Below are positions 1-64,000 of a stretch of DNA of 64,000 nucleotides, piece after piece. The notes beneath the pieces are model-generated. The model ran no database searches, was not told the DNA's origin, and saw only the letters and a list, made by a program, of their open reading frames with translations. Position 1 is the first letter of the stretch. Every line of letters begins with the position of its first letter. Both the position numbers and the translations under genes were made by a program. Origin of the DNA: a bacterium. Lineage in GTDB: Bacteria > Myxococcota_A > Bradymonadia > UBA7976 > UBA1532. The DNA is taken from positions 1-64,000 of the forward strand of contig JAUHYW010000043.1 of assembly GCA_030426085.1 (NCBI GenBank), in the 5' to 3' direction.

Positions 1-2
1 CC

Positions 3-3000
3 CCCGCGGCGCCCGAGCCCCCCCCGCCCGAGCCGCCCCCGCCCCCGAGCCCGGCGCCCGAGGCCCCGGCCGACGTCGGGCTGCCGTTCTCTGTGGACGA
101 CGAAGACCCGCTGGCCGACTTCCTCTCCGACCCCGAGCTGGAGGCCGTCGCCGAGGCCATCGCCGCCCGCGAGCCGCCCCCCGGCGCCGCGCCCGAAGGC
201 GAACCGCTGCTCGACGACATGGGCCGCCCGCCCAATACGCTGCCCAGCCGGCCCCGCTCGATGCCCCGGGCGCCCGCGCCCGCCGGCTCGGTCTTCGAGG
301 CGGTCATCCCCCGCACCGACGGCGCCCCGCCCGACGGGGGCACCCCGGCCGCCACCCGACCGGCGCGCCCCGAGGCGTTCGAGGACGGCCCGCCGCCCGC
401 GGCGGGGGACGCATCGCCGCCGCAGGTCGCCGGCCGCAGCCCCGAGCGCCCCGGCCCGACGGTGAACCTGCGGGGCCCCGAGGCCGAGGCCGAGCGCCGC
501 AAGCGCCCCACCGCCGACCTCGGGCCGCGGCCGGCCGACATCTCGGTCGACGAGCTCATCGAAGAGGCCCGCTCGCTGGGCCAGACGACCGCCCGGGCGG
601 CGATCGCCGACCGCAGCACCGTCGACCTGCGGGGCGAGCTGGACGGCGCGCCCCCCGACGACGAGGCCGCGCGGGGCCGCAAGACGGTCAACCTGCGCCG
701 CGCGCCCGGGGCGCCGCCGCCGAGCGGCGAGGTGCTCGAGCTCGACGACGCCGACGTGCTCGAGGTGGCCGACGAGCCCGAGACGGTCGACGTGAGCGAC
801 GCCGACGTGGTCGAGGTGCTCGACGTCGAGGCCGCCGGGCCGGCCCCGTTCGATCGCCGCGCGCTCGAAGAGGCCGAGACGGGCGTCTTCACCACCCTCT
901 CGCCCCACGCCGCGGCCGAGGCGCCCCAGGCGCTGCCCGATCCGCCGCTCGACGAGGCCCCGTCGGCGCCGCCGCCCGACGACGCGACCGAGCCGACCGC
1001 CGCGCCCGAGGCCAGCCCGCCGGTGTCCGCCCCCGACGCGGCGCTGTCCGACGCGGCGCTGTCCGACGCGGCGCTGTCCGACGAGGCGCGCCGGGCCCTC
1101 GGAGAAGCCGAGACCGGCGTCTTCAGCCTGCTCGATCCGGAAGACATCGCCGGCTCACCGCTGCGCATCCCGTCGCCCCCGGTGGCCGCGGCCGACGCGC
1201 CGGTGCACCCCGAGGCCGAGACCGTCGAGCTGCCCGAGGCGTCCGGCGTGCCCGATCCGACGGTGCCCTCGACGTGGCCCGCGCTGCCCGATCGCCCCGC
1301 GACGCCGGCCCTGCCCGAGGTGGCGCAGAGCGCGGCGCCCGACGCGGCCGATCCCGAGCCGGGGGGCGGGGGCTCGACGCCTCGAGCGGAGGATCCGGAC
1401 GACGCGAACGAAGGCTCGACGGCGGATCCGGCAGTGCCCGGGGATGCGGAGGCCGACTCGACGGCGGATCCGGCGGTCCCGGAGCACCCGGACGGGGGCG
1501 CGAGCCCTCCCGTGGCCGAGCCCGAGCCGCGGGAGGGGGCGTCGACGCCTCGACCCGCGGCGCGGGAGCAGGTGTCGAGCGCTCCAGCGGCGGTGGTCGA
1601 GCGCCCGGACGCGCCGCGCGCGGATCGAGTCGCGGATCCCGAGGCCCCGGACGACGACTCGACGGCTCGCGAAGTGGATCCCGAGGGCGGGGACGACGAC
1701 TCGGCGGCTCGCGAAGTGGATCCCGAGGGCGGGGACGACGACTCGACGGCCCACGAAGCAGATTCCGAGGCCCCGGACGACGACTCGGCGGCTCGCGAAG
1801 TGGATCCCGACGAGGCCCCGGACGACGACTCGACGGCTCGCGAAGCAGATCCCGCGGCCCCGGACGACGACTCGGCGGCTCGCGAAGCGGATCCCGAGGC
1901 CCCGGACGACGACTCGACGGCTCGCGAAGCCGATCCCGAGGTCGGGGACGGCGCCGCAACTTCTCGCGATGCCGATCCCGAGGGCGGGGAGGGCACTGCA
2001 AACTCTCGCGAAGCCGATCCCGAGGTCGGGGACGGCGCCGCAACTTCTCGCGATGCAGATCCCGAGGTCGGGGACGGCGCCGCAACATCTCGCGAAGCCG
2101 ATCCCGAGGTCGGGGACGACGACTCGACGCCTCGCGAAGCCGATCCCGAGGCCCCGGAAGACGACTCGCCGGCGCGCGCCGACGCGCCCGAGGGTGGCCC
2201 GGACGCCCCAGCCCAGCCCGAGCCCGATGCCGCGCCCGTCGCCGCCGGGCCGGCCTCGACCCCGCCGGCCGGACCCCCGCCGGCCTCGACCCCGCCGGCC
2301 GCCCGCGCGCCGCGCAACGTCACCCCCTCCGAGCCGGCCATCGCGCTCGACGACCTGCTCGACGACTCGATCGACGACGGCGACGACGACCTCTCCGACC
2401 TGCGGCTGAGCCCGCCCCCCGCGCCGCAGCCGAGCCCGACGTTCGAAGCCATCGACGCCCTCGACCTCACCGGCGAGGACGACTCGGGCATCGACCTCGA
2501 CCTCGATCTCGGCCTCGACCTCGGCCTCGACGCGCCCGACCTCGAGCCCCCGCTGTCCGACGGCCCCGTCGCGGCCGGCCCGCCCGAGCCGGCCGATCCG
2601 GCCGTCGCCTCGCCGGCGCCCGACGCGGCCAAGCTCACCGAGGCCGTCGCCGCGCTGATGAGCGCCGATCAGGCCACCGTGGCCACCGCTGAAGGGGCGC
2701 TGGTCGCCGGCGGCGCCGCCGCGCTCGAGCCGCTGTTCGCCGTCTTCCCCGGCCCGCTGCTCGTCGACCGCTACGCCACCGGCGACACCGTGCCCGTCGA
2801 TCGCCACGGGCCGGTCCTGCGCACCATCTGCCGCATCGGCCCGCCGGCCGGCCCCTACCTCGCGCAGCGCTGCGAGCACCTCGCCCCCGATGTGCGGTAC
2901 TACGCCGTCTTCGCGTTCTCCGCCGTGCGCGACCCGGCCTCGGTCGCCTCCATCGCGCCGGCGCTGACCGACAAGGATCCCACTGTGCGCGCGGTCGCCT

Positions 3001-3488
3001 GCCGGGTGGCCGACACCTACCGCGGCGACGAGATCTTCGGGGTGCTCGTCACCCACCTCGTCAGCATCGTCGAGAAGGGCCGCCTCGCCGACCGCCGCCT
3101 GGCCGCCGAGGCGCTCGGCGTGCTGCACACCGCCGACGGCGCCCGCCCGCTCATCGCGATGCTCAACGCGCCCCAGCCGCCGCTGCGGGACGCGGCCCAC
3201 AAGGCGCTCGTCGAGATCGCCCGCCAGGACTTCGGCGTCGACGTCTGGCGCTGGCGCACCTTCTTCGAACGCAGCGCCGCCCGGCCCCGCGTCGAGTGGC
3301 TGCTCGACGGGCTGCTCAGCGACCAGCGCAACATCCGGGTCGGCGCGTTCAACGAGCTGCGCCGGCTCACCCGCCAGAACTACGGCTACACCCCCGACGC
3401 GCCGCCCACCGCTCGCCGGGCCGCCGCCGAGCGGTGGGTCGGCTGGTGGCATCAGGCCGGCCGGGCCCGCTTCGGGCACTACCGGTAG
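3..3488 (+). CDS. acidic low-complexity HEAT-repeat protein (5' partial)
   Basis: The first in-frame Met-like codon is a GTG at 93, but the frame is open from base 3 and encodes a Pro/Glu-rich run leading into LPFSVDDEDP, so the gene almost certainly begins left of the window. The middle is a long disordered Asp/Glu/Pro/Ala region, including short TVNLR/TVDLR motifs (roughly 450-700) and a 14-residue repeat block at 1632-2180. After about 2600 the composition becomes normal and forms HEAT-like helical repeats (for example DVRYYAVFAFSAVRDP and PTVRAVACRVAD), ending in a Trp-rich tail. HEAT repeats usually mediate protein-protein contacts; the function here is unknown. No signal peptide can be judged because the N-terminus is missing. 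Confidence 0.85.
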   Translation, partial: PAAPEPPPPEPPPPPSPAPEAPADVGLPFSVDDEDPLADFLSDPELEAVAEAIAAREPPPGAAPEGEPLLDDMGRPPNTLPSRPRSMPRAPAPAGSVFEAVIPRTDGAPPDGGTPAATRPARPEAFEDGPPPAAGDASPPQVAGRSPERPGPTVNLRGPEAEAERRKRPTADLGPRPADISVDELIEEARSLGQTTARAAIADRSTVDLRGELDGAPPDDEAARGRKTVNLRRAPGAPPPSGEVLELDDADVLEVADEPETVDVSDADVVEVLDVEAAGPAPFDRRALEEAETGVFTTLSPHAAAEAPQALPDPPLDEAPSAPPPDDATEPTAAPEASPPVSAPDAALSDAALSDAALSDEARRALGEAETGVFSLLDPEDIAGSPLRIPSPPVAAADAPVHPEAETVELPEASGVPDPTVPSTWPALPDRPATPALPEVAQSAAPDAADPEPGGGGSTPRAEDPDDANEGSTADPAVPGDAEADSTADPAVPEHPDGGASPPVAEPEPREGASTPRPAAREQVSSAPAAVVERPDAPRADRVADPEAPDDDSTAREVDPEGGDDDSAAREVDPEGGDDDSTAHEADSEAPDDDSAAREVDPDEAPDDDSTAREADPAAPDDDSAAREADPEAPDDDSTAREADPEVGDGAATSRDADPEGGEGTANSREADPEVGDGAATSRDADPEVGDGAATSREADPEVGDDDSTPREADPEAPEDDSPARADAPEGGPDAPAQPEPDAAPVAAGPASTPPAGPPPASTPPAARAPRNVTPSEPAIALDDLLDDSIDDGDDDLSDLRLSPPPAPQPSPTFEAIDALDLTGEDDSGIDLDLDLGLDLGLDAPDLEPPLSDGPVAAGPPEPADPAVASPAPDAAKLTEAVAALMSADQATVATAEGALVAGGAAALEPLFAVFPGPLLVDRYATGDTVPVDRHGPVLRTICRIGPPAGPYLAQRCEHLAPDVRYYAVFAFSAVRDPASVASIAPALTDKDPTVRAVACRVADTYRGDEIFGVLVTHLVSIVEKGRLADRRLAAEALGVLHTADGARPLIAMLNAPQPPLRDAAHKALVEIARQDFGVDVWRWRTFFERSAARPRVEWLLDGLLSDQRNIRVGAFNELRRLTRQNYGYTPDAPPTARRAAAERWVGWWHQAGRARFGHYR
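1632..2180 (+). repeat. 13 copies of a 42-bp coding repeat
   Basis: The translated unit is (A/V)DPE-x-x-DDDS-x-A-R-E, 14 residues. About 13 units follow one another; one is 15 residues long (VDPDEAP form). Early units carry DDDS, later ones DGAATSR or EGTANSR, so variants are clustered as expected from tandem duplication. The stretch is highly acidic and probably disordered. Confidence 0.85.
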
Positions 3489-3606
3489 ATCCCCGGCCCG
3501 CCGCGGCGCCCGCGAAGGGTATCCGGCCGTCGCGACCCGACCGGCGTTGACTTGGCGGGGGCCATCTCCGATAGTCCGCGCGAGCTTCGAACCGCCGAGC
3601 CCGCCC

Positions 3607-4539
3607 ATGTCGACACCGCACGCCCCCGATCCCGTCCCGACGACCCCGACCGTCCCCCCCGCCGACGGGCCGTCCAGCCCGTGGCGCGACCTGCTCGCCC
3701 TGGCCAAGCCCAACATCACCCTGCTGGTGCTCATCACCTCGGCCGGCGGCCTGTGGCTGGCGCCCGGGGAGCTGGGCTGGGCCGGCCTGCTGGCCACCCT
3801 GGTGGGCACGGTGCTGGTCGTCGCCGCGGCCAACACCCTCAACTGCTACCTCGAGCGCGACAGCGACCGGTTCATGGCCCGCACCAAGAACCGCCCGCTG
3901 CCCGCCGGCCGCATGAACGCCCGCCACGCGCTGACCCTGGGTCTGGCCCTGGCCTTCGTCTCGATCCCGCTGCTGACGCTGGCGGTCAACCCGGTCACCG
4001 GCCTGCTCGCGGCGCTGGCGCTGGTCAGCTACGTCTGGGTCTACACCCCGATGAAGCAGCACAGCCCGACGGCGCTGCTCGTCGGCGCCATCCCCGGGGC
4101 GATGCCTCCGCTGATGGGCTGGACCGCGGTCACCGGGCGCATCGAGTGGCCGGGGGTGGTCCTCTTCGCGATCATGTTCATCTGGCAGCTCCCGCACTTC
4201 ATCGCGATCTCGATGTATCGGCGGCGGGAGTACGAGAAGGCGGGCATCGTGACCCTGCCCACCAAGCGGGGGCAGGCGACCGCCCGGTGGCACATGATCG
4301 GGTGGGCCGCGGTGCTGCTGCCGGTGAGCCTGCTGCTGGTGCCGCTGGACGTCGCCGGCTATGTCTACGCGGGCGTGGCCTCGGCGCTGGGGCTCATCTT
4401 CTTGTGGTACGCGGTGGACGGTCTGCGAGCGGCGAACCAGGGCAAGTGGGCCCGCAAGGTCTTCCTCTACTCGCTGATCTACGTGACGGTGCTGTTCGCC
4501 GCGCTGCTCGTCGACGCCGGACCCTACCGCCTCACCTGA
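3607..4539 (+). CDS. ctaB: heme O synthase (protoheme IX farnesyltransferase)
   Basis: 310 residues from the ATG at 3607; an upstream in-frame TTG at 3547 would add a Pro-rich, unconserved 20 residues. The enzyme transfers a farnesyl group to heme b, making heme O for terminal oxidases, in the inner membrane. Evidence: the UbiA-family prenyl-diphosphate motif NCYLERDSDRFMARTKNRPL near residues 80-100, the YTPMKQHSPTALLVGAIPGA stretch, the second motif HFIAISMYRRREYEKAGI, and seven to nine hydrophobic segments. Length and motifs are normal for CyoE/CtaB. It stands alone here, without cytochrome oxidase subunits. Confidence 0.95.
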   Translation: MSTPHAPDPVPTTPTVPPADGPSSPWRDLLALAKPNITLLVLITSAGGLWLAPGELGWAGLLATLVGTVLVVAAANTLNCYLERDSDRFMARTKNRPLPAGRMNARHALTLGLALAFVSIPLLTLAVNPVTGLLAALALVSYVWVYTPMKQHSPTALLVGAIPGAMPPLMGWTAVTGRIEWPGVVLFAIMFIWQLPHFIAISMYRRREYEKAGIVTLPTKRGQATARWHMIGWAAVLLPVSLLLVPLDVAGYVYAGVASALGLIFLWYAVDGLRAANQGKWARKVFLYSLIYVTVLFAALLVDAGPYRLT

Positions 4540-4569
4540 GCGTCGAGCGGCATCCCGGCCCGGGCGGGC

Positions 4570-6003
4570 TCAGAAGATGATCGACAGGCTCGCCCCGACC
4601 TGGAAGTTGGTCGTCTCTTCGACCCGGATGCGGCGGCCGACCGCGTCGATCGCGGGCACGTAGACCGGGTTGTGCTCGGCGGGGTCGTAGCCCCCGATGC
4701 CATCCTCGTTGGCCAGGGTGTCGTCGGCCTCGACGAGCCCCGAGTTGTCGAGGTCGCGGCCCACGTCGGCGTGGCTGAGGTAGTGCTCGGTGTCGTGCTC
4801 CAGCGCGAGGTAGCCCGACAGCTTGGCGTAGCGCGAGAGGTACAGCCCGGCGCCGAGGCGGGTCTTCCAGGTGATGTGCTCTTCGACGGTGGTCAGCCCG
4901 TCGGTCGGCTGCCCGGCGATGGGCGACCGGCTGTCGGGGTTGAACCGGGGGCAGTTCGACACATCGTAATCCACCCCCGACGCGCAGGGGTCGGTGATCG
5001 TCTCGCCCGGGTTGCTCGGATCAGGGACCGGATCGCGGCCCGCGGTGGCGCTGCCGAGCGCGTCGAACAGCTCGGAGTAGTCCCGCCCCTCGGCCTGGTA
5101 CTCGGCGCCCAGCCCGATGTCGATGAAGAACTTCACCCCGCTGTTGGGATCGTCGTAGGGCACCAGCTCGGCCCCGGCCATGAAGCCGGCCCGGGTGCCG
5201 GGCCCGACGTGCTGCTGGCTGTCGCCGTAGTCCTTGAACAGCGCGTTCTGCGAGGCGAAGGGGAACACCGCCTCGAAGCGCCCGTAGGGGTCGGCGTACT
5301 GGAACCGGCGGGACAGCGCGGTGGCCACGATCAGCTCGTGCACCCCCCGCCCGACCGCCTCGTTGTTGGCCTTCATCACGGTGCCGGTCGGGGCCCGGTA
5401 GCCCAGCTCGAGGGTCCAGTCGCCGCGCAGGTCGTCCCGCTCCTGGGCGAAGGGCGAGAAGCGCAGCATGAAGAGCATGTCGCCGAGCCCGCCCCGGTCG
5501 GGCATGTCGGGCGGCACGTCGAACAGGTTGCCCCCGTTCTCGGGCGCGATGCTGCTCTCGGCGGCGGTGATGGGGATGCTGTCGGGGTTGCCGCCGTCCC
5601 CGGCGAAGCGGATGGACTGGGTGTCGGTGGCCACGATGGGGATCTCGACCTTCAGCTCGAGATCGTGCCACAGCCCGACCCGCACCGTGGGCAGCACCTC
5701 GTGGGTGATGCGCTCGTAGCGCAGCTCCTTGACGTGCAGCAGCTCGCCCACCGGCGGGGCCCCGGGGCAGGTGTCGGCCTCGTGATCGCGGCCCGGCGCC
5801 GAGGGCTGGCAGTTGAACTCGCGGGTGATCTTGGCCCGCCGCAGGCTGCGGCGGTACTCGACCTCGATGCGCATGTCGAACGGGTCGTCCCCGTCGGCGG
5901 CGTCGATGACGTCGGTGATCTCGGCCCCGTGCGCTGCGCCGAGCGTCAGCAGCAGCCCGGCCCCGACGCTCATCAGCGTGCTCGCGCGCATGATTTCCCG
6001 CAT
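4570..6003 (-). CDS. outer-membrane beta-barrel-like protein
   Basis: 477 residues from the ATG at 6003, chosen because an AGGA lies about eight bases upstream and a signal peptide follows at once (MREIMRASTLMSVGAGLLLTLGAAHG). ATG 6012 is the alternative but has no spacing to the AGG. The mature part has many alternating short strands and ends in FQVGASLSIIF, a typical barrel end with a terminal Phe. Several extended Asp/Gly/Pro loops look extracellular. I do not recognise a specific transporter family. It is convergent with heme O synthase (30 bp apart). Confidence 0.7.
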   Translation of the reverse strand: MREIMRASTLMSVGAGLLLTLGAAHGAEITDVIDAADGDDPFDMRIEVEYRRSLRRAKITREFNCQPSAPGRDHEADTCPGAPPVGELLHVKELRYERITHEVLPTVRVGLWHDLELKVEIPIVATDTQSIRFAGDGGNPDSIPITAAESSIAPENGGNLFDVPPDMPDRGGLGDMLFMLRFSPFAQERDDLRGDWTLELGYRAPTGTVMKANNEAVGRGVHELIVATALSRRFQYADPYGRFEAVFPFASQNALFKDYGDSQQHVGPGTRAGFMAGAELVPYDDPNSGVKFFIDIGLGAEYQAEGRDYSELFDALGSATAGRDPVPDPSNPGETITDPCASGVDYDVSNCPRFNPDSRSPIAGQPTDGLTTVEEHITWKTRLGAGLYLSRYAKLSGYLALEHDTEHYLSHADVGRDLDNSGLVEADDTLANEDGIGGYDPAEHNPVYVPAIDAVGRRIRVEETTNFQVGASLSIIF

Positions 6004-6095
6004 TGTCGCCATCCTGCAGTCACAGCCTCGCCGGAGGATAAGCGACCCGACCCGCCGGAGTAAACATCCCCCCGGCCCGACGGGCCCCGCCGCGG

Positions 6096-7487
<1,392 letters not shown>

Positions 7488-7570
7488 CGGCCCCGCTTCA
7501 TTCGTGGGTGGGCGTGCCGATGTTACTCGGGCGGGCGGGAATTGACAGCCCCCACGCGGGGGACGGGGCA

Positions 7571-8059
7571 CTACATGCCGTTGAGGATGCGCCAGTCGCC
7601 CTCTTCCCGGCGCAGGGTGAGGCGGTTCTTGTCGGTCACCGTCTCCCACCGGTCGCGCTCGCCGACGGTGAAGAGGTACTGCCCGGTGTACTCGAGGTCG
7701 ACGGTCGCCGCCTCGCCGAGGATGTCGATCGACTTGATGTCGATCGAGTAGCGCACCTCTTTGACGTTGTTCTTGAGGTCGGCGAAGACCCGCTCGAGGC
7801 CGTCGAAGCCGTAGTCGTCGGAGGGGTCGGTGGTGGTGCTGCCGTTCTCGTAGTAGTCGCGGCTGGCCAGGGCCCGCAGCCCTTCGACGTCCCGCTGCTC
7901 CATCGCGATGCGGTAGCGCTCGACGACGTCGGCCAGCGCCTGCTTCTGCGGGGAGTACTCGATGCGCGTGCCCTTGACGTACTTGGGCGCGCAGCCGACC
8001 GTCGCCACCAGCGCCGCGCCGAGCACCGCCCAGCCCACCATCGTCCGCAGCCGGTTCAT
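7571..8059 (-). CDS. NTF2/SnoaL-like lipoprotein
   Basis: 162 residues. The ATG at 8059 follows a GAGAGGAGAG ribosome site. The N-terminus is a lipoprotein signal ([17 protein letters not shown]) with lipobox VGC. The rest has the pattern of an NTF2/SnoaL or DUF4440 fold: a helix with [22 protein letters not shown] followed by curved strands ending in WRILNGM. The exact role is unknown; such domains bind small ligands or are non-catalytic. It lies 83 bp upstream of the response regulator on the same strand. Confidence 0.75.
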
Positions 8060-8114
8060 GCCGCTCTCCTCTCGAAGTCCGAACCCGGCGGGCAGAACCC
8101 CGGGCGCCGTCGGC

Positions 8115-10391
8115 CTATTCCTTCGACCGCGCCGCATCATCGAGAGCGGCGGCGTCGATGTCAATCTCGGCGCAGTCCACCGCCCCCGGGCGGGCGCGGC
8201 CGGCGAAGAAGGTGCCGAACGCCCGGCTGCGGCGGACCCATTGCGCCGCCCGCTCCGCCTCGCCCCGATCGAGGGCCGGGTGCCCCGCCAGCGCCTCGAA
8301 GCGGGCGGCGGCGGCGGCGAAGCACCGCTGGTCGAAGAGCAGCCGGGCCAGCAGCCGCTCGATCTCGATGCGCACCGAGGCGTCGTCGATCGTCCGGGCC
8401 CGGCTCAGGTCGTCCGCCGCCCCGGCCGGGTCGTGCGTCAGCCGGGCCCGCCCCCTCAGATAGCGCCCCGGGGCCCAGTCGCCGTCGAGCGCGACCAGGG
8501 TGTCCAGCTCGCTCAGCCGCTCGACCGGGTCGAGCGGGGAGGGCAGGCTCAGGTAGCGCAAGGCCCGGGCGCCGGCCCGGCCGCCGTCCAGCGCCATGCG
8601 CTTGATGCGCAGGCGGCGCAGATCGCTGCGGGCGAAGGCGGCCACCCGGGCGGCGGCGTAGCCCTCGCGGGCGGCGTCGGCCTCGCCCGACAGCGCGCGC
8701 AGATCGGCCAGCCGCTCCCGGGCCATCGCCCGGGCGACCGCGCCGGCCCGCTCGTCCGCGGCCAGCGCGGCGGCCGTGACCCGGGCCGCGTCCCACCGCT
8801 CGAGCTGCATCAGCAGCCCGATGCGGGTCAGCCGGGCCGGGATGTCGCCCGGCAGGTGGCCCAGGATCTCGTCGGTCACGATCAGCGCCTGCGCCGGCGG
8901 GGCAGCGGCGGCGCGGGCCCGCAGCGCGGCGATCTCGTGGGCGCAGGCCCGGCCGAAGATCGCCGGGCGGTCGTAGCGGGCCCGGGCGAAGGCCAGCGCG
9001 GCCGGCTCGAGGGCCTGCGCGCCGACGAAGGCCCGCCAGTCGGCGACCAGCGCGTCGAACGGCCGGGGGATGTCGTCGAAGTCGCCCGCCCGATAGGCGC
9101 CGGCCAGCGCCTCGGTGCCGAAGCGGTCGCGGCAGTAGCGGGCGAACGAGCCGACGAGGGTGTAGGCGGTGCGCGAGTTGCGGCCATAGAAGCCGGTGGG
9201 GGCCAGGACCTCGTCCAGCGGCGGCGCGACCCCGATGGCCTGCATCGCCGCCGACCACTGGTGCAGGTCGAGGCGGTCGGTCTTCCAGGTGGCGGCCTCG
9301 GCCAGCCCTTCGATCAGGGGCATGTGGGGCACCACCCCCCGATACAGGCTCAGGTGGTGCGGCGCGTCGGCGATCTCGGCCGAGAAGACGTGGGCCATCT
9401 CGTGGATGATCACCGACTGGCCCACCGCGGGCGCGTGCACATGAAACGCCCACTGCCACGGCTTGGCGATGCGCACCCGGCGGGCCCCCATCAGCCGCTT
9501 CTTGGTGACGTCGTCGGGGTAGAGCCAGACCGTGGCCTTGCGCGAGAGGTCGAAGCCGAAGAAGGCCCGCAGCTCGGCGTAGGCGAACTCCATCTCGGCC
9601 GCCAGCGCCTCGACCTCGGCCGGGCGCCACGCCGCGGGGTGGATGAGGACGACGTGCTCGGTCTCGGTGCGCCCGCCGAGCGCCTCGGCGACCCACGCCG
9701 CGTCCCGGTGCACCGCGTGGGCCCGGGCGCCGAGGTGCACCGACAGCGCCAGCGTCACCAGCCCCGCCGCCTGGAGCCACGCCCGGCGCGGGGCGCGCCC
9801 CACCCGGCTGAGCCCCACCAGCGCCGCGGCGACCGCCAGATCTTCGAGGCGGGACCACAGCAGGCGGTCGTCGATGAGGATGACGTCGTCGTACAGGGCG
9901 CCGGGCCAGTAGCCGAGGAAGGCGTGGAAGAGATCGACCGGGGGGTCGACCCAGAAGCGCCACCCAGCGGCCAGGACCGTGCCGACGAAGACCAGCGCGA
10001 AGACCGCCACCCCCCGCCGGGGCGCCGACCGGCCGAGGGCGACGCCCCACCCGGCCGCGACGACCGCGCCGGTCAGCGTGATGACGCCGTAGAAGGCCAG
10101 CCCCTCGGCGAAGTCGCAGTTCTGCACCCGCAGCGCGTTGGCGGTGATGAGCACCAGCGGCGGCAGCGCGCCGACGAGGGCCGCCCGGCTCGCCCGGGCC
10201 CAGGCCACGAAGCCCCGCCGATCGGCCCGCCGGGCGCGGACCCCGCAGGCGCCGGCGTAGAGGGTCAGCGGGATGGCCATCGCGAACGAGAACTCGAAGC
10301 CGAGCAGATCGAAGAGCGGCACCGCGCACAGCGCCGCGGCCACCGCGGCCAGGACCATCCACCAGGCGAGGGTGAAGCGGTCGATCCGCAT
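8115..10391 (-). CDS. membrane protein with gluzincin (peptidase MA-like) domain and helical repeats
   Basis: 758 residues from the ATG at 10391. The first ~280 residues hold about seven or eight hydrophobic segments. A zinc-protease domain follows: HEMAH at 330-334 and, about 28 residues on, a GLAEA segment that supplies the expected third Glu ligand (gluzincin order HExxH...E). The C-terminal ~350 residues are Ala/Arg/Leu-rich helical repeats resembling TPRs (for example ADERAGAVARAMARERLADL). The likely role is an integral membrane metalloprotease of unknown substrate. Its start lies about 60 bp from the divergent PilZ gene. Confidence 0.75.
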   Translation of the reverse strand: MRIDRFTLAWWMVLAAVAAALCAVPLFDLLGFEFSFAMAIPLTLYAGACGVRARRADRRGFVAWARASRAALVGALPPLVLITANALRVQNCDFAEGLAFYGVITLTGAVVAAGWGVALGRSAPRRGVAVFALVFVGTVLAAGWRFWVDPPVDLFHAFLGYWPGALYDDVILIDDRLLWSRLEDLAVAAALVGLSRVGRAPRRAWLQAAGLVTLALSVHLGARAHAVHRDAAWVAEALGGRTETEHVVLIHPAAWRPAEVEALAAEMEFAYAELRAFFGFDLSRKATVWLYPDDVTKKRLMGARRVRIAKPWQWAFHVHAPAVGQSVIIHEMAHVFSAEIADAPHHLSLYRGVVPHMPLIEGLAEAATWKTDRLDLHQWSAAMQAIGVAPPLDEVLAPTGFYGRNSRTAYTLVGSFARYCRDRFGTEALAGAYRAGDFDDIPRPFDALVADWRAFVGAQALEPAALAFARARYDRPAIFGRACAHEIAALRARAAAAPPAQALIVTDEILGHLPGDIPARLTRIGLLMQLERWDAARVTAAALAADERAGAVARAMARERLADLRALSGEADAAREGYAAARVAAFARSDLRRLRIKRMALDGGRAGARALRYLSLPSPLDPVERLSELDTLVALDGDWAPGRYLRGRARLTHDPAGAADDLSRARTIDDASVRIEIERLLARLLFDQRCFAAAAARFEALAGHPALDRGEAERAAQWVRRSRAFGTFFAGRARPGAVDCAEIDIDAAALDDAARSKE

Positions 10392-10450
10392 CACGCGCCG
10401 CGCGGCGCGGGGGTCTGGCCCGCCGCCGCCCGATGTGCGACCGTGCGCCC

Positions 10451-10879
10451 ATGGCACCGCACAACCGCAAGGCGCCCCGGGCGCCGATCGAGATCAAGGT
10501 CGAGTACCGTCGGCTCAACGCCTTCATCGCCGACTACACCCGCGACCTGTCCCGGGGGGGGCTCTTCATCGCGACCGAGCGGCCGCTCGAGCAGGGGGAG
10601 CGGGCCCTCTTCACCCTCACGGTGCCCAAGCTGCCGAGCCCGTTGAGCTTCGACGGCGTCGTGCGCCGGGTGGTGCCCCCCGGCGGGGACGAGCCGCCGG
10701 GCATGGGCGTCGAGCTGCTGTTCGCCGACGACGAGGAGCGCCTGGCGTTGCAGCACGTCGTCGACGGGCTGATGATCGAGCACCTGGGTATGGCGCTCTA
10801 CAGTCGCATGATGCGCATGCGCAACGAGCCCGCCGATCGCACGACCGCCGGCAACCCGGTCATCGTGCCGCCCGAGTGA
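10451..10879 (+). CDS. PilZ domain protein
   Basis: 142 residues. The ATG at 10451 begins MAPHNRKAPRAPIEIKVEYRRLN. The PilZ core is visible: a basic N-terminus, TRDLSRGGLFIATERPLEQGE, then strands with VVRRVVPPG and GMGVELLF. The usual RxxxR c-di-GMP arginines are only partly matched (RKAPR). This form resembles the myxobacterial PilZ-like family, many of which are structural rather than proven nucleotide binders. It is divergent from the membrane protease and convergent with the DUF192 gene (13 bp). Confidence 0.85.
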   Translation: MAPHNRKAPRAPIEIKVEYRRLNAFIADYTRDLSRGGLFIATERPLEQGERALFTLTVPKLPSPLSFDGVVRRVVPPGGDEPPGMGVELLFADDEERLALQHVVDGLMIEHLGMALYSRMMRMRNEPADRTTAGNPVIVPPE

Positions 10880-10892
10880 GCCCCGCACCGCC

Positions 10893-11534
10893 TCAGCGCG
10901 CCGCGCGGGGCGCGTAGAACCGGGCCTGCGTGCCGGCGGTGATGCCCGCCCGCCGCGCCGCGCCGCCCACCAGCTCCAGCACGTAGCGCGAGGGCAGGCC
11001 GACCGTGCGCGAGGTCGTGGTGCGGGGCTCGGCCCGCTCCACCACGCCGACCACCGTCCAGTCCTCGTCGATGAAGACCATGTCCAGGGGGATGAGGGTG
11101 TTGAGCATCCAGAAGCTCTGGACCCTGGTGCGCTCCATCACGAAGAACATGCCCCAGTCGGGCCGCATCGACCGGCGGCACATCAGCCCCCGGGTGATCT
11201 CGAAGCGGTCGTCGACCAGCTCGATGTGATAGCGCCGCTCGCCGTCGGCGGTCTCGAACGCGATCTGGCCGGTCTCGGGGCCGGCCTCGCCCGACATCGC
11301 CGGGGGGGTGACGCAGCGCTCGGCGAAGCAGCGCGCCACCGGCCCGCAGCTCGGCATCTGGGGGTGCCAGCCGTCGGTGCAATCGCGGTCGGCGGCGCAG
11401 GTGGCCTCACCGGCGTCGGGCGCCGGGGTCGGCGTCGGAGCGGGCGGCTTGGGGGACGGTCGGTCGGAGCAGGCGGCCAGCAGCCCCAGCGCGCACAGCG
11501 CGGCGCCCAGCCGGAGGAGGGCCGCGGCCTTCAC
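10893..11534 (-). CDS. DUF192 lipoprotein
   Basis: 213 residues. The start is GTG 11534, whose bases overlap the TGA of the upstream gene (GTGA), so translation is probably coupled. Signal peptide with lipobox LLAAC, then a Pro/Thr/Ala linker, a small Cys-rich stretch (about residues 45-80: TCAADRDC...SCGPVARC), and a complete DUF192 domain (GLMCRRSMRPDWGMFFVM, FWMLNTLIPLDMVFID, YVLELVGGAARRAGI). DUF192 is a conserved small beta-fold of unknown function. The Cys-rich insert is unusual for the family. Confidence 0.9.
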   Translation of the reverse strand: MKAAALLRLGAALCALGLLAACSDRPSPKPPAPTPTPAPDAGEATCAADRDCTDGWHPQMPSCGPVARCFAERCVTPPAMSGEAGPETGQIAFETADGERRYHIELVDDRFEITRGLMCRRSMRPDWGMFFVMERTRVQSFWMLNTLIPLDMVFIDEDWTVVGVVERAEPRTTTSRTVGLPSRYVLELVGGAARRAGITAGTQARFYAPRAAR

Positions 11535-12010
11535 TGCGCCTCGGGGCACTCGGGGAAGCGCTCGGCGTCGTCGCTGCTGGTGCACGCGGACCGCTGCCGG
11601 CAGAAGGGGTGGGTCCCGGTCTCGTAATCACAGACGTAGCCCGTGCGGCAGCCCTCCAGCGAGATCGCCAGGGTCTCGGTCTCGTCCGAGACGATGGGGG
11701 CTTCGAGCAGCCAGCTCTGCTCCAGCGCCCGCCCGGTGGTGTAGGTGTCGTCCCGCCGGTCGCTGTCGCACAGCGCCATGCAGAACGACTCCTCGTTGGG
11801 GAACTCGACGCACACCGAGTCGTCGGGGCACGAGTCGGCGGTGCAGCCGGGGATGGTGCAGTAGCCGTCGGTGCTCGTCAGGTCGCAGACCCGCCCGGTG
11901 CCACAGGCCGCGCTGCTGGTGCACGGGTCACCGATGTCGGGGCCGCAGCCGACGAAGACGGCCGCCAGCAGGGCCAGCGAGGCGGTGCGGAACAAGGCGG
12001 ACAAGGGCAT
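11531..12010 (-). CDS. Cys-rich lipoprotein
   Basis: 159 residues. The ATG at 12010 has GAGGA five bases upstream; ATG 12034 is in frame but has no such site. Lipobox is FVGC. The mature protein has at least 12 cysteines in a spaced pattern (DPCTSSAACGTGRVC...YC...GC...SC...SVC) like small disulfide-rich modules in exported proteins of this group. It is translationally coupled to the DUF192 lipoprotein that also carries a short Cys-rich stretch, so the two may work together at the cell surface. Function unknown. Confidence 0.75.
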   Translation of the reverse strand: MPLSALFRTASLALLAAVFVGCGPDIGDPCTSSAACGTGRVCDLTSTDGYCTIPGCTADSCPDDSVCVEFPNEESFCMALCDSDRRDDTYTTGRALEQSWLLEAPIVSDETETLAISLEGCRTGYVCDYETGTHPFCRQRSACTSSDDAERFPECPEAQ

Positions 12011-12102
12011 GCGATCCTCGGCGCGGGTCGACATCGGCGCGCACTGTGGCAGATCCGACCGCGGGCAGGCAAGCCCGACCGCGGGCGGGCGAGGGCAGGG
12101 GA

Positions 12103-12762
12103 TCAGCCGGCGTAGTCCTTGTCGGCGAAGAAGCTCTCGGGGATGTTGAGGAAGTCCCGCATGTGATCGTCGTACGCCTTCTGCCCCATCGGATCGCCGA
12201 GGTCGAGGCGCAGCTCGTTGATCACCTTGATGCTCATCTCCATCCACGCCTCCCAGCTCGACTGGCTGATGTGGGCCTGGATCCACTCACCGACCTCGTC
12301 GCCGAACGGGTTGAAGGTCATCACCTGCCCGATGCGGCCGGTGCGGGCGTCGCGCACCTCGCCCTCCTCGGGGTCGCGGCCGGCGTCGGGGTCGTCCTCG
12401 GCGGCCGCGTTCATCGCCTCGAAGACCCGGGCGGCGTCGGGGGCCGCGCCCAGATCGGCCAGCCGCTGCTTCATCTCGGTGGCCGGCATCAGGTCGCCCC
12501 GGTTCATCGCCGCGGCGTAGCCCGTCTGGAAGGTCTCGATGGCCCCGTCCTCGTCGCCGTTGACCTGCTGGGCCGCCCCGAGCAGCACATAGGCCCGGGA
12601 ATAGCCCGGGTTGAGCTTGATGACGTGCCGCAGCACGTTGACCGCCTCGGCGTCCCGGCCGGCGTCGACGAGGGCCTGCCCCAACGCGTAGTGGGCCAGA
12701 TCGTCGTCGGGGTTGGCCTTGGCCATCTTGCGGAACTGCTCGATGCGCTCGTCCTGATTCAT
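12103..12762 (-). CDS. TPR protein fused to an Fe(II)-trafficking (YggX) domain
   Basis: 219 residues. ATG 12762 is preferred because GGAG lies five bases upstream; GTG 12768 overlaps the stop of the upstream PilZ gene. Residues about 10-105 form TPR-like helices (ALGQALVDAGRDAEAVNVLRHVIKLNP). After an acidic linker, residues about 140-205 match YggX (ISQSSWEAWMEMSIKVINELRLDLGD...), a protein linked to labile iron and protection of Fe-S clusters. YggX is normally a free protein of about 90 residues, so the fusion stands out. The N-terminal Cys of free YggX is replaced by the TPR part. Confidence 0.85.
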   Translation of the reverse strand: MNQDERIEQFRKMAKANPDDDLAHYALGQALVDAGRDAEAVNVLRHVIKLNPGYSRAYVLLGAAQQVNGDEDGAIETFQTGYAAAMNRGDLMPATEMKQRLADLGAAPDAARVFEAMNAAAEDDPDAGRDPEEGEVRDARTGRIGQVMTFNPFGDEVGEWIQAHISQSSWEAWMEMSIKVINELRLDLGDPMGQKAYDDHMRDFLNIPESFFADKDYAG

Positions 12763-12764
12763 GC

Positions 12765-13625
12765 TCACTCCGGGTCGTCGCCGCGCTCGGACCGGATAGA
12801 CGCCTCACCCGCCGATTGGTCGCGCCGATCGGCCACGCCCCGCCCGCTCGACAACCGCCCACCGAACACCGCCCACGGCGCGTGGGCCCCGGCGTCGGCC
12901 ATGAACCGGATGCCGACCCCCCGGGTCTCGCCGTGATCCACCGAGCGCACCACCGTCGCCGGCAGCTCGACCGGATCGCCGGTCACCGGGTGGGCGATGC
13001 TGACCTCGAGCTCCTCGCCCACCGCGGGCAGGTGGCTGCCGGTGACGAACGCGCCGCCCTCGCTCAGATCGCGGGCCACCGCCGAGGCGGTCGAGCCGTC
13101 CGACAGGCGGATGGTGATGCGCAGGTTGCTCGTGCGCCGGGGGTGGGCCCGCCCCGAGTCGGGGTGCTGATCGGCCAGCGGGGGCGCGTCCTCGGCCTGG
13201 GGCGCCGGCTGGGGGGTGACCGGCAGCGGGCCGGTGCGCATGTGCACCACGTTGCCCGGCTCGGGCACCGGGCCGGTCGGGGGGATGCCGGTCGACGGGA
13301 CGTGCTCGGCCATCGCCGGCCGCAGGTGGGCCTCGCGGGCCATGCGCTCGAGCAGCCGCCCCCAGCGCCGCTCGACCTCTGGCGGGTTGTCGAAGAGGGC
13401 CACCTCGACCCCGTCGCGCCCCGGCGGGGCCTGACCGACGATGCCCTTGACCGTGAGCTGGCCGAACGCGGGATCGATGATCGCCAGCGTCACCGACCGG
13501 TCGGGGGGCGGCACCTCGGCCCCCCGCAGCCACAGCCCGCCGGGGCCGATCTCGGCGGTGTACACCGTGCGCGGGGGGTCGTCCTGCACCCTGACTTCCA
13601 ACTCGATGGCGATCCGATCGGACAC
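12765..13625 (-). CDS. PilZ domain protein, two-part
   Basis: 286 residues from GTG 13625, which has GGAGAG four bases upstream; GTG 13637 is the alternative. The frame stays open to 14861, but that part lies opposite hisC and is discarded. The N-terminal ~120 residues look PilZ-like (TAEIGPGGLWLRGAEVPPPD). A Pro-rich linker with GRAHPRR follows, then a clear PilZ domain (TSNLRITIRLSDG, ARDLSEGGAFV, RGVGIRFM). Its stop overlaps a GTG codon of the TPR-YggX gene, so the two are one transcript. Confidence 0.8.
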   Translation of the reverse strand: MSDRIAIELEVRVQDDPPRTVYTAEIGPGGLWLRGAEVPPPDRSVTLAIIDPAFGQLTVKGIVGQAPPGRDGVEVALFDNPPEVERRWGRLLERMAREAHLRPAMAEHVPSTGIPPTGPVPEPGNVVHMRTGPLPVTPQPAPQAEDAPPLADQHPDSGRAHPRRTSNLRITIRLSDGSTASAVARDLSEGGAFVTGSHLPAVGEELEVSIAHPVTGDPVELPATVVRSVDHGETRGVGIRFMADAGAHAPWAVFGGRLSSGRGVADRRDQSAGEASIRSERGDDPE

Positions 13626-13820
13626 GAAGCTCTCCACACGGGTGTCACGGATTCGGCAGGCATGTGGCACGTCGATTGCCTGCCGGGCGCTCCGCGATCG
13701 AGGTTCACGCGCCGCCTCACGGTACCCTCCGGCCGGCAAAATCGCCAGCTTGCGCAGGGGCCCCGTCGCACGCACCATGGCCCGCCGCCGCGCCGGTCGG
13801 CCCACGCTCCGGAGGACGAG

Positions 13821-14975
13821 ATGCCCCACTCCCGCCTGCGCATCGCCGCCGAGCCCGCCGAGCGGGCCGACACGCTGCCGGTCGCCGCGCCCATCCGGCA
13901 GCTCGAGCCGTACAAGGCCGTCTCCTCCCTCGAGCACATCCACCACAACCCGGACATCGAGCCCCACAAGCTCGACTGGAACGAGGCCACGGTGCCCCCG
14001 TCGCCCAAGGTCATCGAGGCCATCACCGGGTTCCTGGGCCGGGCCCACCACCTCAACTGGTATCCGGTGCTCAACAGCACCAACCTCATCGAGCGGCTCG
14101 CCCGCCATCATGGTGTGCCCGGCGAGCGCATGCTGATCACCAACGGCAGCGACGACGCGCTGAACACGCTGTGCACCACCTACCTCGACGCCGGCGACCG
14201 GGTGCTCGTCGCCTCGCCGACCTACCAGCACTTCCTGGTCTTCGCCCAGAGCCGGGGCGCCGAGATCGTGCACCACTACGCGCCCGACCCCTTCGAGACC
14301 GACGTCGACGGCCTGCTCGCCGCCCTCGCCCGCGCCGCGCCCCGCATCTTCTATCTGGTCAACCCCAACAACCCGACCGGCACCCTCTACACCCCCGCGC
14401 AGATCGCCCGGCTGCTGCGCGCGGCGCCGGACACCCTCGTCATCGTGGATGAAGCCTACTCCGAGTTCGCCGGGGTCTCCGCGGTCGGCCTGCTGCACGA
14501 ATACTCCAACCTGGTGGTGACCCGGACCTTCTCCAAGGCCTACGGCATGGCCGGCCTGCGCATCGGCTACGCCCTCGCCCGGGAGCAGGTGGTGGCCGAC
14601 CTGCGGCGGGTGTTCAACCCCAAGAGCGTCAACGTGCTGGCCCAGGTCGGGGCGATGGCCGCGCTCGACGATCAACCGTGGTTGCGGGCCTACATCGCCG
14701 AGGTCGACGCCGCCAAGGCGCTGATGGCCGACTGGTTCGCCGCCCGGGGCATCGAGTGCCGCCCCACCCCGGCCAACTTCGTGATGGTGCGCTTCGAGCA
14801 GGCCCCGTGGGTCGTCAAGCTGCTCATGGAAGAAGGGGTCTACGTGCGCGACCGCTCGCACCTGCCCAACCTGTCGGGCTTCGTGCGCTACTCGGTGGGC
14901 ACCGTCGAGCAGATGAAAGAGGTGCTCGCCCGCACCGGCCGGGTGCTCGATACGCTCGCCGACCCGGTGCGCTGA
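13821..14975 (+). CDS. hisC: histidinol-phosphate aminotransferase-like PLP enzyme
   Basis: 384 residues. The ATG at 13821 follows GGAGGACGAG. Class I/II fold: NPNNPTG at the PLP site, DEAYSEFAG, and the PLP lysine in TFSKAYGMAGLRIGYAL. Family members move an amino group between glutamate and imidazole-acetol phosphate (histidine synthesis) or aromatic keto acids. No his genes are adjacent, so an aromatic or other specificity is possible; the aromatic operon is 24 kb away. The intergenic space to the divergent PilZ gene is about 195 bp. Confidence 0.85.
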   Translation: MPHSRLRIAAEPAERADTLPVAAPIRQLEPYKAVSSLEHIHHNPDIEPHKLDWNEATVPPSPKVIEAITGFLGRAHHLNWYPVLNSTNLIERLARHHGVPGERMLITNGSDDALNTLCTTYLDAGDRVLVASPTYQHFLVFAQSRGAEIVHHYAPDPFETDVDGLLAALARAAPRIFYLVNPNNPTGTLYTPAQIARLLRAAPDTLVIVDEAYSEFAGVSAVGLLHEYSNLVVTRTFSKAYGMAGLRIGYALAREQVVADLRRVFNPKSVNVLAQVGAMAALDDQPWLRAYIAEVDAAKALMADWFAARGIECRPTPANFVMVRFEQAPWVVKLLMEEGVYVRDRSHLPNLSGFVRYSVGTVEQMKEVLARTGRVLDTLADPVR

Positions 14976-14993
14976 CCCGCCCGGCCGCCGCTC

Positions 14994-15022
14994 TTGTCCT
15001 GCTCGTGAGTCCGACCTATCGT
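14994..15022 (+). promoter_or_regulatory. predicted sigma-70 promoter for the UPF0173 gene
   Basis: TTGTCC (14994-14999) and TATCGT (15017-15022) are 17 bp apart and lie 44 bp upstream of the start codon. It is a partial match by eye, without experimental support. Confidence 0.4.
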
Positions 15023-15066
15023 CCGGTCACATCGGCCGCAGGCCGACACCGAAGAAGGATGGAACC

Positions 15067-15768
15067 ATGGCAGATTTCTCGCTTCAGTGGCTGGGCCACG
15101 GCACGTTCATCGCCCGCTACGACGACCGGGTGGTCCTCATCGACCCCTGGGTCGCGAACAACCCGGTCTGTCCCGACGAGTGCAAGTATCTCGACAAGAT
15201 CGACCTGATGCTCATCACCAACGGGCACTTCGATCACGTCGCCGACGCGGTGTCCCTCGCGCGCCAGCACAGGCCGCAGGTCGTGGGCGTCTTCGAACTC
15301 TGCGAGTGGCTGGGCAAGAAGGGTGTCGACAACCGGCACGCCATGAACAAGGGCGGCACCATCGAGCTCATGGGGCTGAAGATCACCATGGTGTACGCCG
15401 ACAACACCAGCGGCATCATCGACGACGACGGCTCGATCGTCTACGGCGGCGAGCCGTGCGGCTTCGTGCTCACCGCGCCCGGCGCCCCGACCCTCTATCA
15501 CGCCGGCGCCACCAACGTGTTCGGCGACATGGCCCTGATCGCCGAGCTGTATGCGCCCGACATCGCGCTGCTGCCCGTCGGTGACCGCTTCGGCATGGGC
15601 CCCCGCGAAGCGGCCAAGGCGGCCGAGCTGCTCGGCGTCGAGCGGGTGATCCCGATGCGATTCGGCACCTTCCCCTCGCTCACCGGTGATCCGGGGCAGC
15701 TCCGCGAGCTGCTCGGGGGCGGCGCGCAGCTCATCGAATTGCAGCCCGGCGAGACCTACCGCGGCTGA
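15067..15768 (+). CDS. UPF0173-type metallo-beta-lactamase-fold protein lacking most metal ligands
   Basis: 233 residues, full length for UPF0173. Family landmarks are present: WLGHGTF near residue 9, ELYAPDIALLPVGDRFGMGP, VIPMRFGTFP. The usual ligand motif HxHxDH is NGHFDH here (first His to Asn), the HSS His becomes Asn (YADNTSG), the GDT Asp becomes Ala (HAGATN), and the final His becomes Arg (PMRFG). Only His-x-Asp-His of the first motif remains, so the protein is probably not a normal two-metal hydrolase. A good promoter and ribosome site (AGAAGGAT) suggest it is expressed. Confidence 0.85.
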   Translation: MADFSLQWLGHGTFIARYDDRVVLIDPWVANNPVCPDECKYLDKIDLMLITNGHFDHVADAVSLARQHRPQVVGVFELCEWLGKKGVDNRHAMNKGGTIELMGLKITMVYADNTSGIIDDDGSIVYGGEPCGFVLTAPGAPTLYHAGATNVFGDMALIAELYAPDIALLPVGDRFGMGPREAAKAAELLGVERVIPMRFGTFPSLTGDPGQLRELLGGGAQLIELQPGETYRG

Positions 15769-15784
15769 ACCACGCCGGGGCACA

Positions 15785-15889
15785 TCACGCCGCTTCTGCG
15801 GGCGAGGGCGGCGCCTCGCCCGCGAGCGTGCGCTCGAGCGACCGCGGAGCTTCGCCGGTGGCCTCGATCCCGGGGCACTGACGGTCAGA
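15785..15889 (-). pseudogene. decayed copy of the C-terminus of the 16454-17080 gene
   Basis: Read on the minus strand in the frame ending at TGA 15785-15787, this stretch gives DRQCPGIEAT, then RSLERTL and GEAPPS. The living gene at 16454-17080 has DRLDPGIDAT, RSLKRTL and GEEPPS in the same order and spacing: about 20 of 34 positions identical. No start codon or upstream part is present. It begins a few bases after the stop of the 15894-16457 gene, so it looks like what is left of a partial tandem duplication. Confidence 0.65.
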
Positions 15890-15893
15890 CCCC

Positions 15894-16457
15894 TCAATCG
15901 TCGATGACATACACCTGGCCCAGCACCCCGATCGTGAGCGCCGCGTCGCCGGCCATCCCCACCGAGAGGAGGCCCAGGTTGATCCGGTCGATCGGCAGCA
16001 GCCGGTGACGCTCCCCGCGGGCGGCCAGCTTCATCATCGCGCGGGCGGTCGGGTCCTCGCCGAAGATGCGGGTCGACGCCTCGTCGAAGACCGCCTCCTG
16101 GTGCTCGCCGCGCGACGGGTTGAGTGCCGACAGCGCGATGAGCGTGCCGAGCAGCCCGATCGCGAAGAGGCGCCCGCCGAGCCGACGACGGGTCTTCCGC
16201 GTCTCGGTGACGAGGCGCTCGACGGACTGCTGCAACGCCGCGAGGCGGTCGGGGCCTTCGACCCCGGCCGCGGGCGGTGCCTCGTCGGCGAGGCGGGGCG
16301 GGGCGGCGTCGGTCGGCGGGTGGCGCGGGCTCCCCGTGGGCGTGTCGGACATCATCTCCTCGTCGGATGGGATGGGGCGTTCGATCCGGTTCTCGGCTTC
16401 GACTCGGTGGGCGGCGCGGCTGTCATCGGGTCCCGGGGGAGGGTCGGATACCGTCAC
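15894..16457 (-). CDS. single-pass membrane protein of unknown function
   Basis: 187 residues from GTG 16457, which overlaps the upstream TGA (GTGA). ATG 16352, after GAGGAG with only three bases of spacing, is an alternative that would remove 35 residues. A long Pro/Ala/Asp-rich N-terminus is followed by helix SVERLVTETRKTRRR, one transmembrane segment (LFAIGLLGTLIALSAL) and a C-terminal domain (FGEDPTARAMMKLAARGERHRLL, GLLSVGMAGDAALTIG). No family recognised. It is co-transcribed with the 16454-17080 gene. Confidence 0.7.
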   Translation of the reverse strand: MTVSDPPPGPDDSRAAHRVEAENRIERPIPSDEEMMSDTPTGSPRHPPTDAAPPRLADEAPPAAGVEGPDRLAALQQSVERLVTETRKTRRRLGGRLFAIGLLGTLIALSALNPSRGEHQEAVFDEASTRIFGEDPTARAMMKLAARGERHRLLPIDRINLGLLSVGMAGDAALTIGVLGQVYVIDD

Positions 16458-17080
16458 TGCGGCTCGCCCTTCAGCATGCGCGCGCGCCGCTCGTAGTAGC
16501 GCCGGCCCAGCTCTTCGAACGACGGCGGCTCCTCGCCCGAGAGCGTGCGCTTGAGCGACCGCAGGGCCTGAGTGGTCGCGTCGATACCCGGGTCGAGTCG
16601 GTCGAAGACCCCGGGGCCCATGAAGAAGCGACCGACCATGACGTAGCCGTTGACCCGGTCACCGAGCTTGAAGACCGCCATCCAGATGCCGGTCATCTGG
16701 CCCTTCTCGTCGATCTGCTCGTACCAGTACGCCTCGTCGGCGCCGCTGTAGCCTGCGAACCCCCGAGGGGATGGGCTCGGCTTGCCGAGCATGTCCAACT
16801 CCGCGTGGGTCAGCCCGTTGCCGCCGACATGGCTTCGGCCGAAGATCAGGTAGGGGTTGGGCTCGCCGGGCACGATCTCGTCGACGCCCGTCTGGATCCC
16901 GGACAGCGGCGGGATCGGGCGCCAGCCGGGGATGATGTCCCGCTTCTCGATCTGCGCGGGGGTCAGGACCTCCTCCACCTTGACCATCTCGTACTCGGCC
17001 TTCTTCTGGGCCTCGGTCAGCGGTGGGGTCGGCGGCGCGGCCATGATCAGACTCCAGGCCAGGAACAGTGCGGACGTCAT
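16454..17080 (-). CDS. exported protein of unknown function
   Basis: 208 residues. The N-terminus MTSALFLAWSLIMAAPP is a probable signal peptide. The mature part has conserved-looking blocks (PGWRPIPPLSGIQTG, PYLIFGRSHVGGNGLTHAEL, GYVMVGRFFMGPGVFDRLDPG) but I do not recognise a family. It lies 9 bp after the thrombospondin-repeat gene and overlaps the next gene by four bases, so the three are one operon. A decayed second copy of its C-terminus is at 15785-15889. Confidence 0.75.
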   Translation of the reverse strand: MTSALFLAWSLIMAAPPTPPLTEAQKKAEYEMVKVEEVLTPAQIEKRDIIPGWRPIPPLSGIQTGVDEIVPGEPNPYLIFGRSHVGGNGLTHAELDMLGKPSPSPRGFAGYSGADEAYWYEQIDEKGQMTGIWMAVFKLGDRVNGYVMVGRFFMGPGVFDRLDPGIDATTQALRSLKRTLSGEEPPSFEELGRRYYERRARMLKGEPQ

Positions 17081-17089
17081 CGTGCCTCC

Positions 17090-19648
17090 TCAGTCAAAGC
17101 ATGCATCGCGGGCCTCGTCGGGGTCTACCTGGTCTTCGGGGATGCCGACGACGCCGTCCCACAGCGGCGGCGGCGCCCCGATGGGCGAGAGGGGATCCCC
17201 GTTGGGGCCCATGCGCTCGAAGCCGAAGTCCATGAAGACGTGCTCGTGGGTGATGACCCACTGCCCGTGCTGCACCACCTGCACGAAGTCGTCATTCTGT
17301 TCGGCCCCGATCCAGATCGGGAACCCCCACCCGTGCAGGTCCCGGAAGTGCCCGAAGAACTCGCGGAAGCCCTCGGCGTCGACCCGGCTGCTCAGCCGGT
17401 CGATGCCGGCCATCTGCTCCCAGATCAGCGCCGACTGGATGCTCATCCACCGCGGCGGGCAGACGGGCTCCTGCAAGACCTTCATCGCCGAGCGGGTGGC
17501 CCCGGTGTCGAAGTCGGTCCACACCGGGTTGACGAAGGGGTCGTCCTGCACGTCGAAGCCCGGCGAGCAGCGGGTGTAGATGCCCCACCGCCGCTCGCCG
17601 GGCGCGCAGCGGCCCAGGCCGGGCGGGGCCTGCACCCCGGGCTGCACCGGGCAACCCTCGGCGAGGTAGTGCTGCACGAGGCCGCCCTCGCAGCCCTGCA
17701 CCGCGTCGGGTGGGGACTCCCACAGCGGCGCGCTGACGCGGGACTGCATCTGGGACCACGGCTCTTCGGGTCGGGCCCGGCGGCGGCGGACCACCTCGAC
17801 CTCGGGCATGATGCCGGCGTCGTCGGGGAACTCGGCGAAGCGGCACTCATCGAGCACCGCCTGCATAGCGGCGGTCGGTCGGAGCAGTCGATAGAGCAGC
17901 GCCGGGCGGCCGATGCGCCGCGACTCGAGGAGCCTGCGGTAGACGTCGCGGATGCTCCCCAGGTGGGGCAGCGCATCGCGCGTCAGTCGGGCAAGGGTGA
18001 AGCGGTAGTCCCGGCACTGGGCGACCAGCCAGCGGTGGTATCGACCGCGGTACTGACGGCTGACGGTGCGGCTGGCCTTGTACTCCTCCGAGAGCGGGGC
18101 GATGACGCCGGCGACACCGCGACAATGACAGTCGTGGCGCCGCTTGCGCTCGAATCGGTATTCGCGGATCTCGCCGCTGCGCAGCCGGCGCCGCATTGTC
18201 CCGATGAGCGGCTGGGGGTTGTCGAAGTCGTGGGTCGTGCGGGGGATCACGAACTCCCGGCCGCACGCGTCGTCGGGGTCCTCTCCGATCTCGGCGAACG
18301 CCAGCGCGTGCGCGTTGCTGTGGCAGTACGTATTGCCCGCCCACTGCTCGTACGCCCGCCCGAGCACGATGCCGAGCGTCTTGCCGGTGGCGTCCTCCAA
18401 CTCGCCCACCAACAGCCCGACCACCTCCTGCACCCAATGCCAGTGGTCTCGCCGGGCGGGCGGCTGGTCATCGCCCTGCTCGGCCGGCGGCTGATCGGGC
18501 GGGTCGTTGATCACCTGGGGCCCGTCGCCGTAGCTCGCCGCCGCCTCGGCCAGCAGCCGGATGGGCAGGTACAGCAGCGCCCAGGGCACGGTCTGCGGCG
18601 CCTCGACCCGCACCGCGTCGGTCCAGACGAGCTGATCCATCGACGGCGGCATGTCGGGGTGCACCTCCTCCGGCGGCAGCGGCAGGTCGCAGGCGTCGCC
18701 CTCGCCGTTGCTCGGATCATCGGTCTCCTCCTGCCCTTCGTTGGGCTCGAGCGGGCAGTTGTCCTCCCCGTCGTCGTGCCCGTCCTCGTCGGTGTCGGGG
18801 TTCAGCGGATCGGTCTCGATCTCCTCTTCTTCGGCGTCGGTCAGCCCGTCGTCGTCATCGTCGTCATCGCAGATGTCGCCTTGCCCGTCGGCGTCGGTGT
18901 CCCGCTGATCGGGGTCGGGATCCAGCGGGCACACATCGCACGCGTCGCCCAGCCCGTCGGCGTCGCTGTCGAGCTGGTCGGGGTCGAAGTCCCACCGGCA
19001 GAGGTCGCACGCGTCGCCCACGTCGTCGCCGTCGGCGTCGAGCTGCGACGGATCGGGCACGCCGCGGCAGACGTCGCACACGTCGCCGACCCCGTCGCCG
19101 TCGGTGTCCTGCTGGATGTCGTTCGGCCGCGACCGGCAGTTGTCGCAGACGTCGCCCCACCGATCGCCGTCGATGTTGGTCTGGAACGGGTCGAAGTCCG
19201 CCGGGCACCCGTCGCAGGCGTCGCCGACGCCGTCGCCGTCGGCGTCCCGCTGGTCGGCGTTGGGCTGAGCGAGGCAGTTGTCGCAGCGGATCTGGACCCC
19301 GTCGGCGTCGGGGTCCCGCTGGGGTTCGGTCCAGTTGTTGGCCTCGGCCGCGGCGCAGCGGCGCTGGGTGCAGGCCAGGATCTGCATCAACGCCGCCGCC
19401 CGCTCGACGCCGTTCCACCGGCGGCGAAAGCCGTTGTGCGGCACCCACATCCGGTCGTCTATGTCCCAGATCTCGTAGAAGCCGTCGTAGCGCCGGCTGG
19501 GGTTGATCCAGAAGGGCAGGCCGTCGGCGCAGTCGATGAGCCAGCCGGGCAGGGTCTCGTCGTGGTGCGGGTCGTAGCGCGCGGGCAGCGCCGGGCGGCC
19601 GGGGGGCGGCTCGCACCACATTTCGAAGAGCAGCGAGCCTTCGAGCAC
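17090..19648 (-). CDS. large protein with thrombospondin type 3 calcium repeats
   Basis: 852 residues from GTG 19648. Residues about 115-310 contain at least seven repeats of the form CDxCPxxxxPDQxDxDxDGxGDxCD, the Ca2+-binding thrombospondin type 3 pattern, ending with a DDDDDDD stretch and an EF-hand-like segment. The following ~540 residues are unique, with several His/Cys/Trp-rich stretches (HDCHCRGVAG) and no recognised enzyme domain. Such repeats occur in exported proteins, yet there is no signal peptide at this start. The frame is open for about 55 more codons upstream without a good start, so the N-terminus may be mis-called or frameshifted from the preceding lipoprotein gene. Confidence 0.75.
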   Translation of the reverse strand: MLEGSLLFEMWCEPPPGRPALPARYDPHHDETLPGWLIDCADGLPFWINPSRRYDGFYEIWDIDDRMWVPHNGFRRRWNGVERAAALMQILACTQRRCAAAEANNWTEPQRDPDADGVQIRCDNCLAQPNADQRDADGDGVGDACDGCPADFDPFQTNIDGDRWGDVCDNCRSRPNDIQQDTDGDGVGDVCDVCRGVPDPSQLDADGDDVGDACDLCRWDFDPDQLDSDADGLGDACDVCPLDPDPDQRDTDADGQGDICDDDDDDDGLTDAEEEEIETDPLNPDTDEDGHDDGEDNCPLEPNEGQEETDDPSNGEGDACDLPLPPEEVHPDMPPSMDQLVWTDAVRVEAPQTVPWALLYLPIRLLAEAAASYGDGPQVINDPPDQPPAEQGDDQPPARRDHWHWVQEVVGLLVGELEDATGKTLGIVLGRAYEQWAGNTYCHSNAHALAFAEIGEDPDDACGREFVIPRTTHDFDNPQPLIGTMRRRLRSGEIREYRFERKRRHDCHCRGVAGVIAPLSEEYKASRTVSRQYRGRYHRWLVAQCRDYRFTLARLTRDALPHLGSIRDVYRRLLESRRIGRPALLYRLLRPTAAMQAVLDECRFAEFPDDAGIMPEVEVVRRRRARPEEPWSQMQSRVSAPLWESPPDAVQGCEGGLVQHYLAEGCPVQPGVQAPPGLGRCAPGERRWGIYTRCSPGFDVQDDPFVNPVWTDFDTGATRSAMKVLQEPVCPPRWMSIQSALIWEQMAGIDRLSSRVDAEGFREFFGHFRDLHGWGFPIWIGAEQNDDFVQVVQHGQWVITHEHVFMDFGFERMGPNGDPLSPIGAPPPLWDGVVGIPEDQVDPDEARDACFD

Positions 19649-19662
19649 GATGCCAGGCTCCG

Positions 19663-20220
19663 TCAGGAAATGACTCGGGCTGCGGCCGCGATCTCGACCC
19701 CCATTCGCCGCTTTCCTCCTCGCCTGCTCCTCGCCGCACCTCTGGTGCGACTGCGTCGCCGGCTGCGGGGGCGCTGGCGACTGGGGGCCGACCTCACGCC
19801 CTCGCTGTCCGAGTCATTTCCTTCCGAAGCCTTGTTCGGCGGCGGGGGCACGGCGACGGCCCGGGAGAGGCCGACGACGGACGCGCAGCTCTGTGCGGGG
19901 CATCCGAACCCGCGGGCGGTGGTGAGCCAGATGCCACCGGGGGCGTGGATGGCCCGGGTCCAGTTGCCGCCGGGCTGGCCGAGCACGAGGCCCCGGCGGC
20001 AGTGGCCCTCTTCGACCCGCTGGCAGTGCAGGATGCTCAGCTCGGTCGGGCCCTCGCTGGTGGCTTCGGTGCGCAGCGGGGCGTTGGCTTCGGTCCAGCA
20101 CGGCGCGACGCCGGCGTCGAGGGGGCTGGGTTCATGCACGCACAGCTCGGGGTGGTCGCTGCAACACCCGGCGACGGTGAAGAGCGCGAGGGCTGTGAGC
20201 TCGAACCGTCGGATGTGCAT
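19663..20220 (-). CDS. lipoprotein with Arg-rich C-terminus
   Basis: 185 residues. ATG 20220 starts MHIRRFELTALALFTVAGC, a lipoprotein signal with lipobox AGC. The mature region up to about residue 130 is ordinary (CWTEANAPLRTEATSEGPTE, NWTRAIHAPGGIWLTTARGFGC). The last ~50 residues are extremely Arg/Ser-rich with codon use unlike the rest, and they coincide with a segment bounded by a 14-bp inverted repeat. Either the tail is dispensable or the reading frame is broken here. It lies directly upstream of the thrombospondin-repeat gene. Confidence 0.6.
   Translation of the reverse strand: MHIRRFELTALALFTVAGCCSDHPELCVHEPSPLDAGVAPCWTEANAPLRTEATSEGPTELSILHCQRVEEGHCRRGLVLGQPGGNWTRAIHAPGGIWLTTARGFGCPAQSCASVVGLSRAVAVPPPPNKASEGNDSDSEGVRSAPSRQRPRSRRRSRTRGAARSRRGGKRRMGVEIAAAARVIS
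19665..19822. repeat. perfect 14-bp inverted repeat around a 130-bp segment
   Basis: AGGAAATGACTCGG at 19665-19678 and its exact complement at 19809-19822. The enclosed 130 bp encodes the Arg-rich tail of the lipoprotein. Turning the segment round keeps that frame open to the same stop codon and gives a Pro/Ser/Ala-rich tail instead. No recombinase gene is nearby. Confidence 0.6.
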
Positions 20221-20364
20221 CGCGTCGCCTCCCGTGGATACCGCCCCCCGTAGTACGGAGGGTGGTGCCATCCCGAGGCTGAATGCAATCTCCGAGTATG
20301 GGTGCCGGTGGGCGGTGTGCCGGGGGCCGTATGACTGACAGGCACCCGGTCGGGCCGGGCCCGA

Positions 20365-20538
20365 TCAGCCGGGGGGCAGGTCCATCCGGGCGTCGGCCGC
20401 CGCTTCGGCCTCGGCCTCCGCCTCGGCCGCCGCGCGGGCCGCCTCGTCGAGCGCGGCGCGGACCTCGGCGTCGAGGTCGGGCGAGTCGGGCACGATGTCC
20501 TCGGCGCCGGCGGCCCCACCCCGGCGGGCTGCCGGCAC
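20365..20538 (-). other. short Ala/Glu-rich open frame, possible gene remnant
   Basis: On the minus strand GTG 20538 to TGA 20365 gives 57 residues with good coding character (DIVPDSPDLDAEVRAALDEA, then an Ala/Glu helix, ending MDLPPG). It has no clear ribosome site and could be the last exon-like remnant of a lost gene or a chance open frame in GC-rich DNA. Confidence 0.3.
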
Positions 20539-20591
20539 CTGATCCGCCCGGCGCCTGGACCCAGCCGGTCGTCCGATCGATCCAGCCGGGG

Positions 20592-21240
20592 TGCGAGACC
20601 CCCTCCCGACTCGATCGATCGACCGCCAGACACCTGCCGGACCCGGCCGTCGTTCATCCCTTCGAAATTCGCAGGCCTCCGCACCCTCGTCAGCGAGCGG
20701 TCGTTCGAATCAGAGAAGGGTCCCGGACCCGACCGTGATCCGATCTTTCGAATTTCGAAGGGTCCCGAACCCGGCTTCGATTCGTTCGTTCGAACTCGGG
20801 CAGGGTCTCGGACCCTCTCGTGATTCGGTCGTTCGACTTTCGAAGGGTCCCGGACCCGGCTTCGATTCGTCCATTCGAATTTCGGCGGGGTCTGGGACCC
20901 GGCTTCGATGCGTTCATTCGAATTTCGACGGGGTCTGGGACCCGGCTTCGACGCGTTCGTTCGAATTTCGACGGGGTCTGGGACCCGGCTTCGATGCGTT
21001 CATTCGAATTTCGACGGGGTCTGGGACCCTCCTCGATTCGTTCATTCGAATATCGGCGGGGTCTTCCGGCTCTCTGGCGGTCGTTCAGTCGGATTCTGGC
21101 CGGGTCGCGCACCCCTTCGGCGGTCGTTCGATCGAATTCCGACGGGGTCTCCCGGCTTCTTGACGGTCGTTCGGTCGAGTCACGCCGGGGCCTCGCGCCT
21201 CCTCGCGGCCATCCGGTCGAGTCCGGGCGGGGGCGTCGAG
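20592..21240. repeat. tandem array of about 15 units with a 42-43 bp period
   Basis: Each unit has a G/C hairpin GGGTC-TGG-GACCC, then GGCTTCGATGCG, then a palindromic core ATTCGAAT and TTCGACG. Unit starts (GGG) are at 20718, 20760, 20803, 20845, 20888, 20931, 20974, 21017, 21059, 21102, 21145, 21188 and 21231; weaker copies precede at about 20634 and 20676. Central units (20888-21016) are nearly identical; both ends decay. The period is not a multiple of three and every frame shifts from unit to unit, so it is not protein coding. The array ends about 80 bp before the start of the lipoprotein gene at 21320. Confidence 0.9.
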
Positions 21241-21319
21241 CGGCACATGTGGGAGCCACCCTTTGACCCGCACTGCCGACTCGTCGACAATCGGGCCACC
21301 CGACTCGCGGAGCCCGTCC

Positions 21320-23197
21320 ATGCCGTCACGCTCGTCCTTGCGTTCGCCCGCCCTGCTGTTGTTCGTCGGCCTCGCCGCCATGGCCTGCTCCGACGCGGTG
21401 CCCGTCGGCGACGGCGTCGACGGCGGGGTCCCGCTCGACTTCGACATCGTGCCCGTCGACGACGCCGGCAAGACCGAGGACATGCCCCGGGGCAGCGGCG
21501 ACATGGGCCCCCCGCTCGCCGACGAGGAGCGCCAGCTCGCGCTGTTCGACGACCCCGACCAGTTCGCGCTGCTCGGCACGACCCTCGAGGTGCAGTTCAT
21601 CTACAGCCGCACCCGGGGCGGCGGCATGCCCGAGCCGATCGAGGCGGGCCGGGTCAGCTTCACCCTGTACGACGAGAACAACCTCGAGAGCCCCGGCGGC
21701 GTCGCCAACAGCCGGCTGCGCAGCGGCAGCGGCCAGACCGACGCCCAGGGCCTCGTCACCGCCGAGGTGGCCATCGGCGACATCGAGACGTTCTTCTACA
21801 TCGAGGCCGACGCCCCCGGCGCCGAGCCGGTGCGCTACGGGGTCGCGGTCGGCCGGGACGGGGTCGGCGCCCTCAACGTGCGGGTGGTCTACGAGCCGGC
21901 GACGAGCCGCTACACCTTCCGCGAGCTGCCCACCGCCGAGGTCTTCCTCTTCGACGACCAGAACTGCGGTCAGGTGGGCATGGAGCCGACCCAGATCTTC
22001 GGGGCCTACATCTCGGTGCCCCGCGATCCCTTCGACTCGGTCGACAATCAGGTCAACATCCGCGACCTGGAGGACGGCAGCCGCTTCACCGTGGCCGCGG
22101 TGGCCTACAACACCCTCGACAACACCGTCGCCTTCGGCTGCCAGGACGCCGTCGAGATCATCGGCGGCCGCACCACCGGCGTCGATCTGGTCATCGACGA
22201 CCTGCCGCTCGAGTTCAAGGGCCGCTTCCGGGTCGTGCACCGCTTCGACCTGACCGAGATGCTGCGCAGCAGCGACAACGACACCCTCAACACGGTGGCC
22301 GACGTGCTCGACATCCTGCGCATCATCGGCAGCGACGAGGGCGAGCGGGGGCGCATGCTCGTCGAGCTGCTGTGCGGGGTGACCGGCATCGACGAGAACC
22401 TGTGCGACCTCATCGAGCCCATCGCCGGGCGGCTCGTCGATCAGGTCATCGACAACTTCCTCGTCGAGCAGGTGCCCGAGGTCTTCGCCGTGCTGCGGGG
22501 CATCAGCGACGTGCTCACGATCCTGACCGACATGACCATCGTCGGCGAGATCGAGTTCATCGACAGCTTCCCCGACGACGAGGGCATGCTCTACGACAAC
22601 GAGAGCCGGTGGCAGAAGTTCCGCTTCCGCTGGCGCAACGGCTGCCCCCAGGGGGCCGACTGCATCCAGGAGTTCACCATCGGCGAGCTGCACAACGACG
22701 GCGGCGCCGACCGCCCGCGGCCGATCTTCGGCCAGTTCGACGCCGATCTGGTGGGCAGCGAGCTGATCATCCCGGCCCACGTCTACACCGTGCGCTACGC
22801 GACCATCCTGCTGGGGCTGGCCGAGACGTGGGTCATCCCGGCCATCCTGGGGCAGCCGGGCCCGATCGGCATCGACGAGGTGCTCGCCGAGATCCTGCCC
22901 TGTGAAGACATCGACGATGTCATCGGCGAGGGCAACTGCCAGATCATCCTCGTCGAAGGCATCGCCGAGGTCCTCTACGAGCAGCTCGGCCGGCTCGAGT
23001 TCGCCGCCGACGCCTTCACCATCGAGGGCCGGGTGACCCCGGTGGACGACGACGGCGATCTGGTCATCGACCGGCTCGTCGACGGCACCTGGGAGGGCCT
23101 GATCGGTATGGACCTGCGCTTCCCGGGCTGCTTCACCGGCTGCCGGGGGCTCGACTGCGAGCCCGACAACTGCATCGTGCCCGCCCTGGCGCCCTGA
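21320..23197 (+). CDS. exported lipoprotein of unknown function
   Basis: 625 residues. ATG 21320 has GGAG upstream and opens a lipoprotein signal (ALLLFVGLAAMAC, Cys at the lipobox). An Asp-rich linker follows. Residues about 90-220 look like beta-sandwich material (LEVQFIYSRTRGGG, VSFTLYDENN, GQTDAQGLVTAEVAIG), like Ig-type bacterial domains. The second half has helices and Cys pairs (GCPQGADC, FPGCFTGCRGLDC). No family recognised. It starts at the edge of the tandem repeat array, which occupies its promoter region. Confidence 0.75.
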   Translation: MPSRSSLRSPALLLFVGLAAMACSDAVPVGDGVDGGVPLDFDIVPVDDAGKTEDMPRGSGDMGPPLADEERQLALFDDPDQFALLGTTLEVQFIYSRTRGGGMPEPIEAGRVSFTLYDENNLESPGGVANSRLRSGSGQTDAQGLVTAEVAIGDIETFFYIEADAPGAEPVRYGVAVGRDGVGALNVRVVYEPATSRYTFRELPTAEVFLFDDQNCGQVGMEPTQIFGAYISVPRDPFDSVDNQVNIRDLEDGSRFTVAAVAYNTLDNTVAFGCQDAVEIIGGRTTGVDLVIDDLPLEFKGRFRVVHRFDLTEMLRSSDNDTLNTVADVLDILRIIGSDEGERGRMLVELLCGVTGIDENLCDLIEPIAGRLVDQVIDNFLVEQVPEVFAVLRGISDVLTILTDMTIVGEIEFIDSFPDDEGMLYDNESRWQKFRFRWRNGCPQGADCIQEFTIGELHNDGGADRPRPIFGQFDADLVGSELIIPAHVYTVRYATILLGLAETWVIPAILGQPGPIGIDEVLAEILPCEDIDDVIGEGNCQIILVEGIAEVLYEQLGRLEFAADAFTIEGRVTPVDDDGDLVIDRLVDGTWEGLIGMDLRFPGCFTGCRGLDCEPDNCIVPALAP

Positions 23198-23224
23198 TCC
23201 GGGCCGAGACCGGGCCCCGGCCGC

Positions 23225-23824
23225 TCAGGCGACGACCGCCACCCGCCGGCCGACGTAGAGCGCCTCGTCCAGGCAGCGCGCGATGAGGTGGGCCACGTCG
23301 GCGTGGCGCACCTGGAGCGATCCCAGGATCGCCGCGTCGGCCTGATGGCGATAGGCGCCCGTCGCCTCGCCTTCGGTCATGACCGGGGGGCAGACGAAGG
23401 TCCACTCCAGGCCGCTGGCGTCGAGCAGCGCGATGCACGCCCGGTGGCGCTCGGTGACCGGCTTCATCGGCGCGGGGAACCACGGCTGCTCCATCAGCGG
23501 GCGGCCGTCGGGGCCGTCGAGCGCGCCCGCGCCGCCGACCCCGATCACCCGCGAGATGCCGTGGGCCTGCGCCGCCGCGATGAGGTGGGTGATGGCCTCG
23601 GTGCGGGTGTCCAGCTCGCCGCCGACCACCGAGACGATCGCGTCGACCCCCTCGACCGCCGCCTTCACCGCGGCGGCGTCCCGGGCGTCGAGCGCGGCGT
23701 TGTCGACCCCCTCCACCGGCCCGCCCGACCGGCTGAACGCCCGCACCGTGTGCCCCGCCGCCTTCAACTGCGCCACCAGCGGCCGCCCGGTCTTGCCGGT
23801 GGCTCCGATCACCGCGATCTCCAT
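23225..23824 (-). CDS. NAD(P)-binding NmrA/atypical SDR protein
   Basis: 199 residues. ATG 23824, with AAGGAG six bases upstream, is preferred over GTG 23827. The N-terminal Rossmann motif is IGATGKTGRPL; VDAIVSVVGGE and ISRVIGVGGAGALDG follow, as in NAD(P)H-binding SDR-a5/NmrA-like proteins. The catalytic YxxxK is not evident; WTFVCPPVM sits at that point. Probably a small reductase or NAD(P) sensor. It is divergent from the sirtuin gene about 107 bp away. Confidence 0.85.
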   Translation of the reverse strand: MEIAVIGATGKTGRPLVAQLKAAGHTVRAFSRSGGPVEGVDNAALDARDAAAVKAAVEGVDAIVSVVGGELDTRTEAITHLIAAAQAHGISRVIGVGGAGALDGPDGRPLMEQPWFPAPMKPVTERHRACIALLDASGLEWTFVCPPVMTEGEATGAYRHQADAAILGSLQVRHADVAHLIARCLDEALYVGRRVAVVA

Positions 23825-23930
23825 CACGCGCTCCTTCGCATCGTCGTCCTCGGGTCCCCCGATCTACCCCCGCCCGTCGCGGATGCACAACCGCGCATCC
23901 CGCCCCGGGGTTCGGACATCCTCCCGACGC

Positions 23931-24776
23931 ATGACCGCCGACCTCGCCGCCCTCGCCGCCCTCTTCGCCGACGCCCGCCGGGTGGTGGTCCTGACCGGCG
24001 CCGGCCTGAGCACCGAGTCGGGCATCCCCGACTACCGCAGCCCGCGCCCCGCGCCGCGCAGCCGGCCCATCCGCTACATGGAGTTCGTGCGCCGGACCCC
24101 CATGCGCCGCCGCTACTGGGCCCGCAGCATGATCGGCTGGCCGGCCATCGCCGCCGCCCGCCCCAACCCGGGGCACGCCGCGCTGGCCCGGCTCGAGGCC
24201 GCCGGCCGGATCCACACCCTGATCACCCAGAACGTCGATCGCCTGCACCACGCCGCGGGCAGCGAGCGGGTCATCGAGCTGCACGGGGCGCTGGCCGAGG
24301 TCCGCTGCCTCGACTGCGGGGCCATCACCGACCGGGCGGCGATGCAGGCCCGCCTGCGGGCGGCCAACCCCGGCTGGGCCGCGGTCGCGAGCGCGATCAA
24401 CCCCGACGGCGACGTCGCGCTCGACCGGGACGATTACGATCGGTTCGTGGTGCCCCCCTGCGCGACCTGCGGGGGGCTGCTCAAGCCGCGGGTGGTCTTC
24501 TTCGGGGAGTCGGTGCCCCCGCCGCGGGTCGAGGCCGCGTTCGCCGCGGTCGCCGAGGCCGACGCGATGCTCGTCGCCGGCACCTCGCTCACCGTCTGGA
24601 GCGGGCTGCGCTTCGTGCGCGCCGCCGCCGAGCGGGGGCTGCCCATCGGGCTGGTGAACCTGGGCGACGTGCGCGAGGGGCACCTGGCCACCGCCCGCCT
24701 CGCCGCGCCCACCGGCGTCGCCCTGCCGGCGCTGGTCGATCGCCTGCTGGCCGACCGCCTGCCGGCCGACCGCTGA
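23931..24776 (+). CDS. sirtuin NAD-dependent protein deacylase
   Basis: 281 residues from ATG 23931; the longer open frame to 23379 lies opposite the reductase gene. Motifs in order: GAGLSTESGIPDYR (NAD), TQNVDRLHHAAGS, catalytic His in IELHG near 119, zinc cysteines CLDC (about 127) and CATC (about 178), and PRVVFFGESVP. The large insert and FFGES text fit class II, SIRT4-like sirtuins. It removes acyl groups from lysine and uses NAD+. It sits back to back with the NAD(P)-binding protein. Confidence 0.93.
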   Translation: MTADLAALAALFADARRVVVLTGAGLSTESGIPDYRSPRPAPRSRPIRYMEFVRRTPMRRRYWARSMIGWPAIAAARPNPGHAALARLEAAGRIHTLITQNVDRLHHAAGSERVIELHGALAEVRCLDCGAITDRAAMQARLRAANPGWAAVASAINPDGDVALDRDDYDRFVVPPCATCGGLLKPRVVFFGESVPPPRVEAAFAAVAEADAMLVAGTSLTVWSGLRFVRAAAERGLPIGLVNLGDVREGHLATARLAAPTGVALPALVDRLLADRLPADR

Positions 24777-24780
24777 TCGC

Positions 24781-25248
24781 TCAGCCGCAGCACCCGCCCT
24801 TCTCGGCGGTCGCGGGCGCGCCGGCGGCCGGCTGGGCCTCGGGCGCGCAGCAGGCCTCGGGCACCGCGTGCATCACGTCCGCCTCGCCGGTCTTGACCCA
24901 GAACTCCCACGGGTTGCCGTCGGGGTCGGTCACCCACAGCTTCTCGGCGGTCGCGTAGCAGCACACCGCGCCCTTCTCCGGGCGCACCGGCAGCCCCCGC
25001 TGCTCGAACTCGGCCTCCAAGCGGTTCAGGGCCGCCAGGTCGTCCAGCTCCATGCCCAGGTGCTCGTCCCCCCGGGGGCCGCTCTCGGGCCCGGTCACCA
25101 GGCTGAGCATCAGCGCCGGCTCGTCGAGCCGCCAGTTGGCGTAGTCGTCGCGCCGCTTGGCCGGCGGCCGGCCGAAGAGGGCGGCGTAGAAGCGGACGCT
25201 GGCGTCCAGGTCGCGCACGGCGAGGCTGACGTGAACTCGAGTGGTCAT
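24781..25248 (-). CDS. arsI: ArsI-type C-As lyase (VOC-fold dioxygenase)
   Basis: 155 residues, starting at ATG 25248 after GAGGAGACC. The enzyme uses Fe(II) and O2 to demethylate methylarsenite. Vicinal C96-C97 (VCCYA) bind trivalent organoarsenic, and H6, H63 and E115 lie where the iron ligands are expected. The C-terminal tail has two further CC pairs (ACC, GGCCG), common in ArsI/CadI. The name CadI is used for close relatives, so cadmium-induced binding protein is the alternative. No ars genes are adjacent, but two operator-like palindromes lie upstream. Confidence 0.9.
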   Translation of the reverse strand: MTTRVHVSLAVRDLDASVRFYAALFGRPPAKRRDDYANWRLDEPALMLSLVTGPESGPRGDEHLGMELDDLAALNRLEAEFEQRGLPVRPEKGAVCCYATAEKLWVTDPDGNPWEFWVKTGEADVMHAVPEACCAPEAQPAAGAPATAEKGGCCG

Positions 25249-25284
25249 GCTGGTCTCCTCGGGCCCGCGCTCGGCGGGGCAGTC

Positions 25285-25349
25285 ATCGTAGAAGGACGAT
25301 TAGCCGCAACGGCGGGGTCGGCGCAAGCAGTTCATCGTGTTTTTACGAT
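25285..25349. promoter_or_regulatory. two ATCGT-N6-ACGAT palindromes upstream of arsI
   Basis: Site 1: ATCGT at 25285-25289 and ACGAT at 25296-25300. Site 2: ATCGT at 25334-25338 and ACGAT at 25345-25349, with arms extended to TCATCGT/ACGATGA. Same arms and spacing, centres 49 bp apart, between divergent arsI and the 25419 lipoprotein gene. The shape suits a dimeric metalloregulator such as ArsR. A regulator gene is not in the window. Confidence 0.65.
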
Positions 25350-25418
25350 GACCCGATTCTCGGCGCCGGGGCCGCTCCTGCTGTACGCTGCCGATCCCTC
25401 TCCGGCACGGAGGTCCCC

Positions 25419-25874
25419 GTGACCCGCTCCGCACTCGTCTCCGGCGCCCTGCTCGCCCTCTCGCTCACCGCCTGCGGTCCGCAGTTCGCCGTGCGCGGCG
25501 TCGCCTACGACCTGAGCGACGCCGAGGCCGGCTACGCCCGCGACTGGGCCGCCGCCGCGCCGGTCGAGGCCGCCGCCGCCTGCCGCTATTGGGACGCGAA
25601 GCAGCAGGCGGCGGGCACCGTGCACACCCGGGCCGCGCGCAAGGTCGGCGACTTCCGCCAGCTCCGGCTGTGGACCCAGGCCAACCGCATCGCCCGCTGC
25701 ACCGACGCTGGCGCCGCCGATCAGACCCCGGCGACGCTGCCCGGCGCGGCGCAGGCCGAGGACGCCCCGCCGCCGCCGTCGAGCGCGCCGCCGCCGGCCG
25801 CCGAGGACGCGCCCCCGCCGCCCTCGGAGGACGCCCCGCCGCCCGCCGACGAGGACGCCCCGCCGCCGATGTGA
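25419..25874 (+). CDS. small lipoprotein with Pro-rich tail
   Basis: 151 residues. GTG 25419 follows CGGAGGTCCCC. Signal peptide with lipobox TAC, a short helical region (CRYWDAKQQAAGTVHTRAARK, FRQLRLWTQANRIARC) and a C-terminal repeat of EDAPPPP. The tail resembles wall-spanning linkers. It lies 77 bp upstream of the TonB-dependent receptor gene and may belong with it. Family not recognised. Confidence 0.75.
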   Translation: MTRSALVSGALLALSLTACGPQFAVRGVAYDLSDAEAGYARDWAAAAPVEAAAACRYWDAKQQAAGTVHTRAARKVGDFRQLRLWTQANRIARCTDAGAADQTPATLPGAAQAEDAPPPPSSAPPPAAEDAPPPPSEDAPPPADEDAPPPM

Positions 25875-25950
25875 TCCCGCCGGCGAGGCGCTATGCAAGC
25901 CCCGCCCGATCGTCTACCTTCCCGCCGCGCTCACCCGGGGAGGAGATGTC

Positions 25951-28230
25951 ATGACCCGCACGTTGCTCGCCCTGATCACCCTCGCGCTCGCCGCGCCGGC
26001 CGTCGCCCAGGAGGCGCCCCCCGCGCCCGATGACCCGGCCCCGACGCCGCTGGCCGAGGACCCCGACGTGGCACCGCCGCCCGGCGTCGAGGAGATCGTC
26101 GTCACCGCCACCCGCAACCGGGAGAACCTGCAAGACGTGCCCGGCTCGGTGGCGACCCTCTACGACGAGAAGCTGAGCGTCGTCACCGCCGCCGGGGCCG
26201 ATCTGCGCTTCATCTCGGCCCGGGTGCCCAGCGTCACCGCCGAGTCGTCGTTCGGGCGGGTCTTCCCCCGGTTCTACATCCGGGGCCTGGGCAACACCGA
26301 CTTCGACCTCAACGCCTCGCAGCCGGTCTCGCTGGTCTACGACGGGGTCGTGCTCGAGAACCCCATGCTCAAGGGCTTCCCGGTGTTCGACCTCGACCGC
26401 ATCGAGGTCCTGCGCGGCCCCCAGGGCACGCTCTTCGGGCGCAATACGCCGGCCGGCGTCATCAAGCTCGAGTCCAAGCGCCCCGGCGACGAGCTGGACG
26501 CGTTCGTGCGGCAGGCGTACGGCCGGTTCAACCTCATCGACACCGAGGCCGCGGTGGGGGGACCCATCGTCGAAGACATCCTCAGCGGCCGGCTGTCGAT
26601 CCTCTTCCAGCAGCGGGATGACTACGTGGAGAACGTGCACCCCAGCGCCGAGAGCGATCTGGAGGGCTTCCGCGACTTCGCCGCCCGGGGGCAAGTCCTG
26701 CTGACGGTGGGTGACTTCCAGGCGCTGGTCAACGTGCACGGGCGCACCCTGGATGGCACCGCCCGGGTCTTCCGGGCCAACGCGATCGAGACCGGCGGCG
26801 GGCCGTCGGACAGCTTCGACCGTTACACGGTGTCCCACGACGGCCTCAACGAACAGACGCTCGACAGCTATGGGGGCATGCTCGAGCTGACCCAGGCCAT
26901 CGGCGATCGCATGGAGGTCGTCGCGATCACCGGCTACGAGCACGCCGAGGGCTCCAGCCGGGGGGACATCGACGGGGGCTTCGGCGCCGCCTTCCTGCCC
27001 GATCTGCCGATGGGCCCCGGCGTGATCCCGTTCCCCTCGGAGAGCGCCGACGCGGTGCCCGGTCTCGACCAGATCAGCCAGGAGGTCCGCTTCGCCGCCC
27101 GCGACATGGGCCCCATCGGCTTCCAGGTGGGTGGGTTCTTCTTCTACGAAGACCTCGACATCGAGAGCTTCAGCTACGACACGCTCACCGAGGGCCGGCC
27201 CCAGAACGGCTACGCCTTCCAGAGCCAGCAGACCACCGCGCTCGCCGGGTTCGGCAGCCTGACGTATCGCATCATCGAGCCCCTCGAGGCCCGGGCCGGG
27301 GTGCGCTACTCGCGAGACACCAAAGAGTTCACCGCCCGCCGCGATCAGTCCCCGGTCGGCGCCGACCCGCTGCCGGCGACCAGCACGACCCTCGAAGGCG
27401 ACTTCGTGAGCTGGGACGCCAGCCTGACCTATGCCCTCTCGGATGACATCAACGTCTACGCCCGCGTCGCCCGGGGCTTCCGGGCGCCCTCGATCCAGGG
27501 GCGGGTGTTGTTCGGGGATGTCATCTCGACCGCCGACAGCGAGCGCATCTTGTCGTACGAGGCGGGGGTCAAGTCGCGGCTGTTCGCCGGGGCGCTGACC
27601 GCCAACCTCACCGGCTATTACTTCACCCTCGATGACCAGCAGCTCACCGCGGTCGGCGGCGCGGGCAACTTCAACACGCTGATCAACGCCGACCAGACCA
27701 TCGGCTACGGCTTCGAACTCGACCTCGCCGCCGCGCCGGCGCGGGGGCTCTTCATCACCGCCGGGCTGAGCCTCAACCACACCGAGATCGACGACCCCGA
27801 TCTGACCATCGTCGGTGGCGCGGCCGCGGGGTTGACCTTCCTCGACCCGGTCGTCGACGCCGAGACCAACCGGGTGAACATCGACGGCAACCCGCTGCCC
27901 CACGCGCCGGCGTGGATCGCCAACCTCACCGCCCGCTACGGCTTCGGGGTCGGGCCGGGCGAGATCTTCGCCTTCGGTGACGTCGCCTGGCGCAGCGCGG
28001 TGAGCTTCTTCCTCTACGAGAGCGAGGAGTTCCGCGACGAGGGGCTGCTCGAGGTCGGCCTGCGGGCGGGCTATGCGTGGCAGGCGGGTCTGTTCCAGTT
28101 GGAGGGCGCGCTCTACGGGCGCAACCTGCTCGACGACACCTCGTTCACCGGCGGCGTCGATTTCAACAACCGGGCCGGCTTCATCAACGAGCCCCGCACC
28201 TGGGGCGTCGAGCTGAGCGCCCGCTTCTGA
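25951..28230 (+). CDS. TonB-dependent outer-membrane receptor
   Basis: 759 residues. ATG 25951 has GGGGAGGAG upstream and a cleavable signal (LLALITLALAAPAVAQ). A Pro/Asp spacer leads to the TonB box EEIVVTATR and a plug domain (GSVATLYDE ... VLRGPQGTLFGRNTPAGVIKL), then a 22-strand-type barrel ending GVELSARF with a terminal Phe. It would import a large or chelated nutrient (siderophore-type, cobalamin or polysaccharide) using TonB energy. No ExbB/ExbD/TonB or substrate gene is next to it, so the ligand is unknown. Confidence 0.93.
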   Translation: MTRTLLALITLALAAPAVAQEAPPAPDDPAPTPLAEDPDVAPPPGVEEIVVTATRNRENLQDVPGSVATLYDEKLSVVTAAGADLRFISARVPSVTAESSFGRVFPRFYIRGLGNTDFDLNASQPVSLVYDGVVLENPMLKGFPVFDLDRIEVLRGPQGTLFGRNTPAGVIKLESKRPGDELDAFVRQAYGRFNLIDTEAAVGGPIVEDILSGRLSILFQQRDDYVENVHPSAESDLEGFRDFAARGQVLLTVGDFQALVNVHGRTLDGTARVFRANAIETGGGPSDSFDRYTVSHDGLNEQTLDSYGGMLELTQAIGDRMEVVAITGYEHAEGSSRGDIDGGFGAAFLPDLPMGPGVIPFPSESADAVPGLDQISQEVRFAARDMGPIGFQVGGFFFYEDLDIESFSYDTLTEGRPQNGYAFQSQQTTALAGFGSLTYRIIEPLEARAGVRYSRDTKEFTARRDQSPVGADPLPATSTTLEGDFVSWDASLTYALSDDINVYARVARGFRAPSIQGRVLFGDVISTADSERILSYEAGVKSRLFAGALTANLTGYYFTLDDQQLTAVGGAGNFNTLINADQTIGYGFELDLAAAPARGLFITAGLSLNHTEIDDPDLTIVGGAAAGLTFLDPVVDAETNRVNIDGNPLPHAPAWIANLTARYGFGVGPGEIFAFGDVAWRSAVSFFLYESEEFRDEGLLEVGLRAGYAWQAGLFQLEGALYGRNLLDDTSFTGGVDFNNRAGFINEPRTWGVELSARF

Positions 28231-28238
28231 TCAGCGGA

Positions 28239-28460
28239 TCAGATCAGGCCCACCAGCATCACGATCTGGGCGGCGAGCAGCCCCCAGAAGCACGGGGTGC
28301 GCCAGCAGGGCAGGGGCTGGGCCCGGGCCACCGGTGGCCGCGGTGAGCGGATGGGGGCCGGGGGCGGGGTGAGTCGGGCGATTCGGGCCAGCGGCTGCTC
28401 GGGCAGATCGGTATATCCCGGGCCGCGACCCTGGCCGATGGCCGAGGTCGAGTCTCGCAT
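28239..28460 (-). CDS. small tail-anchored membrane protein
   Basis: 73 residues. ATG 28460 has a strong GAGGAGACC ribosome site six bases upstream. The first ~55 residues are Pro/Arg-rich and soluble; the last ~17 (FWGLLAAQIVMLVGLI) form one transmembrane segment that ends the protein. It is convergent with the TonB receptor. The function is unknown; such short tail-anchored proteins often organise membrane complexes. Confidence 0.65.
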   Translation of the reverse strand: MRDSTSAIGQGRGPGYTDLPEQPLARIARLTPPPAPIRSPRPPVARAQPLPCWRTPCFWGLLAAQIVMLVGLI

Positions 28461-28562
28461 GGTGGTCTCCTCACGGCGCCGGCGCTCCTCGGCGGCCGTG
28501 GTCTGGAAACGAGCGCGGGGGCCCGAAGGTCACGGAATGTTTCTCCCGATGTGCGCCGGACG

Positions 28563-30716
28563 TCACTCGCAGTAGCGGCCCGCCGGGTTCGACGACGCGC
28601 AGGTGTTGAGCGAGACGTCGCCGCCCCGGTCGACCGTGGCGGTCTCGATGTGGATGTGCGGCCCCGACGAGCAGCCCGAGTTGCCGCTGAACGCCAGGAG
28701 CTGGCCCTGCTCGACGTGCACCCCGTTCCGGATGCCGGGGGCCAGATCTTCGATGTGCAGGTACCAGACGAGCAGGTCGCGGCCCGGGTCGTCGGGGTCG
28801 CCGCAGTCGGCCCGCAGCTTGACGTAGTTGAAGGCGTTCCAGCAGGCCGGGGTGCAGCCGTTGTCGTAGCAGTTGGGCAGGCCCAGGCGGCTGGCGATGA
28901 CCGTGCCCGCCATGCCGGCGTGGATCGGGGTGCCCACCCGGGTGCCATAGTCGATGCCATAGTGCCGCCCGCCCAGCCCGCAGGCCGAGAAGCTCTGGGT
29001 CAGCGCGCCCGGCGGCCGATCGAGGCAGCATTCGCCGTCCCCCCGGCGGCATTGATCGGGCACCCCGGGCGGGTTCTGGCGGCAGCCGTCGGGGCACGGC
29101 GTCTCGTCGGCCACCTCGCCCCCGCGGCACTCATAGAGCGTATCGGCCTCGCCCGCGCCGAGCCCGCTGCCGCAGTAGGCGCCGTCCCCCGCGCCGGCCG
29201 CGTCGCACGCGTCGCCCGCGGGGGGTGCCATGCGGCAGGCGTCGGGGGTGCCCGGCGGCATCTGCTGGCACCCGTCGGGGCACGGCCGGGCGGCGGCGAC
29301 CATGCGACCGCGGCAGTCGTACAGCGTATCGGGGTCGCCCGCGCCGAGCGAGCGGCCGCAGTAGGCGCCGTCCCCCGCGTCGGCCGCCGCGCAGGGGTCC
29401 TGCACCGCCCGGCAGGCGTCGGGCACGCCCGGTGGCATCGACTGGCACCCGGCGGGGCAAGGCATCGCGCTGGCGGTGGTGCGGTTCTGGCAGTCGTACA
29501 GCGTGTCGTCGTCGCCGGCGCCCAGCGAGCGCCCGCAATACAGCCCGTTGCCCGCGTTGGCCGCCGCGCAGGGGTCGCCGTCCGGGCGGCAGGCGTCGGC
29601 GACGCCGGGTGGCATCTGCTGGCATCCGCCGGGGCAGGGGGCCGCGCTGCGGGTGACGCCGCCCCGGCAGTCGTAGAGCGTGTCGGCGTCGCCCGCGCCC
29701 AGCGTCCGGCCGCAGTAGGGCCCGTCCCCCGCGTCGGCGCCGCGGCACGGATCCTCGGGCTGCGGCGGCTGGGCTGCGCGGCAGGCGTCGGGGGTGCCCG
29801 GCGGCATCTGCACGCAGCCATCGTCACACCGCCGGGCGGCCGCGGTGGCCCCGCCGGCGCAGTCGTAGAGCGTGTCGGGGTCGCCCGCGCCCAGCGTCGA
29901 GCCGCAGTACAGCCCGTTGCCCGCGTCGGCCGCGGCGCAGGGGTCGCCGCCCATGCGGCAGGCGTCGGGGGTGCCCGGCGGCATGGCTTCGCAGCCGTCG
30001 ATGCATGGGCTCGCGCTCACCGTCTGGCCGCCCCGGCACACATACAGCGCGTCGGCGTCGCCCCGGCCCAGCGCGCGGCCGCAGTAGGCCCCGTCTCCGG
30101 CGTCGGCCGCGGCGCACGGATCGTCGTCCCGCACGCAGCCGTCGGGGGTGCCCGGCGGCGCGACCCGGCAGCCGCGGTCGCAGGCCGTCACCTCGGCGGT
30201 GGCCCCGCCCACGCAGCGATACAGCCGGCCGGCCTCGCCCCCGGTCAGCGTGCCCCCGCACCACGCTCCGTCGCCCGGCGCGCTGGCGCACGGATCGGCC
30301 GCCGGCTGCACGCAGGCGCCGTCCGCGCAGCCGGCGGGGCACGGCTCGACCGCCGCGACTCGGGCGCCGGCGCAGACATAGGCCGAGTTGTGGTCGGTGC
30401 CCGGCAGCTCGGCCCCGCAATAGGCCCCGTCGGCGGCGTCGACGCAGGGGTCGTCGGGCGGCGGGGCCAGATCGGGCTCGATGCCCAGATCGGCGATGGG
30501 CCCTCGATCGGGCCGCGGGGGTTCGACCCGCTGGTCGGCCTCGATGTCAGCGTCCGATGGAGGCTCGCCGTCCAGCGGCCCGCCGTCGGGCGCAGGCCCC
30601 CGATCGAGGGGCGGCAGCGCGTCGGCCGGGGACATGCCATCGGGCGCCGGTGATGGGTCGGAGCTGCAGGCCGGGGCGGCCGCGGCGAGGAGGGCGAGCA
30701 GGAGCGTGACGCGCAT
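28563..30716 (-). CDS. M23 peptidase lipoprotein with eight six-Cys repeats
   Basis: 717 residues. Lipoprotein signal (LLALLAAAAPAC), Asp/Pro linker, then eight modules of about 55-60 residues, each with six Cys (DPCAAADAGDG-YCG...LYDC...PC--GC...DAC) between about residues 90 and 560. The C-terminus is an M23 (LytM) peptidase: HYGIDYGTRVGTP and GPHIHIE carry the zinc ligands H-x3-D and HxH. It could cut peptidoglycan cross-links outside the cell. A Zn-free form is possible if the first Gly-His differs, but both motifs look intact. The Cys modules probably bind the target or form disulfide stalks. Confidence 0.85.
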   Translation of the reverse strand: MRVTLLLALLAAAAPACSSDPSPAPDGMSPADALPPLDRGPAPDGGPLDGEPPSDADIEADQRVEPPRPDRGPIADLGIEPDLAPPPDDPCVDAADGAYCGAELPGTDHNSAYVCAGARVAAVEPCPAGCADGACVQPAADPCASAPGDGAWCGGTLTGGEAGRLYRCVGGATAEVTACDRGCRVAPPGTPDGCVRDDDPCAAADAGDGAYCGRALGRGDADALYVCRGGQTVSASPCIDGCEAMPPGTPDACRMGGDPCAAADAGNGLYCGSTLGAGDPDTLYDCAGGATAAARRCDDGCVQMPPGTPDACRAAQPPQPEDPCRGADAGDGPYCGRTLGAGDADTLYDCRGGVTRSAAPCPGGCQQMPPGVADACRPDGDPCAAANAGNGLYCGRSLGAGDDDTLYDCQNRTTASAMPCPAGCQSMPPGVPDACRAVQDPCAAADAGDGAYCGRSLGAGDPDTLYDCRGRMVAAARPCPDGCQQMPPGTPDACRMAPPAGDACDAAGAGDGAYCGSGLGAGEADTLYECRGGEVADETPCPDGCRQNPPGVPDQCRRGDGECCLDRPPGALTQSFSACGLGGRHYGIDYGTRVGTPIHAGMAGTVIASRLGLPNCYDNGCTPACWNAFNYVKLRADCGDPDDPGRDLLVWYLHIEDLAPGIRNGVHVEQGQLLAFSGNSGCSSGPHIHIETATVDRGGDVSLNTCASSNPAGRYCE

Positions 30717-30743
30717 GAAGACTCCGTTCGACGGGTCGACGCA

Positions 30744-31856
30744 TCATCGCGGATCGTGGCACATCATGCACGCGTGGGGGCCGTTGACCACCATCGACTG
30801 GAAGGCCAGCCCCTCTTCACCGAGCGTGGCGAAGGCGTCGACGAAGCCGTCGAGGTCGGCGAGGGCGTCGTCGACGTAGAACCGGTAGGGCCACGCCTCG
30901 AACTCGGCGCGCTCGGTGGCCGCGATCAGGAAGGCGCGGGCGCGCGCCCGGTCACCGACCCGGGCCATGATCTCGGCGTAGGTGAAGTCGGTGCCGACCC
31001 CGGCCCAGGGCACGTGCGGCGTCGGCCCGATCGAGCAGTCTTCGGTCTCGCACCGCGCGAGCGTCTCGTCGATGGCATCCACCGCGACGTCGGGCCAGCC
31101 GGATGCCATCGACGCGCCCGAGGCGGCGCCGATGAAGGTGCCGAGCACGAACAGCGGGTTCTCTTCGTAGAGGTCGTACAGCCGGGCGACGTACGGCTCG
31201 CGATCCTGCCCCAGGAAGCCCGCCGAGCTGCCCTCGAGCATGACCTTCCACGAGGCGATCTCGACGTTCTCCGGGTCGAGGGCCACCGCCCGGTCGATCT
31301 CGCTCTGCAAGGGCAGGCCGTACTGCACCAGCTCTTCGGGCGGCAGCTCGGCCTCGCGGGCGATGAGCTGCTCGGTGATGTAGGCCACGCCGAGCTGCGC
31401 GCTGCGCCAGTACAGGACGGCCAGCCAGCGGGTGTCGAGCAGGCCCTCCGCGTCGAGCCGGGCGTTGTGGGCTCTCAGGTGGCCCCACAGCTCGGCCCGG
31501 CCGTCGGTCTCGAACTGGAGCGCCTGCCAGAAGAGCTGCTCCCCGCAGGCGAACGCGACCTCGTCCCGGGTGCCGGCGCAGTCTTCGGCGAACAGGCCGT
31601 TCCACCGCCCCTCGGCGGCCGCGAAGTCGGGGTAGCCCAGCCCGGCTTCGGCGTAGGATGTCACCCGGCGCACCCCGGATGGCCGATGGCTCGGCCACTC
31701 GTCGGCCTCCGGCGTATCGGGGGTCTCGGGTGTCTCGGGTGTCTCCGGCGCCGCCGGCATCTCGGGCGGGTCTTCGCCGCCCCCGGCGGTGTCTCCGTCG
31801 CCGCAGCCGAGCAGCGCGGTGGCCGTCAGCAGGGTGATCCACAGTGCGCGTGCCAT
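30744..31856 (-). CDS. helical-repeat lipoprotein ending in a CxxCH motif
   Basis: 370 residues from ATG 31856 (lipobox LLGC). A TPEAPET-type Pro/Glu linker precedes mostly helical material (ELPPEELVQYGLPLQSEIDRAVALDPENVEIASWKVML) resembling TPR lipoproteins. The last ten residues are GPHACMMCHDPR, so the sequence holds one CxxCH, the usual attachment site of a covalent c-type heme. A heme here at the extreme end, with no Met ligand domain, is unusual. The motif could also be an accident. Spacing to the M23 gene is 27 bp, so one operon is likely. Confidence 0.7.
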   Translation of the reverse strand: MARALWITLLTATALLGCGDGDTAGGGEDPPEMPAAPETPETPETPDTPEADEWPSHRPSGVRRVTSYAEAGLGYPDFAAAEGRWNGLFAEDCAGTRDEVAFACGEQLFWQALQFETDGRAELWGHLRAHNARLDAEGLLDTRWLAVLYWRSAQLGVAYITEQLIAREAELPPEELVQYGLPLQSEIDRAVALDPENVEIASWKVMLEGSSAGFLGQDREPYVARLYDLYEENPLFVLGTFIGAASGASMASGWPDVAVDAIDETLARCETEDCSIGPTPHVPWAGVGTDFTYAEIMARVGDRARARAFLIAATERAEFEAWPYRFYVDDALADLDGFVDAFATLGEEGLAFQSMVVNGPHACMMCHDPR

Positions 31857-31973
31857 CGAGCGTCTCCCCGTCGAAGCGCGGGCCCTCGGCGGCCCGCCGG
31901 GAAACCTACTCGTGGGTACCTTGCCTGTCAATCGGCCGGGCGGCCGGCGCCCCGCGGCCCTCGCCCCACCCCT

Positions 31974-32001
31974 TTGACGCCCCGGGCGATGTGCTTACCG
32001 T
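31974..32001 (+). promoter_or_regulatory. possible sigma-70-like promoter of clpB
   Basis: TTGACG (31974-31979) and TACCGT (31996-32001) are 16 bp apart. No clear sigma-32 consensus was seen. The leader would be about 60 bases, ending in GAAGGGA before the start codon. Confidence 0.3.
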
Positions 32002-32068
32002 CCCTCCGTCCGCAGAACAGAAGCACTTTTGACCGGCGCCCCGAGGCGCCGCCGGGAAGGGACACCCC

Positions 32069-34675
<2,607 letters not shown>

Positions 34676-34743
34676 GCCGCCGCGGCCCGCCCTGGTCTTG
34701 GTATGATCACCCGGTGCACGCCCCGGGGCAGGGAGGGTCGCCC

Positions 34744-37263
34744 ATGCCGAGCGCACGAACGAGAGCCGTCTCGCGGGCCGTCTGCCTCGCGGTCATCGCA
34801 GGCCATGGCTGCATCGAGCAGTCTTCACAATCGGAGCCGGTGGACGCCGCCCCGATCGACCGGGGGGCCGACGGCCCCGTGGATGGCGCGCTCGACCGGG
34901 GGGACCGGGATGGGCCGCCGAACCCGGACGCCCGGCTCGATCCGGGGCCCGACGACAGCGTGGACGCCGCGCCCGATCCGGGCCCCGACGACAGCGTGGA
35001 CGCCGCGCCCGACGCCGGGCCCATCGACCCGACGATCCCGCCGTCCCACGCCCAGGTCGCGGTCTCGCGCCGGGGCGAGGCGCTGGTCTTCGTGTATCCC
35101 GACCCCGCCGGGCGCCTCGTCGCGGTGGAGCTGCCGCCCGGCGCGGCGGCGCCCGGCGAGCCCCGCGCGCTCGCCCCGCTCGACGTGACCCCGACCCGGG
35201 TCGTCGCCGCGGCGGCGGACGACGGGCGCTGGGTCGCCTACGGATCCCCCGACGCGCCGATCGCGCTGCTCGACCTCGACGCGCCCGACGCCGCGCCGCG
35301 GGTGCTCGGCGAGCTGTACGGGCCGCCGCTCGTGGCGCCGACCGGGGCCGGGGTCCTGGTGATCGGGCGCGCCGCCGACGGCCGGCTCGCGTGGCAGCGG
35401 GCCACCGCCGCCGGGCTCGAGCCGCCGGTCGTCGATCCTTTCGACCGGGGCCTGCCCGACGACGCGGCAAGCATCGCCACCGGGGTCGTGCTGCACTTCG
35501 GCGAGGTCGGCCAGTGCCTGCACATCGCCGACGATGGCGCGACCGCCCGCAGCTTCGTGTGCCCTACCGGCCGCGGTCGCCTGCTCACCGCCGGGGATCG
35601 CAGCCTGCTCGCCCACGCGTACACCTTCGGTCAGACCCGGCAGCTCGGCGTCTCGCCGCTGTTCGGGCCCGGCGAGCCGTTCCGGGTCGCCGTCCTCGCC
35701 GATGACGATGACGGCACCCTGTTCGGCCGGGTCGGCGCCGAGGCGCCGGTGATCGGGCTGGACGTCGCGCGGCAGGCCCTCGACGCCTCCATCGCCACGC
35801 CCGATGGCATCTGGAAGACCGTCGAGACCTGGGACCCCGACGCGCCGCCCTTCGATCGGACCCGGGCCCTGGTCCGGCGCTCGTCCGACGGCCCGCCGGC
35901 CGAGCTGGTGGCGCTCGACTTCCGCCTCGACGGCCGGCCGGCGATCCGCATCTTCGAATTGCAGCCGGCTTTCGTCGGCGATCCGCCGTATGCCATCCCG
36001 GACCACGAAGGCTGCCAGCCGCGACCCGAGGTCTGTGATGGGGTCGATCAGGATTGTGACGGCCGGGTCGACGACGGTCGGTGCTGCCCGGGCGCCGGGA
36101 TCGAGGCGCGGTGGCAGACTCGGGACCCCGTCGCGCGGGTCGAAGGCGGCGGGCCCGCGCTGCTGATCGCGGATCCGGACCGAAGCGGATACCGCGTGCT
36201 CTATCGCTTCGCCGACAGCCACCGCTGGGAAGGCCGGCACCTGAACGTGCTCCAGGACCTCGACGGCGACGCCGTCTCGCTCGGCGTCACCATCGACGAC
36301 GCGATCGACGGCCGCTTCCTGCTCGCCGCGCAGGGGGTCACCGCGCTCGTCGCCCGGCACGTCGTCGACGGCGCGCCGGGGCCGTGGTCGCTGTTCATGG
36401 CCCACCCCACGCGCGCCCCCGACGAGGCGCCCCCGCCGCGGGTCGCGCTCGGCTGCGACGCCGTGCTCGCCGCGGCGACGCTCTCCACCGACGGGCCCGA
36501 CGGTCAGCCCGACGGCGAGCGCTTCGTCGTCGTCTGCGCCGCGCGCATCGTGATCGTCTCGGCCGCGCCCGGCGCGGCGCTCGAGGTCTACCCGGTCGAA
36601 GGGCTCGAGATGCCGCCGCTGGCGTGGGCCACGCTCTCGCCCGTCGAGCGGGGTGAACTCGGGCTCCTGGTGGGACACCGAATCCCGGGGGAGGGCGCCT
36701 GGAGTGTGCGCGCGCTCGTCATCGAGGACGCGCCGCGGCCAGCCATCCGACCGGGCTTCCTGCCGCCCGCGCTCGAACTGCTCGGCCCCGATGACCCGAT
36801 GTGGCCGATCCATCCCCACCCGGTGCCGACCCGGCCGTCGATCCAGATCGTGGACGATCGTCGGGCCCGCCTGGCGTTCGGGGCGCGCGATGATCAGGGG
36901 CGGCGGGCGACGACCTGGCGTCGGGTGCTGTTCGCGCCCGAGGTCCAGGCGGTCCGGGTATCGGACGTGGTCTTCGCCGTGCTCGGCGCGGGGCCGGTGT
37001 CGGGCGCCGATGGCGCGGAGGCGACCGGCTGGTGGGCGGCGGACGTGCTCGGCAACGACCGGCGCTACGGCCTGTGGTCGACCGATCCGATGCTGACCCT
37101 CGAAGGCGGCTCCATCTGGGCCGCTGCCAACGACACCCGCTGGCTCGACGCGCGCATCGACGCCGCGGACCACGCGCTGGCCGTCGTCACGCCCCTCGAC
37201 GACACCGACCGGGCGTGGCGCTTCCGTACGTTCGGCGTCGACTGTCGACCGCCCGCCCGCTGA
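34744..37263 (+). CDS. lipoprotein with a putative metal-binding motif
   Basis: 839 residues. ATG 34744 opens a lipoprotein signal (VCLAVIAGHGC). An Asp/Pro linker contains a near-perfect tandem repeat DPGPDDSVDAAP. The middle looks like beta-propeller-type repeats (RVVAAAADDGRWVAYGSPDAP). At about residue 440 is the Cys-rich EVCDGVDQDCDGRVDDGRCC, a match to the putative metal-binding motif seen in exported proteins of myxobacteria. The function is unknown. It is 68 bp downstream of clpB on the same strand. Confidence 0.8.
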   Translation: MPSARTRAVSRAVCLAVIAGHGCIEQSSQSEPVDAAPIDRGADGPVDGALDRGDRDGPPNPDARLDPGPDDSVDAAPDPGPDDSVDAAPDAGPIDPTIPPSHAQVAVSRRGEALVFVYPDPAGRLVAVELPPGAAAPGEPRALAPLDVTPTRVVAAAADDGRWVAYGSPDAPIALLDLDAPDAAPRVLGELYGPPLVAPTGAGVLVIGRAADGRLAWQRATAAGLEPPVVDPFDRGLPDDAASIATGVVLHFGEVGQCLHIADDGATARSFVCPTGRGRLLTAGDRSLLAHAYTFGQTRQLGVSPLFGPGEPFRVAVLADDDDGTLFGRVGAEAPVIGLDVARQALDASIATPDGIWKTVETWDPDAPPFDRTRALVRRSSDGPPAELVALDFRLDGRPAIRIFELQPAFVGDPPYAIPDHEGCQPRPEVCDGVDQDCDGRVDDGRCCPGAGIEARWQTRDPVARVEGGGPALLIADPDRSGYRVLYRFADSHRWEGRHLNVLQDLDGDAVSLGVTIDDAIDGRFLLAAQGVTALVARHVVDGAPGPWSLFMAHPTRAPDEAPPPRVALGCDAVLAAATLSTDGPDGQPDGERFVVVCAARIVIVSAAPGAALEVYPVEGLEMPPLAWATLSPVERGELGLLVGHRIPGEGAWSVRALVIEDAPRPAIRPGFLPPALELLGPDDPMWPIHPHPVPTRPSIQIVDDRRARLAFGARDDQGRRATTWRRVLFAPEVQAVRVSDVVFAVLGAGPVSGADGAEATGWWAADVLGNDRRYGLWSTDPMLTLEGGSIWAAANDTRWLDARIDAADHALAVVTPLDDTDRAWRFRTFGVDCRPPAR

Positions 37264-37419
37264 GCGACGGCAGCCCACCGAGCGGGGCCGGCGTGCGCCG
37301 CCCGGCGTGTACGCCTGCCCCTGACATCCGGCCGCGGCTCGCCGCGCCGCTGAAAGGCCGCACGCCGTCGGCGTACACTGGTCGCCCCCGGACGACGGGG
37401 CGCGACCCGTGAGGAGCCG

Positions 37420-38961
37420 ATGAAGACCCGCTGCATACTCTGCCTGCTGAGCCTCGCCGCCGCCGGCCTGCTCGCCTGTGACGACGTCGGCGAAGACCCG
37501 GCCGACGCCGCGCCGGCGCCCGTCGATGCCACGCCCGATGGGTCGGATACCACACCCGATGGGTCTGATGGTATGTCGGATGGACCGGATGCCATGCCGG
37601 ATGGCTCGGATGCCATGCTTGCCGACGCCCTGCCCCCCGACGGCGAGCGCTGCCCTGCGCCCGCGGTCGACGCCTGCGCCCACTGCCCGATCGTCCGCCC
37701 GGCCATCGACCGCACGCTGTACGTGTCGCCCGAGGGCGATGACGACGCCGGCGACGGCAGCGCCGAGCGGCCGTTCGGCACGCTGGCCCACGGGGTGAGC
37801 CGGGCGACCCCCGGCACCGAGGTGCGCCTCATGCCGGGCACCCATCCCGGCGGTATCTTCCTCACCGACGTGCACGGCACCGCCGAGGCCCCGATCGTCA
37901 TCGGCGGCGACCCGGCCGTCGCGCAGAACCCGGTGATCGACGCCGCTGGAGAGTCCGAGGGCCTGCACCTCGTGCGGCCCCGCTGGGTGATGCTGCGCAA
38001 GCTGACCGTGCGCGGGGCGGCGGACAATGGGATCAACGTCGACGACGGCGATCGCCGCGACGACCCCGACGCGGCGCGGTTCGTGGCGTTCCGTGACCTC
38101 GTGATCGAAGACATCGGCCCCGCCGGCAACCGGGACTGCCTCAAGCTCTCGGGCCTCGACGACTTCGAAGTGCTCGACAGCGTATTTCGCCGCTGCGGAG
38201 ACGGCGGCAGCGGCGTCGACATGGTGGGCTGTCACGACGGCGCCATCCGCGGCAACCGGTTCGAGGATCTCGGCGCGTCGGGGGTGCAGGCCAAGGGCGG
38301 CACCGCCCGGGTGCGGATCGCGAACAACCGCTTCATCGACGCCGGCGCCCGCCCGATCAACATGGGGGGCAGCACCGGCTTCGAATACTTCCGCCCGCCG
38401 CTCGACGCCGCCGCTCCCCAGGCCGAGGCCCGCGAGATCGTCGCGGCCTCGAACCTCATCGTCGGTGGGCAGACCGCGGCCACCTTCGTCGGCTGCGTCG
38501 GCTGCGCCTTCGCCCACAACACCGTCATCGAGCCCGGCCGCTGGCTGCTGCGCGTCCTGCAGGAGACCACCGACGGCGGCGGCTTCGCCTTCGAGCCGGC
38601 GCGCGACGGCTGGGTGACCGGCAACGTCTTCGTCTTCCGCCGGGACGCGGTGCGGACCGCGGTCAACGTCGGCCCCGACACCGCCCCCGAGACGTTCCGC
38701 TTCACCCACAACCTGTTCTACGCGGTCGACGACCCCACGGCTTCGGCTCCGGCGCTGCCCGTCGCGGCGGTGGGCTCGATCACGGGCCGGGATCCGCAGC
38801 TCGACGACGCCTACGGGCTCACGTCGGACAGCCCGGCGGTCGGCGCCGGCGACCCCGCCGCCCGGCCCCTCGTCGACGGCAGCCTCGCCGGCGGCTGCTA
38901 CGGCGACCCGCCCAGCCTGGGCGCCTCGGAGTCGCCCGAGCGCATCCCGCCCGGGCCGTGA
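37420..38961 (+). CDS. right-handed beta-helix lipoprotein
   Basis: 513 residues. ATG 37420; lipobox LLAC. The linker repeats DGSD/DGPDAM. The body from about residue 100 has the pectate-lyase-like pattern (YVSPEGDDDAGDGSAERPFGTLAHGV, LRKLTVRGAADNGINVDD, NRFEDLGASGVQAKGG, NNRFIDAGARPIN), with parallel-beta-helix coil repeats. Such proteins bind or cleave polysaccharides; catalytic residues cannot be assigned by eye. A 156-bp gap precedes it. Confidence 0.8.
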   Translation: MKTRCILCLLSLAAAGLLACDDVGEDPADAAPAPVDATPDGSDTTPDGSDGMSDGPDAMPDGSDAMLADALPPDGERCPAPAVDACAHCPIVRPAIDRTLYVSPEGDDDAGDGSAERPFGTLAHGVSRATPGTEVRLMPGTHPGGIFLTDVHGTAEAPIVIGGDPAVAQNPVIDAAGESEGLHLVRPRWVMLRKLTVRGAADNGINVDDGDRRDDPDAARFVAFRDLVIEDIGPAGNRDCLKLSGLDDFEVLDSVFRRCGDGGSGVDMVGCHDGAIRGNRFEDLGASGVQAKGGTARVRIANNRFIDAGARPINMGGSTGFEYFRPPLDAAAPQAEAREIVAASNLIVGGQTAATFVGCVGCAFAHNTVIEPGRWLLRVLQETTDGGGFAFEPARDGWVTGNVFVFRRDAVRTAVNVGPDTAPETFRFTHNLFYAVDDPTASAPALPVAAVGSITGRDPQLDDAYGLTSDSPAVGAGDPAARPLVDGSLAGGCYGDPPSLGASESPERIPPGP

Positions 38962-38974
38962 TCAAAACTTCCGC

Positions 38975-39003
38975 TTGACCGGGCCCGCGGCCGGGGCTAT
39001 GTA
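38975..39003 (+). promoter_or_regulatory. sigma-70 promoter of the trp-aro operon
   Basis: TTGACC (38975-38980), a 17-bp spacer and TATGTA (38998-39003). Both hexamers are close to consensus, in a gap of only 78 bp between the previous gene and trpR. The start point would be about 39010, giving a leader of about 30 bases. Confidence 0.7.
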
Positions 39004-39019
39004 TTACCACGCTAATACA
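39000..39019. promoter_or_regulatory. trp-operator-like dyad over the -10 box
   Basis: TGTATTA (39000-39006), six bases, TAATACA (39013-39019). The inner 18 bp, GTATTACCACGCTAATAC, has the same length and the same outer GTA...TAC as the known trp operator GTACTAGTTAACTAGTAC. It overlaps the -10 hexamer, so TrpR bound here would block RNA polymerase. Confidence 0.65.
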
Positions 39020-39039
39020 ATGCTCTGGCGGTACCCCTC

Positions 39040-39351
39040 ATGGACACCCCCCGACCCCCCGCTGATCTGCTCGCGGTGCTCGCCGGCCTCGACGACGCCG
39101 AGGCCATCGGCGACCTCTTCGTCGATCTGCTCACCCCGGCCGAGGTCGAGGCCGTCGCCGAGCGGTGGGCCATCGTCAAGGCGCTCGCCGAGGGCCACAC
39201 CCAGCGGGCGGTGCGGGACGCCGTCGGCTGCTCGGTCACCACCGTCACCCGGGGGGCGCGCCAGCTCCGCTACGGCGCCGGCGGCTTCGAGACCGCGTTC
39301 GAGACCCTGCGCGCGCTGGGCCTGCCGGCGCCCGAGGCGGGGGCCCGATGA
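39040..39351 (+). CDS. trpR: Trp repressor family protein
   Basis: 103 residues. The DNA-binding text matches TrpR: LLTPAEVEAVAERWAIVKAL and HTQRAVRDAVGCSVTTVTRGARQL, with the recognition helix around VTTVTRG. With tryptophan bound, TrpR dimers occupy operators of trp and related genes. The YerC/YecD branch of the family is an alternative, but position at the head of the trp operon beside a trpO-like dyad favours a true tryptophan sensor. Its stop overlaps the trpE start (ATGA). Confidence 0.88.
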   Translation: MDTPRPPADLLAVLAGLDDAEAIGDLFVDLLTPAEVEAVAERWAIVKALAEGHTQRAVRDAVGCSVTTVTRGARQLRYGAGGFETAFETLRALGLPAPEAGAR

Positions 39352-40864
39352 TCCCGATCAGCCCCGACCTCGCCGCGGTGCAGGCGTACACCGGCGACGC
39401 GACCCACGTCGCGCTCTCGCTCTCGCTGCTCGCCGACAGCCACACCCCGATCTCGGTCTTCCGGGCGCTGGCCGCCGACGGCGAAGACGCGTTTCTGCTC
39501 GAGAGCGTCGAGGGCGGCGAGACGATGGCCCGCTACTCGTTCGTCGGCGCCGATGTGCGGGCCCGGATGACCTTCGCCGACGGCGTCGCCACCGTCGTCG
39601 AGCGGGGGGAAGCCCGCGCGGTGCCCTACACCGACCCGCTCGCGTTGGTGCGGGCCCGCCTCGCCGACTGGCGCCCGTGGAGCCCGCACGCGCTGCCCCG
39701 CTTCCCCGGCGGCGCGGTGGGCTACATCGGCTTCGACTGCGTCTGCGACTTCGAACCGCGCATCACGCTGCCGAAGGGCGCGGGCGCCGGCTTCCCCGCC
39801 GGGGCGCTGCTCTTCGCCGACGCCGTCGCGGCCTATGACCACGTCCTGCGCCGCCTCGTCCTGGTGGTGCACGCGCCGCTCGACGGCGACCGCGCGGCGC
39901 ACTACCACGCCGCCCGCGACCGCTTGCTGAACCTCGTCGCCCGGCTCTCCGAGGCTCGTATGCCCGAGCGCCCGTGGCCCCTGGCGGCCGATCCCCGGGT
40001 CGCGGTGGGCGACGCGCTCGATGTCCGCCCCAACCGCAGCCGGCCCGACATGGAGGCCGCCGTCGAGCGCGCCCGGGCGGCCATCGCCGCGGGGGACGCC
40101 TTCCAGATCGTGGTCAGCCAGCGGCTCACCGTCGAGGTCGACGTCGACCCGCTGACGCTCTACCGCGCGCTGCGGGCGGTGAACCCCTCGCCGTACATGT
40201 TCCTGCTGCGCGTCGGCGACCGGGCGCTGGTCGGCGCCTCGCCCGAGGTGCTGGTGCGGCTCGAAGGCGGCGAGCTGCTGCTGCGGCCCATCGCCGGCAC
40301 CCGCAAGCGCGGCGGCACGCCCGAAGAGGACGCGGCGCTGGCCGCCGATCTGCTCGCCGACGAGAAGGAGCTGGCCGAGCATCGCATGCTCATCGACCTC
40401 GGCCGCAACGACCTGGGCCGCATCGCCGCGCCGGGCACGGTGCGGGTCGACGACCGGGAGCACATCGAGCGCTACGCCCACGTCATGCACATCGTCAGCG
40501 ATATACACGCGACCCTGGCCGATGGGTTGGATGCCTTCGATGTCTTCCGGGCGTGCTTCCCGGCGGGCACGGTCAGCGGCGCCCCGAAGGTGCGGGCGTG
40601 CGAGCTGCTCGCCGAGCTGGAGCCCGATCGCCGGGGCCCCTACGCCGGGGCGGTGGGCTATTTCGGAGCCGACGGCAGCCTCGACACCTGCATCGCCATC
40701 CGCACGCTCTTCGTCGAGCCGGGCGCGGTGCACGTGCAGGCCGGGGCGGGCATCGTGCACGACTCGGTGCCGGCCAACGAGCACGTCGAGTGCCAGAACA
40801 AGGCCCGCTCGGCCCTGCGCGCGCTGCAGATCGCCTTGCAGCGCAGCCACCCGGAGGCCGGCCG

Positions 40865-40868
<4 letters not shown>
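39348..40868 (+). CDS. trpE: anthranilate synthase component I
   Basis: 506 residues. ATG 39348 overlaps the trpR stop; a longer open frame back to 39165 lies in the repressor. It converts chorismate plus ammonia to anthranilate. Visible are the feedback-inhibition site FLLESVEGG, the chorismate-binding blocks PIAGTRKRGGTPEEDAALA, DEKELAEHRMLIDLGRNDLGR and the C-terminal GSLDTCIAIRT and QAGAGIVHDS. The LLES element suggests inhibition by tryptophan. Confidence 0.97.
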
Positions 40869-41469
<601 letters not shown>

Positions 41470-41473
<4 letters not shown>

Positions 41474-42495
41474 CGGTCTATACCGACGCGATGACCCGCC
41501 TGCTCGCCGGCGAGACGCTGCCCGGCGACACCGCCCGGGGGCTGATGCACGGCATGATGTCCGGCGATCTGGGCGACATCCGGGTCGCCGCCGCGCTGAC
41601 CGCCTTGCAAGCGAAGGGCGTCACCGTGCCCGAGCTGGTCGCCCTCGCCGAAGGCATGCGCGATCACATGGTGAAGGTGCCGGCCCGGGTCGCGGGCGGG
41701 CTGCTCGACACCTGCGGCACCGGCGGCAGCGGCCTCGACACGCCCAACACCAGCACCATGGCCGCGTTCGTCGTCGCCGCCGCGGGGGTGAAGGTCGCCA
41801 AGCACGGCAACCGGGCGAGCAGCGGCAAGTGCGGCAGCAGCGACCTGCTCGGCGGGCTCGGGGTGCCGATCGCGGTCGGGCCCGAGGCCGCCGCCCGGCT
41901 CATCGACGCGGTCGGGCTGGCCTTCCTCTTCGCCCCGGCCTACCACCCGGCGGTGCGCCACGTCGTGCCGGTGCGCAAGGGCCTCGGCTTCCGCACCGTC
42001 TTCAACCTGCTCGGCCCGCTGTGCAACCCGGCCGGCGCCGACCGCCAGCTCCTGGGCGTCGGCGACCCCTCCGCCGCGGCCCCGATGGCCGCTGCCCTCG
42101 CCGCGCTGGGCAGCGCTCGGGTGCTCGTCGTGCACGGCGACGACGGGCTCGACGAGCTGTCGCCTTGCGCGCCCACCCGGACCTGGCTCGTCGAGGGCGG
42201 CGCGGTCACCGAAGGCCGCTTCGCGCCGGAGGACGTGGGCTTCGAGCGGCTCGCGCCCGAGGCGATCCGCGGGGGCGATATCGAGGCCAACGTCGCCATC
42301 GCCCGCCGGGTCCTGGCCGGCGAGGCGGGCCCTCACACGCAGCTCGTGCTGCTCAACGCCGGGGCCGCGCTGTGGGTCGCCGGGCGGGCGGATGACATCC
42401 GGGGTGGCGTCGCGCTGGCCGAAGAGACGCTGAAGAGCGGCGGCGCTCTGCGCGTGCTGAATCACTATCGCGAGGCGGCCCGTGATGCGGGTTGA
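41470..42495 (+). CDS. trpD: anthranilate phosphoribosyltransferase
   Basis: 341 residues. ATGA overlap with trpG. It joins anthranilate to PRPP. The PRPP site DTCGTGGSG is intact, as are NTSTMAAFVVAAAGVKVAKHGNRASS and KCGSSDLLGGLGV. Standard length and fold for TrpD. The coding strand runs into trpC with an 11-base overlap. Confidence 0.97.
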
Positions 42496-43897
42496 GTCAT
42501 CCGGTGCCATCGGCGCGGTGCCCCTGAAGGACCCGCCCGGCGTGCTCGGCGCGATCGTCGAGCGCACGCTGCGCGACCTCGACCCGCGGGCCATCGCCGA
42601 GCTGCCCCCGCGCCCGGGCGGGGTCAGGCCGTTCGCCGCCGCGCTGAGCGGGCCGGGCCTCGGGCTCATCGCCGAGTACAAGCCCCGCTCGCCCAGCCGG
42701 GGCGCCATCCGGCCCGACGCGACGCCCGAAGCCATCGCCCGCAGCTATCGCCCGCACGCGGCGGCCATCTCGTGCCTCGTCGACGGGCCTCACTTCGGCG
42801 GCAGCTACGTCGCGCTGCGCCGGGTGCGGGCCGCGGCGCACCAGCCGGTGCTGGCCAAGGGCTTCTTCGTCTCCGAGATCCAGGTGCGCGAGGCCCACCG
42901 CATGGGGGCCGATGCCATCCTGCTGATGGCTTCTCTGCTGCCACCGGCTTCGCTGAGGCGGCTGCTGGCGCTGGCCACCGACCTCGGCCTGGGCGCGCTG
43001 GTCGAGGTGCACGATCCCATCGAGCTGGCCGAGGCGCTGAGCACCGACGCCGCGGTCATCGGGGTCAACAGCCGCGACCTGACCACGCTGGGCATCGACC
43101 TCGACCGCGCCCGACGCCTGCTGGCCGACGTGCCCTCGGATCGGATCCGCGTCGCCGAGAGCGGCCTCGACACGCCGGCCGCCGTCGACGGCGTGCGCCC
43201 GCTGGCCGACGGTGTGCTGGTGGGCACCGCGCTGATGAAGGCCCCCGACCCGGCGCGGGCGATCGTCGACCTGGGCCTGAGCCGCTGCCCGCAGGTCAAG
43301 ATCTGCGGGTTGCGGACCCCGGCCGACGCCCGCGCCGCGGCCGGGGCCGACCTCGCCGGGATCAACCGCTGCCCCGGCTACCGCCGCTGCGTCGCGCCCG
43401 GCGAAGCGCGGGCCATCATCGAGGCGCTGGGCGACGTGAGGTCGGTCGCGGTCTACATGGATCGCACCCCGGGCGACGTGCTCGCCGACGCCGACGCCAT
43501 CGGCGCCGCCATGATCCAACTGCACGGGCGGGAGAGCCTCGCCGACTGCGCCGCTGTCGCCGCACACCGGCCGGTCATCAAGGCGCTGACCGCCGAGACG
43601 CTGGACCGGGCCGCCGACTACGCCCCCCACGTCGCCGCCTTCCTGGTCGACGGCCGCGCGCCCGGCGCCGGGCGGCGGTGGGATCTGGCCCCGCTCGAAG
43701 CCCGGCTGCGCCATGGGCGCCTCGCCGGCCGCCCGGTCTTCGTCGCCGGCGGCCTGCGCCCGGAGAGCGTCGCCGATGTGATCGCCGCCGTCGGCCCGGC
43801 CGGGGTCGACGTGGCCTCCGGCGTCGAGCGGGACGGCGCCATCGCTCCTGATCGGATCAATGCCTTCGTCGCCGCCGCCCGCGGCCCCCGAGAGTGA
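42485..43897 (+). CDS. trpCF: bifunctional indole-3-glycerol phosphate synthase / PRA isomerase
   Basis: 470 residues from ATG 42485 (GTG 42482 precedes it). The TrpC part (about 1-260): E64 and K66 in [12 protein letters not shown]125 in LAKGF, E of VEVHD, N of GVNSRDL, E/S of AESG. The Asp that normally follows the catalytic Lys (KD) is G126. The TrpF part: catalytic Cys in KICG and Asp in FLVDGR. It thus does two successive steps, as in the E. coli fusion. It ends four bases before trpB. Confidence 0.93.
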
Positions 43898-43901
43898 TGC
43901 C

Positions 43902-45082
<1,181 letters not shown>

Positions 45083-45086
<4 letters not shown>

Positions 45087-45949
45087 GATCCGCCGACAAC
45101 CGCATCACCGCCGCCGTGCGGGCCCGCAACGCCGCGGGGCAGGGGGCCTTCGTGCCGTTCCTGGTCATCGGCGACCCCGACTTCGAGACGAGCCTCGTGC
45201 TGGCGAAGGCGCTGGTCCAGGCCGGGGCCGACGCGCTCGAGCTGGGCTTCGCGTTCAGCGATCCCCCCGCCGATGGTCCGGTCATCCAGCGGGCCGACGA
45301 GCGGGCGCTGGCCGCCGGCATCACCCCGCCCCGGGCGTTTGATCTCATCGAGGCGCTGCAGAAGACCCATGCCATCCCGGTGTCGTTGCTGGTGTACTAC
45401 AACCTCGTCCTGCAGTTCGGGGTCGACGCCTTCTACGCCCGGGCCGCGGCGGCGGGCGTCGACGCGGTGCTCGTCGCCGATCTGCCCCCGGAGCACGCCG
45501 CCGACGCGGTGCGGGCCGCGAAGCGCCACGGCGTCGCACCGGTCTTTCTGGCCTCCGAGTTGAGCCCGCCGGCGCGCCTCGAACGCATCGCGGCGCTGGC
45601 CGAAGGCTATGTGTACGCCCTGGCCCGGGTCGGGGTCACCGGTGAGCAGCGCGCCATCGATCCCAACCTCGCCGCCGCGCTGGAGCGCATGCGGGCGGCG
45701 ACCGATCTGCCGCTGCTCGCCGGCTTCGGCATCGGCGGCCCGGCCCAGGCGCTCGCCGCCCGGCGGGCCGGGGCCGACGGCGTCATCGTAGGCAGCGCCA
45801 TCGTGCGCCGGGTGGCCGATCACCTCGACGACCGGCCGGCCATGATCGAGGCCGTGCGGGCCACCGCCGCCGCACTGGCCGACGCCGCGCACGCACCCAT
45901 CGAACCCAAGCAGAAGTCACCCATGCCCTCGGGAGCCGTCCCATGCTGA
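45083..45949 (+). CDS. trpA: tryptophan synthase alpha subunit
   Basis: 288 residues. ATGA overlap with trpB. It cleaves indole-glycerol phosphate. Catalytic E53 ([15 protein letters not shown]) and D64 are aligned with the E. coli Glu49 and Asp60; phosphate loop GFGIGGPAQ is present. The last ~20 residues are a poorly conserved tail. It overlaps the next gene by seven bases. Confidence 0.96.
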
Positions 45950-46971
45950 TCGTCATGCATCACTCCGCCACCCCCGCCGACGTGCAGGGCGTGTGCGATG
46001 TCATCACCGCGCTGGGCTTCGAGCCGCGCCCCATGCCCGGCGAACAGCGCACCGCCATCGGCGTCGTCGGCAACGACGGCCCCATCGACCGGGCCCGGTT
46101 CCACGGCCTGCCGGGCGTGCTCGACGCCATCCCGGTCTCGGCGCCCTACAAGCAGGTCAGCCTCGAGTGGCAGGCCGAGCGCACGGTCATCACGCTGGGC
46201 AACGGCGTGCAGATCGGCGGCGAGGCGCTGGTCGTGATGGGTGGCCCGTGCTCGGTCGAGAGCGAAGAGCAGATCATGGCTGCCGCGGCCTACGTGGCCC
46301 GAGCCGGAGGCACGCTCCTACGCGGGGGCGCGTTCAAGCCGCGCACCTCGCCGTATGCCTTCCAGGGCCTGGGTGAAGCCGGGCTGAAGCTGATGGCTGA
46401 AGCCCGCCGACGGTACGGTCTGGCGATCATCACCGAGGCGCTCGACCCCCAGGGCGCCGAGCTGGTCGCCGAGTACGCCGACGTCATCCAGATCGGCGCC
46501 CGCAACATGCAGAACTACACCTTGCTCAAGACCGTCGGGCGGCTGGGGCGGCCGGTGATGCTCAAGCGGGGCATGGCCGCGACCATCAAGGAGTGGCTGC
46601 TGGCCGCGGAGTACGTGCTCGACGCGGGCAACCCCGATGTCATGCTGTGCGAGCGCGGCATCCGCAGCTTCGACGACGCCACCCGCAATGTCATGGACGT
46701 CGGCGCCATCGCGCTGGCGAAGACGCTGACCCACCTGCCGGTCATCGCCGATCCGTCCCACGCGACCGGCCGGCGGGAGCTGGTGACGCCGGTGGGCCTG
46801 TCGGCCATCGCCGCCGGGGCCGACGGGCTGATCGTCGAGACCCACCCCGAGCCGACGAAGGCGCTCAGCGATGGGGCCCAGGCGCTGCTGCCGGATCAGT
46901 TCGCGGGGCTGATGAGCAAGGTCGAAGGCATCGCCGGCACGCTCGGCCGCCCGCTGGCCCGGCTCGGCTGA
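45943..46971 (+). CDS. aroF: DAHP synthase (first shikimate step)
   Basis: 342 residues. N-terminal ~75 residues resemble the ferredoxin-like regulatory domain of AroAI-beta enzymes. The barrel holds GPCSVES, RGGAFKPRTSPYAFQG, MLKRGM, CERGIRSFD, IADPSHATGRRELV. It makes DAHP from erythrose-4-phosphate and PEP. It is the only DAHP synthase in the window and is linked to trp, so it may be Trp-sensitive, but I cannot tell from the sequence. Confidence 0.96.
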   Translation: MLIVMHHSATPADVQGVCDVITALGFEPRPMPGEQRTAIGVVGNDGPIDRARFHGLPGVLDAIPVSAPYKQVSLEWQAERTVITLGNGVQIGGEALVVMGGPCSVESEEQIMAAAAYVARAGGTLLRGGAFKPRTSPYAFQGLGEAGLKLMAEARRRYGLAIITEALDPQGAELVAEYADVIQIGARNMQNYTLLKTVGRLGRPVMLKRGMAATIKEWLLAAEYVLDAGNPDVMLCERGIRSFDDATRNVMDVGAIALAKTLTHLPVIADPSHATGRRELVTPVGLSAIAAGADGLIVETHPEPTKALSDGAQALLPDQFAGLMSKVEGIAGTLGRPLARLG

Positions 46972-48263
46972 TGGGCGTCGACGCATCCGAGGCGCCGGTC
47001 GAGCTGGCGGTGCCCGGCAGCAAGAGCGTGACCCATCGAGCCTTCCTGCTCGGGGGGCTGTCATCGGTGCCGTGCCGGGTGCAGGGCCCGTTGATGGGCG
47101 CCGACTGCAAGAGCACCCTGGCGGTCCTGAGCGGGCTGGGCGCCCGGTTCACGGTCGGCGACGGCGGGGTCGACTTCGTCCCCATCGATGACTTCGAAGC
47201 GGCTGGACGCACCCTCGACTGCGGCAACTCGGGCACGACGCTGCGGCTGATGCTGAGCCAGATCGCCCGTCTGCCGGGGACGACGACGCTCACCGGCGAT
47301 GACTCTCTGCGCGGGCGCCCCAACGGCCCGCTGCTGGATGCCTTGCGCCGGGCCGGGGCCGCGGTCGAGTCAGTGGATGGGCCAGTGTCTGGCACGGCGC
47401 CGGTCGCCGTGAAGGGCCCGATCGCGCCCGGCGCGATGACGCTGCCGGCCCGGGTCAGCAGCCAGTATGCCTCGTCGCTCATGCTCGCCGGGGCGCTGCT
47501 GGACGGCGACAGCGCGCTCACGCTGCCCGCGCCGGTGGCGAGCCGGCCGTACCTCGATCTCACCCGCGAGGTGGCCGGGGCGTTCGGGCTGAAGTTCGTG
47601 TTCGAGGTTCGCCCCGATGGCTTGCGGGTGGGCATCCCCGGCGGGCAGCGCCCGCAGGCGTCGCGCTACGCGGTCGAGGGCGACTGGTCGGGCGCGGCCT
47701 TCCCGCTCGTGGCCGGCGCGCTCCTGCGCCGCCCGGTGGCGTTGACCGGGCTGCGCCGGGACAGCGCCCAGGGTGATCGGGCGGTCACCGATGTCGTCCG
47801 TCGCTTCGGGCCGGCCGTCGGCTGGCAAGGCCATCGCTTGACGCTCGCGCCCGCGCCGTTGCGGGCCCCGGGTGTCGTCGATCTCGGCGCGACGCCCGAT
47901 CTCTTCCCCCCGCTGGTGGCGTTGGCCGCCGTCGCCGATGGCGTCACGACCTTCGTCGGGGCCCCCAGCCTGCGCCACAAGGAGTGCGATCGCATCGCCG
48001 CTATGGCCGAGGGTCTGAGCCGCCTGGGCGTGGTCTGCCGCGAGCGCCCCGACGGCCTCGTCGTGCACGGCGGCCGGCTCCGCGCGGCGGATGGCCCGAT
48101 CCGCAGCTTCCACGATCACCGCGTCCACATGGCGTTCAGCCTGCTCGCCCGCCTCGCCCCGGCCGAGGTCGCCGATCGGGGCTGCGAGGCGGTGTCGTAC
48201 CCCGACTTCCACCGCGATCTGGCGCGGATCGCCGGCCTCGCGCCCGGTGGGCGATCGGCGTAG
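46971..48263 (+). CDS. aroA: EPSP synthase (3-phosphoshikimate carboxyvinyltransferase)
   Basis: 430 residues. ATG 46971 shares one base with the aroF stop. Landmarks: GSKSVTHRAFLL, LDCGNSGTTLRLM, GRPNGPLLDAL, TPDLFPPLVALAAVA, LRHKECDRI (Ser of the usual KESDR is Cys here), SFHDHRVHMAFSLL. It makes EPSP from shikimate-3-phosphate and PEP. Short N-terminus but complete domains. It is the last gene of the operon; 33 bp later a different gene begins. Confidence 0.95.
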   Translation: MGVDASEAPVELAVPGSKSVTHRAFLLGGLSSVPCRVQGPLMGADCKSTLAVLSGLGARFTVGDGGVDFVPIDDFEAAGRTLDCGNSGTTLRLMLSQIARLPGTTTLTGDDSLRGRPNGPLLDALRRAGAAVESVDGPVSGTAPVAVKGPIAPGAMTLPARVSSQYASSLMLAGALLDGDSALTLPAPVASRPYLDLTREVAGAFGLKFVFEVRPDGLRVGIPGGQRPQASRYAVEGDWSGAAFPLVAGALLRRPVALTGLRRDSAQGDRAVTDVVRRFGPAVGWQGHRLTLAPAPLRAPGVVDLGATPDLFPPLVALAAVADGVTTFVGAPSLRHKECDRIAAMAEGLSRLGVVCRERPDGLVVHGGRLRAADGPIRSFHDHRVHMAFSLLARLAPAEVADRGCEAVSYPDFHRDLARIAGLAPGGRSA

Positions 48264-48296
48264 ACTGCGCGGCCCGTCCGAGCCGCCGGAGCCCGC

Positions 48297-49664
48297 ATGC
48301 CGATCCTGCTCGCACTGACCCTGCTCGCTGCTCCGCCGGTGCCGCTGCCCCCGATGGGCGGGGGGATCCAGGTCGCGGAGATCGACAACAATCGCTGGGC
48401 GCGCTTCGTCGAGGGCGCCGGGCTCGACACGGTGCAGGTGACGCTGTACGCCACCCAGCGGCGGTGGGATGGGCACCGGCTCGACTTCGGAGTGGACGCG
48501 TGGCTCAAGCTGCCCGGCCTGCGGGCGGAGGTCGCCGAGGCCCGAGCCCGGGGGCTCAAGGTGATGCTGGTGCTGCGGGTTCAGCTCGATCTGAGCGAGC
48601 CGGCGAACCGCCACCTGTGGCATGGCATGATCTGGCCCACCCACGACGCCTTGGAGCGGTGGTTCGCCGCCTACCGCCGCTTCGCCCGCTGGGGCGCCGA
48701 GCGGGCGACCGAGATCGGGGCCGATCTGCTGTTGGTGGGGCACGAGATGAACTCGATGTCGTCGACGGTGGTGGGGCCGCATCTGCCCGATCTGCTGGCG
48801 TATCACCTGGCCCCCGAGCGTACGGCCGAGGTGGTGGCGAGCCGGCTGGCGTGCGCCGGGCGGGCCGAGGCGATGCGGGATACGGCCGAGCCCGACGGGG
48901 CCCGGTTCGCGACGCTGAAGGCGCAGCTCGAGGCCGAGGACGCGACCCGTCGGCGGTGGTCGGAGGCGGTCAGCGGCGTGCGCGCGCCGCTGACGGCGTG
49001 GCCGGTGGCGATGCCGACGGCGCTGGCCGAGCGGCGGCGGCGCTACGCGGCGTTCTGGCGGTCGCTGGTGGACGAGCTGCGGCCGATCTACCGGGGGCCG
49101 ATCGGGTATGGGGCCAACTTCGATCAGTTCCACGAGGTGGACTTCTGGGATGCCATGGATGTCATCGCCATCAGCAGCTACTTCTCGCTGCGCCCGCTGC
49201 GGGTCGATGATCTCGACCGGGCGCTGGAGGACGGCTGGCGGCGGGTGGCCGCGCGGGTGGAGGCGGTGGCCGGGCCGGTCGGGCGCCCGGTGGTGCTGCA
49301 CGAGCTGGGCTGGACCCGCAAGCAGGGCAGCACGATCCGCCCCTACTCGTATGTGGGGGTCGAGCCGATCGAGGTGGGCGAGGGGGACGACGCCGAGCTG
49401 ACCTGCATCCACTGGCGCAGTCAGCCGGAGGCGCCGGGTGAGCGGGCGCAGGCGCTGGACGCGCTGCTGCGGGTGGTGGAGGCCGGGCGGTTCCCGTCGC
49501 TGCGCGGGTTCTCGCTGTGGAAGATGACCACCGAGCCGAGCCACCTGGCGCACGAGCCGTTCGCGGTCTTGCTGCCGCCGCCGTATGTCGACCGGGCGGC
49601 TGATCACGGCTTCGTGCGGTTGGCGGCCGATCTGCTGGACGCCCTGTATCGGCGGGGGCCGTGA
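48297..49664 (+). CDS. secreted TIM-barrel glycoside-hydrolase-like protein
   Basis: 455 residues. ATG 48297 opens a short signal-like start (ILLALTLLAAPPVP). The fold looks like a clan GH-A barrel related to GH113: GHEMNS near residue 148 would hold the acid/base Glu, HELGW near 336 the nucleophile, with FDVF-like GANFDQFHEVDFWDAMDVIAISSYF between them. The likely substrate is a beta-mannan or similar, but this is not certain. It follows aroA closely and may share the transcript. Confidence 0.7.
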   Translation: MPILLALTLLAAPPVPLPPMGGGIQVAEIDNNRWARFVEGAGLDTVQVTLYATQRRWDGHRLDFGVDAWLKLPGLRAEVAEARARGLKVMLVLRVQLDLSEPANRHLWHGMIWPTHDALERWFAAYRRFARWGAERATEIGADLLLVGHEMNSMSSTVVGPHLPDLLAYHLAPERTAEVVASRLACAGRAEAMRDTAEPDGARFATLKAQLEAEDATRRRWSEAVSGVRAPLTAWPVAMPTALAERRRRYAAFWRSLVDELRPIYRGPIGYGANFDQFHEVDFWDAMDVIAISSYFSLRPLRVDDLDRALEDGWRRVAARVEAVAGPVGRPVVLHELGWTRKQGSTIRPYSYVGVEPIEVGEGDDAELTCIHWRSQPEAPGERAQALDALLRVVEAGRFPSLRGFSLWKMTTEPSHLAHEPFAVLLPPPYVDRAADHGFVRLAADLLDALYRRGP

Positions 49665-49668
49665 GCCG

Positions 49669-50004
49669 TCAGGCGGCCTTCTGACCGAGGAAGGCTTCGA
49701 AGCGGCGGCGGGCGCGGGGCGCGAGGTACTTGAAACGGTAGCCCCGGACCCGGGTCCCGTCGGCGGCGTCGCCTTCATAGCGCAGCTCGCCGAGCGCGCG
49801 GATGGCCGGGCCGTCGTCGGGCAGGGTGAAGCTGAGCCACGCGTGGCGCGGGCGGCCCCAGCCGCGGCCGGGCGTGCCCCGCAGGCGGACGCCGTCGGCC
49901 GAGACGTCGTCGGTGACGCACAGGCAGCGCTGGTCCTCGGCGAGGATGTGGTCGACGAAGAGCCGCAGGGGCAGGCGGTCGTGGGTTCGGCGCTCGGCGC
50001 TCAT
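49669..50004 (-). CDS. PilZ domain protein
   Basis: 111 residues from ATG 50004, with GGGAGGGAG upstream; the longer frame to 50082 is Arg-rich. PilZ marks: RRTHDRLPLRLFVDHILAE, VTDDVSADGVRLRG, WLSFTLPDDG, and a C-terminal helix. The RxxxR motif is RRTHDR, so c-di-GMP binding is plausible. It is convergent with the glycosidase-like gene (4 bp). Confidence 0.8.
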   Translation of the reverse strand: MSAERRTHDRLPLRLFVDHILAEDQRCLCVTDDVSADGVRLRGTPGRGWGRPRHAWLSFTLPDDGPAIRALGELRYEGDAADGTRVRGYRFKYLAPRARRRFEAFLGQKAA

Positions 50005-50115
50005 CGCTCCCTCCCGGTCGTCTCGCCGGTCCGCCCGGCGTGTACGCATACTTGAGTACATGGTCTCACGATGTGCGCGCAAGGGAGATATGTGCGCGAT
50101 GTCGGCGGCAGGGGC

Positions 50116-50616
50116 TCAGACGTAGTCGGTGAGGTTGCGCCGACCGCCGGGTCGGTCGCTCTCGTGGGCGCTCTGGCACTTCACGCACAGCTCGACGGCG
50201 GGCATCAGCTCGAGCCGGCGGCGGCGGATGGGCTCCTCGCAGTCGAGGCACAGCCCGTAGTCCTCCGGGTCGCGCTCGATGCGCCGCAGGGCGGCCTCGA
50301 TGCGGCGCAGCTCGCTGGCCCGGTTGCGGTTGCGGCTGCTGGCGATGCTTTGAAGCATCTCGTTGAGCGGCTGGTGATCGTCGTCCCGCTTGCCGATGTC
50401 GTCGGTGCGGTTGGGATCGAGCTTGATCGGGCCGTCCTCTCGCAGCGCGGCCTTCAAGGCCAGCAGCCGGGCCCGGAACTGGCTCAACTCGTCGGCGGTC
50501 ACGGTCTCTCCCTGGCGTCTGCGCCACCGGCGGGCGGCGTGGGCACTGCTCCAGGATACGCTCACCCGCGCCGCGGGCAAGGGGGCATGGGGCAGGGGCA
50601 GGGCGCGTAGAGCCAT
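50116..50616 (-). CDS. DksA/TraR-family C4 zinc-finger regulator
   Basis: 166 residues from ATG 50616 (AAGGAGG upstream). GTG 50502, with GGGAGAG, would give the usual ~128-residue core starting TADELSQFRARL. The C-terminal zinc finger is complete: CLDCEE...CVKCQ. Proteins of this family bind RNA polymerase, usually with ppGpp, to tune rRNA and amino-acid promoters. The acidic tip between the helices reads RTDDIGKRDDD. It is 11 bp downstream of the 50628 gene, likely one operon. Confidence 0.88.
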   Translation of the reverse strand: MALRALPLPHAPLPAARVSVSWSSAHAARRWRRRQGETVTADELSQFRARLLALKAALREDGPIKLDPNRTDDIGKRDDDHQPLNEMLQSIASSRNRNRASELRRIEAALRRIERDPEDYGLCLDCEEPIRRRRLELMPAVELCVKCQSAHESDRPGGRRNLTDYV

Positions 50617-50627
50617 CGGGTCCTCCT

Positions 50628-51053
50628 TCAGATCGCGCGGCGGTGGCGGCTGTCGTGGCCCGCTTCGGCCGCCGCGGGCAGGGTGAAGCGGTGGTGGGTG
50701 GCGGCGCCGACGCCCGGCGCGACGAGCAGGCCGGCCCGCTCGGCTTCGAAGTAGACGAACGGCGCCTGGCGCAGCCCGGCGGGCACGAAGCCGAGCACGG
50801 TGCCGCTCGCGGCGTGGTGCTCCATGGCGATCGGGGTGTCGAGCGGGTGCCCCGGGGCCAGCGCGCCGATGCGGGCGAGCAGCCGCCACAGGCGCCGGGT
50901 GAGCCGGGGGTGCTCGATGGGGTCCGCGTCTCGGCGGAAGGCGGGGTCGGCCACCAGCGACATCAGCCGTCGGGCGGCGCAGGTGGGGTCGGGTCGACCC
51001 AACAGGGTCGATCTCAACTGGGCGATCCGGCTCTCGATCGGCGCGCGACGCAT
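50628..51053 (-). CDS. hypothetical protein upstream of dksA-like gene
   Basis: 141 residues. ATG 51053 has GAGGAGG seven bases upstream. It is Arg-rich (RRLWRLLARIG) with a beta-like C-terminal half (GTVLGFVPAGLRQAPFVYFEAERAGLLVAPG). No family recognised. It is the first gene of the operon with the DksA-like protein. A-tracts lie about 80-95 bp upstream on its strand. Confidence 0.6.
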   Translation of the reverse strand: MRRAPIESRIAQLRSTLLGRPDPTCAARRLMSLVADPAFRRDADPIEHPRLTRRLWRLLARIGALAPGHPLDTPIAMEHHAASGTVLGFVPAGLRQAPFVYFEAERAGLLVAPGVGAATHHRFTLPAAAEAGHDSRHRRAI

Positions 51054-51132
51054 CGCACCTCCTCGCGGCTGTCAGGATGACTAGGAGACGAGGAGGGTCA
51101 GGTGTCCGAAAGAAGTGGACCGATCGCGGTTC

Positions 51133-51146
51133 TTTTTTGCTTTTTT
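51133..51146 (-). promoter_or_regulatory. phased A-tracts upstream of the DksA-like operon
   Basis: On the minus strand two runs of six A (51133-51138 and 51141-51146) lie about 80-95 bases before ATG 51053. The AT-rich island stands out in a 70% GC context and resembles an UP element. No clear -35/-10 pair was seen beneath it. Confidence 0.3.
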
Positions 51147-51185
51147 CAGGATCGGCGGGGGATCCGAGGGGCGGTCGAGGGCCCA

Positions 51186-51224
51186 GCGGGAGGGCGTCAG
51201 GGCCCGGCGGGAGGGCGTCAGGGC
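51186..51224. repeat. two-copy 21-bp direct repeat
   Basis: GCGGGAGGGCGTCAGGGC occurs at 51186-51203 and 51207-51224, 21 bp apart, across the stop codon of the IgGFc-binding gene. A small recent duplication; no function suggested. Confidence 0.8.
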
Positions 51225-52999
51225 ACGGTGATCCGCCGCAGATCGAGCCCGCCGGCGAAGAGGTACGAGACGGCCGGCGAGTAGCCGTGCACCAGCAGGC
51301 CGCAGCCCTCGTCGCACTCGAGGCGGTGCTGGCCGGGGCCGATGGGGATCCGGCCCCCGGCGAAGGCCCCGGCGAAGGGGGTGAGGGCGTCCTCGATGCG
51401 CCGCCCGTCGAGGGTCACCCCGCTGCTCGCGGGGGCCACCACCGAGATGTACTGCTCGTCGTACTCGTCGGGGGCGAGGAAGGCGTAGGCCTCGCGGAAC
51501 TGCTCGAGCGGCGGGGCGAAGGCCATCGCCGGATCGCCCATCGGGTTGCCGTTGTTGCCCCCGGCCGACAGCAGGAACTGCCCGACCAGGATCGGCTTGT
51601 CGGCGATGACGAGGGTGTCGCCGTCGATGAACAGGTCGTCGCAGGTCTGGCCGACTCCGATCTCGCACTGCGCGCGGGCGTTGCCCGCCCGGTCGCGAGC
51701 CGGGGGGTCGATGCGGATCTCGGTGTCGGGCTCGAGCGCCATGATGCGCAGCATGTCGGCGACGGTCTGCCCCCGGCGCAGCTCGGTGCGGGGGGCGCTG
51801 CGGGCGATGGCGAAGCGCAGGCCCCAGGTCGAGGCGGGGAAGAGCTGCTCTTCGATGTGGTCGGCGCAGCACGGCGGCGGGTTCAGGTCGCTGAGCAGGA
51901 CCGCCTCGTGCCCCACGAAGACCCCGAACGGGGTCTGCCCGTCGACCGCCTCGATGCGGGTGCCGGTCAGGTCGCCGTCGTCGACGGCCTCGAGGTTGAG
52001 CACCTCGCCCTGCTGGAGCGTGAACCGGTGCAGCATGCCGGCCGGCAGGCTGGGCAGCGCGGGTCCGGCCCGCACCGGCGCGGTGGGCTGCACGGCGACC
52101 TCGGTGGGACCCTCGGCGCTGGCGACGATGGCGATGTAGCCGCTGTAGTCGTGGATCGGGTCGCGGCTGAGGGTCGGCTGGGTCATCGCGTAGTAGACGG
52201 TGTCGTAGGCATGCTCGGGGATGAGCAGCGAGCCGTCGTTGCTGAAGACCCCCACGTTGTCGAGCGGGTTGAACTGGTAGGCGACGATAGGCACCGTCGC
52301 CGTCAGCCGGTAGGCCCGGCGCCCCTGGCTGGTGTGGTCGATCGACCAGTCGGCGAAGCCGAGCTCGCCGGGGTGGATCTTGGCCACGCCGCCCGGCTCG
52401 ACCTGCTGGAAGTGGGCCTCGCCCGGCCCGGCGCCTTCCAGGCCGATGGTCACCGGCTCGGTCAGCGAGGGGTTGGCGACGACGATGGCGAAGGGCGAGT
52501 GCTGGGCGTCGAGCACGCAGACCGGCGTCCGCCCGCACGCCACGCCGGTCGAGCAGGTGCCGTCGACCTCACACAGCCAGGCCACCGGGCCGTTCTGCCC
52601 CTGCTGCACGCAGACGTCGAGGTCGTCGCGCAGGGTCGAGCCGTCCTGGCAGCCTTCGGGACCCGCGGGGCGCAGCACCTCGACCGCGTTGTCGAGGTCG
52701 ACCGCCCAGTACTCACAGCCGAGGTAGGAGTCGTTGGCCGCCGCGGTGAGGCAGGCCTCCATGCAGTTGTCGCCGTCGCACACCTCGGGGGCGCAGTTGT
52801 CGGTCCCGGTCACCTCATACAGCCCGCCGCGGCAGATCAGCTCGTCGAAGCCCTCGCACTTGATCTCACCCTCGACGCAGGCCCCGCCGTCGTTCGTCGG
52901 TCCGGCGTCGCGGGGGGTGTCGGCCCCCTCGGCGCAGGCGGTCAGCGCGGCGAGGCCCAGCGCGAGGGCGAGGCGAGCGGGGAAGGGGACGGCCGACAT
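51218..52999 (-). CDS. IgGFc-binding-domain lipoprotein
   Basis: 593 residues. ATG 52999 after GGAGGTTCCCC; lipobox LTAC. The N-terminal ~150 residues hold a Cys-rich segment (CVEGEIKCEGFDELIC...CAPEVCDGDNC). The rest matches the IgGFc-binding N-terminal domain (PFAIVVANPSLTEPVTIGL, IVAYQFNPLDNVGVFSNDGSLLIP, YSGYIAIVASAEGPTEVAVQP, GTRIEAVDGQTPFGVFVGHEAV, EQLFPASTWG). This domain is widespread on exported proteins of delta-proteobacteria; its bacterial role is probably adhesion. Confidence 0.87.
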   Translation of the reverse strand: MSAVPFPARLALALGLAALTACAEGADTPRDAGPTNDGGACVEGEIKCEGFDELICRGGLYEVTGTDNCAPEVCDGDNCMEACLTAAANDSYLGCEYWAVDLDNAVEVLRPAGPEGCQDGSTLRDDLDVCVQQGQNGPVAWLCEVDGTCSTGVACGRTPVCVLDAQHSPFAIVVANPSLTEPVTIGLEGAGPGEAHFQQVEPGGVAKIHPGELGFADWSIDHTSQGRRAYRLTATVPIVAYQFNPLDNVGVFSNDGSLLIPEHAYDTVYYAMTQPTLSRDPIHDYSGYIAIVASAEGPTEVAVQPTAPVRAGPALPSLPAGMLHRFTLQQGEVLNLEAVDDGDLTGTRIEAVDGQTPFGVFVGHEAVLLSDLNPPPCCADHIEEQLFPASTWGLRFAIARSAPRTELRRGQTVADMLRIMALEPDTEIRIDPPARDRAGNARAQCEIGVGQTCDDLFIDGDTLVIADKPILVGQFLLSAGGNNGNPMGDPAMAFAPPLEQFREAYAFLAPDEYDEQYISVVAPASSGVTLDGRRIEDALTPFAGAFAGGRIPIGPGQHRLECDEGCGLLVHGYSPAVSYLFAGGLDLRRITVP

Positions 53000-53174
53000 G
53001 GGGAACCTCCGCCGGGTGGATTGCAGGTGGCCAGAGACAGTGCAGATAGCCTGCCATGCCCGGAGGCGCGGCGCTGCGGCCTCGGTGCGCCGGCGCGGGT
53101 CGCCGGGCTGGGACCGGGCGGTCTCGGCGGGACATGCGCAGCGCGGTCGGCGCCCGAAGCAGAGGGGGGTCGGC

Positions 53175-53978
53175 TCACCCGCGGGCGTAGGCCGCGCGGG
53201 CCCACCGCGGGCGGCGGGGGCGTGGGATCCGGGCCATGGCGGCGTACAGAAGCCGCCGCGCGGGCCGCTTCGGCTCGGGCCCGTCGCCCGCGGCGGGCGG
53301 GCGGTGGAAGCCGCATTGCGGGCAGAGCGTCTCGCGGGGCAGCGGCGGCGGGTGGCCCAGCGCGGCCTTGAGCCGGCGGGCGGCGCGGATGCCGGGGAAG
53401 AAGCCCCGGGTCCAGGTGATGTGCAGATCGGCGCGCCGCATGCCGGGCAGCAGGCCCGCCAGATCGGCGTCGTCGAAGCTGCGCAGGTGATAGAACGGGT
53501 TGAAGCGGCAGCCGCACGCGGGGCATTGCACCTGCGCCCGCCGCTCGCGGAAGGGCACCGTGATGATCGCCCGGGGCGCGACCCGGGCCAGCTCGCGCCG
53601 GGCGGCGTCGTAGATCCCGTGGGGCAGGTGCTCGAGCAGCTCGGTGGCCAGCACCACGTCGAAGGCGTCGTCGGCGAAGGGCAGCGCCGCCGCCGAGCCC
53701 TGCACGATGTCGACCCCGAACAGGCGCCGGCCGGTGTCCGCCGCCCGGGCGCTCAGCTCGAGGCCCGTCGCGGCGACCTCCGGTCGAGCCCGGGCGAGCA
53801 GGCTCAGCGCGATGCCCGCGCCACAGCCGACGTCGAGCACCCGCCGGGCGTCGGCGGGGATGGCCTCGACGACCCCCCGCAGCCGGGCCATCTCGCGGGG
53901 GTTGTCGAGCTGGCGGCGGCGCAGCGCGGCGTCCGGGTCGGCCCCGACGGCGTGCTCGTAGTAGGCGGCGTGCTCCAT
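53175..53978 (-). CDS. class I SAM-dependent methyltransferase with Zn-finger-like Cys pairs
   Basis: 267 residues. Motif I LDVGCGAGIALSLL, acidic VAATGLELS, motif post I FADDAFDVVLATELLEH fit Methyltransf_11. The second half has CPACG and CPQCG pairs, probably a zinc site, and a basic C-terminus (RRPRWARAAYARG). Substrate unknown. The 175-bp gap before it holds nothing I can support. Confidence 0.82.
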   Translation of the reverse strand: MEHAAYYEHAVGADPDAALRRRQLDNPREMARLRGVVEAIPADARRVLDVGCGAGIALSLLARARPEVAATGLELSARAADTGRRLFGVDIVQGSAAALPFADDAFDVVLATELLEHLPHGIYDAARRELARVAPRAIITVPFRERRAQVQCPACGCRFNPFYHLRSFDDADLAGLLPGMRRADLHITWTRGFFPGIRAARRLKAALGHPPPLPRETLCPQCGFHRPPAAGDGPEPKRPARRLLYAAMARIPRPRRPRWARAAYARG

Positions 53979-54068
53979 GAGCCGACCGTATCACGGCGCC
54001 CGGTCGCCCGCGGCGTCCACCGGCGCCGGCCGCGCCGCGCGCAGAAAGGGTTGAGGCCCTCGCAAGAA

Positions 54069-54084
54069 CCCCGATTCTTCGGGG
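54069..54084. terminator. hairpin CCCCGA-TTCT-TCGGGG without U-tract
   Basis: Six-bp perfect stem with a four-base loop. No run of T follows on either strand, so it is only a weak candidate for a terminator or RNA stem. Confidence 0.3.
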
Positions 54085-54228
54085 CGGCCGCTGAACTTGA
54101 CGTAATCAGGCCCGCTCAGATCGACGAGCAGACCTCTCGCGTCTGCGAAACGTGATCTGGGCGCCGAAATCGGCCGATTCAGATTGGACCGAATTCGGGG
54201 GTCGAGTTTTTACGACGGCCTCAAAGGG

Positions 54229-54257
54229 TTGATCTGAGCCGCGGCGCCCGTTACCAA
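54229..54257 (+). promoter_or_regulatory. possible promoter of the 54297 gene
   Basis: TTGATC (54229-54234), 17 bp, TACCAA (54252-54257), 39 bp before the start codon. The -10 box is weak. Confidence 0.3.
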
Positions 54258-54296
54258 TTGCTACGTTTCCTCTCATAGATCGTATTCGGAGGATAC

Positions 54297-55229
54297 ATGC
54301 CCTCCCCCCTGCATCTCCGACAGCTGCTGTTGCCGGCGCTGCTCCTACTCGGCGGCTGCGGCCCCGAGAGCGGATTGGACGGCGCCGCGGCGGACAGCGT
54401 GGGCTCGGTCGACGACTGGCCCGGCGGGCGCTACGCCGTCGAGTTCACCAACCCGCTCGGCGAGGCGATCACCGGGGTGCTCGAGCTGCCCCCCGGCTTC
54501 GATCGCGTCCCGACGGTGATGGTCCTGCACGGGTCGGGCGGCCTCTTCCGCCCGCCCGAGGACCCCGAGGCGTTCGACCCGGCCACCGGGCAGTACGAGC
54601 GGCAGTTCCGCGAGTGGTCCGAGATCCTGGGCGACGCGGGCTATGCGGCGTTCTTCCCGGCCTCGTTCTACAGCCGGGGTTCGTTCGACTGGAACGACGA
54701 CCCGCCGCCCGGCATGACCGACGTGGATCGCCTGCGCTCGAGGGCCCACGACGCGGTCGCGGCGATGGACTGGCTCTGCCGCCACCCCCGTGTCGACTGC
54801 GGGCGCACCGCGGTCATCGGCTTCTCCAACGGCGGCTCGACGCTGCTGCTGTCGCAATACGCCGGGCTCGACGTGCACCCCGACTTCCCCGACCTGCGGC
54901 TGCCCCCCGCCGAGCGCCTGCCCCGGGTGGGCGTCGCCTACTACCCCGGCTGCGGCTTGCAGGGCTTCATCGGGCTGGCCGAGGGTGACTACCGCCCGCG
55001 GGTGCCGCTGATGTGGATCCACGGCAGCGACGACCGCCTGCTCGAGAACTGCCTCACCCGGGCCCGCCAGACCCTGGCCCTCGGAGGGCAGGTCGACCAC
55101 GTCGTCTACCCCGGGGTGGGGCACGGCTTCGACGGCTACCCGGACAACGACCTCGAGGCGCTCGCCGAAGCCGACGCCCGGGTCATGACCCTCGCCCGCC
55201 TGCGGCTGGCCTTCGCCACCGCCCGCTGA
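54297..55229 (+). CDS. dienelactone-hydrolase-family lipoprotein
   Basis: 310 residues. ATG 54297 follows CGGAGGATAC; lipobox LGGC. Alpha/beta-hydrolase: oxyanion text MVLHGSGGLF, nucleophile Ser in GFSNGGS near residue 180, acid in HGSDDRLL, His in GVGHGFDGYP. The catalytic residue is Ser, not the Cys of true dienelactone hydrolases, so it is probably an esterase-type member. The Asp/Ser linker after the lipobox is short. Followed 98 bp later by the MerR gene. Confidence 0.85.
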   Translation: MPSPLHLRQLLLPALLLLGGCGPESGLDGAAADSVGSVDDWPGGRYAVEFTNPLGEAITGVLELPPGFDRVPTVMVLHGSGGLFRPPEDPEAFDPATGQYERQFREWSEILGDAGYAAFFPASFYSRGSFDWNDDPPPGMTDVDRLRSRAHDAVAAMDWLCRHPRVDCGRTAVIGFSNGGSTLLLSQYAGLDVHPDFPDLRLPPAERLPRVGVAYYPGCGLQGFIGLAEGDYRPRVPLMWIHGSDDRLLENCLTRARQTLALGGQVDHVVYPGVGHGFDGYPDNDLEALAEADARVMTLARLRLAFATAR

Positions 55230-55256
55230 TCATCTCCCGCGCGGCGAAGAAAGTTC

Positions 55257-55287
55257 TTGAACCTCACGCAGCGTGAGGGCGCACGGT
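55257..55287 (+). promoter_or_regulatory. MerR-type operator-promoter of the TipAS-like gene
   Basis: TTGAAC (55257-55262) is followed by the perfect dyad CCTCACGC-A-GCGTGAGG (55262-55278), and a CACGGT (55282-55287) 19 bp from the -35. A dyad inside an over-long spacer is the hallmark of MerR-family promoters. The downstream gene is a MerR member, so self-regulation is likely. Confidence 0.75.
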
Positions 55288-55327
55288 CGAGCCACCCTCG
55301 ACCGACGATCCCCGAAGGGAGCGCGAG

Positions 55328-56053
55328 ATGACCTGGAAGGTCGGTGAGATCGCCCGCCGCTGTGGCGTCACCGTGCGCACGCTGCATCACTACGAAGCCA
55401 TCGGGCTGGTGGTGCCGTGGCGCTCGGCGAGCGGCCACCGGCTGTACGCCGCCGAGCACGTCGAGCGCCTGCATCGGGTGCTCGCGCTGCGCCAGCTCGG
55501 CATGGGGCTGGACGACATCGCGGCGGCGCTGGACGGAGCCGGCGGCACGACGCTGGCGGTCGTCGACCGGCAGATCGCCGCGCTCGACGAGGCCATCCGG
55601 CAGCAGCAGGCGCTCAAGCGCCGACTGGAAGGCATCGCCGCCCGCTTGAGGCAGGGTCGGTCGGTCGAGGGGGAACACTTCCTGGATGCCATGGAGGAGA
55701 TGGCCATGATCGAGAAATACTACACCCCCGAGCAGCTCGAGCAGCTCGCCGCCCGCCGCGACGCGCTCGGCCCCGACGGCATGAAGGCCGCCGAGCAGGC
55801 GTGGCGCGATCTGTTCGCCGACGTGCGGACGGCCATGGACGGCGGGGTCGACGTCGCGAGCGACGAGGCCCGGGGGCTCGCCGACCGCTGGCAGGCGCTC
55901 GTCGACGGGTTCACCGGCGGCGACGCCGGCATCAGCGCCTCGCTGGGCGACCTGTGGCAGAGCGAGGGCGACGAGGTGATGCAGCGCCACCAGATGGATC
56001 CGGCGGTCTTCGCCTGGATGGGCCGGGTGCAGGCCGCCCGCGGGTCCGACTGA
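55328..56053 (+). CDS. MerR-family regulator with TipAS-like domain
   Basis: 241 residues. N-terminal winged helix: KVGEIARRCGVTVRTLHHYEAIGLVVPWRSASGHRLY. A coiled coil (about 85-115) leads to a C-terminal domain like TipAS (TPEQLEQLAARRDALGPDGMKAAEQAWRDLF, ADRWQALVDGFTGGD), which in TipAL binds thiopeptide-type ligands. It presumably senses a small hydrophobic compound and activates genes, itself included. Convergent with the AgmX/PglI gene (13 bp). Confidence 0.9.
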   Translation: MTWKVGEIARRCGVTVRTLHHYEAIGLVVPWRSASGHRLYAAEHVERLHRVLALRQLGMGLDDIAAALDGAGGTTLAVVDRQIAALDEAIRQQQALKRRLEGIAARLRQGRSVEGEHFLDAMEEMAMIEKYYTPEQLEQLAARRDALGPDGMKAAEQAWRDLFADVRTAMDGGVDVASDEARGLADRWQALVDGFTGGDAGISASLGDLWQSEGDEVMQRHQMDPAVFAWMGRVQAARGSD

Positions 56054-56066
56054 CGGCGCCGGGGGC

Positions 56067-59054
56067 TCAATCCGTGCTGAAGATGAACGGATAGGTGACC
56101 CGGGTCACCTTGCCCATCGCCGGGAACCGCATGCGCTCGATGACCCCGCGCAGGCAGGTCCACAGCGCGGGGTCGTCCAGCCCGCCGGCGCGCTCGACAC
56201 CGGCGACCGCGCCGTCGGGCTGGATGGCGAACGACGCCTCCACCTTGCCCGCCAGCTTCGGCGACAGCCGGAGCTGCGCCTCGTAGCACCCCCGGATCGC
56301 CCGCCGGTTGCGATCCATCACCCGCTTGATGGCCCGCTTCTCGAGCGCCGCCGACGCGGCCAGCCCGGCCTGCACGCCCCCCGCCGGGGCGCCGCCGAGC
56401 AGCGTCGGATCGAGCGCGCGCCCGTCGATCTGACCGGGCACCACCCCGGTCGGCGCCGGCCTCGGCGTCGGCGGCGGGCCGACACCGACGCTCACCCCGC
56501 GACACGCCGCTCCGGCGAACTGCATCACCCGGCTCCACGGCACCGCCTCGGCCACATACAGATCGACCGGCGCCTCCGGCTCGGCGGCCGCCGCCGCGCG
56601 CAACGCCGCCGGCTCGATCGGCGCGCCGGACAGCGTCGCCCCCTTCGGATCGAGGGCCAGGGCAGCCCCCGGCCGACGCCGCGTCTGGCCCAGCGCGGAG
56701 CGCGGGTCGGGCAGCGGCTCGGCGTCGCCCGCATCCGCCCCGCGGAGGCGCACCGGCACCCCCACGACCCCATCGCCCCGGGCCGCGACCAGGATCAGCC
56801 GATCGCGACCCGCGTCGGCCAGCGCCGCGAGCACCGGCTTCACCCGGCTCCACGGCACGTCGCGCCCCACGCCGAGCTGGATCGTCTCGTAGCCCATCCT
56901 GCGGAGCAGCGCCGGATCCACCTCGGCGAGCGGCGTCTCGTCGACCAGCACCGCGTCGCCCGTGACCCGGACCGCCGCCCCCGCCTCGACCTCGACCGGG
57001 CAACCCTCGAGCGCCGGCGTCGCGGCGGGCAGCTCGACCAGCTTCGGGGCGGGGCGGGCCTCGGCCGCCTTCAGCCGGGCGCAGATCGCCTCGTCCCCCG
57101 CCAGGCACAGCGGGCGCAGGCGGGCGATGGCCTCCGCCGGGCGCCAGCCGTCCAGCGCGCTCCGGTTCGTGCTCAGCAGGACCACCCGCCGCAGCCCCTT
57201 CACGGCCGGAGCCAGCGCCGGGGCCTGCTCGGCGCAGCTCAGCGAGCCCTCCATCTCGGCCAGGGCCGCCGCCATCAGCCGCCCGCGCATCTCGGGCGCG
57301 GCCGAGGCCACCGCCGTCAGCGCTTCCACGGCGCCCCGCTCCGCCCGGCGCAGGCAGGCCGACGCTTCGGACTCCTCCGCTGCGTGGATCGGGCCGTCGT
57401 AGTCCGCGGCGATGGCCTTCGCGGCTGTCGGCGGCGTCGGCGGCGCGTCGAACCCGACCCGGATCTGGCCGATCAGCGCCCGCCCGGCCCGGTCGAGGCG
57501 GCCCTCGACCCCGGCGAACTCGGCGGCCACCCGCGCCACCTCGGGGGGCAGGCCCGACAGCTTCTCGCTGCGCAGCGAGAGGCGCCCCAGCGGCGCGTCG
57601 GACGCCGGATCGCCGAACGCGTCGCGCCCCACGCCCAGGCCGATGACCACCGCCTGACTCCCGTCGGGCAGCGCCCGGGTCCACAGCTCGGGCGCCGGCT
57701 CGATCCGGGCCTCGGCCAGCGCCGCCCGCACCGGGGCCAGATCGGCGCCCGCCGGCACCTGGAGCGCCAGCGCGACCCGCGGGCGGGGGCCGTCCATGCC
57801 GAAGAACGCCACCTGGGGGGCCCGGGCGCCGAGCGTGGCCAGCGGCGTCTCCCGGGCCGCCATCGCCAGCAGCAGCTTCGCCCCGCCCAGCGGGCTGCGG
57901 GTCAGCGTGTGCAGCGGGCAGCCCGGGCCGCACTCGGCGTACATCCGGGCCAGCCGGCGCCCGTCGACCCCGGCCGGCGCCGGCTGATCGGCCGCGTCGA
58001 GCATGCCCCGCAGATCGGCGGCCAGCGCGAGGTGGGCCGCGGCGTCGCCCTTGGGCGTCAGCGGGGCGTGGCTCCGGCCCTCGAACAGCGCCGCCCCGGC
58101 GTCGGTGAGGCTGATCACGCTGCGCAGCGAGACGCCCGCCGCGTCGCCCCGCAGTTCGAACATCCAGTCGTCCATCTCGGGCCGCGCGCTGTACATCAGC
58201 CCCTCGGCCATCATCAACAGGCCCGTCCCGTGGGCGACGAGCCGGTCGGCCATACCGCTGCCGGACATCGCCAGCGCCTCGAACATCTGGGTCGCGCCGT
58301 GCTGGGTGAAGACCGCCCGCAGGTGCCACGGCCGCAGCAGCGCCCGCAGCGGGCCGCCCTCGGCCGCCACCAGCGCCGCGTGGGCCGGCGTGCGCGCGCT
58401 GGGCCCGCCGGGGATCGACCAGTCGTCGGGGGTCGGCCCGCCGGTCGCGATCTCGACCCGGGCCCGGCCGTCCTCGGCGAAGATCCGCAGCGCGGTGAGC
58501 GGCCCGGCCCGCAGGCGCTCGCCGTCGGCGCGCCAGCCCCGCTTCATCAGCGCCCCGGTCAGCGCGCCGCTCAGCGTCGCCGGATCGCTGGCCGGGATCA
58601 GGATCCGGTGGCGCAGCGGCGGCGGCACGCCGGGGCGCACGAGCGGATCGGGCAGTCGGGGGGTGATCGCGCCGGCCGGGGCCGCGAAGGCCGGTTCGAA
58701 GAGCGCCGCGACGATCGGGCGGCTGCGATCCCACCCGGGCAGGGCGCCGAACTCGGCCTCGAGGGCCGCCAGCGGATCGCGCTGCTTCTCGGCGAAGGCC
58801 GGGTCGAGCCGGGCCACCCGGGGGGCCCACGCGGCGATCGTGCTCGCGAGGGCCTCGGGCTGCGCCACCACCGTCAGCAGGGCCCGATCGCCGACTGCGT
58901 CGACCCACCCGGCCAGCGCGTCGTCGGCTCTCGGGGCCTCGGCCGGTCGGGCGCTGTCGGCGTCGGTCTTCGGGGAGCTGCTGCACGCCCCGGCGAACGC
59001 GGCGCCGAGCGCAGCACAGATCAACAAGCCGAGCGGGGCAGGGGACCGTCTCAT
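56067..59054 (-). CDS. large lipoprotein with AgmX/PglI C-terminal domain
   Basis: 995 residues. ATG 59054 has GGAGGAAGACG upstream; lipobox AGAC. Two Ala/Leu-rich halves of repeated alpha-beta character (the first with PAEALASTIAAWAPR..., the second with KVTGDAVLVDETPLAEVDPALLRRMGY) and the last ~90 residues an AgmX/PglI domain (RNRRAIRGCYEAQLRLSPKLAGKVEASFAIQPDG). In myxobacteria AgmX-type proteins affect gliding motility or export. Similar TonB-like C-termini join envelope complexes. Confidence 0.85.
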   Translation of the reverse strand: MRRSPAPLGLLICAALGAAFAGACSSSPKTDADSARPAEAPRADDALAGWVDAVGDRALLTVVAQPEALASTIAAWAPRVARLDPAFAEKQRDPLAALEAEFGALPGWDRSRPIVAALFEPAFAAPAGAITPRLPDPLVRPGVPPPLRHRILIPASDPATLSGALTGALMKRGWRADGERLRAGPLTALRIFAEDGRARVEIATGGPTPDDWSIPGGPSARTPAHAALVAAEGGPLRALLRPWHLRAVFTQHGATQMFEALAMSGSGMADRLVAHGTGLLMMAEGLMYSARPEMDDWMFELRGDAAGVSLRSVISLTDAGAALFEGRSHAPLTPKGDAAAHLALAADLRGMLDAADQPAPAGVDGRRLARMYAECGPGCPLHTLTRSPLGGAKLLLAMAARETPLATLGARAPQVAFFGMDGPRPRVALALQVPAGADLAPVRAALAEARIEPAPELWTRALPDGSQAVVIGLGVGRDAFGDPASDAPLGRLSLRSEKLSGLPPEVARVAAEFAGVEGRLDRAGRALIGQIRVGFDAPPTPPTAAKAIAADYDGPIHAAEESEASACLRRAERGAVEALTAVASAAPEMRGRLMAAALAEMEGSLSCAEQAPALAPAVKGLRRVVLLSTNRSALDGWRPAEAIARLRPLCLAGDEAICARLKAAEARPAPKLVELPAATPALEGCPVEVEAGAAVRVTGDAVLVDETPLAEVDPALLRRMGYETIQLGVGRDVPWSRVKPVLAALADAGRDRLILVAARGDGVVGVPVRLRGADAGDAEPLPDPRSALGQTRRRPGAALALDPKGATLSGAPIEPAALRAAAAAEPEAPVDLYVAEAVPWSRVMQFAGAACRGVSVGVGPPPTPRPAPTGVVPGQIDGRALDPTLLGGAPAGGVQAGLAASAALEKRAIKRVMDRNRRAIRGCYEAQLRLSPKLAGKVEASFAIQPDGAVAGVERAGGLDDPALWTCLRGVIERMRFPAMGKVTRVTYPFIFSTD

Positions 59055-59295
59055 CGTCTTCCTCCGGGTCGAGGCCAGCATGCACCGTCCTCGGGCCTCG
59101 CTCAACGCCCGGCCCGCCCGACCGGCCATGGGGTCGGTGGACCCCGCCCGGTGACCGGCGATCGTGACGTCGAGGTCCCACCGGCCGGGGACCGGGGGCC
59201 CCACAGCCCGCAAACCCCCGTCGGATGCGCCTCGCGCGGGGCTGGCACGATCCCCGCACTCATATCATTCCGAATCGCGACCGGAGGCCCCGCCC

Positions 59296-60669
59296 ATGCG
59301 CCGTCTGCTCCTGCTCACCGCCCTGCCCCTCGCCGCCGTCACCGGCTGCGCGGACTCCTACGACGACGGCCACGGCGACCTGTACGACGACCACCTGCAC
59401 GAGGCCGAGTCCCCGGTCGACCTCAAGGCCGCCGGCCTGAACACCGTGCGCGACGTGGTCCGGGCCCGGGGCTGCTCCACCGCGCCGCTGCGGGCCCTCG
59501 ACGAGCAGATCGCCCGCGAGCTGGCCTGCCTCGCCCCCGACACCATGCGCCGCATCGACGACATCCCCGGCCTCACCCTGGGCGGCGGCGCCCGGACCTT
59601 CCTCCAGGCCGCGGCCGCCGACGCGCTGCGCGCCGCGGTGAACCGGGCCGGCCCGATGACCCTCAACAGCGGCTGGCGCTCGGTGGCCCAGCAGCACGTC
59701 CTCAAGTCGTGGGAGGGGAGCTGCGGCATCGGCATCGCGGCGTCCCCCGGGCGCAGCAACCACCAGTCGGGGCTGGCGCTCGACGTCGCCGACTGGAGCA
59801 CCTCGAGCAAGCGCAACGCCCTCAAGAACGCCGGCTTCTCGTGGTACTGCGACTACCGCAACGGCGGCCGGTCGAGCGGCTGCCGGGACACCGTGCACTT
59901 CGACTTCTTCGGCGGCACTGACCTCCGGCCCTACGCCGTGCTCGCCTTCCAGAGGCTGTGGAACCGCAACAACCCGAACGACCGCATCGCCGAGGACGGC
60001 GACTGGGGCCCCAACACCGCCGCCCGGGTCGACCGCTCGCCGCTCGAAGGCTTCGCCCGCACCGCGACCTGCGCCGCCACCGGCGAGCCCGAGCCGCAGC
60101 CCGAGCCCCAGCCGGAGCCGCAGCCCGAGCCCGACCCCCAGCCGGAGCCGCAGCCTGAGCCGGCCCCCGAGGGCGGCAACGGCGGCATCTGCGACGACCC
60201 CGGCCTGCCGCTCTCCGAGCACGGCGAGAGCTGCACCGACTACGGCCAGGAGTACTGGCGCTGTAGCTGCAACGACCGCCTCGGGCGCACCGTCAGCCAG
60301 GTCTGCCGCGACGGCAAGTGGATCAACTTCCACGCCGACCCCGCCGACTGCGGCCGCTGCGACGGCGACTACACCGACGGCTGCAACACCAACGGCCGCC
60401 GCCCCGAGCCGGAGCCCGAGCCGGAGACCGAGCCCGAGGCCCCGGCCAGCCTCAACGGCGGCCTGTGCGCCGACCCCGCGCTGCCCCTCTCGGACCACGC
60501 GTGGCGCTGCGATGACGTGCCCCGCAATACGTGGCGCTGCGCGTGCAGCGAAGGCCACGAGACCCCCGTCTCGCAGGTGTGCCGCGACGGCCGCTGGATC
60601 AACTACCAGCTCGACCCCCGCGACTGCGCCGCCTGCGACGGCAGCTACAGCAGCGGCTGCGAGCCCTGA
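59296..60669 (+). CDS. M15 (VanY-like) peptidase lipoprotein with Cys-rich modules
   Basis: 457 residues from ATG 59296 (GGAGG upstream; lipobox VTGC). Peptidase M15 region: MTLNSGWRSVAQQHVL, SNHQSGLALDVADW (SxHxxGxAxD, zinc site), DTVHFDFFGG (zinc His). Next a PG-binding-like segment (FQRLWNRNNPNDRIAEDGDWGPNTAARV), a PEPQPEPQ linker, and two Cys-rich modules (CDDPGLPLSEHGESC...WRCSC...SQVCRDGKWINF). It probably cuts the D-Ala end of peptidoglycan peptides outside the cell. Confidence 0.87.
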   Translation: MRRLLLLTALPLAAVTGCADSYDDGHGDLYDDHLHEAESPVDLKAAGLNTVRDVVRARGCSTAPLRALDEQIARELACLAPDTMRRIDDIPGLTLGGGARTFLQAAAADALRAAVNRAGPMTLNSGWRSVAQQHVLKSWEGSCGIGIAASPGRSNHQSGLALDVADWSTSSKRNALKNAGFSWYCDYRNGGRSSGCRDTVHFDFFGGTDLRPYAVLAFQRLWNRNNPNDRIAEDGDWGPNTAARVDRSPLEGFARTATCAATGEPEPQPEPQPEPQPEPDPQPEPQPEPAPEGGNGGICDDPGLPLSEHGESCTDYGQEYWRCSCNDRLGRTVSQVCRDGKWINFHADPADCGRCDGDYTDGCNTNGRRPEPEPEPETEPEAPASLNGGLCADPALPLSDHAWRCDDVPRNTWRCACSEGHETPVSQVCRDGRWINYQLDPRDCAACDGSYSSGCEP

Positions 60670-60713
60670 CCCCCGCGCCCCCGCCCGCCGCGCCCCCGCG
60701 CCCATCTCCCGGG

Positions 60714-60742
60714 TTGACGGGGCACCATCCCGCCCGGATGAT
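60714..60742 (+). promoter_or_regulatory. possible promoter of the zinc-uptake operon
   Basis: TTGACG (60714-60719), 17 bp, GATGAT (60737-60742). The start codon at 60752 is only 10 bp after the -10 box, so the RNA would be almost leaderless. No palindrome typical of Zur was seen. Confidence 0.3.
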
Positions 60743-60751
60743 GCCGCGTCC

Positions 60752-61969
60752 ATGCGCCGCCTCCTCGCCACCCCGCTGCTGCTCGTCGCGCTCGGCGCCA
60801 GCCCCCTGTCAGCCGCCGAGCCCGAAGACGCGCCCGTCGAGCTGACCCCCGAAGAGCTCGAAGCTCTCGAAGCGGGCCTCGACGCCGACGCCGCCAGCGC
60901 GCCCCCGCCGGCCGACGCGCCCCCCGCGCCGCACACCCACGCCGGCCCCGTCGGCAACAGCAACCCCGACATCTCGCTCATCCTCGACACCGCGCTGGCG
61001 GTCTTCGACGGCCCGCCCCGCCAGACCGGGGCCCATGACCCGCAGGCCACCGGCTTCACGCTCCAGCAGCTCGAGATGCACATCGCGGCCAACGTCGACC
61101 CCTACTTCCGGCTCGAGGCCAACCTCGTCTTCGCCGAGTTCGGGGTCGAGGTCGAAGAGGCCTACGGCACCACCCTCGCCCTGCCGGCCGACCTCCAGCT
61201 CCGCGCCGGCCAGATGCTCACCCGCTTCGGTCGCATCAACCCGACCCACCCCCACGCGTGGAGCTTCGTCGACCAGCCCCTGGTCAACGGCAAGCTCTTC
61301 GGCGGCGAGGGTAGCCGGGGCCTGGGCGTCGAGCTGTCGTGGCTCGCCCCGCTGCCGTGGTTCGTCGAGCTGGTCGGCAGCGCAACCCACGCCACCGGGG
61401 CCTGCTGCGCCCGCAGCTTCTACGGGGCCGACGACCTCGGCGTCGAGAGCCCGGCCGACCTGCTCTACACCGCCGCGGTCAAGCAGTTCTTCGCGCTGAG
61501 CCGCGAGTGGTCCGTCGCCTGGGGCCTCTCGGGGCAGTTCGGGCCCAACGCCACCGGCAACGGCAACCGGACCGAGATCTACGGCACCGACCTCTTCATC
61601 CACTTCCGCCCGACCCACAGCCCCGACCGGGCCTGCGTCTCGCTCCAGATCGAGGCGCTGTACCGCACCCGCCAGACCCCCGGCGACCGCCTCGAAGACT
61701 TCGGCGGCTACGGCCAGCTCGTCTGGACCATCGACCCCACCTGGGAGCTGGGCGCGCGCCATGAATACGTCGCCGGAGTGGCCGACGACCCGCTCGACCC
61801 CGAGTGGGACGCCGACCGCCAGCGGAGCACCGTGCAGGCCACCTTCTACCCCTCGCACTTCAGCCGGCTGCGGCTCCAGGGCAGCCGCGCGTTCGGCGAC
61901 GCGGTCACCTGGAGCGGCATGCTCGCGCTCGAGCTGCTCATCGGCGCCCACGGGGCCCACAGCTTCTGA
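60752..61969 (+). CDS. outer-membrane barrel protein of the zinc-uptake operon
   Basis: 405 residues from ATG 60752; the longer frame to 60512 lies in the M15 gene. Signal peptide (LLLVALGASPLSAAE). A His-containing HTH linker (PAPHTHAGP) precedes a barrel-like body with Asp/Asn turns (QLEMHIAANVDPYFRLEANLVFAEFG, LQLRAGQMLTRFGRINPTHPHAW). It shares a base with the znuA frame and starts the operon, so it may help zinc cross the outer membrane. Not a TonB receptor. Confidence 0.75.
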   Translation: MRRLLATPLLLVALGASPLSAAEPEDAPVELTPEELEALEAGLDADAASAPPPADAPPAPHTHAGPVGNSNPDISLILDTALAVFDGPPRQTGAHDPQATGFTLQQLEMHIAANVDPYFRLEANLVFAEFGVEVEEAYGTTLALPADLQLRAGQMLTRFGRINPTHPHAWSFVDQPLVNGKLFGGEGSRGLGVELSWLAPLPWFVELVGSATHATGACCARSFYGADDLGVESPADLLYTAAVKQFFALSREWSVAWGLSGQFGPNATGNGNRTEIYGTDLFIHFRPTHSPDRACVSLQIEALYRTRQTPGDRLEDFGGYGQLVWTIDPTWELGARHEYVAGVADDPLDPEWDADRQRSTVQATFYPSHFSRLRLQGSRAFGDAVTWSGMLALELLIGAHGAHSF

Positions 61970-61980
61970 TGGAGACGACG

Positions 61981-62898
61981 ATGCGCCTCATCCCCCGCCT
62001 GCTCACGCTGCTGGCCCTGCTCGCGCCCTGCGCCGCCCACGCCGAGCTGAAGGTCGTCGCCACGCTGCCCGACCTCGCCGCCATCGCCCGCGAGATCGGC
62101 GGCCCCCACGTCACCGTCACCGCCCTGGCCCCGCCCAGCCAGGACCCGCACTACGTCGACCCCCGGCCCAACCTCATCCTGCCGCTCAACCGGGCCGACC
62201 TGCTCATCGTCAACGGCCTCGAGCTCGAGGTCGGCTGGCTGCCCCCGCTCCAGGTCGCCGCGCGCAACGGCCGCATCCAGACCGGGGGCGACGGCTACTT
62301 CGACGCGTCGTCCGTCGTGCGCCGCCTCGGGGTACCCCAGGGCAAGGTCGACCGGGCGATGGGCGACATCCACCCCGGCGGCAACCCCCACTTCCTGCTC
62401 GACCCCCGCGCCGCCCGCCCGATCGTCGCCGCGCTCGCCACCCGGATGGGCAAGCTCGACCCGAAGCAGGCCGACCGCTACCGGGCCAACGCCGCCGACT
62501 TCGACCGCCGCCTCGCCGCCTTCGCCGATACCCAGCGGGCCCGCTTCGCCGCGCTGCCCGCCGCCCGCCGGCGGGTCGTCGCCTACCACGCCTCGCTGAT
62601 CTACCTCTTCGACTGGCTCGGCCTCGACGAAGCCGAGACCGTCGAGCCCCGCCCGGGCATCGCGCCGACCCCGGCCCACGTCGCCCGGGTCCTCTCGCTG
62701 ATGAAGAAAGACGGCATCCGGGCGGTGGTCCAGGAGGCCTACTACCCCAAGAAGACCAGCGAGACCCTCGCCCGCCTCGCCGGGGGGCAGGTCGTCGTGC
62801 TGCCCGGGGGCACCCCCGACGGTACGGCCTACCTCGCGCACCTCGAGGGCATCGCCGACGCCCTCTACGCCGCGCTCGCCGCCCCGGAGGCCGAGTGA
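61981..62898 (+). CDS. znuA: zinc/manganese ABC transporter binding protein
   Basis: 305 residues. ATG 61981 has GGAGACGACG six bases upstream; ATG 61969 overlaps the previous stop. Signal peptide (LLTLLALLAPCAAHA). Metal ligands of the cluster A-1 (PF01297) family: H in QDPHYVDPRPN, H in GNPHFLLDP, H in AYHASLIYLFDWLGL, and a C-terminal acidic residue. No His-rich loop, so a Mn2+ preference is not excluded. It brings the metal to ZnuB. Confidence 0.9.
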   Translation: MRLIPRLLTLLALLAPCAAHAELKVVATLPDLAAIAREIGGPHVTVTALAPPSQDPHYVDPRPNLILPLNRADLLIVNGLELEVGWLPPLQVAARNGRIQTGGDGYFDASSVVRRLGVPQGKVDRAMGDIHPGGNPHFLLDPRAARPIVAALATRMGKLDPKQADRYRANAADFDRRLAAFADTQRARFAALPAARRRVVAYHASLIYLFDWLGLDEAETVEPRPGIAPTPAHVARVLSLMKKDGIRAVVQEAYYPKKTSETLARLAGGQVVVLPGGTPDGTAYLAHLEGIADALYAALAAPEAE

Positions 62899-63656
62899 CG
62901 CTGCTCCGGGCCCACAGCCTGCGGGTCGGCTACGCCGGCCGGGCCATCCTGCCGCCGCTCGACCTCGCCGTCGACGCCGGCCGATCATGGGCCCTCGTCG
63001 GGCGCAACGGATCGGGCAAGACCACTGCCATGCGCACCGTGCTCGGCCTGCTGCCGCCCATCGCCGGGCTGGTCGAGCGGGCCCCCGGCCTGCGCGTGGG
63101 CTACGTGCCCCAGCGGGCCACCGTCGACGCCTCGGTGCCCGGCCGGGTGCTCGACGTCGTGCGGGCCGGCCTCGACCACGGCTGGAGCTTCCTCGACCCC
63201 CGGGTGCCCCTGCGCGGCCGGCGGGCCATCCGCGACGCGCTCGAAGCCACCGACGCCCTCGACCTGCGCCGCCAGCCCTTCGCCCGGCTCAGCGAAGGCC
63301 AGAAGCAGCGGGTGCTCATCGCCCGCTCGCTCGTCGCCCAACCGGCGCTGATGGTGCTCGACGAGCCCACCAGCGCGCTGGACCCGGTCAGCGAAGACGC
63401 CATCTTCACCCTGCTCGACCGCCTGCGCCGCGAGCGCGGGCTGGCCCTGATCATCGCCAGCCACCAGCTCTCGTACGTGCCCCGCTTCGCGACCCACGCG
63501 GTGCTCGTCGACCGGGAGCACGACCTCGCCCTGGCCGGCACCGCCGCCGAGATCCTCGCCGCCCCCGCCTTCCACGCCCGCTACGGAGCCGCCGCCGCCG
63601 CGCTCGCCGCGCCCACCGCGCAGGCCGCCGACGCCCGGGAGCCGGCCGATGGGTGA
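62895..63656 (+). CDS. znuC: zinc/manganese ABC transporter ATPase
   Basis: 253 residues. GTG 62895 overlaps the znuA stop (GTGA). Walker A GRNGSGKTT near 34, Q-loop VPQRAT, signature LSEGQKQR, Walker B LMVLDEPTSALD, switch His in IIASHQLS. All ABC motifs intact. Stop overlaps the next start by eight bases. Confidence 0.93.
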   Translation: MTLLRAHSLRVGYAGRAILPPLDLAVDAGRSWALVGRNGSGKTTAMRTVLGLLPPIAGLVERAPGLRVGYVPQRATVDASVPGRVLDVVRAGLDHGWSFLDPRVPLRGRRAIRDALEATDALDLRRQPFARLSEGQKQRVLIARSLVAQPALMVLDEPTSALDPVSEDAIFTLLDRLRRERGLALIIASHQLSYVPRFATHAVLVDREHDLALAGTAAEILAAPAFHARYGAAAAALAAPTAQAADAREPADG

Positions 63657-64000
63657 AGGCTTGACCGTCGAGCAGTTCTTCGAGCTGTGGGACCTCTTCC
63701 GCGACGCCGCGCTCACCGGCGCCATCGCCGGGGCGCTGCTCGGCCTGCTCGGGGTCTACGTCGTGCTCCGGCGCATGGTCTTCCTCAGCGCCGCCGTCTC
63801 GCAGGCCGCCGGATGCGGCGTCGCGCTCGCCTTCTACGCCCGGCTGCACCTCGGCGCCACCGGCCTGCTCGCCGACCCCACCCTCGGCGCCGCCGCGCTC
63901 ACCCTGATCGCCGTCGCCCTCATCGTGCGCGGCGGCCGCCAGACCCCCGCCGCCCGGGACGGCCTGCTCGGCGTCATCTGGCTGCTCGGCGCCGCCGGCA
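63649..64000 (+). CDS. znuB: zinc/manganese ABC transporter permease (3' partial)
   Basis: The ATG at 63649 overlaps znuC. The visible 117 residues start MGEGLTVEQFFELWDLFRDAALTGAIAGALLGLLGVYVVLRRMVFLSAAVSQAAGCGVALAFY, with several membrane segments typical of the ABC-3 permease. The gene continues beyond the window. Its product would form the channel with ZnuC and receive metal from ZnuA. Confidence 0.9.
   Translation, partial: MGEGLTVEQFFELWDLFRDAALTGAIAGALLGLLGVYVVLRRMVFLSAAVSQAAGCGVALAFYARLHLGATGLLADPTLGAAALTLIAVALIVRGGRQTPAARDGLLGVIWLLGAAG

Follow-up and report, generated by a model that had tools for sequence, protein, structure and literature searches.

Across the tandem arrays of Myxococcota, unit length is conserved and sequence is not. 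The arrays share a constant unit length, are mostly unrelated in sequence, lie between genes and are dispersed, and their positions are not conserved between the two congeners compared. One of them occupies positions 20592–21240 of the window (the whole stretch of 64,000 nucleotides that was analysed), which is contig C109 of G000, a G+C-rich draft genome of 10.1 Mb in 178 contigs. The recurring unit of 41–44 bp suggests that these bacteria have some means of measuring or reading DNA at this interval. Our tentative reading, to which we lean without holding it to be probable, is that the window array is one copy of an intergenic, helically phased satellite class common in Myxococcota, and that an architectural assembly that binds DNA may read such arrays in register.

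The window array, which is assigned to no strand, is non-coding and consists of about 15 units of 42–43 bp (mean 42.71), as found by TRF, self-matching and unit splitting. Its self-match at a lag of 43 is 0.60, against 0.29 ± 0.035 in other 649-bp pieces of the window, and with a G+C content of 64% it lies below the window as a whole (73.5%). TRF returned a period of 43 (20747–21064, 7.5 copies) together with a period of 85. Cutting at TTCGAA-like sites gave 15 units, from 20618 to 21216 and beyond; ten of the 14 steps between them are 43 bp and four are 42 bp. The initial annotation, made from the letters alone, had described such an array of about 15 non-coding units, and this description stands; both of the step lengths that it gave occur, but not in the regular alternation that it claimed. 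It was also right about a near-identical centre and decaying edges. The homogenised core (20874–21044) holds four near-identical units, TTCGAATTTCG(A/G)CGGGGTCTGGGACCCGGCTTCGATGCGTTCA, with identities of 0.86–0.88 to the consensus, and is made of repeats of TTCGAATTTCGACGGGGTCTGGGACCCGGCTTCGATGCGTTCA, whereas identity falls to 0.53–0.56 at the left edge (20592–20703) and 0.51–0.67 at the right edge (21088–21240); these parts, too, have no assigned strand.

Exact palindromes are found in the core units: TTCGAA in nine units, GGGTC-N3-GACCC in seven and ATTCGAAT in four. The two dyads jointly beat 97.5% of shuffled units (p = 0.025). The two palindromes that had been proposed for every unit are real in the core, but they are lost at the edges. 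Long open reading frames span the array because the DNA is G+C-rich, and in these the frame shifts from unit to unit; as the initial annotation had stated, the array cannot be translated as repeats. Genes were called with a simple codon-usage script. The array lacks the layout of conserved repeats and unique spacers that marks a CRISPR array, since whole units repeat within it and the segments between TTCGAA sites are near-identical between neighbours. A non-coding tandem with a homogenised centre and decayed edges has the make-up of a minisatellite or satellite, and this one, being intergenic and phased at 41–44 bp, also belongs to the sequence-independent class described here. It had nothing above threshold in Rfam, where only sub-threshold miRNA matches were seen. 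The array has a 78%-identical relative on contig C12 of the same genome, and BLASTN gave no match to it in 57 relatives, in plasmids or in phages. Many other arrays of G000 resemble the window array in design only.

Evidence on unit length that is free of any choice of motif comes from seven Myxococcota genomes, of which 79 stretches of 20 kb each (about 1.6 Mb) were taken regardless of the presence of repeats. The genomes G356, G340, G047, G020 and G200, which are represented by single large contigs, gave the same result as the drafts G000 and G001. The fundamental period of the non-coding arrays is mostly 41–44 bp, with the rest near half (21–22) or double (83–87) that length, and most of these arrays lack TTCGAA. 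When only periods of 25–70 bp that are not divisible by three are counted, a measure that does not depend on gene calls, 10 of 14 arrays fall at 41–44 bp where 1.4 are expected (binomial p = 5e-8). The corresponding figure for 1.2 Mb of other phyla is two of nine, both in one Thiomargarita genome.

The spacing of identical 10-mers, a count independent of any repeat finder, gives the same picture. Non-coding DNA of Myxococcota holds 324 pairs per lag at 41–44 and 180 at 83–88, against 6.3 at 34–40 and 20 at 45–51. Coding DNA of the same genomes has no peak at 41–44, with 64, 64, 97 and 84 pairs per lag at 41–44, 83–88, 34–40 and 45–51, respectively; nor does one appear in six genomes from other phyla, whose non-coding DNA gives 1.0 pair per lag at 41–44. 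The initial annotation had noted that the period is close to four helical turns. This holds for the window array, and because arrays of unrelated sequence throughout Myxococcota have that period too, the remark proved to be the most important part of the annotation. Helical phase does not by itself account for the length of the period, however, because the 10-mer spacings show no clear enrichment of three- and five-turn periods. Arrays of the unbiased sample also fold better than their shuffles (mean hairpin z-score −2.7, against −0.24 in other intergenic DNA), so palindromes are favoured, though they are neither universal nor at a fixed distance.

Pairs of TTCGAA 31–61 bp apart concentrate at 42–44 bp in G000 and in its congener G001, and these arrays have one TTCGAA-like site per 42–44 bp, with the DNA between sites mostly unrelated from array to array. 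Of 379 Myxococcota genomes, 21 contain three TTCGAA spaced at 42–44 bp, with 133 forward matches against 8 for a reversed-pattern control. Such arrays lie between genes in Polyangium, a Myxococcaceae MAG and Deltaproteobacteria Ga0077539, and differ in their units. TTCGAA was rejected as a universal motif, being present in only one of six unbiased arrays of the genus, and a fixed distance from dyad to dyad was rejected since dyad geometry varies between arrays. When GTDB as a whole was scanned for three TTCGAA in phase, most of the matches listed had a spacing of 42 bp throughout. Those inspected in Planctomycetota and Bacteroidota are apparently coding repeats, and TTCGAA phasing alone is therefore not diagnostic outside Myxococcota.

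In the mechanism that we favour, arrays would grow and homogenise by slippage, unequal recombination or gene conversion, while their unit would be held near four helical turns (a ruler of about 42.6 bp) because whatever reads them does so in register and from one face of the DNA. The putative reader, a cellular protein of the architectural DNA-binding type or a cooperative assembly, would tolerate many sequences, including TTCGAA-type and other dyads, and act on the shape and spacing of the DNA. The arrays might then shape the chromosome locally, by stiffening or bridging it or by insulating genes from one another, rather than control a neighbouring gene. Units of the class often hold palindromes, and array centres are homogenised with decayed edges. 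Against an architectural reading, the motifs are not common to all arrays, the geometry of the dyads is inconstant, and 42 is also the commonest length among periods divisible by three (11 arrays, compared with 3 of 39 bp and 4 of 45 bp, coding and non-coding arrays being mixed in this count).

This excess of 42 bp leaves room for a mutational ruler, and makes it nearly as likely as an architectural assembly. Here unit length would be set when repeats are duplicated or expanded, either by a complex of replication, repair or recombination with a measuring length of about 42.6 bp or by a nucleoprotein wrap over which the strands re-align, and the arrays themselves would be functionless. Unrelated sequences between arrays, unconserved positions, decaying edges and dispersed close copies would all be in keeping with it, as would a 42-bp coding array at window 1635–2178. 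The latter is a DPEAPDDDSTAREA-like tandem repeat of 14 codons inside an open reading frame of 1131 aa (93–3488), and perhaps equals the non-coding ruler in length by chance. Against it, the coding 10-mer spacings have no peak at 41–44, although a unit of 42 bp would preserve the frame, and palindromes are enriched in the arrays. It is for these two reasons that a DNA-reading assembly is preferred as the ruler. We also know of no enzyme that yields a step of about 42.6 bp, which counts against the mutational alternative.

REP and BIME elements of enterobacteria are intergenic, palindromic, mosaic and tandemly amplified, and the Myxococcota arrays are like them in all four respects. An origin as REP/BIME-like elements, that is, mosaics of short palindromes that a transposase mobilises and that have multiplied into tandem copies, would also account for the occurrence of arrays between genes of every relative orientation and for copies 96–98% identical at unrelated loci. 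Sharp-edged copies of this kind are shared by C38 and C97 (96% over 730 bp) and by C5 and C95 (97.5% over 964 bp), in each case between unlike flanks. The RAYT/Y1 transposase family PF01797, however, is absent from G000 and G001, although it is present in the relatives G007, G008, G013–G015 and G017, and RAYT-driven REP was rejected on this ground. No palindrome is common to all arrays and no palindromic unit sequence is conserved across loci; REP elements keep their sequence, whereas the arrays keep their spacing. A REP/BIME-like origin is accordingly improbable.

In the 730-bp pair of copies (L061 5438–6167 and L062 122–851) and the 964-bp pair (L063 6984–7947 and L064 6727–7689), no transposase gene was recognised, and some of these blocks hold oppositely oriented arrays.

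The nearest functional design is that of the F plasmid, where sopC (parS_F) consists of non-coding 43-bp tandem direct repeats with one G/C palindrome per unit (PMC6238139); by analogy, it works as the proposed assembly would. Measured on NC_002483, sopC is 43 bp × 10.7. The window array, with units of 42.7 bp, is likewise a non-coding tandem repeat of the 43-bp type with a G/C palindrome, although GGGTC-N3-GACCC and TTCGAA are confined to its core units. If it were a centromere of the partition type, as the initial annotation had considered, the palindrome of every 43-bp unit would be bound by a ParB-like protein, in the way that SopB binds sopC, and the shared period and the one strong G/C dyad per unit would fit. 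But sopC is the only array of its kind, stands next to sopAB and has a single conserved palindrome, while in the present case one chromosome carries many arrays of mostly unrelated units. No partition genes lie beside the window array on C109, as the ParB hits in G000 are one clear gene on contig C5 and one sub-threshold match on C58. Neither flank has an array in G001, and the match of GTCTGGGACC to sopC is at chance level (E 0.16–0.6). A role in partition is therefore very unlikely.

Control of a neighbouring gene fares no better. The array lies in a divergent intergenic region. On its right, a lipoprotein gene (21320–23197, forward strand) encodes the lipobox FVGLAAMAC, in agreement with the initial annotation, and has no Pfam match. 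A promoter-like site, TTGACC-17-GACAAT (21263–21291), stands between array and gene within a block at 21256–21319, forward strand. On the left, the reverse-strand gene at 17090–19648 encodes a thrombospondin type 3 repeat protein. The upstream block of the reverse-strand gene (20207–20359, reverse strand) has an 87%-identical duplicate at C12 118–270 (blastn), beside the paralogous array there. An operator array for the lipoprotein gene or its divergent neighbour would be well sited immediately upstream of the promoter-like site, and would be expected to be conserved with its gene. In G001, the lipoprotein orthologue is 80% identical and lies on contig C49, and the orthologue of the left-hand gene lies on C42; no array is present beside either of them. 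Homology to G001 begins 16 bp past the end of the array, where window 21256–21481 aligns at 76%, and the promoter block is conserved there in the absence of the window array. The other arrays of the two genomes occur between convergent and codirectional genes as well as between divergent ones. Regulation of the lipoprotein gene, which the initial annotation had suggested, is thus not supported, and an operator array has little chance of being the right explanation. As the two flanking orthologues are on separate contigs of G001, the array stands at a point where gene order differs between the two genomes; this comparison within the genus is between two drafts. The thrombospondin type 3 repeat protein itself has about 150 matches in each of G000 and G001, whose family has a large expansion of calcium-binding repeat proteins.

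An ordinary minisatellite whose period is a coincidence is scarcely credible either: the satellite-like decay and homogenisation agree with it, but periods cluster in unrelated arrays across several Myxococcota families, and the 'plain minisatellite' of the initial annotation is too weak a description because chance lengths would not gather at 41–44 bp. Bacterial minisatellites and VNTR loci of the MIRU type are intergenic tandem arrays with homogenised centres, and the usual view takes them for families of related sequence or for products of slippage with an arbitrary unit length; in the Myxococcota arrays, unit length is fixed and sequence is free. Thiomargarita sp. SulCav offers a comparison outside the phylum. 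Its arrays at L112, L135, L161 and L193 repeat a perfect 32-bp palindrome, AGATTTGACAACTTTTCGAAAGTTGTCAAATCT, with a period of 42–45 or 59 bp. They resemble the Myxococcota arrays in having 42–45-bp units and TTCGAA at the centre of the palindrome, but differ in having one conserved 32-bp palindrome with variable spacers, and so represent a sequence family.

No description of such arrays was found in the part of the literature that was searched. The recurrence of one unit length in mostly unrelated arrays across a phylum points to a ruler not known so far, which could be an assembly that binds DNA or a machinery that duplicates it. Each would be something new for the biology of social and predatory bacteria with large genomes, and both can be tested directly. 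A bolder extension, which we regard as speculative and rather unlikely, is that Myxococcota possess a phylum-wide chromosome-structuring system of dispersed satellite arrays, built or read in four-turn steps by an architectural protein assembly, in which unit length is constrained and sequence is free. If true, this system would be a bacterial counterpart of the satellites of constrained repeat length in eukaryotic chromatin.

Some further repeats were observed. The G001 arrays L076, L077, L079 and L080 are mosaics, in which the modules GTACGGGCATGTAGGCAAGA and GATGAGGACTTGTCC are shuffled between arrays as single units. At 18141–18209 of contig C68 in G000, TTCGAA flanks a GACAGGTGCCAGGCAC palindrome repeated at 31–32 bp, which is a different short palindromic repeat. 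Finally, tandem repeats with a period of 177 lie at window 29081–30303 and are probably coding.
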